DNA of 64,000 nt. Source: Hyperoplus lanceolatus (Eukaryota; Chordata; Actinopteri; Uranoscopiformes; Ammodytidae). Within the stretch, counting starts at the first letter, position 1. The number at the start of each line of letters is the position of its first letter. Positions 1 to 64,000 of this stretch are shown in pieces. The notes under the pieces were generated by a model. That model was not told where the DNA came from. It saw only the letters and a program-made list of their open reading frames with translations, and did no database searches. The stretch lies in NCBI GenBank assembly GCA_026929865.2, contig CM049403.1:24112001-24176000 (forward strand). The letters run 5' to 3'. The position numbers were made by a program, and so were the translations under genes.

Positions 1-1353
1 TCTCCAGATTTCAGCAAACTCTGGAATGAATCAATATTTTTGTATTTTCTAAAAAGCGGAAAAGAAAATGGTTGATCCACCTCACCTGCTGGGAGTGTGT
101 CTCTGCTCTGACCCCGCTACTTGGCTTGACTCACAGACTAAACTTCTCAGAGTCAAAGGTCAGGCCGCAGACTCACTGGTGATATATTAACATCCGCTGG
201 GAGGTTGAATACATGGGAACTGGTGTAGGAGACTGAAGGCTCCAATAAGAAGGATAGTAAGAAGAACATGGTGCTTTCCCTCTCAGGGGAAGATCGAGAG
301 GCCATGTATATCTCTCAAGCTCAAGCTTTGGGTGGTAATTTACTAAAATAAGAGCGGAACTACATGTGTCTGGGTGCCAAAAAATATTTAGCTGTCTATA
401 AAACCTTAAAAACAGTGCACCATGCTAACAAAGTGCTGTTTTAAAAACAACTATTTGTATATACGTAGCACTTGAATTGTTTTTGATGGGTAAAAGTTCA
501 TGAATCAATCAGAGAGATAAAGAATGTCTTGCTTCAGAAATAAATGCACTTGAGGATGTTTGTTGTCTTTCCTTTAAATACAATCGCTAATTGCTTTGTC
601 TCAAAATGTAGTGCTGATCTGATGCATATTTGCACTTCATTAACTATTCATCATTTAATTTTCCTTAAGGGTGTTCTCAAGCTAACACATAGTTGTACCA
701 CGGACAAACACCATCTTAGTTTAGTATGTCAGCATGCTAACATTACTGATTAGCAGAGGTACAGCTGAGGCTGAGGAGAATGTCCTTAGATGTACAGGTA
801 TTTATTTGTAAATCAAAGAATTGGACAAAACACAGGACAAAATAATAAGAGTATGAACTTGCGCTAGATGAAAATAAATAAATAAATAAAGCTTCAAACC
901 AAAGCCGAAATCATCCTGATGTCATCACTGTGACATCATCATGGTTATTCTCCCAGACTTGACACATTTCCCCCCCTGAGAATACATTACACAACTCGAG
1001 TGAGTAGTTTTTTTTTCATTGTGAAAAGTAAAATGAACATGACAAGCACACAGCACACATTGAAGGGCCATTAAGTTAAACAAATAAATAAAAGTAGGCC
1101 TACTTTAATTGTGTATGGGCTATGTTTCATTGTTTTTGAGCCTTTGATTCCATTGAGTACAGTCTGGTAATCAGGACTTTTATTTTCATTGCAACCATTA
1201 AAGGTACTGTCATTTTGTGACAGCTATGTTCAACACAACAAGAGCAGGCCTGAATTAATCTTTTTTTGTGGTCCCAGAGGCCAAATTGAGCTGTGGGGAC
1301 CCCGTCCTCCCCACTTGCTGCATTATATGTGTATTGCCTTTTACGAACCCATG
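1..1353. other. Intergenic, no gene seen
   Basis: AT-rich spacer. The longest open frames are under 90 codons and have no recognisable protein features or splice structure. I see no RNA gene or convincing repeat boundary here. It ends at the target-site duplication of the next element. Confidence 0.6.
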
Positions 1354-1361
1354 GGTGCAGA

Positions 1362-3706
1362 CAGGCCCGGATTAAGAGGAAAGACACTAGGCATACCGCA
1401 TTTTTTCAGGCCCCCTCCAAACGGATACTTCACGATTTAAAACAAAACTACATACATTTGAACTGCCACAAGAGTATTATGCTCATTCATTTGTTTAAGA
1501 GTTGCGCGTTTGTAAACGGGAGTAAAGAGAAACGTAACCGTGTGCGACTTCACGGCTGTTTGTGAGCGCACTGCAGGAGCACTTCTGTAAAGTGCGTGCA
1601 GAGTCCAGTGTGCAAGGACGGATTAACATGACCACGGGCCGTGGACACAAACCAGCCATGGACCCCTACCAACACGCAAATACACGCACTAGCACACCGT
1701 GCAATCCACAATCACACACATTATAATGCAGCGCACAGCCTAGAGAGAGAAAGAGAGAGATAGAGCGAAATACAATTCTATAAAGTCTCTCTGGTGCTGC
1801 GCAAGAGAAAGAGAGTCTTTGCGCCGGAGCCTACTAGACAGTTAGATTAGGGCAGAGACACCGACGATGCGAGCACGCTCTAAGCGCGTGAGCAGATTCT
1901 TTTTGCCTTTGTAAAATCTCTGCGCCTGCTTTTTCGCCCCCCCCTCGGAGCCTACACTCAATGTCTGAGCGAAGCAACGCGTCACCCCGTGAAACGCTGT
2001 GTTGGTGTCGTTCACAGTGAGACAGACACACTCTGTGGTTTAAAACTAAATGATCACAGGGGATTCCTGCACGTTAACGGGTGTCGAGGGGACAGGCTCC
2101 GCGATCTGATTGCATTTCCCGAGCCTGGATACCCCAATCCCCAATCTCACTGCCGACTAACTGTAAAGTGAAACAACCGCCTCGCTCGTTACACTGGTAC
2201 TGGCGCGTAAAGGGAACGCACAGTTAGCAAACTTTCCTCACTACAACTGCCACAGCAGAAAAGCCACGGTAGGTCGATCGCTTTGTCGATTCGTGCCTCT
2301 GACACGTTGACTCGCAACATAATGAGTCGAGGCTTTGATTTCAGTGGGGATGTGGAGCTCTTTGGCCATTTCCCGTGCCTTTTTTTCTCTAGACACATCG
2401 TTCTCTCTCCAAGCGCACACACGCTTGTCCCGGCCGAATATAAGACCCCGAATATAAAACAACCCGACTTTTTACGACCCATTCCCAGGGGGGAAACCCC
2501 CGTCAATTTTTTTTAATTAAAAAAAAAATCAAGGGCCCCCCTATTGGCCAGGGCCCTGGACATGTGCCCACTTTGCCCATGCGGTAAGGATCAATTTTTC
2601 AAACTGGATGAAAAACAGTGCATTGCAATGCTTTATTCAGCATAAAGTTAAAACACTCGTGCAAGCCAGATTTAAACACAAAAGCCTTGCGCGAGCGAAG
2701 CAGCGATTCACCTGGTGAAACCTGGCGTGGAACTCTGTGGTGGGTAATGGCGAAATTCACACTGATGAGACATCGCCGGTGTGAGCTGCCGCACAGAAAA
2801 ACTCTGGTTTGACGGCTAAAATAATAACCGGGGAGCAGAGCCGGCCCAAGCCTTCATAAGGCCCTAAGCCGAATTTGATTAGGGCCCCCCTCTCCAATGT
2901 TATCGTGGCCAAATGATTGACTATTGTTAAATGTCATTCACACACCCAGTTCATTGCTAGTGCCTCCAATGTCCAGCTTAGTGAAAATAGTAGCTAGCCG
3001 AGATCCTGACTCTCCAAGGGGGGTCCGGGGGTATGCCCCCCCGGGAGATTTTTTGTACCTTTTTAAAGTGAAATGCATGAATCTGGTGCACTTTGAGAGG
3101 GATATTAAGAGGCTAAATCTGAGGATTTTTTGTGAACAAATAATTTGGAGATACTGGCTCAAATGAAGTAGAATTAAAAGCTATTGAAGAAAGACATATG
3201 GATTTTCCATAAAAATATTAATATAGAAAAAATATAATTCAGTGTCCTCTGGGATGGGCTTGGTGCTTTTTTTTTTCTTTTATGGGACATATTTCTCTGT
3301 AATTTAATGAATGCATTTAAATGCAGTGAGAGGAACGTAGCAGAAGAACTCTATTGTCCAGCTATCTTTTTTCCACATATGAGGCTGAAATAGGCTATAG
3401 ACTATACACAGTGCATGGGCAACTGAGGGCAGCCCCATTTCCAATTTTTTTAAATAAACTCAATACCGAGTGATAAGTTAACCTCGGATGAACTGATTCA
3501 ATTATTAGGCTATTAACTATCCAGACCAAAACATTGTATTCATTTTTTGTATGATAACTTACATTTGCATAATATGATGCTAATATCAAACACACACTCT
3601 AAAAAAAAAAAAAAAAAAAAAAAAAATGTATCCTTCTCACTGGGCCCCCTAGTGGAAATGGGCCCTAGGCACGTGCCTAGAATGCCTATGCCTAGATCCG
3701 GCCCTG
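1362..3706. mobile_element. Non-autonomous hAT-type DNA transposon with 8-bp TSD
   Basis: The two ends are inverted: the left starts CAGGCCCGGATTAAGAGG and the right, read in reverse, starts CAGGGCCGGATCTAGG. The 8 bases GGTGCAGA flank the element at 1354-1361 and 3707-3714. An 8-bp duplication with CAG..CTG-type ends is typical of the hAT superfamily. No long open frame survives, so it depends on a transposase elsewhere. The inside looks composite: hAT-like end sequences also occur near 2540-2580 and 2838-2890, and a run of 26 A sits at 3601-3626, suggesting older elements or a retrocopy nested inside. Confidence 0.8.
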
Positions 3707-3714
3707 GGTGCAGA

Positions 3715-5514
3715 GCACGCCACATTTAGTAGTGTGAAATATATTTTGCCTGGATCCCAAGCAAGCTAGCTGGGTTTGCTTCACTGCCTGCATTTTTTAT
3801 TTTTATTTTTTTAACATAGGGCCTACATACTTTTACAACATACATTCATCTATATGCACCATGCCAGCCTCTGTAACATCTACTGAAACTAAAAAGTTTT
3901 CAAAGTACTTTGACAAGTAGGCCTAGTGTACTGATTACCTAACATTAACATATACATAGCACACATCTGTCATGTGGCCTACTAAGCTATGGCTAACTCT
4001 CAATTTAGATCGACGCTACAAATATGAGAGTTGTGTCGATCTTTGTCGCCAAACTCCAATAAAACAAATGTTTCCTGCAAAAGATCAAATTATTCCTTTT
4101 TAAGTTTAATCTGAAAATGTCTTCTACAAACGCTTTATCCATTGATAGGCTACATAAATGAGAAGGCTGAAAACAGTGTGAGACGATATACAGAGAAAGT
4201 GGCCTTCACTTGAGAGGGATCAAAATGCGAGAAACATACTTGAATAAATATTTATGAGCCACTTGACACTCATGACAAAATATCTAGGTTTATGAAGAGG
4301 CCTTTCTGCACGTAGAGAGGCTACATGTCGTCAGGAAATTGTTTGAAAACCCCCCAGAAACAGGAATCGCTTTATGTCAGATTAGGAAGGGCTTTCCTCA
4401 AAATCTCCTCTAAATGAGAGGGATTCTTTTGAAATCCAAATAATACACTATCCCAGGGTATTTAGGTCAGTTGGCAGAATCTTCAGTAACCAGAGGACTT
4501 GATATACAAGATTTAATTCACTTTACCAATCATTTTTTGGTTTACACAAAAGACAGGAAATAGGCCTGTCATGTAGACAACTGTCAATACAGCACAGATG
4601 GGGGTTTCACGTTTTTCAGAAAGAACATCAAGTTTGGGATAACTGTTACAGCCACAGTTCCCAACAATGACAGTCAGAAGTCAGAAGTGTTTTCTCTGGA
4701 AGGCCTAGCCATTAACATGTGTGTATCACCCCCTTAGATAAAAATCCACTAACTGAGATGATCTCAATATCTTTCCCAGTTAAAGTCAAAGCCTGGATAA
4801 CTTCAGGAGAAGATTCAGTGCCTGATTCAAGGTCAAGTTAACTATATTATCCTCCCTGAAGGGGAATTTGGTGCACAGCCATCAGTACAAGACAGCAAAC
4901 AAACAAATAAGACAACAAATACCAAACAACAACAATAAACTAATCACAATTTCATGTGGCCATTGACAAGACTGATAGCAGCAGGCATACATATTTTTTT
5001 TAAAACCTGTGTGTTCAAAGTTCAAGGGATGTGTTGAAGCAGCCATAATTGAAAGGGCTTTCTTCAATGACCTGACCTTAAACAAGTCATGAAAGTCACT
5101 GAATAAGTGTTGAACTCATGGCAGGTTTGTGAAGAATAGGTCTCTCCTGAATAGTCGATTATCAGCTCAAATTAAAATGCTTGCTGCTGCTTCAGAGTGC
5201 ACCAACAATCCTCAATAAATTCAGAATCAAGTGGTTACTTTAACTGTTTTGACTTCTAAAGTTTAAAGAGACAATGTTAGTTATTAAGACTCATTGTGTT
5301 GTTAAACTAATGCGATCAAGTTTTTCCCACATAGCTATGTACGACACAATCCTAAATCCTAATGTTTCAGGCAGATTATATCTTCAATTTAATTCTGCAA
5401 AGATGATTGATTTCCTGACAATGATTTCAACACAATTTTTTCACAGTATTTGGACTCCTGTACGGCCACAGTTTTAATGCCAGTACAAGAAATGTCCCAT
5501 CACTGAACACTGAC
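3715..5514. other. Intergenic, no gene seen
   Basis: Unique-looking AT-rich sequence. Frames are short and unsupported, and no splice-linked exons or clear repeat ends were found. Confidence 0.55.
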
Positions 5515-7303
5515 CAGAGGGGTATACTACGAAACAAACTCAACAGAGCCCGGCTCTCTTTTTTTGATCTGGTTCAACATAACACATACCCTCGCTCAGA
5601 ACTAACCGGTATCACGAAGGAAGTTATCAACCTCTTATGTTGAACGAGGGTTTCAGCTTCAGGCTCTGTGCGAGTCCCCATGAAAGGGGGCGTTTGACCC
5701 GTCATTTGACTCAGCTTCCGCACAGACTGGACTCATCCTTTCTTTATAGGTCCATGGACTGATCTTGTGCCGCTAACTTTACACAAACGGACTGATTGCG
5801 AGCAGCTGAATAAAAAAAAAATGTGTCGCTAACTTCACTCAAGAGGAAGAGTTTGTCTGTCTTAATGATCACAGAACAGCAGAAAACAGAGAGCCGAAAA
5901 AAACTCTTACTACAAATAAGAAGAGTGGAATGTTGTCAGAAAATTGGGCCACTGAATTGATTAATTTATTTTACAGATCGTTCTCGCAGTGCGTAAGGTG
6001 ATATTATAAAGCAATTAAAGGTTGAACTCGGATTTAAACAGTACACCATTTAGCCTAGTTGATAATCCTACACTTAAGAATCTGATTTAAGTCTGACACT
6101 GTCCCCTAATGAATAGCATAGCCTATGTGGAAAATCACTTTAGTTTTGGGCCAATGTCCATATCAAAATTAATACAATTTTGATTTTGATTTAGGCTAAT
6201 AGCCCTTTATTTGCATCTTCTAAATACCATTAAAATAAATAGCCTAGATACAAAACCTGTAGTCTGTATTTTCCGGACAAATATGTCACCTGTCACGACC
6301 CAACTGTAATCGCGACTGATGAAAAGAAAGAAGCCCACAGTGAAATAATGTTGCAACCTGTGATTTTGTAGAACGCTTCATTAAGAGCCAGTGTGTGTAG
6401 ATCGCCAGGTAAAATCATTTGAGGTGAGAGCATGGCGCTACATACATAGGTCTAGGCTATTTTACATTTTCTGCATCAATAACTGTGCATGTGTCAAAAA
6501 GCCGTAGCGCGATGTTACAGTTCACTCTAATGTAAGCCTTATGTCACGGCTTTGTTTCGTTCATTAACTTGCTGATCAATAAGTTTACTGATTTAACTAG
6601 TTTAGTCAGTGAAAAGTATCGCTCAGACATTATAGTCAGGTCCGCGGGATTTCACAATGTGTAGTTTCCTTAGAGGGCAGCGCTCTAAGAGCCGAATTTA
6701 AGCTCAAACTCTGGAACAAAAACTGGTCAGAGGGGTATACTACGAAACAAACTCAACAGAGCCCGGCTCCCTTTTTTTGATCTGGTTCAACATAACACAA
6801 ACCCTCGCTCAGAGCTAACCGGTATCACGAAGGAAGTTATCAACCTCTTATGTTGAACGAGGGTTTCGGCTTCAGGCTCTGTGCGCGTCCCCATGAAAGG
6901 GGGCGTTCGACTCGTCATTTGACTCTGCATCCGCACAAAATGGACTGATCTTGTGCCGCTAACTTTACACAAACTGACTGATTGTGAGCAGCTGAGTAAA
7001 ACAAAAGTGTGTCGCCAACTTCATTCAAGAGGAAGAGTTTGTCAGTCTGAATTATTACAGCAGAAAACAGAGAGCCGAAAAAAACTCTTACTGCAAATAA
7101 GAAGAGTGGAATGCTGCCAGCATGGAAATTATTTATTTATCTTGGCGATCGTTCTCGCAGTGCGTAACGTGACATTATAAAACAATTAAACGTTGAACTC
7201 GGATTTAAACACTATACCATTTAGCCTAATATATATATATATATATATATATATAGGCTACTTTGCTATATTTATAGCACTACGCCTATAGTCCCACACT
7301 TAA

Positions 7304-8233
7304 AGCTACTACGAGTAAGTCGGCACGTTGGCGACACCTTTGAACAAAAGCGGTAGTATTATTACGACGCCAGCTGTCGTGAAGCTGTTTTCTAGCTCGT
7401 GCAGAGAGTGCAAGATTCAAATAATCAGGAAGCAATATGGTGCGTGGCGTGTCCGTGTGTTGAAAGTGTGAGGGCACCGGACTCTTTTCGGCTCCGTGAG
7501 TCTATGGGTGACACAGCATCAACTAATGCCAGTAAGTGCTGAACACACCTGATTGCAATGAGTTGATGCATTGTCACCTCTCACGGAGCTGAACGAGTCC
7601 CCGTGTCCTCACACAAAGCGAATGAACGAGAGATGGCAGTTAGTTAGTATGGATCACGATGAGGTAATGTGTTTATGTTGTAAATAATGACTATTTCCGA
7701 TGAATAATGGTCATCTGATGATGCTGGTGAGGCAAAGTAAACTTTGTTTTAGTAGGCTACCGCTCATTCATTTAGGAGTAAACACTGCAGTCTAGTTTCG
7801 CTGCGTGAAATTGTGTATACGTTGCTTGGCAACGCCCTCCCGCCCGACTATCACTCTCCCTTTTAGCTTTTCTTCATTGCATTTTCTTTTTTTTCTTTTA
7901 TGGTGCAGCCCCGTTATCAGTCATTATGACGACAAACAACTGTCTCAAACAAGGCTCCCGCTCCCCTTCCCTCACCTGGAGGGATAGGCTTCTCAATTCA
8001 CGTTCCTGCGCCACGCTGAAATCTGTGACCAATACGGATATGTGACCATAGAGCATGCACGCGTGAACCGAAAATCGGACTGGGTGTACGACCAGATCAA
8101 ATGCAGTAATAAAAACTATTTAAAAACGTCTTTCTTTGCACTGATGGTCTGGTTTGCTGTTAAAGGTAATTTATGATTATCAGAGGAAACATGAGGCTGT
8201 TTAAAAGATATTTAAATGTTACTCGTAGCCGCT
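7304..8233. mobile_element. TTAA-target transposon (930 bp) inside element B
   Basis: The ends are inverted: the left is AGCTACTACGAGTAAGT and the right, reversed, is AGCGGCTACGAGTAAC. TTAA lies on both sides (7300-7303 and 8234-8237). The matching place in element A (TTAA at 6074-6077) has a single TTAA and no insert, so the empty site is in the same window. TTAA duplication is known for piggyBac and Kolobok superfamilies. No transposase frame; non-autonomous. Confidence 0.75.
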
Positions 8234-9003
8234 TTAAGAATGTAATTTAAGTCTGACACTGTCCCCAAATGAATAGCCTGTGGAAAATCACTTTAATTTT
8301 GGGCCACATCATAATGAATACAATTTTGATTTAGACTATTAGCCTTTTATTTGAATCTTACAAATACCAATAGGCCTACATTAAAAAACCTGTAGTCTGT
8401 ATTTTTCGGACAAATATGGATCTACTGTGAGAAGTTCAACCTGCAAGTCTGCAGCGATGTCCGAACTGTGACAGCTGTCACGACCCAACTGTAATCGCTA
8501 CTGATGAAAAGAAAGAAGCCTACAGTGAAATAATGTTGCAAACTGTGATTTTATAGAACGCTTTATTAAGAGCCAGTGTGTGTAGATCGCCAGGTAAAAC
8601 CATTTGAGGTGAGAGCATAGAGTAGCGCTGCATACAGTAGGTCTAGGCTATTTAACATTTTCTGCATCAATAACTGTATGCATGAGGCAAAAAGCCCCAG
8701 CGCGATGTTACAGTTCACTCTGCTGTAAGCCTTATGTCACGGCTTCGTTTCGTTCAATAACTTACTGATCAATAAGTTTCGTTATTTAACGAGTTTCCTC
8801 AGTGAGAATATATCGCTCAGAAAATATAGTCAGGTCTGCGGGATTTCAAAATGTGTAGTTTCCTTAAAGGGCAGCGCTATAAGAGCCGAATTTAAGCTCA
8901 AACTCTGAAACAAAAACTGGTCTGGGCAGGTTAGCCGTGCAGCCTCTGTTACCAGGTAAAGAGAGAGCCACCTTTCGTGATACTGAAAACTCTGGCTTTA
9001 GAC

Positions 9004-9888
9004 CGCTTAAAGGCTCATTTATGCTCTACGTTAGATACGCATACGGATACAGACGGAGCCTTCTGTCCGTACTCTGCGTACATTACGTGCGTATTTCTGC
9101 ACGTATCCTGCAAGCTTGCGGATGCGTACCAAACGGACAGAACGGAGCATTACTACCGGAGATCACGGGGGGCGCACAGCCAACAGTTCACTTTCACTTA
9201 CTGTACATTGGTTTACAAACATGAACGAAAGACATAATACTTTAGAAAAGGTCTTAACTTTTGAGGAGAGGTTTGTGTGAGTTGGTACGAAATGACAAAC
9301 ACATTTATATATTTATGAAGTTACACGGCCGGGGCACAGGGACAGACAACTACAACAGAGCAGCATGAGCGGGGATCGCACGGGGAAGAATGTCAGCTAG
9401 ACAGCAGCAATAGAGAAGTGCCGGAGGTCCGTGCGAGACTAGTTTGTTTGACATGTCGTGATTAATGCCCTCAGACCCCCGCTGTCTATAATACAGCCTC
9501 TTGTTTAGCCTCTTCCATTGGACCTATTATAAAATATTTATTCCAGTTAATTCACTGTTTGACTCTTCTTCTTCCTATATGAGTAACTTTTTACTCTGAG
9601 CGGTGCTGCTGCCCACTAATGGTTGATTTGTTAAATGTCCATTCCAACATAAATGACGCATGGAAGTATGAGGGCAGTGACGGATCTAACGTTGTAAACG
9701 TACGTCTCTATTTACGCACGGGATTGGAGCATAGAGTATCCTTAAAGGCTACTCTAGAGTATCCTTAAAGGCTACTCTATGCTCCAATCCCGTGGGTAAA
9801 TAGAGACGTACGTTTACAACGTTATATCCGTCACTGCCCTCATACTTCCATGCGTCATTTATGCACGGGATTGGAGCATAGAGTAGCC
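9004..9888. mobile_element. 885-bp insertion with 6-bp TSD inside element B
   Basis: TTAGAC occurs at 8998-9003 and at 9889-9894, directly around the insert. The right end of element A (near 10038-10045) has the joined sequence with one copy. The insert starts near TTAAAGGCTCATTTATGCTC and ends with a loosely inverted version. It contains the long palindrome at 9649-9862. Superfamily not assigned. Confidence 0.6.
9649..9862. repeat. Long imperfect palindrome, ~90-bp arms
   Basis: The sequence from 9649 to about 9736 returns as its reverse complement from about 9775 to 9862, with only a few mismatches. The centre contains two direct copies of a 23-base unit with TATCCTTAAAGGCTACTCTA. As single-stranded DNA or RNA it would form a long hairpin. 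Confidence 0.85.
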
Positions 9889-10097
9889 TTAGACTCAACA
9901 GACCTCGCTCAGCCCTTAATCTCGCTTCGTAGTATACCCCTCTGGGCAGGTTAGCGTGCAGCCTCTGTTACCACGGTGATCTAGCCAGGTAGGCTAGAAA
10001 GAGAGTCACCTTTCATGATACTGAAAACTAAGGCTTTAGACTCAACAGACCTCGCTCAGCCCTTAATCTCGCTTCGTAGTAGGCCTATACCCCTCTG

Positions 10098-13000
10098 CTT
10101 ACTGTGAATGAAAACATTGTCTTAATCCATTAAATACTGTATAAATCGTTGCCGGGTACAGTTTAAACATACAGCAGAAGTGTTTATTCAACTTTATGCA
10201 CACCGTACAGTCACACTACATTAATCCCTGTGTTATTTCATCAGTGGTTTCACCCGAGTTGATTATAATAATTCTCTAGGTAAAAACCCAAGACACTACA
10301 CCAACAATTCCAGCATCTGTTGTACAGACAGATTTGCAAGCCCCAATAACCAACAAGGTTCAAATGAGTGTAATGTCTCACTTTTTCATAGACTTTCAAG
10401 ACATTTCGGACATGTTCTCCTGTGAGTGGAAATTTTACTTTTCATCAAACAACAGGTTCATTTTTAATTGTCCAATATTTTGATTTATGACCAAATATGT
10501 GCAAAACTAACATGGATATGTGCAAAACTGACATTCCCATCAGCTTGAATTTCATATTTAATGCTATTTGGCAAGTTTTAGATGATGAACGTGCATCTTA
10601 AACATTACCCCAGCTAAACATCAGCATGTTACACTTTGAATCTTGAATCTTTGAATCTTGTTAGGATGCGTTTATGTCACAGATGTCTAAAGACAACAGT
10701 TATGTAAATGGCACGTACAATACAACTTTAATATGATTAAAAAGAGCTTGCAAAGGTTTATAACAAATATTTTAAAAGCAGCCTTGAGAAAAAGCACATC
10801 ATTATTTTGGCGTTGTGATCCACACCAAGGGTTAACTGGCAGAGATCCCAATACTAAAATCAGTTAAAATAGCCTACCAATTTGGGGATAACAGGCAATG
10901 TCTGATTTTCCCAAACCATTATTTCACTTCAGCTCATTATTCCTTCTGGCATCCTTTCCGGCATACATAGGGATTTTACGGCAATTTAACAACTGCATCA
11001 ACAGAAATTCAGAGTGAAATAGATCCAAGCACAGCCCTATCAGTGTTGGATGAGAGGATATCTTCAGGAAGTGCAAACACATCATCTAAATGATTAATAA
11101 AAAAGTAAACAAGACCCTTAAATGTTACCACCTTTTTGTCTTGTCATATGTAATCTCACCAGCATTATGTTTTTAAAGTTACGCTGCTGATCCCTGGAGG
11201 TAGATGATTACCAGAACGAATATGGTGATGACGGTGCTCCAATGTGCGTTACTCCTCTTCCTGTAAGAGCAGGAATGTGATATACAGTATTTTTCACACA
11301 AAAGGAGAAAGTTCTCGTGAAAGGCGGAGTAACAGAGGAAAAGCTAAGAATTTTGATCACTGGCTACTTCTGGGTTTTTTCTGTTTAGATTGGTGATTGG
11401 CTTCAAACTCCTTGGAAATCCATTCATATTTGGTAAATGGACTGCATTTACATTTGATTTCTAAGTATGGACTTTGATTATTGTTCGGTTTTGGACTGTT
11501 GGTTGAAAATAAAAAATCCATTTAAAGAAGTCATCCTTGGGTTTGGAGACATCTATTGGGGATTATTTACTAAAGGACTGATCGATAGTGAAAACAATCA
11601 AAAGTTGTCTTCTGCAATGAATTACAGTGCTTCCTTAGTGCAATTACGGTTAAACTCAATTTGATTCAGCTTTAATGTCTGAGACAATGAAAACAAATTC
11701 AATTTAGCAGTACAAGTAGGTAGCGGATCGTTAGGAGATATTCCCTCATTTTGACAAAAAGTGATTCTGACAACAAGCTCCAGGATTGCTGACTCACCTT
11801 TCAGTGCTAACTCTTTTGATAAGATGGGTACGTAGACCCAAATAAAAATCCTTTAAAGGGTACAGTGTGATGATGATGTTCTTTTTCGCAACTTAGTCAT
11901 ACATTAAAATCTACGTACACTTTTATAGCTCCAGCCCACTTCTGAGACCACAGCCAGAGATAACGCATTTTAAGTGCATTTGCAATAAATGAGTTACCTT
12001 TACGACATTCTAGAAAAAAACTATAAACCTTGGAGGGATGGCTCGTGTGTCCCGTGATTCACCTCAAACTGAAGGACATTCCAGTTGGCGTTGGACTTTC
12101 CAGGCCTTGGCATCACTCAAGTGGTTTGTTGTTCTTAGAGTGTGCCAGCTTTTGCCTGCAGCAGAGATGAGCAGCCGTGGTTTACCTCTCAGAGGGCTGT
12201 TGTGTTTTGTCTTTTAAGGTTGGCTGCAGACAGACGCCCTCTCGCTGCTGCCCCTCAATGTAAACACAAGTCATGCTTTAATGAATGTGCCATGGCTAGA
12301 GAGTCGGAGCAGGCTAAGTGCACTGACGTTGCATGTTCCCAACGTTGTCCATCAGCTGCCTTTTGTTCCTTACAACCATTTACAGTCATATCTGTTTGGG
12401 ACAGCTCTGTGTGTGTTTGGGTGGGTGGGTGAGTGTGAGCAACATTGTAGTGGCAGAGGGGAGAATACCAGTACACACACACAGAAACACATTGAATGAA
12501 ATCTTCTACAGCTGTTTCATTGATACCATTCCTTTTGTCAGCTTATACATTTTTTTCCATCTTATCGTAAACAGTCTTCGTTGTTGAAGAGCAACATATG
12601 GACACTCAAAGTTCATCACTGAAATTTCACAAAAAAGTCAATGAAAACTCTACGAATAAGAAGTAGAAGTCGACTGAAAAGCAGAGAAATTATGCACATA
12701 TAATTGGTTTTAGAGTTGTATGTTTTGACGACTTGTTTTAGTAAGGTTATGTGCCAACATTGTGCTCATGTTTATAAAAATGTCACCTGTGATTTTTATA
12801 CTATTATACGTATATTCTATCATTTGATCATTATTACTTATAGCCTAGAAGCAGGATTGTACTGTCTTGTAGTTAGTGGACGTGGAGCTGCTTTTGAACT
12901 ATTTTGTATGGACTGCAATGAATGGTTGATTTTAATGTGCCCATTATTTTCTTCATGAATCAATTGGATTGTTTGGTTTGTAAAAATCTTCACAATTACT

Positions 13001-13826
13001 TCAAGTTACACCTTCACCTTTTTGTTGTGTGTCCAAAACACATACATAAATAATACTTTAAAACAAGTTAAATGGAAATCTGCAAAATCCTCACAATTGT
13101 GAAGATGGAAATATTTCGCATATGAAATATGATTTGGTATTTTAAAATATAACAAAAACAGCATGTAACCAGCTAATGTTAGCATTAAGAGCTCTTCGCC
13201 CTGAATTGTTGTGGAGTTGATGCACAAAGTGGCACGCAAATTAAAGACAAATGTGTACTTGTATATATTGTCACAGGTCTATTTCAATGATATGTATTGA
13301 CATGATAATCTTGTTGAGTCAGAGATATTAGTTGTATAATTATTGTTGATAACTGTGGAGAATCCAGCAGCTCTACTTGAGTTTGCTAATAAAATGGTTA
13401 CAAACAAGTTTATCAATTTGCATCCAAATATGACTCATGCGTGAGTCAGTGGGTGAGAAAAAGGCTGCTGCAGCCTCTTCTGTCTCAATATATCATCGTG
13501 TTTAGACGCTCTACCACCAGCTAAACAAGTTGACCTCTTGACGGGATGCCACGAATATTACGCAGCGTTGCTGTGACGCCAACAACGACAGATGAGACCT
13601 AGAGCGGAAATTGAAAGAAAAAAAGTCAGTTTTCCTGTTTGTCTTAGAGTGTCCCATCCATCCCTGTCAGGTCGCTGGGTGGTTCACTCCACAGCCCGCC
13701 TCTCGGCGCAGCTGGAGTTACTGGAAAGCAGAGGGGATGAGAGAAATACCCCTTCTGAATCCTTATCTTCTGCTCCAGGGGCTTAAAAAGGAAATGCAAC
13801 CCCAAAGCTTCATCAGACCTGAGGAA
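10098..13826. other. Intergenic upstream of the prostaglandin receptor
   Basis: No supported gene. Frames around 12142-12587 and 12704-12958 are short and overlap one another in several frames, as expected by chance. The last few hundred bases presumably carry the promoter and 5' leader of the receptor gene, but no TATA box stands out. Confidence 0.5.
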
Positions 13827-13865
13827 ATGTCGCTAATAAACACCAGTTTCTTGGTATTTTTGGCG

Positions 13866-15920
13866 ATGGAGAGGCCAAACTTTACGCACGGATCTGTTTC
13901 CATAAATGACACGCAGGTTCAGGATTCACAGGAGACCGGGGTCCAGACAGCAATCGCTTTGCCGATTTTTATGTTTGCTGGAGGTGCAATTGGGAATTTA
14001 ATTGCAATAATAGTCCTTTCCGTATCAATACAGGAGAGAAAATCGTCTGCCTTCTACACGCTGCTGTGCGGTCTGGCGGTGACGGACCTACTGGGCACCT
14101 GCCTGGCCAGTCCAATCACCATAGCAAACTACCTGGACCCGCATGTGCTGAAGGACCAACATCTCTGCGAGTTTCATTCCTTTGTGTTGCTGTTTTTCGG
14201 TTTGACGGGACTGAGCATCATTTGCGCCATGGCAGCGGAGCGGTACCTGGCGATATGCTGCCCGTACACTTACGAGCGGTGGGGAGTGGACCGATGCTTC
14301 GCCCAGAAGTTGCTTTTCTTTATTTACATCAGCAACATTTTCTTCTGCTGCCTCCCGATGATGGGCATGGCGAGGAGCAAGCTACAGTTGTCCACCACAT
14401 GGTGCTTCATAGACTGGGGGACGCACTTGCCGGTGGCCGCGGCTTACTCCGTGCTGTACGGCACCATCAGCCTGCTGCTCATCCTGGGAACCATCGTGCT
14501 GAACCTGGCGGTGTGTGGAGCGCTGCTGCTGATGCGGCAGCGCACCGTGCAGCGGCCCGTCACCAGGGCCAGCGTCCGGGACAGGTGGAGGGCGCTGTCC
14601 TCGGCCGCAGAGACCCAGATGATGGCGGTGCTGGTGATGACCTCCGCGGTGGTTCTGGCCTGCTCAGCCCCGCTAGTGGTGAGTCAGTGAAGGATGAAAC
14701 TGCAGAATAACTAAAGATGTCCGATAAATTCAGTGGAGTAGAGGTAGCCTACTTCTAGGTCTACTCCACTTCATCCACCTGAGTGTTCCATAGTTTAATA
14801 GGCCTATGGCCTAGTCTATAGGCTACAATTAGCTAAGTCAATTGTGTAAACGTAGGACAACTTTGTTATTGTCCACTACTGATAATCAGGAATATTCTAC
14901 TTCTGACTCTATCAAAATACTGTATTTTTTCAACACACCATTGATCATTAGTTCATTGTTAATATAAATAGGCCTACAAATAGGGAGGTATTTGCTTTGG
15001 TGCACCAGTTCTTTCCTTCAATCCATCAGAAAAATCCAACAGCACTATGTTGCCTACCTAAAGCGAAACAAAAGGAAAATATGGCATTACACTAAAGTAA
15101 ACCTAATGTAAAACTAGATGAACTTTATTGCCAGTGTTGTAGCCTACTGCAGCAGATTTATGACATTATGTCTGTGTTTCCCAAAGTGATATACAGTTTT
15201 TAGCTTGTTTATCTTTTCAAAAAGGAGCCATGAGTTGAATCTGAGGGGTCATGGGACGATTAGTCTATTTTCTGCCCTTTCTCTAAAAAAAATAACCATT
15301 CACTTGTTAAAAACTGAAGTAAATGTCTTGTTTTCCCCTTTCAGAACTCCAAAAACTATTCCAACAAAACAGTTTGAGAAGATTTTTTTTTTAAACAGCA
15401 CACTATTCCTAGCCATGTTAACAGAGTAAAGTAAGCCACATGTGCTCTGCATTTTATAGGGTCCTTACAGTTCTTATAAATTTTCTATCTTTATTTGAGA
15501 TGTTTATCCAGACATACTGGAAGACATTGCAGCGTTTTTAAGATTCTTCACAGTATGAAGGAGCTGTGCTAACTTGTTTTTCTCTTTAAGGTCCGTGTGT
15601 TTGCAAACTGCTTCATGCTGGAAAGCGACCCCAAAGCGGACCTGGCTGCTATCCGGATAGCCTCCGTCAACCCCATCCTGGACCCCTGGATCTACATCCT
15701 CCTCAGGAGGTCTCTGTTTCGACGGTTACTCAGTGTATACAGGAGAGGGGGCAGCACTCACAGTAAGTCACCTTCTAGCCCACAAAGGAATCTGTTATAT
15801 CCAACACTGATGGCCGACAACCATGTGTTCAACCAGCTGATGTGCAATGCAAACGTCATCACTCAGCTGCCCGCCACTGTCAAATTCACTCCGCACGACA
15901 CAGAGAGCCTCCAGACGTAG
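13866..15920 (+). CDS. ptger4: Prostaglandin E2 receptor EP4-like GPCR, two coding exons
   Basis: Seven-helix receptor for prostaglandin E2 at the plasma membrane; family members of the EP4 type raise cAMP through Gs. Exons are 13866-14678 and 15591-15920, joined in phase after helix 6, giving 380 residues. The intron position is the usual one for prostanoid receptors. Visible landmarks: N-glycosylation sequons at N5 and N14, Cys101 and Cys180 for the extracellular disulfide, ERY at 125-127, the prostanoid loop TTWCFIDW at 177-184, and in helix 7 the ligand-site Arg293 followed by DPWIY at 302-306. An upstream in-frame ATG at 13827 would add 13 residues; I chose 13866 for its better start context. 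The tail after helix 7 is only about 70 residues, much shorter than in human EP4 (488 residues in all). EP4-like rather than EP2 or DP by the helix 3 and helix 7 text; which teleost paralogue (4a, 4b, 4c) is not settled. Confidence 0.88.
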
Positions 15921-16249
15921 AACAGACCGAGGACCTGTTGGACATCTGTGAATGTTTGCTCGATGCAGAGACAGAAACTATGAGCTGCTGTCTGTGAGAT
16001 GGAAAGACTGTGACGACTTAGAGCTCCTGTTTGTTATTCATGAAATAAAAGCTGAGGGATTCTTTGACAGTTTGTCCATGGCTACTAGTGAAACAGGACC
16101 GATGAGACAGAAACCATTTGGATGTTGTTACCGAAGTGGAACTATAAGACATGACCAAGCCTTTATTTTGTGCCTTTTACACCTTGTCCAATCACTGCTC
16201 TGGCTTCCTCCTTACCATCATGCCCCACCATGGTAAACAAAGGGGGCCC

Positions 16250-16408
16250 ACAATAGAAACATACCACTTTAAAGAGAGTAGGCTGTGTATAAACGCTGGA
16301 ACCTTTTTTCAGTGCACACACAGTACGGACAGGTAGTGGATTGTGAGTAAATATTTTTTGACAAAAACAATATTTCTTTAGAACCGCTGAGTCCACCTTT
16401 TAAGCCAC
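16250..16408. repeat. Degraded MITE copy
   Basis: The right end (GAACCGCTGAGTCCACCTTT) and the inner stretch around ACGGACAGGTAGTGGAT resemble the MITE at 26788-26946. The left end is poorly kept. It lies in the likely 3' UTR of the receptor gene. Confidence 0.45.
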
Positions 16409-16601
16409 TTTTCCTCCTTACCTCACATCCCCATATCCTCTTTCCACTGGATCAAACAGTCGTCCACTTCATGACAGGATGAGTAGGCCTACACAGCTCC
16501 TGCAGAAAGATATGTGGCTCATTTGGACTGGAAGCAGGGTTCAATAAAAAAAAAAGTCATGTTTTCATTAGACGGATATAACAAGTAGGCTATGTTTGTG
16601 C

Positions 16602-16607
16602 AATAAA
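16602..16607 (+). promoter_or_regulatory. Candidate polyadenylation signal of the receptor gene
   Basis: AATAAA about 680 bases after the stop codon. Another AATAAA lies near 16044, only 125 bases after the stop, so short and long 3' ends are possible. Confidence 0.35.
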
Positions 16608-16619
16608 GTGGGTTAGATC

Positions 16620-18348
16620 CATCACAGCTGTTTTTCCTCAGATGTTTGTTGTGGTTTGGATCTTGCTTCGGTTACAGACATGACCATGGGAAGCTCCTCA
16701 AAAGTTAATTTCCATCAGGAGAACCATTTGAAACACTGAGAGCCTACTGAAGCACTGATGCATGTTTGCATTAAAAGATCCCAGCTTGAGCCATCAGCGT
16801 CTTTCCTCTCCGTCTGTTTTATGCTTGAACGAAGGGGACTCGTGTGGTCTCCAGTCGAGGAAGGTTTTAAAGCCACTTTATGCTTTTACTCGTCTACATT
16901 TAAGAGGGACTTGTTGGACTCTTACTGGCATGCTTTCATTTCAAATAACAGTTTGAAAACAATTAAAATGAGAGAAATAAATGAAAGTTTGGAGTTTGGT
17001 ACGGAATTGTGCGTCAGAAGAAATGCATTTAAACCCTATGTGCAGGATGGGGAATATGTAAAAGTATCTGTACTGTCCAGTTTTCCCATTTTAATAATAC
17101 TTATCAATGTACAGCTGCTGCCGCTAATAAGGTATAGTATATCCCCCATGACATAAACACATTCAACTCTATACCTCTTTGCTTCTGAAACACGTGGTAT
17201 CTGCAGCCTTTAGTTTTCAAGTCATGTTCTGTTTCTATTGTAGAAAATCAAAAAAGCAGTTTCAAGTAGTTGGTAACACACTCTCAGTCGACCATATCAC
17301 TGCTCTTACCTTTACATTTCGTACAATGGTAAGTCTTCGGAAATGTAGCGGGGAAAACATTTCTTGTCTTTCCCTGAAAAGTTCAAGGGAAGAACAGCAC
17401 TGCATTGAAATCTTCCACAGTTAAAGGTGAACTTGTAAACATGCCTTGAAAACAAAAAGCAACCAAGGATGCATTCATATACAACTGCTTTACAAAAACA
17501 GCCTCACATTAGTTTTGACTCTCGAAGATCTTAAGCAGACAAACTTGATGATGCACTAAATGGTATTGGCCACTAGGGGGAAGAAGACACCCACAAAACA
17601 TGCTAATGAACTAATTACACATCTTGCAGTCAGAAAGTAACATAATTCAACTATTGTATGGTTCTTGAGAACCGGATTATAAATACATTATACACAGGGC
17701 CTTTAGCTATGGTCTTGAATTTTTTAAGTTAGTTAATTAGATGGTGTCTTAAATGGTTTAACCCGAGTAAACCAGTTTAAACTTGAACAAATTGGGCTTT
17801 GATGCAGCCAGGCAGAAGACAGAAAAATATTTTGTTTTTTCGAACCTAAAGCCAACATGTACCCCATTATATGATGCTAATTTAGTTTAGTTTAGTTTAT
17901 TTGTTTATAGATTCGTGGACAGTCCCCTTTGAGAAGGAGCAGCTTTAGCCTATTTGGCTAATTTCCAGCTGTAGTCCCCGGCCAGTTGTCAGTAGGCAAC
18001 CTACAATACATAACAGTAAAAAAAAAATTAAAAAAATACATTACATTTATAATTACAGCAGGCCTGAGCAAGAAGGGGAAAAAGACAAACAAACATATTG
18101 CACACAGTTGGAGCAAGAACAAACAGGTAAGCACAGATGATGGCAAAGATATCAAGGCAGTTCATGCAACAACAACACAAACACATAGGAGACAAGGGAA
18201 TATAGGCCACACAGATCACATAGAAAGTACATAGGGCAGAACATAATGCAGTGTGTAGAATTATTACTGTGATAGAGAATTACCATACAAGTGTGAAAAT
18301 CTTCCTTCAGTTAGGAACATTTCCATGGTTTGAGCATTAATAAGTGTA
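16620..18348. other. Spacer with weak repeat-like sequence
   Basis: No gene seen. From about 17880 to 18240 the sequence (TTTAGTTTAGTTTATTTG, later AACAGTAAAAAA and GGCCTGAGCAAGAAGG) looks like the 3' part of a dispersed retroelement, but I cannot define its ends. Confidence 0.4.
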
Positions 18349-18619
18349 CTTTTTTTAACCTTTATTTATACAGGTAAATCCCATTGAGACCGAAGACTCT
18401 TTTACAAGGGAGACTTGTTTTCCTTTCCCACGTTACCATTCACACACACATTCATACACCGATAGCAGGCTAACTATCGACATTCACATGAGGCAAGGTG
18501 GGTCAAGTGTCTTGCCCAAGGACACAACAACCATGACACAGGTGGCAGGGCGGGGATCGAACCTTCAACCCTTTGATCATCAACAGACCCGCTTTACCAA
18601 CTGAGCCACAGCCGCCCCA
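18349..18619 (-). mobile_element. tRNA-derived SINE, minus strand
   Basis: Read on the minus strand, a tRNA-like head comes first: GTGGCTCAGTTGGTAAAGCG as A box and GGTTCGATCCC-like B box at about 18552-18563. It is followed by the core CCTTGGGCAAGACACTTGAC. The same core and head occur at 63028-63387. The 3' portion differs (CAATGGGATTTACCTG), a tail shared with fish LINEs. Confidence 0.7.
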
Positions 18620-19477
18620 ACACTTAACACCCATGTATATTATTAACACTGTATTTTGTATATAATCTGTAAGTAAAGACGTTCAATATGTCCAGTTATC
18701 CCTAATGCATTTATTCCCCCCTCCCCCAAGATTTAAAAATAGCATTTCCTAAACATAAGCAGACAAGACAGTGCCTAGCTGCACCTCTGTACAACATTTT
18801 CTGTACCGGGACACCATAAATAAAAATCTATAAACATCGGGTAAGTACAAATTTTGTCCGAATATCCATTGTAAGACGCACCAAAATAATAATTATACAA
18901 GTTTTACATAGTAACTTTCTCCCCCCTTTTAATCCTCTCATTTACATCCCACTTAGAAGCTTTACAGGGGAGGCCACACCCACATCCAGAGCTCTCCCAA
19001 TCAGCTCACTGTAACAATCAAAATCATGAGAAAATTCATAAAATAAGTTTTATTAATTTATTTTTATTTTTTTTTACATCTTGTCCACCTGCAAAAAAGA
19101 CCTCCATTCCGTGATTACACGACACACACACACACACACAAACTAAACTATGTGCTCAAACACTCAAAAGGGTTATACACACTTTTGACAAACGTGAGGA
19201 AAGACAGAATTCATCTGCTGCAGTGGGTGATTTTTTGCTGTTTTGACCCTAAAATATAATTGCAGCCAATGTTACGTTGCATTGACTGAACCAAAGCGAG
19301 AGCAAAAACATGGACTCTAATTGATGTATAAACGAGGGCCTAAGTTTAAGGAACAATGCCATGACGATATAGTATGTCCAAATTGAATGATTGTACTGTA
19401 TATGTTGTGCATACAACGTGCATTGAAAGTATATACACTTTGTAAAGAGAGCTGCAGTATGATAAAGAGAAAAAGTA
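18620..19477. other. Spacer, no gene seen
   Basis: Contains a short CA run near 19122-19140 and AT-rich sequence. No exon or repeat boundary is convincing. Confidence 0.5.
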
Positions 19478-19651
19478 GGGGGCGCTTGTGGTGCAGTGGT
19501 CAGAGCATCACCCCCTGGGCCCAGGCCCCGCAAAAGACCCGGGTTGAATTCTGCCCGGGTCAGTTCTCTGCATGTCTTCCCCACTTTGCCCCATTTCAAC
19601 TCTGTCACTCCAAAAACCTGTCTAATAAAAGCAAAAATGCTCCAAAAATAA
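19478..19651 (+). mobile_element. tRNA-derived SINE
   Basis: Head GGGGGCGCTTGTGGTGCAG, then a B-box-like GGGTTGAATTC, then GTTCTCTGCATGTCTTCCCC and a tail with AAAAGCAAAAATGC. Related 3' parts occur at 20130-20220 (+) and in reverse at 41112-41217. Not a functional tRNA because the acceptor stem does not close. Confidence 0.7.
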
Positions 19652-20089
19652 AGTATGCAATTTGGAATGTGGGGTTTGAAAGGATTGTATCTTCTCTTTG
19701 TTGGGGGTTGTCTTTCGAGGTCACAGTCAATCAATTTTATCTGAACAGTTAGGATTGTTTAAATTGACAATTTTGATCAAAAATGTGTATCTAGTCATGT
19801 AGGGGTGCACATTTTAGCACAGATCTGATATAAGATGATGTGTGTTTTAGTTCAGCAGTAAAAAGGGGCTCTACCACTTTATGAAATTGAACATTCTAAA
19901 AGCAGTTGATTTAACGAAGGTAAATGTTCTTGTTAATGTACAAGATTTACTGAATCCACTATGTTCTCCAGCCCCTCAGATGTCGGGGGAGTAAGAATAC
20001 GTTGGGTTTGAACGGCTGTTTGCAGGAGCTGATGAGTAGTTAAGACGGGATGTGTGCGGCTATCAAACCAAACAATGAGCAATGAGGCT

Positions 20090-20228
20090 CATTCCTTGTG
20101 GCATTGGACCCTGGTACGGGTCGGGCCCAGGTGGTTCTCTGCATGTCATTCCCCTCTTTAGCCCATTTCATACGTCTAAAAAAGCTAAAATGCCCTGAAG
20201 AATTCTCTTTAAAAAATAAATAAACAAA
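20090..20228 (+). mobile_element. SINE fragment, same family as 19478-19651
   Basis: Shares GGGCCCAGGTGGTTCTCTGC-type sequence, CTGCATGTCATTCCCC and the AAAGCTAAAATGCCC tail, ending in an A-rich run. The head is decayed. Confidence 0.55.
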
Positions 20229-20439
20229 CATTACTTAAGATAAATGCTACCTTTATCAAATGTACTAGGCCTATTTAACGTTGATGCTGACACCGTCTCA
20301 GAGGTTTTGTTTGCACTCCTTTGTCATATTTGAAAAGCTGCTGTTTGTGGTGCTAAGATAGATGTTTTTGCTTCTTTCTTACATTTCAATTTAACACAAC
20401 AGCAGTCAAACACCAACACCACAAAGTGCAAATACTCAA

Positions 20440-20440
<1 letters not shown>

Positions 20441-20522
<82 letters not shown>
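20441..20522. repeat. (AC)n microsatellite, ~41 units
   Basis: Uninterrupted AC dinucleotides for about 82 bases. It is the source of two spurious open frames. Confidence 0.97.
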
Positions 20523-20525
<3 letters not shown>

Positions 20526-20858
20526 GGCTACAAACCTTCTCAGAGGTACAAGCTGTTTTCTCTATTACTAACTTTAAAAAAAAAAGAGATAACAGACTTT
20601 GCTATTAGTTTGTTTCTGGGAAACCCAGAGTACACTGACCTAGCAGAGGTCCTCTGGGGGTGTGAGTGTGTCTTTAATTTGTCAAAGAAGGCAAACATAG
20701 AACAGTTAAAAAAAAACAAAAAAAACAAACATTAGAATATAACCGCACTTTCCCCCATACCCAAATCTACCAAGGACTACAGCTGAAACAAGCTCACTAT
20801 AACTGGCACTTTTACAAAAATTCAATTAACATGGGTTGTCCATACAAAGTATAAGATC

Positions 20859-20917
20859 TAAAGCGCTTTGAGTCTGTGAAAAAACAGGGGAAAGCGCTAT
20901 ATAAGTGGAGTCCATTT
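20859..20917 (+). mobile_element. 59-bp truncated retroposon with 15-bp TSD
   Basis: The bases ACAAAGTATAAGATC occur at 20844-20858 and 20918-20932. Between them is only 59 bp with AAAGCGCTATATAAGT, the same tail motif as the SINE at 63028-63387 (AAAGCGCTATATAAAT). A long perfect duplication around a tail-only insert is the mark of target-primed reverse transcription with extreme 5' truncation. Confidence 0.8.
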
Positions 20918-20932
20918 ACAAAGTATAAGATC

Positions 20933-23426
20933 AGAAATACAACATTTGATGTTGAGACAATTTTTTTTTTTACAGAAGATAAAAACTTTATATTGCTGCA
21001 GTGAGATGCTCAGTGTGCGGAGGAGAAAAGTCACTTTCCTAATATAGTTCTTCAAGCAGTAAAAAAGGCTTTTCATTAATAAAATGACTAAAAGTTACCA
21101 GTTTTGCAGACACTAATCATTATCTATATTTAAACCTTTTGTCTACCTGCAATTACAGTTGAATCTTTCATTGCACAAATCAAAACTCTGATTTAATGCA
21201 TGTTTCATTTTGAAATCAAGTCTGTCCAGTCAGTGGCTGTCTGACACCAAATGTTACAAAAATGCTTTAAATTCAATACCAGAACGAAGTCACTTGGCCG
21301 ACAGTCGCATACAACATTTAGTTGTTCATGTTAGAAGTTCATGATGTGCAAACTTTAAACAGTGCTCCGTTTTAATAAAACATTATCATGACAGAGCAGC
21401 TTTGGTTCAGGCTGAAGAATCGCCTGACAGGAGAAACCTTGCAGATCAATAAATACAAAAGAAAAAGATAAGAAAATAATGCATTGTTTTAAATTGTTTT
21501 CTCAACTCCAAACCATGACGTCTGAAAAATTCATTCCAACATCTCTACATGGTTAGAATCAAAGCCGAAACTTTAGGTCATAATTGTTTTAGTAAATCTG
21601 ATTGAAAGTTAACCGTTTTCAGATAAGCCCAAAAATATCAAAGAGTAAATTTATCTGTTAACCTATCTGTAGGAGGTCATTGACTGTTTGGCGAGAAAAA
21701 TAGTCTCACTCCTGGTTTTTAAAAATTATTTTCTCAGTTTAAAGTAGGGCTGCAACTTACGATTATTTTAATAAATCGATTAATCTGACGATTATTTTCT
21801 CGATTTCAGTTTACTTTCATAATAAGATTAAAGAAACCAGAAAATATTCACATTTGAGAAGCTGAAATCAGAGAATTTGGAAAAAATGTATCCAAAAATT
21901 ACTCAAAACGATTAATCGATCATCAAAATAGTTGGCGATTATTTTAATAATCGATTCATCGATTAATTGTTGCAGCTCTAGTTTAAAGACGTGGTTTTGA
22001 AAAGCCGTATTGGATAGAGTTTCATTGTTTTACCCACAGTGGATGTAAGAACACAACACAATGAATACATATTTATTTATTTTGGGGCATTTTTCTTCAT
22101 CGGGCACTTGTAATTTTAAAAAGAGTGCAAACACCGAGACGCAGCAAGATCATATCTACAATGGCATCTACTGTACACTAAAACCAGAGGCCACAGCCAT
22201 GTTAACAGCTCTGTGAAATTGCACTCAGGCATGGTGGTGCTATTGACTGCATGCTACAGTTAGCATTTACAATGACGATGCTACATGCTGATGTTTAAAC
22301 AAGTCTGCCATGTTAGTATGTATACTAACATTAGCATGGTAACATGTTATATATGGCATGTTACCATGTTAGCAAAAGAAAGCAAAACTGAGAATGTAAT
22401 TAGTTTTGTAGGTTTTTGGTCAAAAACCAAAGTATCGGACACATTTATATTGACCAGTTGATGTAACAAGAAGTCAGAGGATAACCAAAGTTAATCCAAT
22501 ATTTGGTTTTAAAACATAATTATACGTTGTATACTGATGCTAGGAGATCACCCATCAGTAGAATTGGAATTGATCCTCTGGGAACATGAATGACCGAATT
22601 GGTATTAATCCTCTGTGAACATGAATGACCGACCCACATGGCCACAAATAAAGCAAAGCTGCTAGCATGGCGAAAAAATGCCTGGTGAGTCTGATCAGAC
22701 TATTACATCATCAGACCAAAGAGTATTTTCTAATTACTGGGTTCCTATAGTCCTTGAATGTCTCATCTGCCTCACGTTTTTAGTAATGCAAAACATTTAA
22801 TTGACTGTAGACAAACATTCTAACAGGTTGTTTCTGCTCACATTATTACAGGTGCCTCACGAAGAAAAATGAAAACCCTTAACATGAATTTTATCAAACC
22901 AAAATGTTAACAGCATTCCAATGAGCTCTGCTCCTTATGAGATGCAAAATAAAGAAAAAAATCAGTCACCCTCCTCACATTTGAAAGTGAAAAAAATAAC
23001 CCAAAACATACAATGTCTGCAAATAAAACAAAACTCAGATTCAGAGGTGCAAATCAATTAGAAACCACTGTTTACAGGTCCACCTACTGTGGCACATTCC
23101 TGTGTCTGGATAATATGTCTAAATCAGTCAACAAAATGTCTGAAAACGGGCAATGTGTTGAATTTTCTCTCAGACCATCCCATACAGTCGGTACCAAAGT
23201 AATAAATAAACAATGACTTACAGCAAAGCTGTCAGAAAGTGAAGTTTAGACAGGAAGGGGCGTGGGAGAGGTCATGTCACTTGGCCATCTTGACCTATTC
23301 ATCTCATTCCTCCTATCCACAACAAACGGCACTTGCCTTCAGTCTTGTGTGCGGGGCGTTGAAGACCCGCTGCTGGGAGGGCGGCTACACACAGTAGTGT
23401 CCATTACAGCGACCCTGGGTGATCCT
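20933..23426. other. 3' flank and probable 3' UTR of slc35e1
   Basis: No other gene. Part of it, next to 23427, should be the slc35e1 3' UTR; minus-strand AATAAA candidates occur near 22073. Other contents are the MITE at 21745, a small palindrome around 22335-22376, and a roughly 40-bp tandem duplication at 22560-22632 (CCTCTGNGAACATGAATGAC). Confidence 0.5.
21745..21980. mobile_element. hAT-type MITE, 236 bp
   Basis: Left end TAGGGCTGCAACTTACG; right end reversed TAGAGCTGCAACAATTA. Flanked by the perfect 8-base duplication GTTTAAAG at 21737-21744 and 21981-21988. The interior is rich in ATTAATCGAT-like inverted motifs. No coding capacity. Confidence 0.85.
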
Positions 23427-33141
<9,715 letters not shown>

Positions 33142-35269
33142 CTTCCACCGCGGAGTGACGAGTCACTGGCGGAGCGAGTGAGTCCAAGGCTTCCGGACAT
33201 AGCTTTTTCAAAATAAAAGCCACTCATGGAAACCGAGACAAGTTTTTTAAGATGTACATGCTGTTTGATGCATTTAAAAAAAAATACAAAAATGTATTCT
33301 GTCAATGTTTTACCCGTAGACTACTGCAATTAATTTAATATTATTGCAATATTACTATTTACTGTATTGTTTTTTTCCTGTAATTTATTACATTTTTGAC
33401 ACACACACTTGAGTTTTCTCCCTATATATGTATTTATATTCTAAAAAAGGGCATCTGTGTTGTGTCTTTGCCTTGTATTTTGTATTGATGTAATTGTTAG
33501 GTTATAACAGTAAACTGTTCTTGAATTCGATTTTAATCTCTATGAAGTACATGAAAAATGTTGTTCCTTAAGAAGTGTCCGATCTTATCTAACAATTTAA
33601 TTTTTCCAATTACTACACATATGAATACATTTACAATTTACAGTAAAAATACTATATTCCAAAAACTCAACTCAATACTATAAACTTTTATTGAAGGGTT
33701 TATTGACTTTTTCTATTTGCAGTTTGGGAGTATGGGAATGTTGTTTCCAACGTCCAAATTCATCTGAGAGTAATGTATGTGCACATCCTGCATTGTGGGA
33801 ATTAATTTGTCGGATTAGTCATTAATTGCAAAGAGTCAGTGATGAAGAGAAGACAATGACTTTTCCTTCTGTTTTTTTAATAACACATATCAACATGTCC
33901 ACTTAAAGGACTAAGTAGCAAATCTGTTCACTTCTGCATTCAGTTGAACACAAAAGGCTAATACCTGTACATTCACTAAGGCTCTGTATTTAGGGAAAAC
34001 ACATGTTTCCATAAGGCAAACAATATCTAAAGAGGAATGATTTTAAGTAGTTTATCCAGCATGTACATTTTTATCTCAGTTCTTTCATACAGTAAAAAGA
34101 TGCAAGCTAGTAGCATAAACTGCCCCGCCATTACAATGTATATTATACAACCTAAATACACAATAAAGGGAAAAGGCAATAAGTACATAACAAAATTATT
34201 TCACATTTATCCAAATGTGTCATTTTGTAAAGTTCTCCTTTGTTGGTTTCTCAGCAGGAAAAGCTTGAAATGTTGATGCTGCATCTATGAACCAATTATA
34301 CATTTTAAAAAATCTAACAAGAAAATGATTTAGTGTAGTCAGAACATGTAAATAAATCTTAAAATTAATATGTAAATAAATATCATACATGACATTCGCA
34401 TCAATTATTCACCACGCATTGTTCTAGCCCAATACAAGCCTTTCTTTCTCTCATCTCAAGCTGCACAGTCACATCTGGCAGTTTCATGTGACTTTATTTA
34501 AAAGAAAAATATTCAAATATTTAAAAACTGATTTGTCAGTTATTTCCTTTCTGCTAAACGTGGCTGCATGGGACAGCAGTGCAATTGGGGTACAGTGGCT
34601 CTAAAAAGGTGCAGCAAATGTTTATTTTTTTCAGCGCAAACAGTTGATAGTTAATACTAACGGTATTGAGGATAGCAATCATTTCAGCTTTAACAGCTTC
34701 ACAGATTTTTGTGCAAATGACAATAATAACTTAATCGGCAAATGCATCTGTTGGCTTACTACTCTCTATTGAAAGGTGGTGAAGTTGATAACTCACAGGT
34801 TTATTCGTAAAACATAAAATTGAACTTAAAATGAAAATAATACTGCACTCTTGACTGAATGAGTGGATGCAGAAAAGTCACATTCCGTGAGGCATGTGGA
34901 AAACAGAAGATGAATAAAATAAAGCTGTGCAGTTTAATGTGATGTCATTATTACCAATACAAAGAATTGCAGGTATTGGAAGCTTAATCTGTACAGTTAC
35001 TGAACATCAACAATTAAATAGTCGGATAATGCATAGCCTTATTCCTTTGCGCTGTCTTCACACGGTGGTTGGATAAACTCATGAAAACACTGATTACAGC
35101 CCCACTGTGCTCCACACACACCCAAGCAGGTATTACAATGACTCAACTTCACCGACAGTGAAGAACTGCAGCCTACACTTTAGATGAAGAGCCTCCCCAC
35201 ATGCAGAGTCGCTCCACTGTACGATGAAGGCAGCTTAATAACGTCCAATTGGGAAACCCAGCCTCAGTT
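33142..35269. other. slc35e1 promoter side and med26 3' UTR
   Basis: The two genes lie head to tail. The right part is likely the med26 3' UTR: a minus-strand AATAAA is at 34498-34493, about 770 bases after the stop, and another candidate is near 33690. The left part, up to about 33300, should hold the slc35e1 5' leader and promoter. No other gene. Confidence 0.5.
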
Positions 35270-38200
35270 TCATTCCAGACAGACGTACGGCAGAATGTTC
35301 AACCTGCTCTCATCTCCATGTGGGTCTAAGGAGATGCACTCCGTCCAGTCAAACCAAGTACCCTTTGTGTCGTAGCAACCGTTAACCCCGGACCAGTGCC
35401 CTGTGTGTAATCTGTTCAGGTCCTCAGGGATGAGCTCTCTGCTAACGCCGGGTAAATCCCTGGCTGAGACTTCTGGTGCTAAAGTGTGCGTTTTCTTAGC
35501 ATCTTTAATTTGGGGTTGCTCTTTTTTCAAGAATTCTGTCATGAAAAAGTGTGCACCAGGCGTGTGGGCGCCCGACGTGGTCAGCACATTGCTTTGCTGG
35601 CTAAGGTATGATTGGATGATGTCGCTCCTTGACAGCTCTTTCCAGTCCGTCTGCTGGAAGGGACTGGGAGCAACCGGAACCTGCGGAGTCTGTTTCGGCA
35701 TCTCTGACCACTGGGCTTCAGGTGTGGGATCTGGTCTTACCTCCCCCTCCTGGCAAGACTCCTTATGAAAGGAGGATTTTATCTGTCCTGTTACAGGGTC
35801 AAATGTTAGTCTCCTGTCTTTTAATCGGACTGCTTTAGTGCTGTCTTCTACAGTCTGCCCATCTACCTTCAACACATAGTCCTTAGACTTGCATTTATGT
35901 CCTTTTATTTTCCCTGTATTGCCAACAGAACCACCCTCTTCCAAACTGACCCCAGCGCTGCACGAGGAGGCATACGAGTTGTGAAGAGACGTATCGGTAG
36001 TCCTGCTTTTAGAGTCCAAATCTGCAGACCATGAACTGTCGGTGTGCAAACCCTGAACACAAACATTAAAAGGCTGTGAGGAAGATGCCGGCCCAGAGGC
36101 ATCCGCAGACTCAGGCCTCACAGTGGGGCTAGAAAGACTGTTTTCTTGCGATGCAGTTTGTTTGACGCCAGCTTCATGCTTTGGAGTTAGAGGACTGTGC
36201 AAGGAGCCGCGTGGGCTTCTGGGTCTACACTGCCCCCCAGAGGAAGCTTGCTCCCGTCTGACTTGCTGCTGTAGAACTGATGCTTTGAGCAAAGAAGAAG
36301 TGCTAGGAGGCTTGCTGTAACCCGGGGCACTTGGATGAGGTTTTACAGCAATGACAGGGATTTTATTTGGCCTGTCATTATCCAAAGTCTCTGAAATCTC
36401 CTTGTCCGAAGGCTGATGTGCACGAGTATCTGTAAAAATGTCAGAGCTACCGCCTATACCATTGGTTAGCAGCTGTTTGGAGTTTTGTATTTTATCATTA
36501 GTTATTATAGTTTTGGATATCTTTGCTGGTAGTGGCTGTCCTTCCTTCTGGTCACCCTTTCGTTTCCTGTTGCTCAGTTTTTCCAGCCTCGGGGAGGAGC
36601 AGTTGTTAAAGTCATTTCTGTTCTTCAGCTCTGGACCTGTTTTACCTGATGGTGGGGTGGCAGCTGGAGTGGAGAGGCAGGGATGAGCTCCACCATTGGA
36701 AGACCACGATGCCCCAGTGTTTCCTTTGGACAACACCTCAGCCTTCCCAGGCTCAATCAGCTTCTGCCAGGTTCGGAGGAGCTTCTTGGCTCTTTTTGCG
36801 AGGTCCTCATTCTTTGTTTGCTTCCGGACATCGTTGATGAGCTTGCCAAGACGCGTTTCCTTTAAAAGAAATAAGATCAGTTGTTAAAAGCTGCTGTGAC
36901 TTGATTGGACTAAAATCCAATTTATTTTAAAAAGCAAATACTGTAGATGTCAACGTAACCTACCTCCAGTGCCTCTTTGGTGATAGGATATTTCTCCAAA
37001 TAGGAGATCACCTCCATTACTACCACCATGTTGCATATCTGCTGAAAAGAAACAGAGGTTTATGGATCACAATTAGGTCAAACAGTAGGGTCAAAGAACG
37101 GTGGTTATACATGTTACAATTTGTGACTCATACCTTTTAGGTCAAATAAGTTTGACAGATGAGACAAAGGCTGCTTAAAAGGTCAAGGCATCATTTGAGT
37201 AGACTTTCAGGTGTGCACCTGTGTGTCATGAGACACTGTACTATAATACTAGTTTCGGGCTCAATATGACAAACTGAGATTTCATGCAAATGTGCCATTT
37301 TATACCACAAGCAGGGCCGCCCATAAGGGGTAGAAAGTGGGAAGGCTTTCTAGGGCCCAGCCATTTGGGGGGCCCATGGTCTTTGGAAGCCAAGAACCTA
37401 ACTAAGCTAAACTTTATTTTTAGATATTTATGTCAATATCTAAAGTTGGGTGTTTACACAGAGCCGCGGCTCCGCTTACGGCCATTTAAAAAGCAGTAGA
37501 AAAGCAGAAATGTTCAAAATGTTTCAGATTGAGCACAGCGGAGTGTAACTGTTTCAAACATTATCCATCCTATAAACCCTTTGTGTGCCAAATGGTGACA
37601 AGATTGGGTTTTGATATTAAACAGTTTTGGCTGGATTATATTTCCTGAGCCGTTCCTGCTCACGGAAAACACATGTAAGCCTACTTGCTACTTGTGTCTG
37701 GGTGTCGTTGTGAAAAGTATTTGACCCCATGAAAAAACAGGTTGGGTACCTTTTGTAGTTCTTCTACATTAGTTACATAAGTCTTCAGGTTGACACGACC
37801 AGCCAACTCTGACTAGTTTTTCAGAAACCTGGCCAATTGACCAACCAGCCGGGTCCTACCACAATGAAGCTGACGAGCAGCATCATCCTGTTTTAATTAT
37901 TGCCGTAATCGCCAAGGTCCTGATTTCTGTATTGTTTCTTAAAATAAAAATAGACCTTAAAAAGTTCTTAATGCAAAGAAAGACACAAGGCACAAAGAAG
38001 TTGGAAATAATTGAAGGAACAGATTTGAGTTCAAAGATTAAGAACTTTTTTTGTAATGACTTCAGTGCTTTTGCAGTGATGAGAGCCTAAATGTTGCAAC
38101 CAAACATAGGCCAACTTTATAGTTATGAGGGTAGGTTGGTTTGGTTATTCATGTAGAGAACTGCCTTTTTTTCATTTGTGTGTGAAGAATTTGTTGTTGA

Positions 38201-39400
38201 TGTTGTTTTTTAATTGTTATTTATTTCAACAATACCCCCAAAAGATTTCAAATGATTTAATGTCATGTGCAGAAATACAAAAAAGTGCAATATTTGGTGC
38301 AGTCAATTAGTGTAAATGTATCTTACCAGAAACTAGAAGCATAGAAAACATGCAAATTGTGAAAAAGCCGTTTGCTTTAGTGAATACTAAAAAGAAAAAC
38401 AATGTCTCTGTGTGAACTGATTATTTTGTAGAGATCTGTTGATCTGTTAAACAATTGTGTGAGTGTAAGGGAATCAAAATAAATTGGTAGGTATGCTGGG
38501 CTAAGTCAGAAATGTGCTACTATTTTAAGATAATAATGAGCCCTTGCTCCCCCAACTGTCCCTGGTTGATAAGATAGTTAGTTTCTCTACAAATACATGT
38601 ATGTGTTTATTGAGGGATGAGCGCAAGGGGGGCCCATTGACTGGAGGTTTTCAGGGGCCCAGACTTTTGTGTGGGCAGGCCTGACCACAAGTACACCAAG
38701 TCAGATCCGAGGTTCAAGACAGGTGATGACAACAGCAGTGGATTCACTTGAATATTAAATGAACTATTAGAATAATTTAATAAATATATATATATATATA
38801 TATATAAATGAGAGAGAGAGAGAGAATAACTAGGTGTAATCTTTTCTATTGAAAGTAGGATTAATAAAGGGCTATAATATTATCTTCTTCCTCTTAACCT
38901 TTACTCCCCCTTTGGCTGTGCCCTGAATCTCCCCGGTCTCTGAGAAGTGCTGTAACATACCAATGCAACCTCATCAGCTCTGTAATGTGAAACCTTGATC
39001 TTGCTGTTGACCCACAAATTAAAATCAAGGTCTATCACCTTATCTGCACATTTACAGTTTGGTTTCCAAAGTCTCCATTCCTTAAGCAGTGTGATTACTT
39101 TTTGTGTACACAAAATAAAGCTAATTTGGCTTTAGCGGCAGTCACTTAGCCAGGCTATCACAAGTAGTGATGTTAGCCGGCTAATTAGCAGACAAATAAT
39201 AACTCGCCTGACACCAACTGCCCGGACTTTGTCAGCCGTCTGTGGTGAGCCGGGGTCGGCTTGGCCTTGCTGTCGGCCCCCCTGCGCTAGGTTTTGTCTT
39301 TGTGGACACTAGTAGCGGATATACTCACATTGCTCTGGCCGTCTATGGCCTGTAGCAGCCGGTCTTTCATGCCCTGCGGAGTTGCTGTAGCCGCTGTCAT
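35270..39400 (-). CDS. med26: Mediator subunit 26 (CRSP70), three exons
   Basis: Nuclear Mediator subunit that links Mediator to RNA polymerase II elongation factors. Exons are 39400-39329 (24 codons), 37038-36964 (25 codons) and 36859-35270 (530 codons with stop), all in phase, giving 578 residues against 600 in human. The N-terminal TFIIS-N/LW domain covers about residues 10-87 across all three exons, with LEKYPITKEALEETRLGK and AKRAKKLLRTWQKLIEP. The middle is long, Ser/Pro-rich and poorly conserved, as in other vertebrates. The C-terminal Mediator-binding part is well kept: RRLTFDPVTGQIK, then TDWKELSRSDIIQSYL, GAHTPGAHFFM, and the end WFDWTECISLDPHGD plus LNILPYVCLE. The start codon is in a GC-rich region. 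Neighbours slc35e1 and smim7 are on the same strand, as in human. Confidence 0.97.
37312..38683. mobile_element. hAT-type transposon (1372 bp) in med26 intron 1
   Basis: Left end CAGGGCCGCCCATAAGG, right end reversed CAGGCCTGCCCACACAAAAG, flanked by the perfect 8-base duplication ACCACAAG (37304-37311 and 38684-38691). No transposase frame. A partial second copy in the opposite orientation lies at 60733-61190. Confidence 0.88.
38784..38826. repeat. (TA)n then (GA)n microsatellite
   Basis: About 11 TA units followed by about 8 GA units in med26 intron 1. Confidence 0.9.
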
Positions 39401-39762
39401 CGCCTGGCGGTGTAGCGTGTCGGGACGGACTCAGTCAGCGGTCTCCCCCGAGGAGGCGGCGGGTGGGAACCGGCCGACACTCACAGGCCCGACCGATGAT
39501 CCTCTGCTGGCGCGAGCACCATGTTTTATGATGCTTTTATCTTTGTTTTCACTCGCCGCCGCCACGATTTGATACTTCGGACGACGAGGACAGAAAATCC
39601 CTCTCCAGGACTCGGCTACCCCTTTCGGCTGGTAGCCTCTTCCTCCCCTCCTCGAGCTGCTCATCGAGCTTTTTGTCAAGCTCTCGCGCAAAGCATGATG
39701 GGAGGATTGTACGTAACCTTTCTTTATAGGTCCATGTACGTAACAGATGTGGCGTAAAAGCG
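39401..39762. promoter_or_regulatory. med26 upstream region, GC-rich
   Basis: About 360 bases of GC- and CpG-rich sequence between the med26 start codon and the foldback element, with GCCGCCGCC-type and CGGCGGG motifs. This is the expected place for the med26 promoter and 5' leader. No TATA box is evident. Confidence 0.45.
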
Positions 39763-40030
39763 CGACGCTGAAGTTGGCAGGTGATTCGCAGCAGCCGATT
39801 CGGCAGTTAAGGAAAAGTTAAGGGATTCTTAAGGAGCTGCGGAGCGACTGATTCTCCGTTTTTTAACCTCCTAAATCGCCGCGGTAAAGCCACATTAATT
39901 AGTCTAGATGATCTAAGAGAGTCTAACCATTCTTTAAAAACAGTTTACAATTGATGTAACCTTTATTAAGTTTGTTTAAAAGAAAGAGAGGAGATGTTTC
40001 ACTGCTTTTTTTCATCTGGACCACATTAGA

Positions 40031-41096
40031 ACTGGTCCTGATTGAAAACCACTGCACCTAGACTCTTCAAATCTGGACTAGAATATCACAGAGAGGCTAT
40101 ACATTATGGAAAACATAGTTTCTGATTTGTGAAACTTTTTTTCTATTTGTGAAAATGCAAAGAATGCACATTTTAATGTTTTTTAGGGGTCTAGGCCGCA
40201 TTAGAACTGGTCCTGATTGAAAACCATTGCACCTAGACTCTTCAAATCTGGACTAGATTATCACAGTGAGGCTATAGATTATGAAAAATTTAGTTTCTGA
40301 TTTGTGAAACTATTATTCTATTTGTGAAAATGCAAAGAATGCACATTTTAATTGTTTTAGGGGTCTAGGCCGCATTAGAACTGGTCCTGATTGAAAACCA
40401 TTACACCTAGACTCTTCAAATCTGGACTAGAATATCACAGTGAGGCTATAGATTATAGAAAACATAGTTTCTGATTTGTGAAACTTTTTTTCTATTTATA
40501 AAAATGCAAAGAATGAACATTTTAATGGTTTTTATGGGTCTAGGCCACATTAGAACTGGTCCTGATTGAAAACCATTGCACCTAGACTCTTCAAATCTAG
40601 ACTAGACTATCACAGTGAGGCTATAGATTATAGAAAACCTAGTTTTTTGATTTGTGAAACTTTTTTTCTATTTGTGAAAATGAAATAAAGGCACATGTCA
40701 ACGCTTTTTTGGGATCTAGACCGCATTAGAACTGGTCCTGATTGAAAACCACTGCACCTAGACTCTTCAAATCTGGACTAGAATATCACAGAGAGGCTAT
40801 ACATTATAGAAAACTTAGTTTCTGATTTGTGAAACTTTTTTTCTATTTGTGAAAATGCAAAGAATGAACATTTTAATGGTTTTTAGGGGTCTAGGCCACA
40901 TTAGAACTGGTCCTGATTGAAAACCATTGCACCTAGACTCTTCAAATCTGGACTAGATTATCACAGTGAGGCTATAGATTATAGAAAACCTAGTTTTTGA
41001 TTTGTGAAACTTTTACCCTATCTGTGAAAATGCAAAGTATGCACATTTTAATGGTGTTTAAGTGTCCAGACCGCATTAGAACTGGTCCTGATTGAA
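40031..41096 (+). repeat. Left array: ~175-bp tandem repeat, six units
   Basis: The box ACTGGTCCTGATTG recurs at 40031, 40206, 40380, 40555, 40731, 40906 and 41081, a spacing of 174-176. Each unit also holds CACCTAGACTCTTCAAATCT and ATTTGTGAAAATGCAAAG. Units differ by a few percent. Confidence 0.95.
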
Positions 41097-41111
41097 GCTG
41101 ATGTCTTTATA

Positions 41112-41217
41112 TTTGTTTTTTTTTGTTTTGTTTTTTAAAGATATTTTTTGGGCATTTTTATGCTTTATTGACAGTGTAGAGACAAAGTTGAAATGAGGCA
41201 GGGAGGGGAGGGACATG
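41112..41217 (-). mobile_element. SINE 3' fragment, reversed
   Basis: Reversed, it reads CTCTGCATGTCCCTCCCCTC and an A/T-rich tail with GCATAAAAATGCCC, like the 3' parts at 19478-19651 and 20090-20228. Confidence 0.5.
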
Positions 41218-41487
41218 CAGAGAACGGTTGGTTACGTTGTAACCCAGGTTATCTGAGTGGAGAGACTATCTCCCCACCTTACATAGTTGACGTGGATACT
41301 CTTTAAGACACATCACTTGTGGCGGCCACGCATGATTGGCCAGCCGTGGCGGCCACGCATGATTGGCCAGCCGTGGCTATATAAGCTACACGCATGCGTG
41401 GCCTCTTCGGTTTGAACCTTGATTGGAACGCGTTTCTGAGTCTCTCCACTCAGAGAACCTGGGTTACAACGTAACCAACCGTTCTCT
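41218..41487. repeat. DIRS-type terminal inverted repeat region
   Basis: The block AGAACGGTTGGTTACGTTGT at 41219 returns as its reverse complement ending near 41485, with CTGAGTGGAGAGA / TCTCTCCACTCAG next to it. The start with GGTTACG..GTAACCC resembles known fish DIRS ends. Between the arms, 27 bases (GTGGCGGCCACGCATGATTG and on) are duplicated in tandem at about 41320-41377, followed by a TATATAA box. Confidence 0.6.
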
Positions 41488-41619
41488 ATCGTGTCAAGAC
41501 TATCTCTCCATCCTACATATTCCATATGTACGGGGACTTCTGTAAGGCACACCGCGAGGAAACCAAGCAGACCCAGCTGCTCCTGCGGGAGCCTAAATAA
41601 AAAAGGCAGTTGAGTTCGA

Positions 41620-42116
41620 ATGACACGTCACCACCACCAGAGTGTTCACCCATGTGCCCAGTATAAAGGAACTATTTACAATTATACATTATGGCTGTCA
41701 TGGGGCTCCAGGGAGAGAGCAACGGGGCAAGTCCAGGGAGCTGAGTGTGAGCAGGCAGGCAGAGGGGTCCGGGAGGAAGTGCTGGCGGGCGAGGGCTGGA
41801 GCTGGTGGCTGGAGTCAGGCCGGGAGAGCTGTGGCAGAAAAGACAGGAGTTAGCCAGGAAAAATGCAAAAAAGCAGAGCTGCAAACAGGTTAGCTTAGAG
41901 AGAGGACTGACTGTGTGGAAACAGAATTTACAATCTGGCAGTGTCTGGCAGGTAGGGCCGGGTATATGAAGAGCAGTTGATTGATGATTGATGGCAGCTG
42001 TGAATGCTGGTGATTGACTCCAGTACACCTGACTCCAACCCTGCAATAGACCAGCACATAGACAAGGGTAAAAGGGAAAAACAACACAAGGGCTTGAGGC
42101 CCAAGCCGGATCATAA
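41620..42116 (-). mobile_element. Probable insertion breaking the DIRS recombinase
   Basis: On the minus strand the recombinase frame stops being recognisable at about 42116, where a sequence starting TGTTATGATCCGGCTTGG begins and runs to about 41620. It looks like an LTR or other non-coding insert, but no target duplication was found. Confidence 0.35.
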
Positions 42117-42736
42117 CAGATGGTGGAAAGGGTGCAGCTCAATAGATCGACCGGCGTGGGACTCAGACCAGACTTGAAGGTGAAATGCAGGGTTCGGGCG
42201 CAGCACCACCCCAGCACCACCTGGCAAGAAGCGGCAGCAGTCCTCATGCACTGAAAGAGCATGCAGCTCTTCCATTCTCTTAGCAGACACAATTGCGAGC
42301 AAAAACGCTGTCTTGAGAGAAAGCCATTGTAGCCTAGTTCTATCCAGGGGCTCGAATGGCTCATTCTGCAAGGCCGACAGCACCACCTCCAAATCCCATG
42401 GGGGGACAGCTGGCCTTCTGCGATGTGGAGTAACCCTATGAGCACCTCTAAGAAACTGAGCAATAAGGTTGCAACAGCCTTCTGCCAGCTTCCGAGGTCC
42501 AACACGGGCTGCCTTTATGGCTGACACTATTCCCCTAAATGTCAAGGGAGATTTTCCCACCTCCAACATTTCCTGGAGGAACTGGAGAATGTCATGGGCC
42601 ATGCAGGCGAGGGGATCCACCTGTCTCGAATTTCACCATGATTGAAACCCTCCCCAACGATAAGCGTATGCCGCCTTCGTTGATGGAGCCCGGGCTCCTT
42701 GTAGAGTGCTAACCACAGACTGGGGCAACCCCATAG
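42111..42736 (-). pseudogene. DIRS tyrosine recombinase fragment, frameshifted
   Basis: The start lies in one frame (LQGARAPSTKAAYAYRW, about 42700-42640) and continues in another (DILQFLQEMLEVGKSPLTF, then WLSLKTAFLLAIVSAKRMEE). These are the SAM-like N-terminal domain and the start of the catalytic domain, including the first catalytic Arg in AKRMEEL. The frame changes at least once near 42630, and the rest of the catalytic domain (second Arg, His and the nucleophilic Tyr) is lost at 42116. It cannot be active. Confidence 0.75.
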
Positions 42737-43633
42737 CTAGAAACCCGGCCCTCTCAGGGGCCAGGCCCAAAGCCGGAGACCCTGGGGAAAAGGATGAAAG
42801 AGAGTCCCGTGGACCTGGGACAGGAGGTCCCGCCGACCCGGGAGCTCCCACGGGTGTCCCTGAAGGAGGGTTGCAATCGCTGAGAACCAGATCATCTGGG
42901 GCCAGTAGGGGGCCACCAGGATGAGGCTCACCTCTTCCACCTGAACTCTCTGTAGAAGTGTATGATGGAGGGTGAAGGGAGGGAAGGCATACAGGAGGCC
43001 TTGTGGCCACTGTTGTGCCATGGCATCCGTGCCCAAGGGAGGATCGCCCCTTTTCATGGAGAAAAAGAGGGGACAGTGAGCTGTCTCCCTCGAGGCGAAG
43101 AGATCGGCTGTGGCTGTACCAAAGAACTCCCAGATATCGCTCACGACCTCCGGATGCAGTCTCCATTCCCCGGGGAGGGGTCCCCCTCTGGAGAGCCGAT
43201 CTGCCGCAAGGTTCACTTGACCCGGGACGTGCATCGCCCTGAGGGACTTGAATCGTGGATACGTCCACTCCCATATTATCTGAGCCAATCTGCAAAGGCG
43301 CGGAAAACCCAGGCCCCCCTGCCTGTTTATGTATGCCGCTGCCGATGTTCTGTCTGTCCTTACCAGTATATGGCGGTTTTCCAGCTCTGGCAGGAAGTAC
43401 AAAAGAGCTAAATGGATAGCCTGCAATTCCAACTGATTGATGTGCTGTGTCTTGTGTACGGCTCCCCAGCCTACCAGGGAGGCGTCGGCGGACACCACCT
43501 GGCGACGCAACACCACCCGCGACGCAACACCGGCCCCAGTACATTGCCCCGTGCTAAATTGGCTGGTACCTCCCACCAGCGGAGAGCTATGCGCAGTCAT
43601 GGACAAGCACGCCCTGAGTTCCTGATTTGGCAT
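42737..43633 (-). pseudogene. DIRS retrotransposon RNase H region, degraded
   Basis: Open over 298 codons and matches the RNase H part that follows reverse transcriptase in DIRS1-like elements: SADASLVGWGAVH, then QLELQAIHLAL, then RTDRTSAAAYINRQGG, then HVPGQVNLAADRLSR. The first Asp, the Glu of the QLEL motif and a later Asp of the RNase H fold can be seen. The reverse transcriptase palm upstream is missing because the right array begins at 43700. It precedes the recombinase fragment, the normal DIRS order. Confidence 0.8.
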
Positions 43634-43699
43634 CCAAACAAATGCCCAGGAACTCTGTCGATTGTGAAGGCTGAAGCCTGCTCTTTCTCTTGTTGAGTC

Positions 43700-45308
43700 T
43701 AGGTGTAGTGGTTTTCAATCAGGACCAGTTCTAATGCGGTCTAGACCCCAAAAAAGCGTTGACATGTGCCTATATTGCATTTTCACAAATAGAAAAAAAG
43801 TTTCACAAATCAGAAACTATGTTTTCTATAATCTATAGCCTCACTGTGATAATCTAGTCCAGATTTGAAGAGTCTAGGTGCAGTGGTTTTCAATCAGGAC
43901 CAGTTCTAATGCGATCTGAATCCCAAAAAAGCCTTGACATGTGCCTTTATTGCATTTTCACAGATAAGGTAAAAGTTTCACAAATCAGAAACTATATTTT
44001 ATATAATGTATAGCCTCACTGTGATATTCTAGTCCAGATTTGAAGAGTCTAGGTGCAGTGATTTTCAATCAGGACCAGTTCTAATGCGGCCTAGACCCCA
44101 AAAAAGCGCTGACATGTGCCATTATTTCATTTTCACAAATAGAAAAAAAGTTTCACAAATCAAAAACTAAATTTTCCATAATCTATTGCCTCACTGTGAT
44201 AATCTAGTCTAGATTTGAAGAGTCTAGGTGCAATGGTTTTCAATCAGGACCAGTTCTAATGTGGCCTAGACCCCTAAAAACCATTAAAATGTTCATTCTT
44301 TGCATTTTCACACATAGAAAAAGTTTCACAAATCAGAAACTAGGTTTTCTATAATGTATAGCCTCACTGTGATATTCTAGTCCAGATTTGAAGAGTCTAG
44401 GTGCAGTGGTTTTCAATCAGGACCAGTTCTAATGCGGCCTAAACCCCTAAAACAATTAAAATGGGCATTCTTTGCATTTTCACAAATAGAATAAAAGTTT
44501 CACAAATCAGAAACTAAGTTTTCTATAATGTATAGCCTCTCTGTGATATTCTAGTCCAGATTTGAAGAGTCTACGTGCAGTCGTTTTCAATCAGGACCAG
44601 TTCTAATGCGGTCTGGACCCCAAAAAAGCGTTGACATGTGCCTTTATTGCATTTTCACAGATAGGGTAAAAGTTTCACAAATCAGAAACTATGTTTTCTA
44701 TAATGTATAGCCTCACTGTGATATTCTAGTCCAGATTTGAAGAGTCTAGGTGCAGTGGTTTTCAATCAGGACCAGTTCTAATGCGGCCTAGACCCCTAAA
44801 AACAATTAAAATAGGCATTATTTTCATTTTCACAAATAGATTAAAAGTTTCACAAATCAGAAACTATGTTTTCTGTAATGTATAGCCTCACTGTGATACT
44901 CTAGTCAAGATTTGAAGAGTCTAGGTGCAGTGGTTTTCAATCAGGACCAGTTTAAATGCGGCCTAGACCCCTAAAAACAATTAAAATGGGCATTCTTTGC
45001 ATTTTCACAAATAGAATAAAAGTTTCACAAATCAGAAACTAAGTTTTCTATAATGTATAGCCTCTCTGTGATATTCTAGTCCAGATTTGAAGAGTCTATG
45101 TGCAGTGGTTTTCAATCAGGACCAGTTCTAATGCAGTCTGGACCCTCAAAAAAACTTGAAATTTATCTTTATTGCATTTTCACAAATAGAAAAAAGGTTT
45201 CACAAATCAGAAACTATGTTTTCCATAATGTATAGCCTCTCTGTGATATTCTAGTCCAGATTTGAAGAGTCTAGGTGCAGTGGTTTTCAATCAGGACCAG
45301 TTCTAGTG
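43700..45308 (-). repeat. Right array: same ~175-bp repeat inverted, nine units
   Basis: CAATCAGGACCAGT recurs at 43717, 43891, 44066, 44241, 44414, 44588, 44763, 44938, 45113 and 45288, spacing 173-175. It is the reverse complement of the left array. Confidence 0.95.
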
Positions 45309-45570
45309 TGGTCCAGATGCAAAACAAGCAGTGAAATCTCCCCTCTCTTTCTTTTAAACAAACTTAATAAAGGTTACATCAATTGTAAACTGTTTTTAAA
45401 GAATGGTTAGACTCTTTTAGATAATCTAGACTAATTAATGTGGCTTTACCGCGGCGATTTAGGAGGTTAAACAACGGAGAATCAGTCGCTCCGCCGCTCC
45501 TTAAGAATCCCTTAACTTTTCCTTAACTGCCGAATCGGCTGCTGCGAATCAGCTGCCAACTTCAGCGTCG

Positions 45571-47383
45571 TCGTAAACGCAGACAATGGTGTTGAAGGTT
45601 GGTCATATTTTCTAATAGAGGCATACATTTAATTAATCATTTTATTCCGTGACATTTCTTTCCTCCAGAAGTCGTAAAAACAATTGTTTTCATATTGTAA
45701 GGCTATTCATAATATGTTTAGAAACACGCACATCTCCATAGTTAAACATTAGGCTATACTACTCAAAACATTTCCCTCAAATACATCCTTTTTATGTTTA
45801 CAATTATAGAACTAAAGAAAATGCCCCTTTATATTGAATCTGTATTATGGACAAATTCAACATTTAGCTTGCATACCCTACATCTTACGAATAATTAATA
45901 CTAGTCATATTAGTAAGTATAGCTTAATTTGGACACTACTTGCCCACAACATTGGTTAAAACCATAGACTGTATCATGGGTTAAAACCTTATCTGTACTA
46001 CACATATCTTTAGTTTAGATGACCCGGCTTCCCACATGTTAAAATGTATTACTAAATAGATTTTTTGTATTTCACTTCATGTATTGAGCATGGACTGATA
46101 TAAGCTGCTTTCCACTTTGATTCAATTCTGTACGTATTGCTCTTTTCTTACGTCGACTCGTCACTTGACGGCGCTGTTGACTTGGTGGAATAAAGTTGGA
46201 AGATCAAAATAGACTGCACAGTGTAGAACAATGCATTAAAGCGATAGGTGTGACCCTTCAAAAGAAAGAGGAGAAATAAGTAATCTCATTCTTCTACCTA
46301 CAGAGCACTGGATCTAAATTGATCTAGGGTCCACACAGGGAAGTTAATTTCCATCTACAGGCAACACATTACCTGCCAGTGGATTCAAACCCTTTTGGCT
46401 ATAACAACACAAAAACCAAATAATATCATAATTGAACATTAACAGCTGGTGCTGAAAATTTTAAAGAACACATCATTTGCATTTCACTGCATACATCAAA
46501 AAGGTCTTGTTTTGTTTTGCTAAAGTCTGTAGATTTCTTGCACATTTATTGCAAAACATAATGTAGTGTAATAACTTTATAGTACATACTGTATACAATT
46601 AGTATCTTTGTACTATCATTAGGAGAAGGTACCATGCCATCTTCATAATGGAACACTACATTCACAAAATAAACTGTATTAAATGTGTCAATAGACAGTC
46701 ACAGAACAGACGTCAAAGTCAATGAATAGAGATTGGATAAGAAAAGTGTATTTTTATTGTTAAGAACAAAACACATTAACCTTAATGTGCACATCTTTTT
46801 ACTTACAGCACGAGCCCCACAGTAATAGAAAATTGCATTTATTTTGTCTTACACAAAAACCTTAACAGCAGATTAGTACATTTGGAATTGTTTTTGTTAT
46901 TTTCACCAATAGATGTACGCAAAGTTCATCAATTTTGACTGTTGAATTAAACTGAATGACAGTAAAAGGGACATAAGGAGTAAGGACAACCGTGATGACA
47001 CTAAATGATTTTTTTTTTAATTGGAGAGGGCCTTCCACCCAAGTGTTTTCTTTAATAAGCAAACTGACATACTGCAGAAAACAGTTCACGTTCTACAATG
47101 AATGAGAAAATATCCAACGAAGGCAAGTTGCTGCTACAGTTACATGCAAAGCAAAACGGGAAAAAAATTTAACAACATCTGTAAAACAAAATAAATACAG
47201 CGATTCATGAATTCCTGTACAGCCAGTGGTAGATTTACAGTTTGGGGAAGTGAAGAAAATGAAGCATAAATACAGTTAAAAAGGGCCAAAATAAAACAAA
47301 GTCAAAGTCCTATCGAAGAGACGTTTGCAGTTTCCATCTTGGTAAATTCAGCATCTTCGTGGAGGCCCAGTCACACATTTTGA
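45571..47383. other. Spacer and smim7 3' UTR
   Basis: No other gene. The right part is the probable smim7 3' UTR; a minus-strand AATAAA is at 46758-46753, about 630 bases after the stop. The left part is AT-rich unique-looking sequence. Confidence 0.5.
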
Positions 47384-48689
<1,306 letters not shown>

Positions 48690-50401
48690 TTTGTTCACAT
48701 CACAGAGACGCCTCACTTCCGTGTTACGTCTACGCATTCAGGACCAATTGCAGCCGTTTGTTACATGTTTCTTTTTGCCCTGTTTTTTTGACTGGCAGGT
48801 CGCTCCTGAATGTTGAATGATTACTGCCGCCACTACTTTTATATCCTATTATTAATTATTGTGTATTGGCAGGTTGTACCGAGCGTTTAAAGTGCATCGG
48901 CCTTTTTCCTAGAGAAAAATAATAAAAAGTAAATAAATAAACCAAATTCACCTAAAATTCCTGTTTCTTTTAAATAGCCTAAGCCTACTTTAAATGAACC
49001 CTCCTGAATAGGCCTACTGAACAAACAGTTTAATTTGTTCCTTTTTGTCCATTCTATGTGTTTCATTGGCTACTCCAGTGGCGGTAGGTTCAGCCTGCAG
49101 GGAGATTAGCCTCGTTCGACTTGGAGCCGTCTTGCTCAGACCTGCGCAACTATGACGCGCGTCTTGCTGTGCGCATAACAAAAATGCTGCAAAAATGCTG
49201 TGCGCTCAGCAAGCCGAGCGTCATAATTGCGCAGGTTTTAGCAAGACGGCGACATCTCAAACGAGGCTATTTTCTGTTTAAAAGCAGTTTTTTTATTAGT
49301 TCTGTTGAAAAAATAATATTAGGCTTACATAAATATGGAAATGAATAAGTAAATACAAAATGTAATAAATAAATAAATAAGAGTTGATAAACAGGACATA
49401 AACAGTCTAAATGTTTTGTTATTTCTTTTTAGTTTTTGATCACTTAGGCCTAGGCTACATTTTATTTTATCTTAATTGTTATTTCGCCGTCCTACATAGC
49501 CTAGTTGGAATGATCATTCAGAAGGATGACAAATACCTTCCACTCATCACCAACATCGACTTTTCTTTCTAGTTCCTGTTAAATTGACATTTTGGAGATA
49601 CAATGTTTTAAATGTGTGGCTGTGGCTCCCCCTGGTGGTAGTAGAGGTTTTAGCTCTGATAATTTTTCTCCTCGAGAAAAAACAACAACATAATAATCAA
49701 TAAAGACAATAAAAAATCAATACATCAAAATAAAATAAATCTATGGCGTTGCGTAGGCTCGGCCAAATTTGGTATCACTGCGCCTTTAACATCAACATCT
49801 GGAGAGGCACGTAAACACTGTGATATCAGTAAATGTTGCCCAAACTGTTTGGGATTAGAGTCCGTCATTTGGCTGCCAGTCATTCTCGGTGCAGTATCTG
49901 ATACAGGATTTATGGGATTTTTTTATGCGGCGGTCAATGTCGGTATTGAGCATATAGGCTCTATATGGACACTTGTTTCAGGCTGTGCTGTGTGTGTGCG
50001 TCTTCAGGCTTCAATCAAACCTCCATTATGCTACGTATCCTGGCCCAGTTCAATCTTCCTTCATATCGCGGATGGTGGATAGGCCTACTGGGGGACGAGC
50101 CTTTTGTTTCTCGTTTTAAATGTCAAGCAGCTGCCATGTAAAACCTCCCGCCGCGCGGAGCAGCTGGGACGGAGCGCGCGGAGGATGATGATGCTGCTGA
50201 GGCTGTGGAGATGAGTGATATTAATAGGAGGTCTTGAGTGTCGCATGCGTTCACTGTTGAGATCGGGGGGCTTTGTGGAAAGTCGGTGGACCGGGTTGGT
50301 TGGGGGGGCTTTCGCATCCAGACTGCGCAGTTGGAATTAAAACTGAGAAAAAAAGAGACAGAGAAAAAAATCAGGGATTGACTGGTAATCAGACAGACAA
50401 C
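48690..50401. other. Divergent spacer between smim7 and tmem38a
   Basis: The two genes point away from each other. It should hold both promoters: the GC-rich stretch at about 50130-50300 fits tmem38a. A MITE lies at 49107-49269. No other gene. Confidence 0.55.
49107..49269. mobile_element. Small foldback MITE, ~160 bp
   Basis: The arms TAGCCTCGTTCGACTTGGAG and (reversed) TAGCCTCGTTTGAGATGTCG match, and continue with GCCGTCTTGCT, CCTGCGCAA and TATGACGC in both, giving ~55-bp arms around a short centre. TA at each end could be a TA duplication as in Tc1/mariner MITEs. Confidence 0.75.
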
Positions 50402-53400
50402 ATGGAAGTGCTGGCAGCTCTTAATTTGGGCGATTTTGCCCAAACTTTCTCCAAAATGGGAATGTTTCCCGTGTTTGACCTCGCGTATTACATCGTGTCC
50501 ATCCTCTACCTCAAGTATGAGCCAGGTGAGTGTGTTTTCTCCGTGTCTGGTTTTTCAAAATAAAGGTATGGTTTAATAGGCCTATTTGAAAAATATTATT
50601 ATCAGTATGCTTGTTATTTTGGCAGGTCCACACTCAGCAGACATGTGTGTAAACATGCACTTATTTTACACGAGCAAAAAGTAGAAAATATATTTGTTAC
50701 ATGCAATATGTAAACCTTTTATAACAGTTTGTCAGTCATTTCTGAAATTAATGTGTCTGTAATGTTAAGTCGCTTTTCCTCATTGCTGTAACGTCCCTAT
50801 AGGGACTGTCCTGCTGTATGGTTCCCTTCCCTTATAAAGCATGGTGTGTTACATAAACTTCAGCAGGAAGCACTTACAGCTCTGCTCACTTTGTGTTGGG
50901 GGAAATATCTGTTGCTGCAGCAGTCTGACCTTATTTTCACTCACCGGAGGAGATTAAACCCCTCAGCTTTGGGTAAATCCTGATATTTTCCAGGATTTGG
51001 TTCCTTTGTGCAACAGATCCAGAGGAGGACGAAACCTGAGAGAGGGCCTGTGCATACCAGGGACTTAGGCAATAAATAGAAAATCCTGAAATAGACAGCG
51101 TCAGTGGACCTCTGAAGCCCCTCTCACTGCACACTATTAGAATGCAGTTGGCTGTGCCAAACTGCGTATTCCACACGAAGCATGACATTATTGTGTCTGG
51201 GATGTGGAGCGGTTAAAATAACCAATTTTACTCACCCTAAAAATAAAGTTCACAAAAGGTCAGTCATTGTGATGTTAGTTGAACCACCATTAAGATTCTA
51301 GGACCAAACACCTCTTAACCTCACCAAATCTAAAAGCCTAACAACTGGGATGTTGAAACAAAACTGTAATATTTGTATTTCATTATTTCCTATGTATTAT
51401 TCCTCAACAATACTGCATTGCGGGTAAGGTAGATGTTTTGACAAGGAAGAATAATTTGGCTCTCACATTTCGCATACTAATTGAAGTTAAAAAAAAGTTG
51501 CCTCACTTTCCTCTTCTTTTGTTTTTTATAAATATATTCAAAATAAAATATAGGTCAAAAATCACTGTGAGTGCCTTTTAATCATCACTCTTGTTAGCTT
51601 AAATGTTAATATCCAAGTCATCGTCAGACCTCAAACAAACCCGACTAAATGTACCTCACGTCATATCTAAAAGATTTTACAGTCAAATGTCTCATGCCGC
51701 CAGCATTTGCAAGATCATTTACATTCACCATGCCCTACATGTGTCTGAGTGGAGAGTACTCGTTGAAGGTGCATGTTAGAGCAGCATATGAATGAGTATT
51801 GGGGAAAGACAAGTGTTTGGTGGGGTTAAAGGTTAGGTGAGGCCTGACAGTTGCAAGCCAGGAGAAGCAGTTGAGCAGAATATATTTATAGGGCGACATT
51901 TCTGAGGGTCGGATTGCTTTTACCACAACGCCCCCACCCACCTGTTGTAGGAGATTTGTGGGGTAAAGCGGCCGCGCTCTGTTCACACATCTCCATTCAC
52001 CGAATGTCTTCCACGGCAAGTCTTTACCTGCATGAAAACATATATATTCAGTCCTAAAGGCATACCAAGCTTTGCATATAGATACATAATAGTTTTCATA
52101 TATTAAGAGCAATATCACAAATCACAAATTTGCCTCCAGGGGCTTTACAGTGTATACAACCTTAAACTCTTAATTTGAGTAACAAAGAACTCCCTAAATA
52201 ACATTGCCTTTTAACAAGGAAAATATGGATGAAACCTTAGGAAGAGTAACAGAGAAGGGATTCCTCTTGCAGGACTACTCAGATGTGCAATAGATGTGTG
52301 TGCACAGGATAGACCAACATAAAATGACGGTATGGACTATAAGGATTACAGAGTTATAAATGGACTGTAAACAAATGAGGAATGAAGATAGGTCCAATCG
52401 GTTTAGCACACACAACCTCCTCTCCACCTTGGAGACCTGGAAAGAGGACAGACTACATAAACACTCACAGCAGTCACACAGATAGGAGAGAGGAAACAAG
52501 AACACAGGGGGAGACAGAGACACAAGGAGATGCTAAATCCATTGACGGAAGAAGTGAATTAGGCACCAACAGCAGGGAAGAGAGAGACAGTAGGCAGAGA
52601 GAAAAGACAGATTATGGTGACAGGTACAAGGCCTGAAGTTATCAAAGGACAAGTTAAGCAGGACATTTAGGTTCAAGAGATTTAATGCATCAACAGATTC
52701 AGAGTGTCCGATATCAGCAGGGAGATCATTTCAGGAGAAGGGTTAGAAAAAAAAAGTTTGGCTAGTGTCGAAAAGAATCCAGGAGTGTGTTCATTGTTAC
52801 TAGTCCTGTGCAGCTGACAGAGCATGTTGTAATTCAAAGCACGCATAAACAAAACTTGTATTCTTCCAATTAGTGCTCAAATCTTCTGCAGGCCTTCTTG
52901 AGAGCGTCTGTCTCTCCATTAAACAATCTCTGACTTTGACTGATATGAATGTCATTGTATGGTGTATATTCACATGTTGGAATGTAATAAGGTAGCGCTA
53001 CAGGTGTATAACAAACGTCTGTTGTGCTCAGTGTACTTTAAAGACTCATTCATTTTTTTGAGTCAGTTTGATTGTCGGCTCATAAGTGACCACAGAAGTC
53101 CTGAGTCAATATTAGCTCATGGTAAAAAGGCGGATTATCAGGGCGTGGGCCAAAAAGTTGGACTGGGCGTGGACAAAGATACAGCACATGTACTCCACTG
53201 ATAACAGCTGCTGAAGGTCATCGCCAACAGTTTTTCATGTTATATATTTTTTTTACCAACACTTTTAAGTTTACCCATTGTGATTTATCAAGGAATATCA
53301 AAGATTTATTTGTTCTTAAAAAACAAATCCAAAAATAAAGTATTAAAAAAAAAATAACGAAGATTTTAATAGAATCTGCTCAAACAGGATTTAGACTGTT

Positions 53401-55174
53401 GGTATCTGGCAGGTCAATAAGTGTTTTTTGGAAAACATCTCATCAATTTTCCATCTCATCATTAAATTGACTAATAATAACAACTATATTTCAATATGTT
53501 TTTAAATTCAAATGAAGGGAAAATAAATATTTTTTAAATTCATTAATTCATTCATATATAAAACAGAGTCTTCTTTAACTACCTCTTGGATTCGCCTCTT
53601 GGATTGTTTATTGTTTATTATTTTCAAATATGCAACTTATTTATTTTTTAATTATTCCAGTGATGCTCTCCAGCTTCTGATGGCATGGTATATAACGTGC
53701 AATGAAGATGAGAATATAATTTGTTTTTCATGGTATTTTTCTGTGGCCGTATTCATAGAAGAACTTGCGAATGGAATGTGACAGCTGATATTTCAACACA
53801 ACTAAGCTTCACACACACGTTTACACACAGTGAACATCCCTGGGGAGCACATGCAGGGATATTTTCATTTTCACACCCTTCATTTCCACTGGCACTGACC
53901 GCTCCTTTTTGTTGCAGGTGCGGTGGAGGTTTCTCGCAGGAGTCCCGTGGCCTCCTGGCTCTGCGCCATGCTTTACTGCTTTGGTAGTTACATCCTGGCC
54001 GACGTCATGCTCGGAGTCAGCCCCCTCGATTATTTCCAATACAACAGCCACATCCTGCTGGCCTCAGCTGTCTGGTGAGAAACTCCACAAGATGATGTCA
54101 CCTATCATAGTTTGGAGAACCAATACATCATTTTGATTAATTAATGCGTTTCAATAAACCTTACAAGTATTTTTTGTTGTAAAATAATTGCAATTCATGA
54201 TATTATGCATCAACTTATTATTACAGTAATCTAAAGATACAGTGTGTAAAACTGGAGTATGAGCAATAGTGCCAAACTAATGAATCACTCCAGCTTTACA
54301 AATTTGAGGATTTGCTGCTTTTCCTTTGAATTATTTAGATGTATGTGTAATAATTGAAATGCCTGAATTCTGATTGGAAAAAAACAAACAAAGTTAATGT
54401 GTCACTTTGGGTGATTGTGACAATATTTTCTGAATTTGATGATTCAAACCTCAACATCAATCTTTAATTTATACATTTTACCCTCCCCTCGCTCTTAAAT
54501 CCTATTCTCCACCATCTATGCGCAACACATATACAGGTACCTCGTCTTTTACTGCCCTCTGAACCTCTTCTACAAGTGTGTGGCTTTCCTGCCCGTCAAG
54601 CTGGTGTTGGTCGCCCTGAAGGAAGTCGTCCGCGCCCGTAAGATCGCCGCTGGTGTTCACCACGCCCACCATGCCTACCACAATGGCTTCTTCATCATGG
54701 TTATCATCGGATACGTCAAAGGTCAGGCTTCTGCCGTTTCATTTTACTTTCGTCCATGTGTTTGTGTAGAATGACAGCACAAATTGTCGTACTACAGTAG
54801 ATTATTCAAAGATTTATTCATGTTTCATTTAGGTTCTTTTCTCACTCCAGCACTGAATGAGAGATGACATACAGATTTATTATGACTACAAACAAGATCT
54901 TGGGACCTGTAGCAATTTAGCCAATTCACAAACCCCAATGTTTGTGCAAACATGAGGCTTCTTTACCAGAGAGCAGGCATGCATGCAACTAATGATTATT
55001 TCTATGACCGATTCATCCTCAGATCATTTTCCCAGTGAGTTTGTTCTACGAAATGTCCAAGGAATTCGGAAAAATGCCCAACACAAATCCAATATTAAAA
55101 AAAAATCATGAGTACATTGAATGAAAATCATGGCAAATGTTGCAAATTAAGGCAACAATTTTGATATACAAGAT

Positions 55175-55216
<42 letters not shown>

Positions 55217-55729
55217 TCATGTTCCTGCAGCACTGTAACAGCAGCTCTGTGTTGACAGCTGCCTTCACTGAGCAACACCTTCCGTAAAGCACGCAGCTGT
55301 CACATTTAAACATTGGGGAGTTCATGTGGCGTTGTTCAGAGTAACCAGGTTTGTCATGGTTATGCGATGCACTGTAACGTGCATTATTGACCTCTGAATT
55401 ATTCAAATCCAACCTACTTTTTCACTGTAAAACTATTCAATAGTAGAGCAAGGTCCACAGAAATATAAACAAAGGGGTTTTCGTAGTGTTGCCTCTTTCT
55501 TCCAAAGCTGTAATAGTGAGGGCCTGCAGGCGTCCATGTCTAAAAATGTTGGAGAAAAGCTAAAGCCGGATAAAAGCAGTCACAAGAGACAGAGACTATT
55601 TTGTCTTCATTTTTTTCCACTGTCTATTTTTATCTTCACAGGGTCCGGAGTGGCTCTCATTTCCAACTTTGAGCAGCTGCTGCGCGGCGTGTGGAGGCCC
55701 GAAACCAACGAGATCCTCAACATGTCATT
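50402..55729 (+). CDS. tmem38a: Trimeric intracellular cation channel A, exons 1-4 only
   Basis: TRIC-A, a homotrimeric potassium-permeable channel of the sarcoplasmic/endoplasmic reticulum that supplies counter-ion current during calcium release. Exons: 50402-50525, 53918-54074, 54537-54721, 55642-55729, in phase with GT-AG introns, coding for residues 1-184 and two bases of the next codon. Human TRIC-A has 299 residues, so the last 115 or so (two membrane segments and a basic tail) are missing. Clear text: [37 protein letters not shown], the KEV motif at 122-124 in LKEVVRARK (lipid-binding motif of the family), and [18 protein letters not shown] in exon 4. A good donor GTAAGT follows exon 4. 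I did not find the remaining exons before base 64000; they should lie beyond the edge unless the insertions in intron 4 destroyed the gene. Confidence 0.95.
50526..53917. other. tmem38a intron 1 with dispersed repeat
   Basis: 3.4-kb intron. From about 52130 to 52760 the sequence (AACAGAGAAGGGATTCCTCT, then GTGCAATAGATGTGTGTG) looks like a dispersed teleost retroelement, ends not defined. No exon found inside. Confidence 0.5.
54722..55641. other. tmem38a intron 3
   Basis: 920-base intron holding a (AGAT)n microsatellite at about 55175-55216, roughly ten units. Nothing else recognised. Confidence 0.7.
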
Positions 55730-56299
55730 GTAAGTCTAGGTTTCCAGCTAATGGCGGGAACATACACTTATCATTGCCTTCTAAAGCGTGTTTCCAACCA
55801 AATACCCACAGACAGAACTAGGCTTTAAATCGGACACAAAACATAGCCAGCTTTTGAGCAAACACAGCAGGTTTATTGAAGTCACTATGTGTTACATTTT
55901 TGGACTATGGCTCCCTTTAGTGGTAATTAAAATAAAGGCACTTTGTCAGACTGTAATGTGACTTAAAGAAAAGTTCATTGTATCCTCGCATCAGTGTATT
56001 TTAATGTAGCCCTCTCACTCAATTCTGGTTTGACTAAATTACTTTTATAGAATGCCCCTTTAACATATAAAAGTTACTACATGGGTTGTGAAATGGTGAG
56101 AGCTACGAAATATATTTTCTGGAATGGTGTGCACTAAACACAACTTAAGGATGACTCTGGCTAAGGTGCCAAGAGGCCTGGTTAGTTTATTAATGTAACT
56201 ATACTGGCAATGAGCATTGATTTCCCATGCAGTGTATTTCAACTGTAACTATAGCCCTTATTCAATATGAAACAATACAATCAACATGAAAAAAAACAT
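55730..56299. other. Start of tmem38a intron 4
   Basis: Unique-looking AT-rich sequence; no exon or bounded repeat seen. Confidence 0.5.
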
Positions 56300-57232
56300 T
56301 GGAAAGACAAGATTTGAGAGCAATATTAATCCGTTTTATTTCTAAACAATATAACTCAGCTCTCTTTTTCCCTTTAACTGAGACTGACTCATGAACACAT
56401 GAGAACACAGCTTTATAATCCTAAATACTAATACCCCGGGGTTTTTTGAAAGGTTCAGTTACTGGTACCAGTGTTGGCGCGCTTGTTGGAGCTCATACAG
56501 AAATCCTCTTCAAAAGAAAAGTCCATATACTCACACCCGAATCAGGCAAAAAAAACACGGTAAACTCCTTGAAAAGGCAACCTCTTCCAAAAGGCAGAAA
56601 CACGATCAGGAACCCGTCTCGATGCTCGGTCCAACACCAACTCCTCTGCTGCAGCACGTGGCAAAGTCCGTCTTTATCCTGGCCTCTCCCGTACAGCAGT
56701 TGGTTATGCTAACCGCTAGCAAAACAGTCCCGTACTCGTGGTCAGCTTGCGTTAGCTCCTTAGCAAAAAAGCCACAGTTCTAAAACACGCTCTTTTACAC
56801 TTTTAACAAAATAAACCAACTCTCACGCAAACGCCCGGTTGCAAACGGTTAATAGTATTGTTCTTCAAGTTAACTTTAAGTTTTCTCCACATAACAGTCT
56901 CTTCAGCTTCTTCTCGCAGCTTCTTTTTTTTTCTCTCATCCACGGACCATTCTTTTGTATCCCCCGCGCCTCTGACAATCCGACAGGTTAATCCCCAATG
57001 ACAGATACAATGATTGACACCTGCCTGAACAAATCCAAACCCATAAAAATAAACTGAGGGGTTCAAGGGCTCTTTAAAACATAGGACGTTTCTATATCTA
57101 ACACAAACTTCCCCAAATTAACTAGATACATGTCAACAATATCATTACTATTTCAGGCCCACATTAGTGACAATTTAGCATAAACTGTACATGTAGGAAA
57201 ACCTAATTTAATCAAATTAGAAGGGCGCTACA
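56300..57232 (-). mobile_element. LTR of a retrotransposon, minus strand
   Basis: Read on the minus strand it begins TGTAGCGCCCTTCTAATTTG at 57232. Immediately upstream is the purine tract GGTGGGGGGAGAG (57245-57233), as expected before a 3' LTR. Near the other end is AAATAAAACGG (56350-56338), a polyadenylation signal. The outer end near 56300 is not precise. About 60 bases of internal sequence remain before the piggyBac remnant begins. Confidence 0.6.
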
Positions 57233-57327
57233 CTCTCCCCCCACCAAAAATGTTCATGCCCTCATGACATGTAATAAAAAGATCACATCTGTTCTTTGAC
57301 AGATTACTTGAAGACTTCCAACCATTC

Positions 57328-58899
57328 ACATTTAACTTATCCACTTGTAAAATCCAATCTGACTACAGCTCTGGGCAGACAGGGTCAACTGGAGCAACAC
57401 ACACTGCTTCTGGATGTCAGACAGAGGATCATCCAGACACATTGCCAAAACCTCTTTCAACCTTTTGCCCTGCTCGTACACCTGGATTCCAGGTATTTGG
57501 AGTTTTAGACAACCCCAGTCCCTCCAAGCTATATAAAAGTTTTTTAGATCACAACACTGTGAAAATACAAATAAACAAGCCAAAAAGAGCATCGCACAAG
57601 GGAAGAAATTCACCTGGAATGACATCAGTTTTTTTTAAGTTCATTGGCCTACTGTTTTACATGGCAATTGTGAAGCTTCCCCAAATGCATCTGTACTGGA
57701 GAAAAAAAATCCTTCTTCTCTGTGGTATCTCCAGCCACTGTACTGTCCAAGAATGTCTTCCAGACCATATTGTGGAACATTCATATGAGCAATCCGGAAA
57801 AAGATGCTGTGAATGACCAGTAGAAAGGGACACCAGCATATGACCCACTCCAACGACTCAGGCCATTCTACGACCAGATGAGAATGACTTGCAAGGCGTT
57901 ATTCCATCCTCGGCAGAACATTTCAGTCGACGAGAGAATGGTAGCCACAAAAGCTAGGATCGGAATGCGGCAATACATCAAAAGTAAGCCGACCAAGTGG
58001 GGTATTAAGCTTTTTGTTCTGGCTGATTCTTCAAATGGCTACACCAGCGACTTCACCATCTACACAGGCAGCTCGAAATCCGTCACCGGACTTGGTCTCT
58101 CACACGACTCCATTATGGGCTTGATCGATCCAAGGAAGTGGTTATCACCTTTACTGGGATAACTTTTAAACAAGTCCCAAGCTCTTCAGAGATCTTCTTT
58201 CCATGAAGGTCCATGCCTGTGGGACATACAGGGACACAAGGAAGGGCACACCAAAAACACAAATTAATGCACTGACCAAAAAGTCTACGAGAGGAAGCAG
58301 CAGGTGGATTCGTGAAGGGCATCTCCTTTTCACCAAGTGGATGGACACAAGGGAGGTGTCACTTTGCTCATCAATTCACACGGTCCATTCAGGGGAAACT
58401 GTGAAGAGGCGTGTCAAGGGGAGAGATGGACAGTGGCAGCTACAAACCACACCCATACCAACATCTGTCACAAAATATAACCAGTACATAGGGGGTGTTG
58501 ATTTGTCCGACCAGCTCATTCAGTACTACTCCGTACATCACAAAACACTTAAATGGTACAGAACCATTTTTCGGCACTTCATTGACATTGCTGCAACAAA
58601 TGCATTCATCATTCACAAGGAACTCTGTCAAAAAAAAAAAAAAAACGATTCAACCATTGAACCACTTAAGTTTCATGGAGACCCTCTCAATTGAACTCTG
58701 TGGAATCAATGTGGAAGATGTCCCACCGTCCAGACCCTCCAGATCTGCCCCACTGTCCATCTCAACTTCTCAACTGCTCTGTGCCCCGGTTGCTGTGAAC
58801 CCAACTGCAGAAAAATCAGAGAAAGCGACAGAGGGAAGGCACAGGTGTGTCCTTTGTAAAAAGAAACTGCAATGTTGCACTTTGTCTTATTGTAGATAG
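57328..58899 (+). pseudogene. piggyBac-like (PGBD4-type) transposase, dead
   Basis: Fragments in several frames match piggyBac transposase in order: FFKFIGLLFYMAIVKLP (about 57635), ISVDERMVATKARIGMRQYI and KPTKWGIKLFVLADSSNGY (57917-58050, with the first catalytic Asp in SVDE), then YNQYIGGVDLSDQLIQYY (58479-58533, around the third catalytic Asp), and a cysteine-rich end CVLCKKKLQCC (58850-58880). Frames shift several times. In the motif around the second catalytic Asp (near 58158-58172) a stop codon replaces the Tyr after DNF. A run of 15 A at about 58631-58645 has been copied through. It cannot make a working enzyme. Confidence 0.85.
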
Positions 58900-59046
58900 G
58901 AACTGCTACAGTGAATGGCATGACAACACTGTGAAAGAGATGTAAGATGTGCCTTGTAAATAGTAAAAAATAAATTAAATTAAAATAAACGATTGAGTAA
59001 AGGTTGCAAAATTGTAAATAGTGTGTAGCCAAAATCTGTTCTATAA

Positions 59047-60663
59047 TCATTGTGTTTCAAAGAGGTTTATTTCAGGAGATTCATCAGGACATTTACAGAG
59101 GATTTCATGGAGCATCGAAGCAGCGGGCTGGAGGCCGCAATGGCACTACTCATTAGTTACAGAACAGTGTCTTATATTCTCATGTGTGGGGGTATCAAGT
59201 GTATCATATCTACAAATAGACAGATCGTTTCATCATTTGTGCAATACCAAGTCAAACACACGTCCATCTAGGGAGGTTCTACTTCTTCCTCGTAACCTTA
59301 ACCTTTAAGACTATCTGCTCAGTAACTCTGGTGAATAGAGGCTATTCAAATCTACAACATTCCTCCATTTAGAATTAAATAATTCTACCAAAACAAGATG
59401 TAACCAAACATATTTGAATGGCCTAACAGAAACCTCCACCAAAACACAGAAACACTCTTTATGAGTGAAGTAGAATACAATGCATAGATGAAAGCATTAC
59501 TGCAGTAAACTACATCTTAGGACCAACAATGCAAAAACTCAAACACTGAACGAAGATAAAATGACATCAGTGTGCAGAGTTCCCCCTGCAACTGAGTCTC
59601 AAGAGTCTCAAGTTCAGATACTTTTAGCCATGGTCAGCCCCCCCATGGGGGATGTAGTCCATCCAACTTTGGCACAGAGGATGTCCTCCATTTCATAATT
59701 GGCAGACTCCGCCAGACGTGGAATTTCGATGGCCAGCGGCCCAGGAAAGTCCAAGCTGGTATGCGGTTGGTATTTGCGTGGCCTTCTCCTCTATCAGCAT
59801 GATCACAGCCTTGCACTTGTGACTGCGCGGGGAGCAGTACCCCCAGCAGTCAGAATACTCGATGACATAGACGTTGGTCTCCAAACGTTGCATTTTTTCT
59901 ACAAGTCTTTTTCACTTTTTCTTAGCGTACATAAAGCACAGAGCGACGTAACAAGCTTGAATCCAGTCCAGCCTTTTTCCCAAAGTCTTAGTCAATAAAA
60001 CTGCACACGGTTCTTTGTTATAACAGTGGAACTACGTGGATACCTGGCCATAACAGAGCCTCTGTGTAGTCCCCCAGACAGGACGCTCACGCCGTGACCT
60101 TGAACCTTACACAGAGCACTATCAGCCGTTTACGCATTATCTCCCATCGCAGTTCTCAGTTACTTTTAGATACTGGAACAGACAAGCACTTTTCAACAGC
60201 AACAGTCCATCTGATCTCATTCCAACAGATGTGTCCCGAAGTGTACAGGTAGTCTCTCATCATGTTCCTGTTATATCCTGTTCGTGACGCCACATGTGGT
60301 AGCCGAATCCCCCATGGCGACCAAGACAAAGGGTGAGGCCTGGACAGCATCATTGTGTTTCAAAGAGGTTTATTTCAGGAGATTCATCAGGACATTTACA
60401 GAGGATTTCATGGAGCATCGAAGCAGCGGGCTGGAGGCCGCAATGGCACTACTCATTAGTTACAGAACAGTGTCTTATATTCTCATGTGTGGGGGGTATC
60501 AAGTGTATCATATCTACAAATAGACAGATCGTTTCATCATTTGTGCAATACCAAGTCAAACACACGTCCATCTAGGGAGGTTCTACTTCTTCCTCGTAAC
60601 CTTAACCTTTAAGACTATCTGCTCAGTAACTCTGGTGAATAGAGGCTATTCAAATCTACAACA
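59047..60663 (-). mobile_element. LTR-flanked retroelement remnant
   Basis: Two nearly identical direct repeats, 59051-59359 and 60354-60663 (about 310 bases, starting TGTGTTTCAAAGAGG, ending TCTACAACA), surround about 1 kb. On the minus strand, past the second repeat, GTGGCGTCACGAACAGGAT (60297-60279) resembles the primer-site region of Gypsy-like elements, so the element probably reads leftward. The left copy lacks the last ~50 bases of the repeat. No flanking duplication was found. Confidence 0.6.
59693..59893 (-). CDS. Open frame inside the LTR remnant, not recognised
   Basis: 66 codons, MQRLETNVYVIEYSDCWGYC and on, with several Cys and a KCKAVIMLIEEKATQIP stretch. It may be part of a retroelement gag or a captured exon. 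No family could be named, and it may not be expressed. Confidence 0.2.
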   Translation of the reverse strand: MQRLETNVYVIEYSDCWGYCSPRSHKCKAVIMLIEEKATQIPTAYQLGLSWAAGHRNSTSGGVCQL

Positions 60664-60732
60664 CCATCTTGTGACATTTTTTACTCCGCCTCACTCCTCT
60701 TGCCGAAAAAGGGCATCGATGTCACGTGGGGG

Positions 60733-61190
60733 CAGGCCTGCCCACACAAATGGCTGGGCCCCTGAAAACCTCCAGTCAATGGCCCCCCCTTACCCATGCT
60801 TTACACCTATCGATGTGTGTGAGTGCGCTCATCCCTCAATAAACACACAGCTATTTGTAGAGAGACTAACTATCTTATCAACCAGGGACTTGCAGGGACA
60901 GTTGGGGGAGCAAAGGCTCATTATTATTTTTAAATAGTAGCACATTTCTGACTTAACCCAGCATACCAATTTATTTTGATTCCCTTACACTCACACAATT
61001 GTTTAACTGATCAACAGATCTCTACAAAATAATCAGTTCACACAGAGACATTGTTCTTCTTTAGTATTCACTAAAGCAAACAGTTTTTTCACAATTTGCA
61101 TGTTTTATATGCTACTAGTTTCTGGTATAAGATACATTTACATTAATTGACTGCACCAAATATTGCACTCTTGTATTTCTGCGCGTGACA
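60733..61190. mobile_element. Partial hAT copy, relative of 37312-38683
   Basis: Begins CAGGCCTGCCCACACAAATG and follows the reverse complement of 38683 down to about 38258 (shared CACTCACACAATTGTTTAAC, GACTGCACCAAATATTGCAC). It stops exactly at TTAA 61191-61194, where a different sequence begins. Confidence 0.75.
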
Positions 61191-61463
61191 TTAAAGGGGA
61201 CATATTATGCAAAATCTCGGTTTTAAAGGTGTATTTCCAATGTCTACTAGAAAAGGTTTTCTTGGTTTATTGTTCAAAAAACCCAATAGTTTTCTACCAT
61301 TTCCCATTTCTTCATCGCCTTTTCCAGCCTCTTCTGCCCTCTATCTCAAAAGGTAGGTTTTGACAGCTTACCCCCCTTCGCAAGAATACTAGTCTGCTCT
61401 GACTGGTCAGATCTACATGGGCGTGCATGCACCGCCCTGCTCATTTACTCTATACCTACCTAC

Positions 61464-61843
61464 ATGGGCATGGCACACGCCCAGCTGTCAGTTTTGTTTA
61501 CTTTTGGCCAATGCAGCATGGAGACCAATGTAAACATGTTTAGCTTCATTTCTACCACAAATATCGGCACACTAACCAGTTCTAAACTAAAAGATGTACA
61601 ACTGAACCTGTTCAGACAGGAGTCTGAGCTGAAAACTGTGAAAATGGCATCAAGATTTCTGATTTCCCTGACATTATCCTCAGGTAAATACTGTTTAATT
61701 ATGTCACAGTCGATAACATAATTTGAGCTAAGTAGTTATGCATAAACTCTCTAAACTGGTAACATACACCCTGTTTTACGTTTGTCTTTACAGGTCTGTG
61801 GAATGATCTACAGCCCAGTGGAGTGAAAAAGCTTTGGTTGTGA
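61464..61843 (+). CDS. Predicted two-exon small protein, not recognised
   Basis: Exon 61464-61683 joins 61794-61843 in frame through a good donor (CAG|GTAAAT) and acceptor (TTTGTCTTTACAG), giving 89 residues ending in GVKKLWL. A polyadenylation signal AATAAA follows at 62057-62062. The start is uncertain; a second ATG at 61519 is possible. Middle part: STTNIGTLTSSKLKDVQLNL. No family recognised. The block may belong to a mobile element, so this could be transposon coding sequence or chance. Confidence 0.3.
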
Positions 61844-62291
61844 ACCGATACTGAGTTGACATGTAAAAATGTACAGTAACCATAATGGAAAAGAATGTAT
61901 CCTGAATCATGTCAAGATTCACTGGAAAGGCATTATCTTTTGTAAAATGTATGGTAGAAATAATTATGCTTTAGGTTTGTCAGAGCTGCAAATTATCTGA
62001 CAACATTTCAATATCTAGTAGATAATGTATCATTTGTATTGTGATCACTCATTCATAATAAAGTTTTACCGTTAAAAAATGTATTGTGTTGCTTACTGTC
62101 ACTGTTTGCTACCTGTAGTAAAGGATTACTTGAAACTCACATTTTCATCTCGCTGAAGATTTTCTCTGATAAAACAGTATCATTACATTTTAAAAAGACC
62201 AAAAACATCCTTAAAAATAAAGCAGTTTATTCATAGCCAGTGGAATGAAAATATGAAGTGTACATATCAAACAGAAGCAAAGCCATAACTT

Positions 62292-63646
62292 TTATGTAAC
62301 TGTCCAGTTGTTGTTGGGCCCTGAAGAAGACCACCTGTCCCCCCCAGTGAACACATCCTCCTCTGAAGGAACGGATAGTGTGACGGTCTTGGTGGCTCTG
62401 TCCGGCTCCATCAGGTCACTCAGACACCTGTAAAACATGGCACATTCAATGTTACATCATGTAGCCTAGCTGACATGTATAGGCCTACATCTGTTATGGC
62501 AAAGCTACAACAAATTCAGTACAGCCCTGGCTCGATAAGCAACACGTTCTGAGTGATACTGTGTGCTTTTTGAAATATAATGGACAGGAAACAAACACCA
62601 GCAGAGACAACTTACAGTATTCCTGTCTATGTGTACATTACACTGGAGATCATGTAATAGGCCTACTGCTGCTTGTACTACAGGTTTATTTTGCTTAAAA
62701 AAACGGCACTTTGTTCCGCATTCTCCCGCACAAACGTGGTCTTTGTCCCACATCTGGTGAATTGGGATCTGGTCACCCTAACTACACACTGTCCGCAGAT
62801 TTATTGCGGTGTGTACTTGAGCTATACAATCAGACAGCTAGCAGGTAGCAGGATGAAGCTATTAAAAAAATACTCTTCAGTTTCCAACACACCCTACAGT
62901 TTCACCGTCTATTTTTCACTTAGGGGCTGTCACGGCAGGACTAACGTGAGCTAACAAAAGAGCCAAATAACAGTCACAGCAAAAGACTCACAGCTCTAAC
63001 CGTTAGCATAAAGCTAACTAGCTAGCTGGGGGCGACCGTGGCTCAGGTGGTTAAGCGGGTTGGCCAATGATCCAAGGGTTGGCGGTTCGATCCCCGCCCG
63101 GCCACCTGTGTCATGGTTGTTGTGTCCTTGGGCAAGACACTTCACCCACCTTGCCTCGTGTGAATGTGTATGACTGCTGTATGTTTGAGGTGGTGGTCGG
63201 AGGGGCCGTAGGCGCTGAATGGCAGCCACGCTTCCGTCAGTCTGCCCCAGGGCAGCTGTGGCTACTATGGTAGTTTACCACCACCAGTATGACTGTGTGT
63301 GAATGAATGGAACCTGGAACCCTGTAAAGCGTCTTTGAGTGCCTTGAAAAGCGCTATATAAATCCAATCCATTATTATTATTATTAACGGTAAAGCTAGC
63401 AGGCGCTAATGCTAACGACTAAACCCCGCATTCTCTTATTTCAGTCGGTGTTGGTTATTATAGGAGGGATAAAATAAAGCACATTACAGACATTGAACTA
63501 ACAAACGGACAGAATTATTTTTAAAATAGGACTACTTACATTTCGGACGGATGGTGTCTCTCAGTCTTCCTGGCACAGTCTCCTCCACACTCCAGTAAAA
63601 AGGCTTTGATCACACTAACAGATTGCAAACCTTTGCTGGAGATAGC
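62292..63646 (-). CDS. Last two exons of an unrecognised gene
   Basis: Exons 63646-63540 and 62427-62292 (with stop) are joined by a strong donor (AAT|GTAAGT) and acceptor (TTTTACAG), in frame, after an acceptor TTTTTGTTAG at 63647. They code for about 80 residues: AISSKGLQSVSVIKAFLLEC, then GGDCARKTERHHPSEMC, then RATKTVTLSVPSEEDVF, ending NNNWTVT. The tail is hydrophilic with four Cys. A minus-strand AATAAA sits at 62232-62227, some 60 bases past the stop. Upstream exons must lie beyond 64000. The intron holds a SINE. It could be the C-terminal end of a transposon-encoded protein or a host gene; I cannot name it. Confidence 0.45.
63028..63387 (+). mobile_element. tRNA-derived SINE, full length
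   Basis: Head with A box TGGCTCAGGTGG and B box GGTTCGATCCC, core CCTTGGGCAAGACACTTCAC, body, then the tail AAAGCGCTATATAAATCC and an (ATT)n end. Flanks TAAAGCTAAC (63009-63018) and TAAAGCTAGC (63392-63401) may be the target duplication. Same family as the reversed copy at 18349-18619. Confidence 0.85.
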
Positions 63647-64000
63647 CTAACAAAAAATGAAGTAAATCCATTCAGCCCTAGTGTGCTTCGAGGCTGGGGT
63701 GTGATGGTAGCTTGAGGTTGAGCTCACACTGCAGCTTGCTTCTCCTCTGTTGTTGCATGAGCGAGTGGAGGCTCAGCCAGGTGTGTGTGGTTACCAACGG
63801 GGCGTCTTGATTTGCCAATCAACTGCCGAGTTTCTGGTGAGCTTTCCCGTGGGAGTATTTATGATAATGAAAACCGACCGATTTCGTCATCAGTCGGTGT
63901 TTTTTGGAAGAAACCTTCAAATCCCCCCTTTTTCGAAATAAATGTCCCAGAAGAAACTGACATATTTGTCTTTTTGAAGCTTGTGTGTGCTGGAAGGGAC

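Follow-up and report, generated by a model that had tools for sequence, protein, structure and literature searches.

The element beside med26

The window, a 64-kb stretch of DNA, carries a med26 gene on the minus strand, identified by a Med26_C domain (Pfam, 1.2e-84) at 35273-36883, with a start codon placed by eye near 39400. About 360 bp from this codon lies a copy of a fold-back element of 5,810 bp (39762-45571); the identity of the gene and the spacing both agree with an earlier note on this DNA. Each terminus is one base further out than in that note, which had placed the element at 39763..45570. A 9-bp target site duplication flanks the element, the left copy (CGTAAAAGC, 39753..39761) matching the right copy (CGTAAACGC, 45572..45580) at 8 of 9 positions.

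The terminal inverted repeats begin with a left end domain (39762..40012, plus strand) and a right end domain (45321..45571, minus strand), which are 96% complementary over 250 nt (39763-40012 and 45321-45570). The left terminus of this copy reads GCGACG, as against ACGACG usually found in the family described below. Inside the end domains are inverted arrays of a 175-bp unit: approximately 6.1 copies with 90% matches on the left (40013..41096, plus strand; the repeat itself at 40024-41096) and approximately 9.2 copies with 89% matches on the right (43691..45320, minus strand; the repeat itself at 43695-45305). Between the arrays is a core of approximately 2.6 kb (41097..43690). A 5.8-kb foldback element with inverted arrays of a module of approximately 175 bp had been proposed from the letters alone, and its ends, its arrays of approximately 6 and 9 units and its core are all confirmed here. 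The inverted ends had been described as unique and approximately 265 bp long; they are indeed present, but they align over 250 bp, of which the inner 116 bp represent the 175-bp unit in diverged form. No Rfam family matched at gathering scores over 38000-47000.

A dispersed mobile family

When the end was compared with the 807-Mb genome from which the window derives, the best 40 of 194 candidate places were scored, and all had 96-100% identity. Two of these 40 are the window's own ends; the other 38 make the end a multi-copy sequence, and 15 contigs are represented in all. Both termini could be read in 21 copies, which are 1.55-14.4 kb long with nested insertions counted in. The left terminus is ACGACG in 17 of the 21 and the right terminus is CGTCGT in 20. 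The copies compared differ in their flanks and target duplications, and the 9-bp duplications are perfect in 15 copies, match at 8/9 positions in three, at 7/9 in two and at 6/9 in one. Among 420 mismatched flank pairings used as a control, one reached 7/9 and seven reached 6/9, with none above 7/9. The window element is one copy of a mobile family. We know of no named family with the terminus ACGACG, and an exact search for the end pattern in viral contigs gave no match.

The earlier note had held that a single-copy end, together with the same inverted structure at the same site in related species, would indicate a local inverted duplication and not a mobile element. Such a duplication at med26, or an assembly artefact, has practically no likelihood: nothing beyond the inverted structure itself speaks for it, and it is rejected by the 38 other near-identical ends across the genome and by the different flanks and target duplications of the 21 copies.

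The number of units per arm ranges from about 1 to about 44 across elements. Dispersed mobile copies with target duplications, bounded by long inverted repeats of tandem modules whose number varies between arms and copies, place the family in the fold-back (FB-like) structural class. The likeness to foldback architecture noted at the outset is borne out by the end domain, tandem modules, middle domain and varying module number, as described for Tetris (PMC4079207) and Tm1 (PMC3169594).

Sequence homology connects the 175-bp unit with the inner 116 bp of the end. An alignment of the two majority sequences scored 38, as against a maximum of 22 among shuffled sequences (n=1000), so that 0/1000 shuffles reached the score; for an inverted control the count was 138/1000. 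An earlier comparison of single sequences was weak, its score being reached in 13/300 shuffles. This homology makes it probable that the arrays originated in that inner segment.

Content and origin of the core

The core (core 1) is a truncated retrotransposon, presumably DIRS-like, that belongs to the mobile unit. It begins with a piece of a common genomic repeat (41097..41225, plus strand) into which, as read by eye, the retrotransposon end is inserted. Free copies of the repeat (at approximately 19563-19650 of the window on the minus strand, and in loci L015 and L027) continue past the point at which the retrotransposon starts, also by eye, and the segment is therefore read as a host repeat split by the retrotransposon. 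The retrotransposon end (41219..41487) consists of a 49-bp inverted repeat (41219-41267 and 41439-41487) around a loop, the orientation of which is flipped in 2 of 10 elements compared. An insertion of approximately 425 bp (approximate bounds 41694..42118) is present only in the window copy and its sister L040 among the loci compared; other cores have approximately 510 bp of different sequence at this place. An open frame on the minus strand (42111..42632) resembles part of a tyrosine recombinase, with R and HxxR-like motifs recognised by eye and no match in Pfam or PDB. Another on the same strand (42737..43714) has an RNase H domain (PF13456, 3.1e-5, above the curated cut-off), for which the matches in L010 fall below the cut-off. 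No reverse-transcriptase family profile matched the core frames.

The same junctions between core and arrays recur in much of the family. Among 30 elements selected by their ends, 21 have at least one of the two core 1 junctions and 17 have both. Conversely, at all five core-selected places checked, a sample from the best 40 scored core matches, the same junction with a fold-back array was found at the one side compared, and neither a core 1 copy outside the fold-back family nor a parental copy of the segment was found among these five. The core had been described as foreign, which holds for its origin; its being an insertion private to the window copy is rejected by the same core and array junctions in other elements. 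Distinct non-CpG changes are spread evenly over the three codon positions, numbering 35/35/31 in the RNase H frame (17 copies) and 26/28/22 in the recombinase-like frame (20 copies). Judged from these sequence comparisons, core 1 evolves like neutral sequence.

A second, unrelated core with its own junctions is common to three elements. As in multicopy Pack-TIRs, terminal inverted repeats here enclose foreign sequence at several loci, and the target duplications differ from one locus to the next. Pack-TIRs are defined by non-TE sequence as described in PMC8277862; core 1 is itself TE-derived. Tentatively, the family may be a repeated cargo amplifier that has captured at least two unrelated segments (perhaps three, with L024) and multiplied each of them, its arms growing toward satellite-length arrays; the retrotransposon lineage would then persist in the genome only as a passenger of a DNA transposon.

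Transposase and mechanism

No transposase had been visible for the outer element, and none belonging to it turned up among the frames of the window, those listed in the interiors of 11 loci, seven frames compared with Pfam (from L010, L014, L020 and L022) and the frames of the second core read by eye; L029, L031-L036 and L038 lay outside the frame scan. Among the Pfam-compared frames, L022 yielded a piggyBac piece, L014 a weak HTH match and L020 a DDE_3 match below the cut-off; all three were read as nested elements and rejected as the family's own transposase. Labels given by eye to nested elements were Tc1-like and, in L016 and L009, LINE.

MULE domains are found at eight places in the genome, one of them, at C5:18504434, within an open frame of 430 aa; by eye, none of the eight lies less than 0.6 Mb from an end or core place among the matches listed. 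In the P superfamily, to which Galileo belongs, target duplications are 7-8 bp, shorter than the 9 bp found here. Mutator (MULE) target duplications are 8-11 bp (PMC6446971), a range that includes the perfect 9-bp duplications of 15 of the 21 copies. PMC4079207 places the majority of fold-back elements in Mutator, and Tm1 combines 9-bp duplications with a member that has a MULE domain (PMC3169594). The 9-bp target duplication thus suggests that a Mutator-like enzyme moves the family.

Very probably, the element is a fold-back DNA transposon of the non-autonomous, cut-and-paste type, served by an enzyme from elsewhere in the genome that is most likely a MULE, with arrays derived from its end and a DIRS-like segment captured and then amplified. 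For the enzyme, the growth of the arrays and the capture, we infer the following course. The 250-bp inverted ends would be recognised by a transposase supplied from another locus, most likely one of Mutator type, and insertion of the element would generate the 9-bp target duplication. The inner part of the end would have been duplicated in tandem to give the arrays, which would lengthen or shorten through unequal exchange or replication slippage. One copy may have acquired, during repair or template switching, a genomic segment comprising a 5'-truncated DIRS-like retrotransposon and its flank, and this chimera would then have multiplied through transposition, which would make the retrotransposon sequence a neutral passenger.

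There are rivals to parts of this course. The same mobile family could use an enzyme of another superfamily (P/Galileo-like, Merlin-like or undescribed), which is rather unlikely given that 15 of 21 duplications are perfect and of exactly the 9 bp that fit a MULE, those of Galileo and P elements being shorter. In its favour, the interiors scanned showed no transposase between the ends, and fold-back builds have arisen with different transposases, that of Galileo being P-type (PMC3169594). It is highly improbable that the DIRS-like retrotransposon is itself the mover, with the arrays and ends carried along as satellite or flank. Although the core is present in most copies read and has an RNase H frame inside, it ends abruptly at the array and has changed evenly across codon positions, and this reading is rejected by core-less copies that keep both the ends and the duplications, perfect (9/9) in L015, L022 and L037 and 7/9 in L013. 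As to capture, the retrotransposon may instead have inserted later into a fold-back copy that already held a host-repeat middle domain of approximately 120 bp, rather than being captured together with the repeat. Its end does lie within the host-repeat piece, at an insertion point that looks normal by eye; its other side, however, is cut at the array inside an apparent reverse-transcriptase frame (by eye), so that a later deletion must be added, and we consider this course doubtful. Capture of the combined segment followed by amplification is the preferred reading.

Comparison with known systems

Fold-back elements have been named from flies, midge, nematodes, plants and sea urchin (PMC4079207, PMC3169594). 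None from a fish appeared, by title, in the open-access library searched (Repbase and subscription papers being outside the search), and the available text of PMC7599744 does not mention "foldback". According to the available text of PMC8277862, the animal reference genomes examined contained no Pack-MULE, and multicopy captures were few in number. The host being probably a fish, the present family would be a young vertebrate one that combines numerous copies and perfect target duplications with two common cores and arrays of 1 to approximately 44 units, and one of its copies sits approximately 360 bp from med26. It would make a good system for studying the growth of transposon arms into satellites and the capture of sequence by DNA transposons.

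The resemblance to DIRS-like tyrosine-recombinase retrotransposons is confined to the core, with its RNase H domain and the inverted repeat at its end; unlike these elements, the core is a truncated passenger, and no movement by machinery of its own was seen. Galileo of Drosophila differs from the present family in its P-type enzyme and its shorter target duplications. Its inverted repeats are similarly long and internally repetitive (PMC4079207, PMC3169594). Tm1, a Mutator/fold-back element of root-knot nematodes, is similar in its composite, variable inverted repeats, its mostly 9-bp duplications and its mostly non-autonomous copies, but its modules are only 13-15 bp long and it has a known member with a MULE domain, whereas none is linked to the family here (PMC3169594). 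Like FB4 of Drosophila with its multicopy capture Ssk-FB4 (PMC8277862), the family is a fold-back-type TIR element with a foreign segment captured and amplified by transposition, although here the captured segment is a fragment of a retrotransposon and the host is probably a fish. Comparison by description with Tetris, a fold-back transposon of Drosophila virilis, shows in both an end (flanking) domain, a variable number of tandem units (of approximately 220 bp in Tetris) and a middle domain, comparable target duplications (8-10 bp in Tetris) with no transposase found, and a kinship between unit and end, which in Tetris is a 37-bp stretch in common. Tetris has only three structurally complete copies (PMC4079207), whereas both termini can be read in 21 copies of the present family, whose captured cores are common to many copies.

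Structure and gene context of the window copy

The fold-back structure proposed in the earlier note, with inverted ends and inverted arrays of a 175-bp unit around a core, was borne out. The left (39763-40012) and right (45321-45570) inverted ends are each 250 nt long and 96% identical (3.6% divergence between the two), and the left array (approximately 6.1 units) and the right array (9.2 units) lie in opposite orientations around a core of 2.6 kb. Comparison of copies shifts both termini outward by one base, to a true span of 39762-45571, flanked by CGTAAAAGC and CGTAAACGC. The neighbouring gene was confirmed as med26, with the element about 360 bp upstream of its start codon (read by eye). 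Elsewhere in the window are a rhodopsin-type receptor frame (13596-14687; 7tm_1, 1.8e-24) and a piggyBac-type transposase frame (58170-58691; DDE_Tnp_1_7, 6.7e-25), the latter part of frames broken across 57268-58691 that include a match to the same domain below the cut-off (57268-57813; 0.0068).

Family size, termini and target duplications

When the 268-bp left end was compared with the same 807-Mb genome, probably that of a teleost, the best 40 scored matches of 194 candidate places were 96-100% identical and distributed over 15 contigs. These 40 ends include both ends of the window copy and, by our pairing, represent 34 elements, of which 30 were inspected: the window copy and the loci L009-L031 (L032 continues L031) and L033-L038. 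The other four lay outside the sample, save part of L040, a locus found via the core search that is probably one of them. Both termini were readable in 21 of the 30 elements, and a single terminus in nine (L018, L020, L021, L024, L025, L029, L030, L034 and L036). The left terminus is ACGACG in 17 of the 21 copies, the exceptions being GCGACG (window copy), ACAACG (L010 and L019) and ACCACG (L015); the right is CGTCGT in 20, with CGTTGT in L022. These 21 elements are 1,554-14,371 bp long, nested insertions counted. Their 9-bp flanks agree at 9/9 positions in 15 copies, 8/9 in three (window copy, L014, L017), 7/9 in two (L013, L016) and 6/9 in one (L028); among 420 control pairings of left flanks with the right flanks of other copies, 7/9 occurred once and 6/9 seven times. 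The mean distance to the majority end sequence is 1.6% for 35 ends aligned over at least 240 bases, a value that understates the age of the family because these ends come from the best matches.

Other mobile sequence was noted in or near several copies. A piggyBac-type element lies within the end domain at L022:4897-8780 (DDE_Tnp_1_7, 2.5e-43 and 5.7e-35). Inspection by eye indicated a fold-back end apparently inserted into a 175-bp unit of another copy (L025:8808-9046), an array interrupted by a nested element with termini AGGGATGCACCGATC and a repeat of the short target sequence next to it (L012:3291-4436), and pol-like LTR retroelement frames at the locus of a fold-back arm (L018:2-2118).

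Origin and expansion of the arrays

The majority 175-bp unit aligned with the inner majority end over 116 bp, in register with the array, at a score of 38, against a mean of 12 and a maximum of 22 for 1000 dinucleotide shuffles; in inverse orientation the unit scored 14, matched by 138 of the 1000 shuffles, and the test was weak with single instead of majority sequences. From this register, the inner part of the end looks like a diverged unit zero. Nearest neighbours were determined for 144 full units, drawn from as many as 15 elements: 76 had theirs solely in another element and 46 solely in the same arm; therefore, much of the unit diversity is older than dispersal, with local expansion afterwards. 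Periods of five units (L027) and six units (L012) occur locally, and the longest arm observed has approximately 44 units (L031/L032).

Core-1 as part of the mobile unit

The two junctions of core-1, the core of the window copy, with the arrays were surveyed in 36 loci representing 35 elements (L031 and L032 count as a single element). The array-to-core junction is present in 19 loci and the core-to-array junction in 24, with at least one in 26 of the 35 elements. For the 30 end-selected elements, one or more junctions were seen in 21 and both in 17; L018 and L038 show the array-to-core junction alone, and L023 and L034 the core-to-array junction alone. In L011 and L019 the latter junction is missing 8 bp, and L012 has an altered form of it. 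Core-1 sequence is joined at other junctions in L014 and L028, as expected of deletion forms, and the core is absent from the interiors of L015 and L022. A genome search with core-1 gave 123 candidate places, of which the best 40 were scored, 13 of them no further than 20 kb from an end on the list. No free copy outside fold-back arrays was found in the sample checked: L041-L045, picked as core-1 matches distant from every listed end and fetched on the core-to-array side alone, all (5/5) adjoin an array at the identical junction. Core-1 is part of the mobile unit. The 425-bp insertion of the window copy is shared with L040 and absent from all other loci compared; L040, on the same contig 2.7 Mb away and 96% identical over 3.8 kb, is its sister. 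Within L011, part of the core is duplicated and inverted (4055-5055).

A different 2.6-kb core, core-2, was found in L013, joined to the 175-bp unit at breakpoints unlike those of core-1, and is present at full length with identical breakpoints in L030 (97%) and L037 (92.5%). The target duplications of these elements agree at 9/9 (L037) and 7/9 (L013) positions, L030 being read at one end only. No large open frame besides simple repeats was found in core-2 by eye. L024, which has an end without any full 175-bp unit, is possibly a third kind of element.

Identity of core-1

On the minus strand of the window, a core-1 frame at 42737-43714 encodes an RNase H domain (PF13456, which passes the cut-off at 3.1e-5). 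The equivalent region of L010 gave RNase H matches below cut-offs only, and its frame, by eye, follows on from a stretch beside the array that resembles reverse transcriptase. Further core-1 frames contain arginine and HxxR-like motifs that we take to resemble those of DIRS recombinases; this identity found no support in Pfam or PDB. At its far end, core-1 has an inverted repeat of 49 bp flanking a loop. The loop is reversed in two of ten elements compared (L010:981-1240 and L020:4080-4313), an inversion that could result from recombination between the two repeat copies or from the action of a recombinase. Adjoining this end are approximately 125 bp that belong to a common genomic repeat, and free copies of that repeat extend, by eye, beyond the retrotransposon start point. 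On the basis of the RNase H frame, the reverse-transcriptase-like stretch, the motifs, the inverted repeat and the adjoining repeat, we tentatively call core-1 a 5'-truncated DIRS-like element plus flank.

Core-1 behaves as a passenger. Distinct non-CpG changes are evenly distributed among codon positions, at 35/35/31 for 17 copies of the RNase H frame and 26/28/22 for 20 copies of the recombinase-like frame, with rough nonsynonymous-to-synonymous ratios of 1.41 and 1.05, respectively; only copies with at least half coverage were retained, indels were ignored and no formal test was applied.

Candidate transposase

No transposase of the family's own was found among the window frames, the frames of 11 interiors, seven frames compared with Pfam and the core-2 frames, L029, L031-L036 and L038 being outside the frame scan. 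The target duplications of Mutator-like elements (MULEs) are 8-11 bp (PMC6446971), and the 9-bp duplication and build of the fold-back family fit this superfamily. MULE domains over the cut-off occur at eight places in the genome, one within a 430-aa open frame; by eye, none of the eight is within 0.6 Mb of any end or core place on the lists, most ends being outside them. We consider it fairly likely that the enzyme of the family is a MULE.

Comparison with known fold-back elements

By structural tests, the family belongs to the fold-back class; no report of a fish fold-back element was found among the open-access papers searched, Repbase being outside the search. Tetris, FB and Tm1 share its mode of build. 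The relation between unit and end is akin to that in Tetris (PMC4079207), and capture followed by amplification is likewise described for Ssk-FB4, a multicopy Pack-TIR of flies (PMC8277862).
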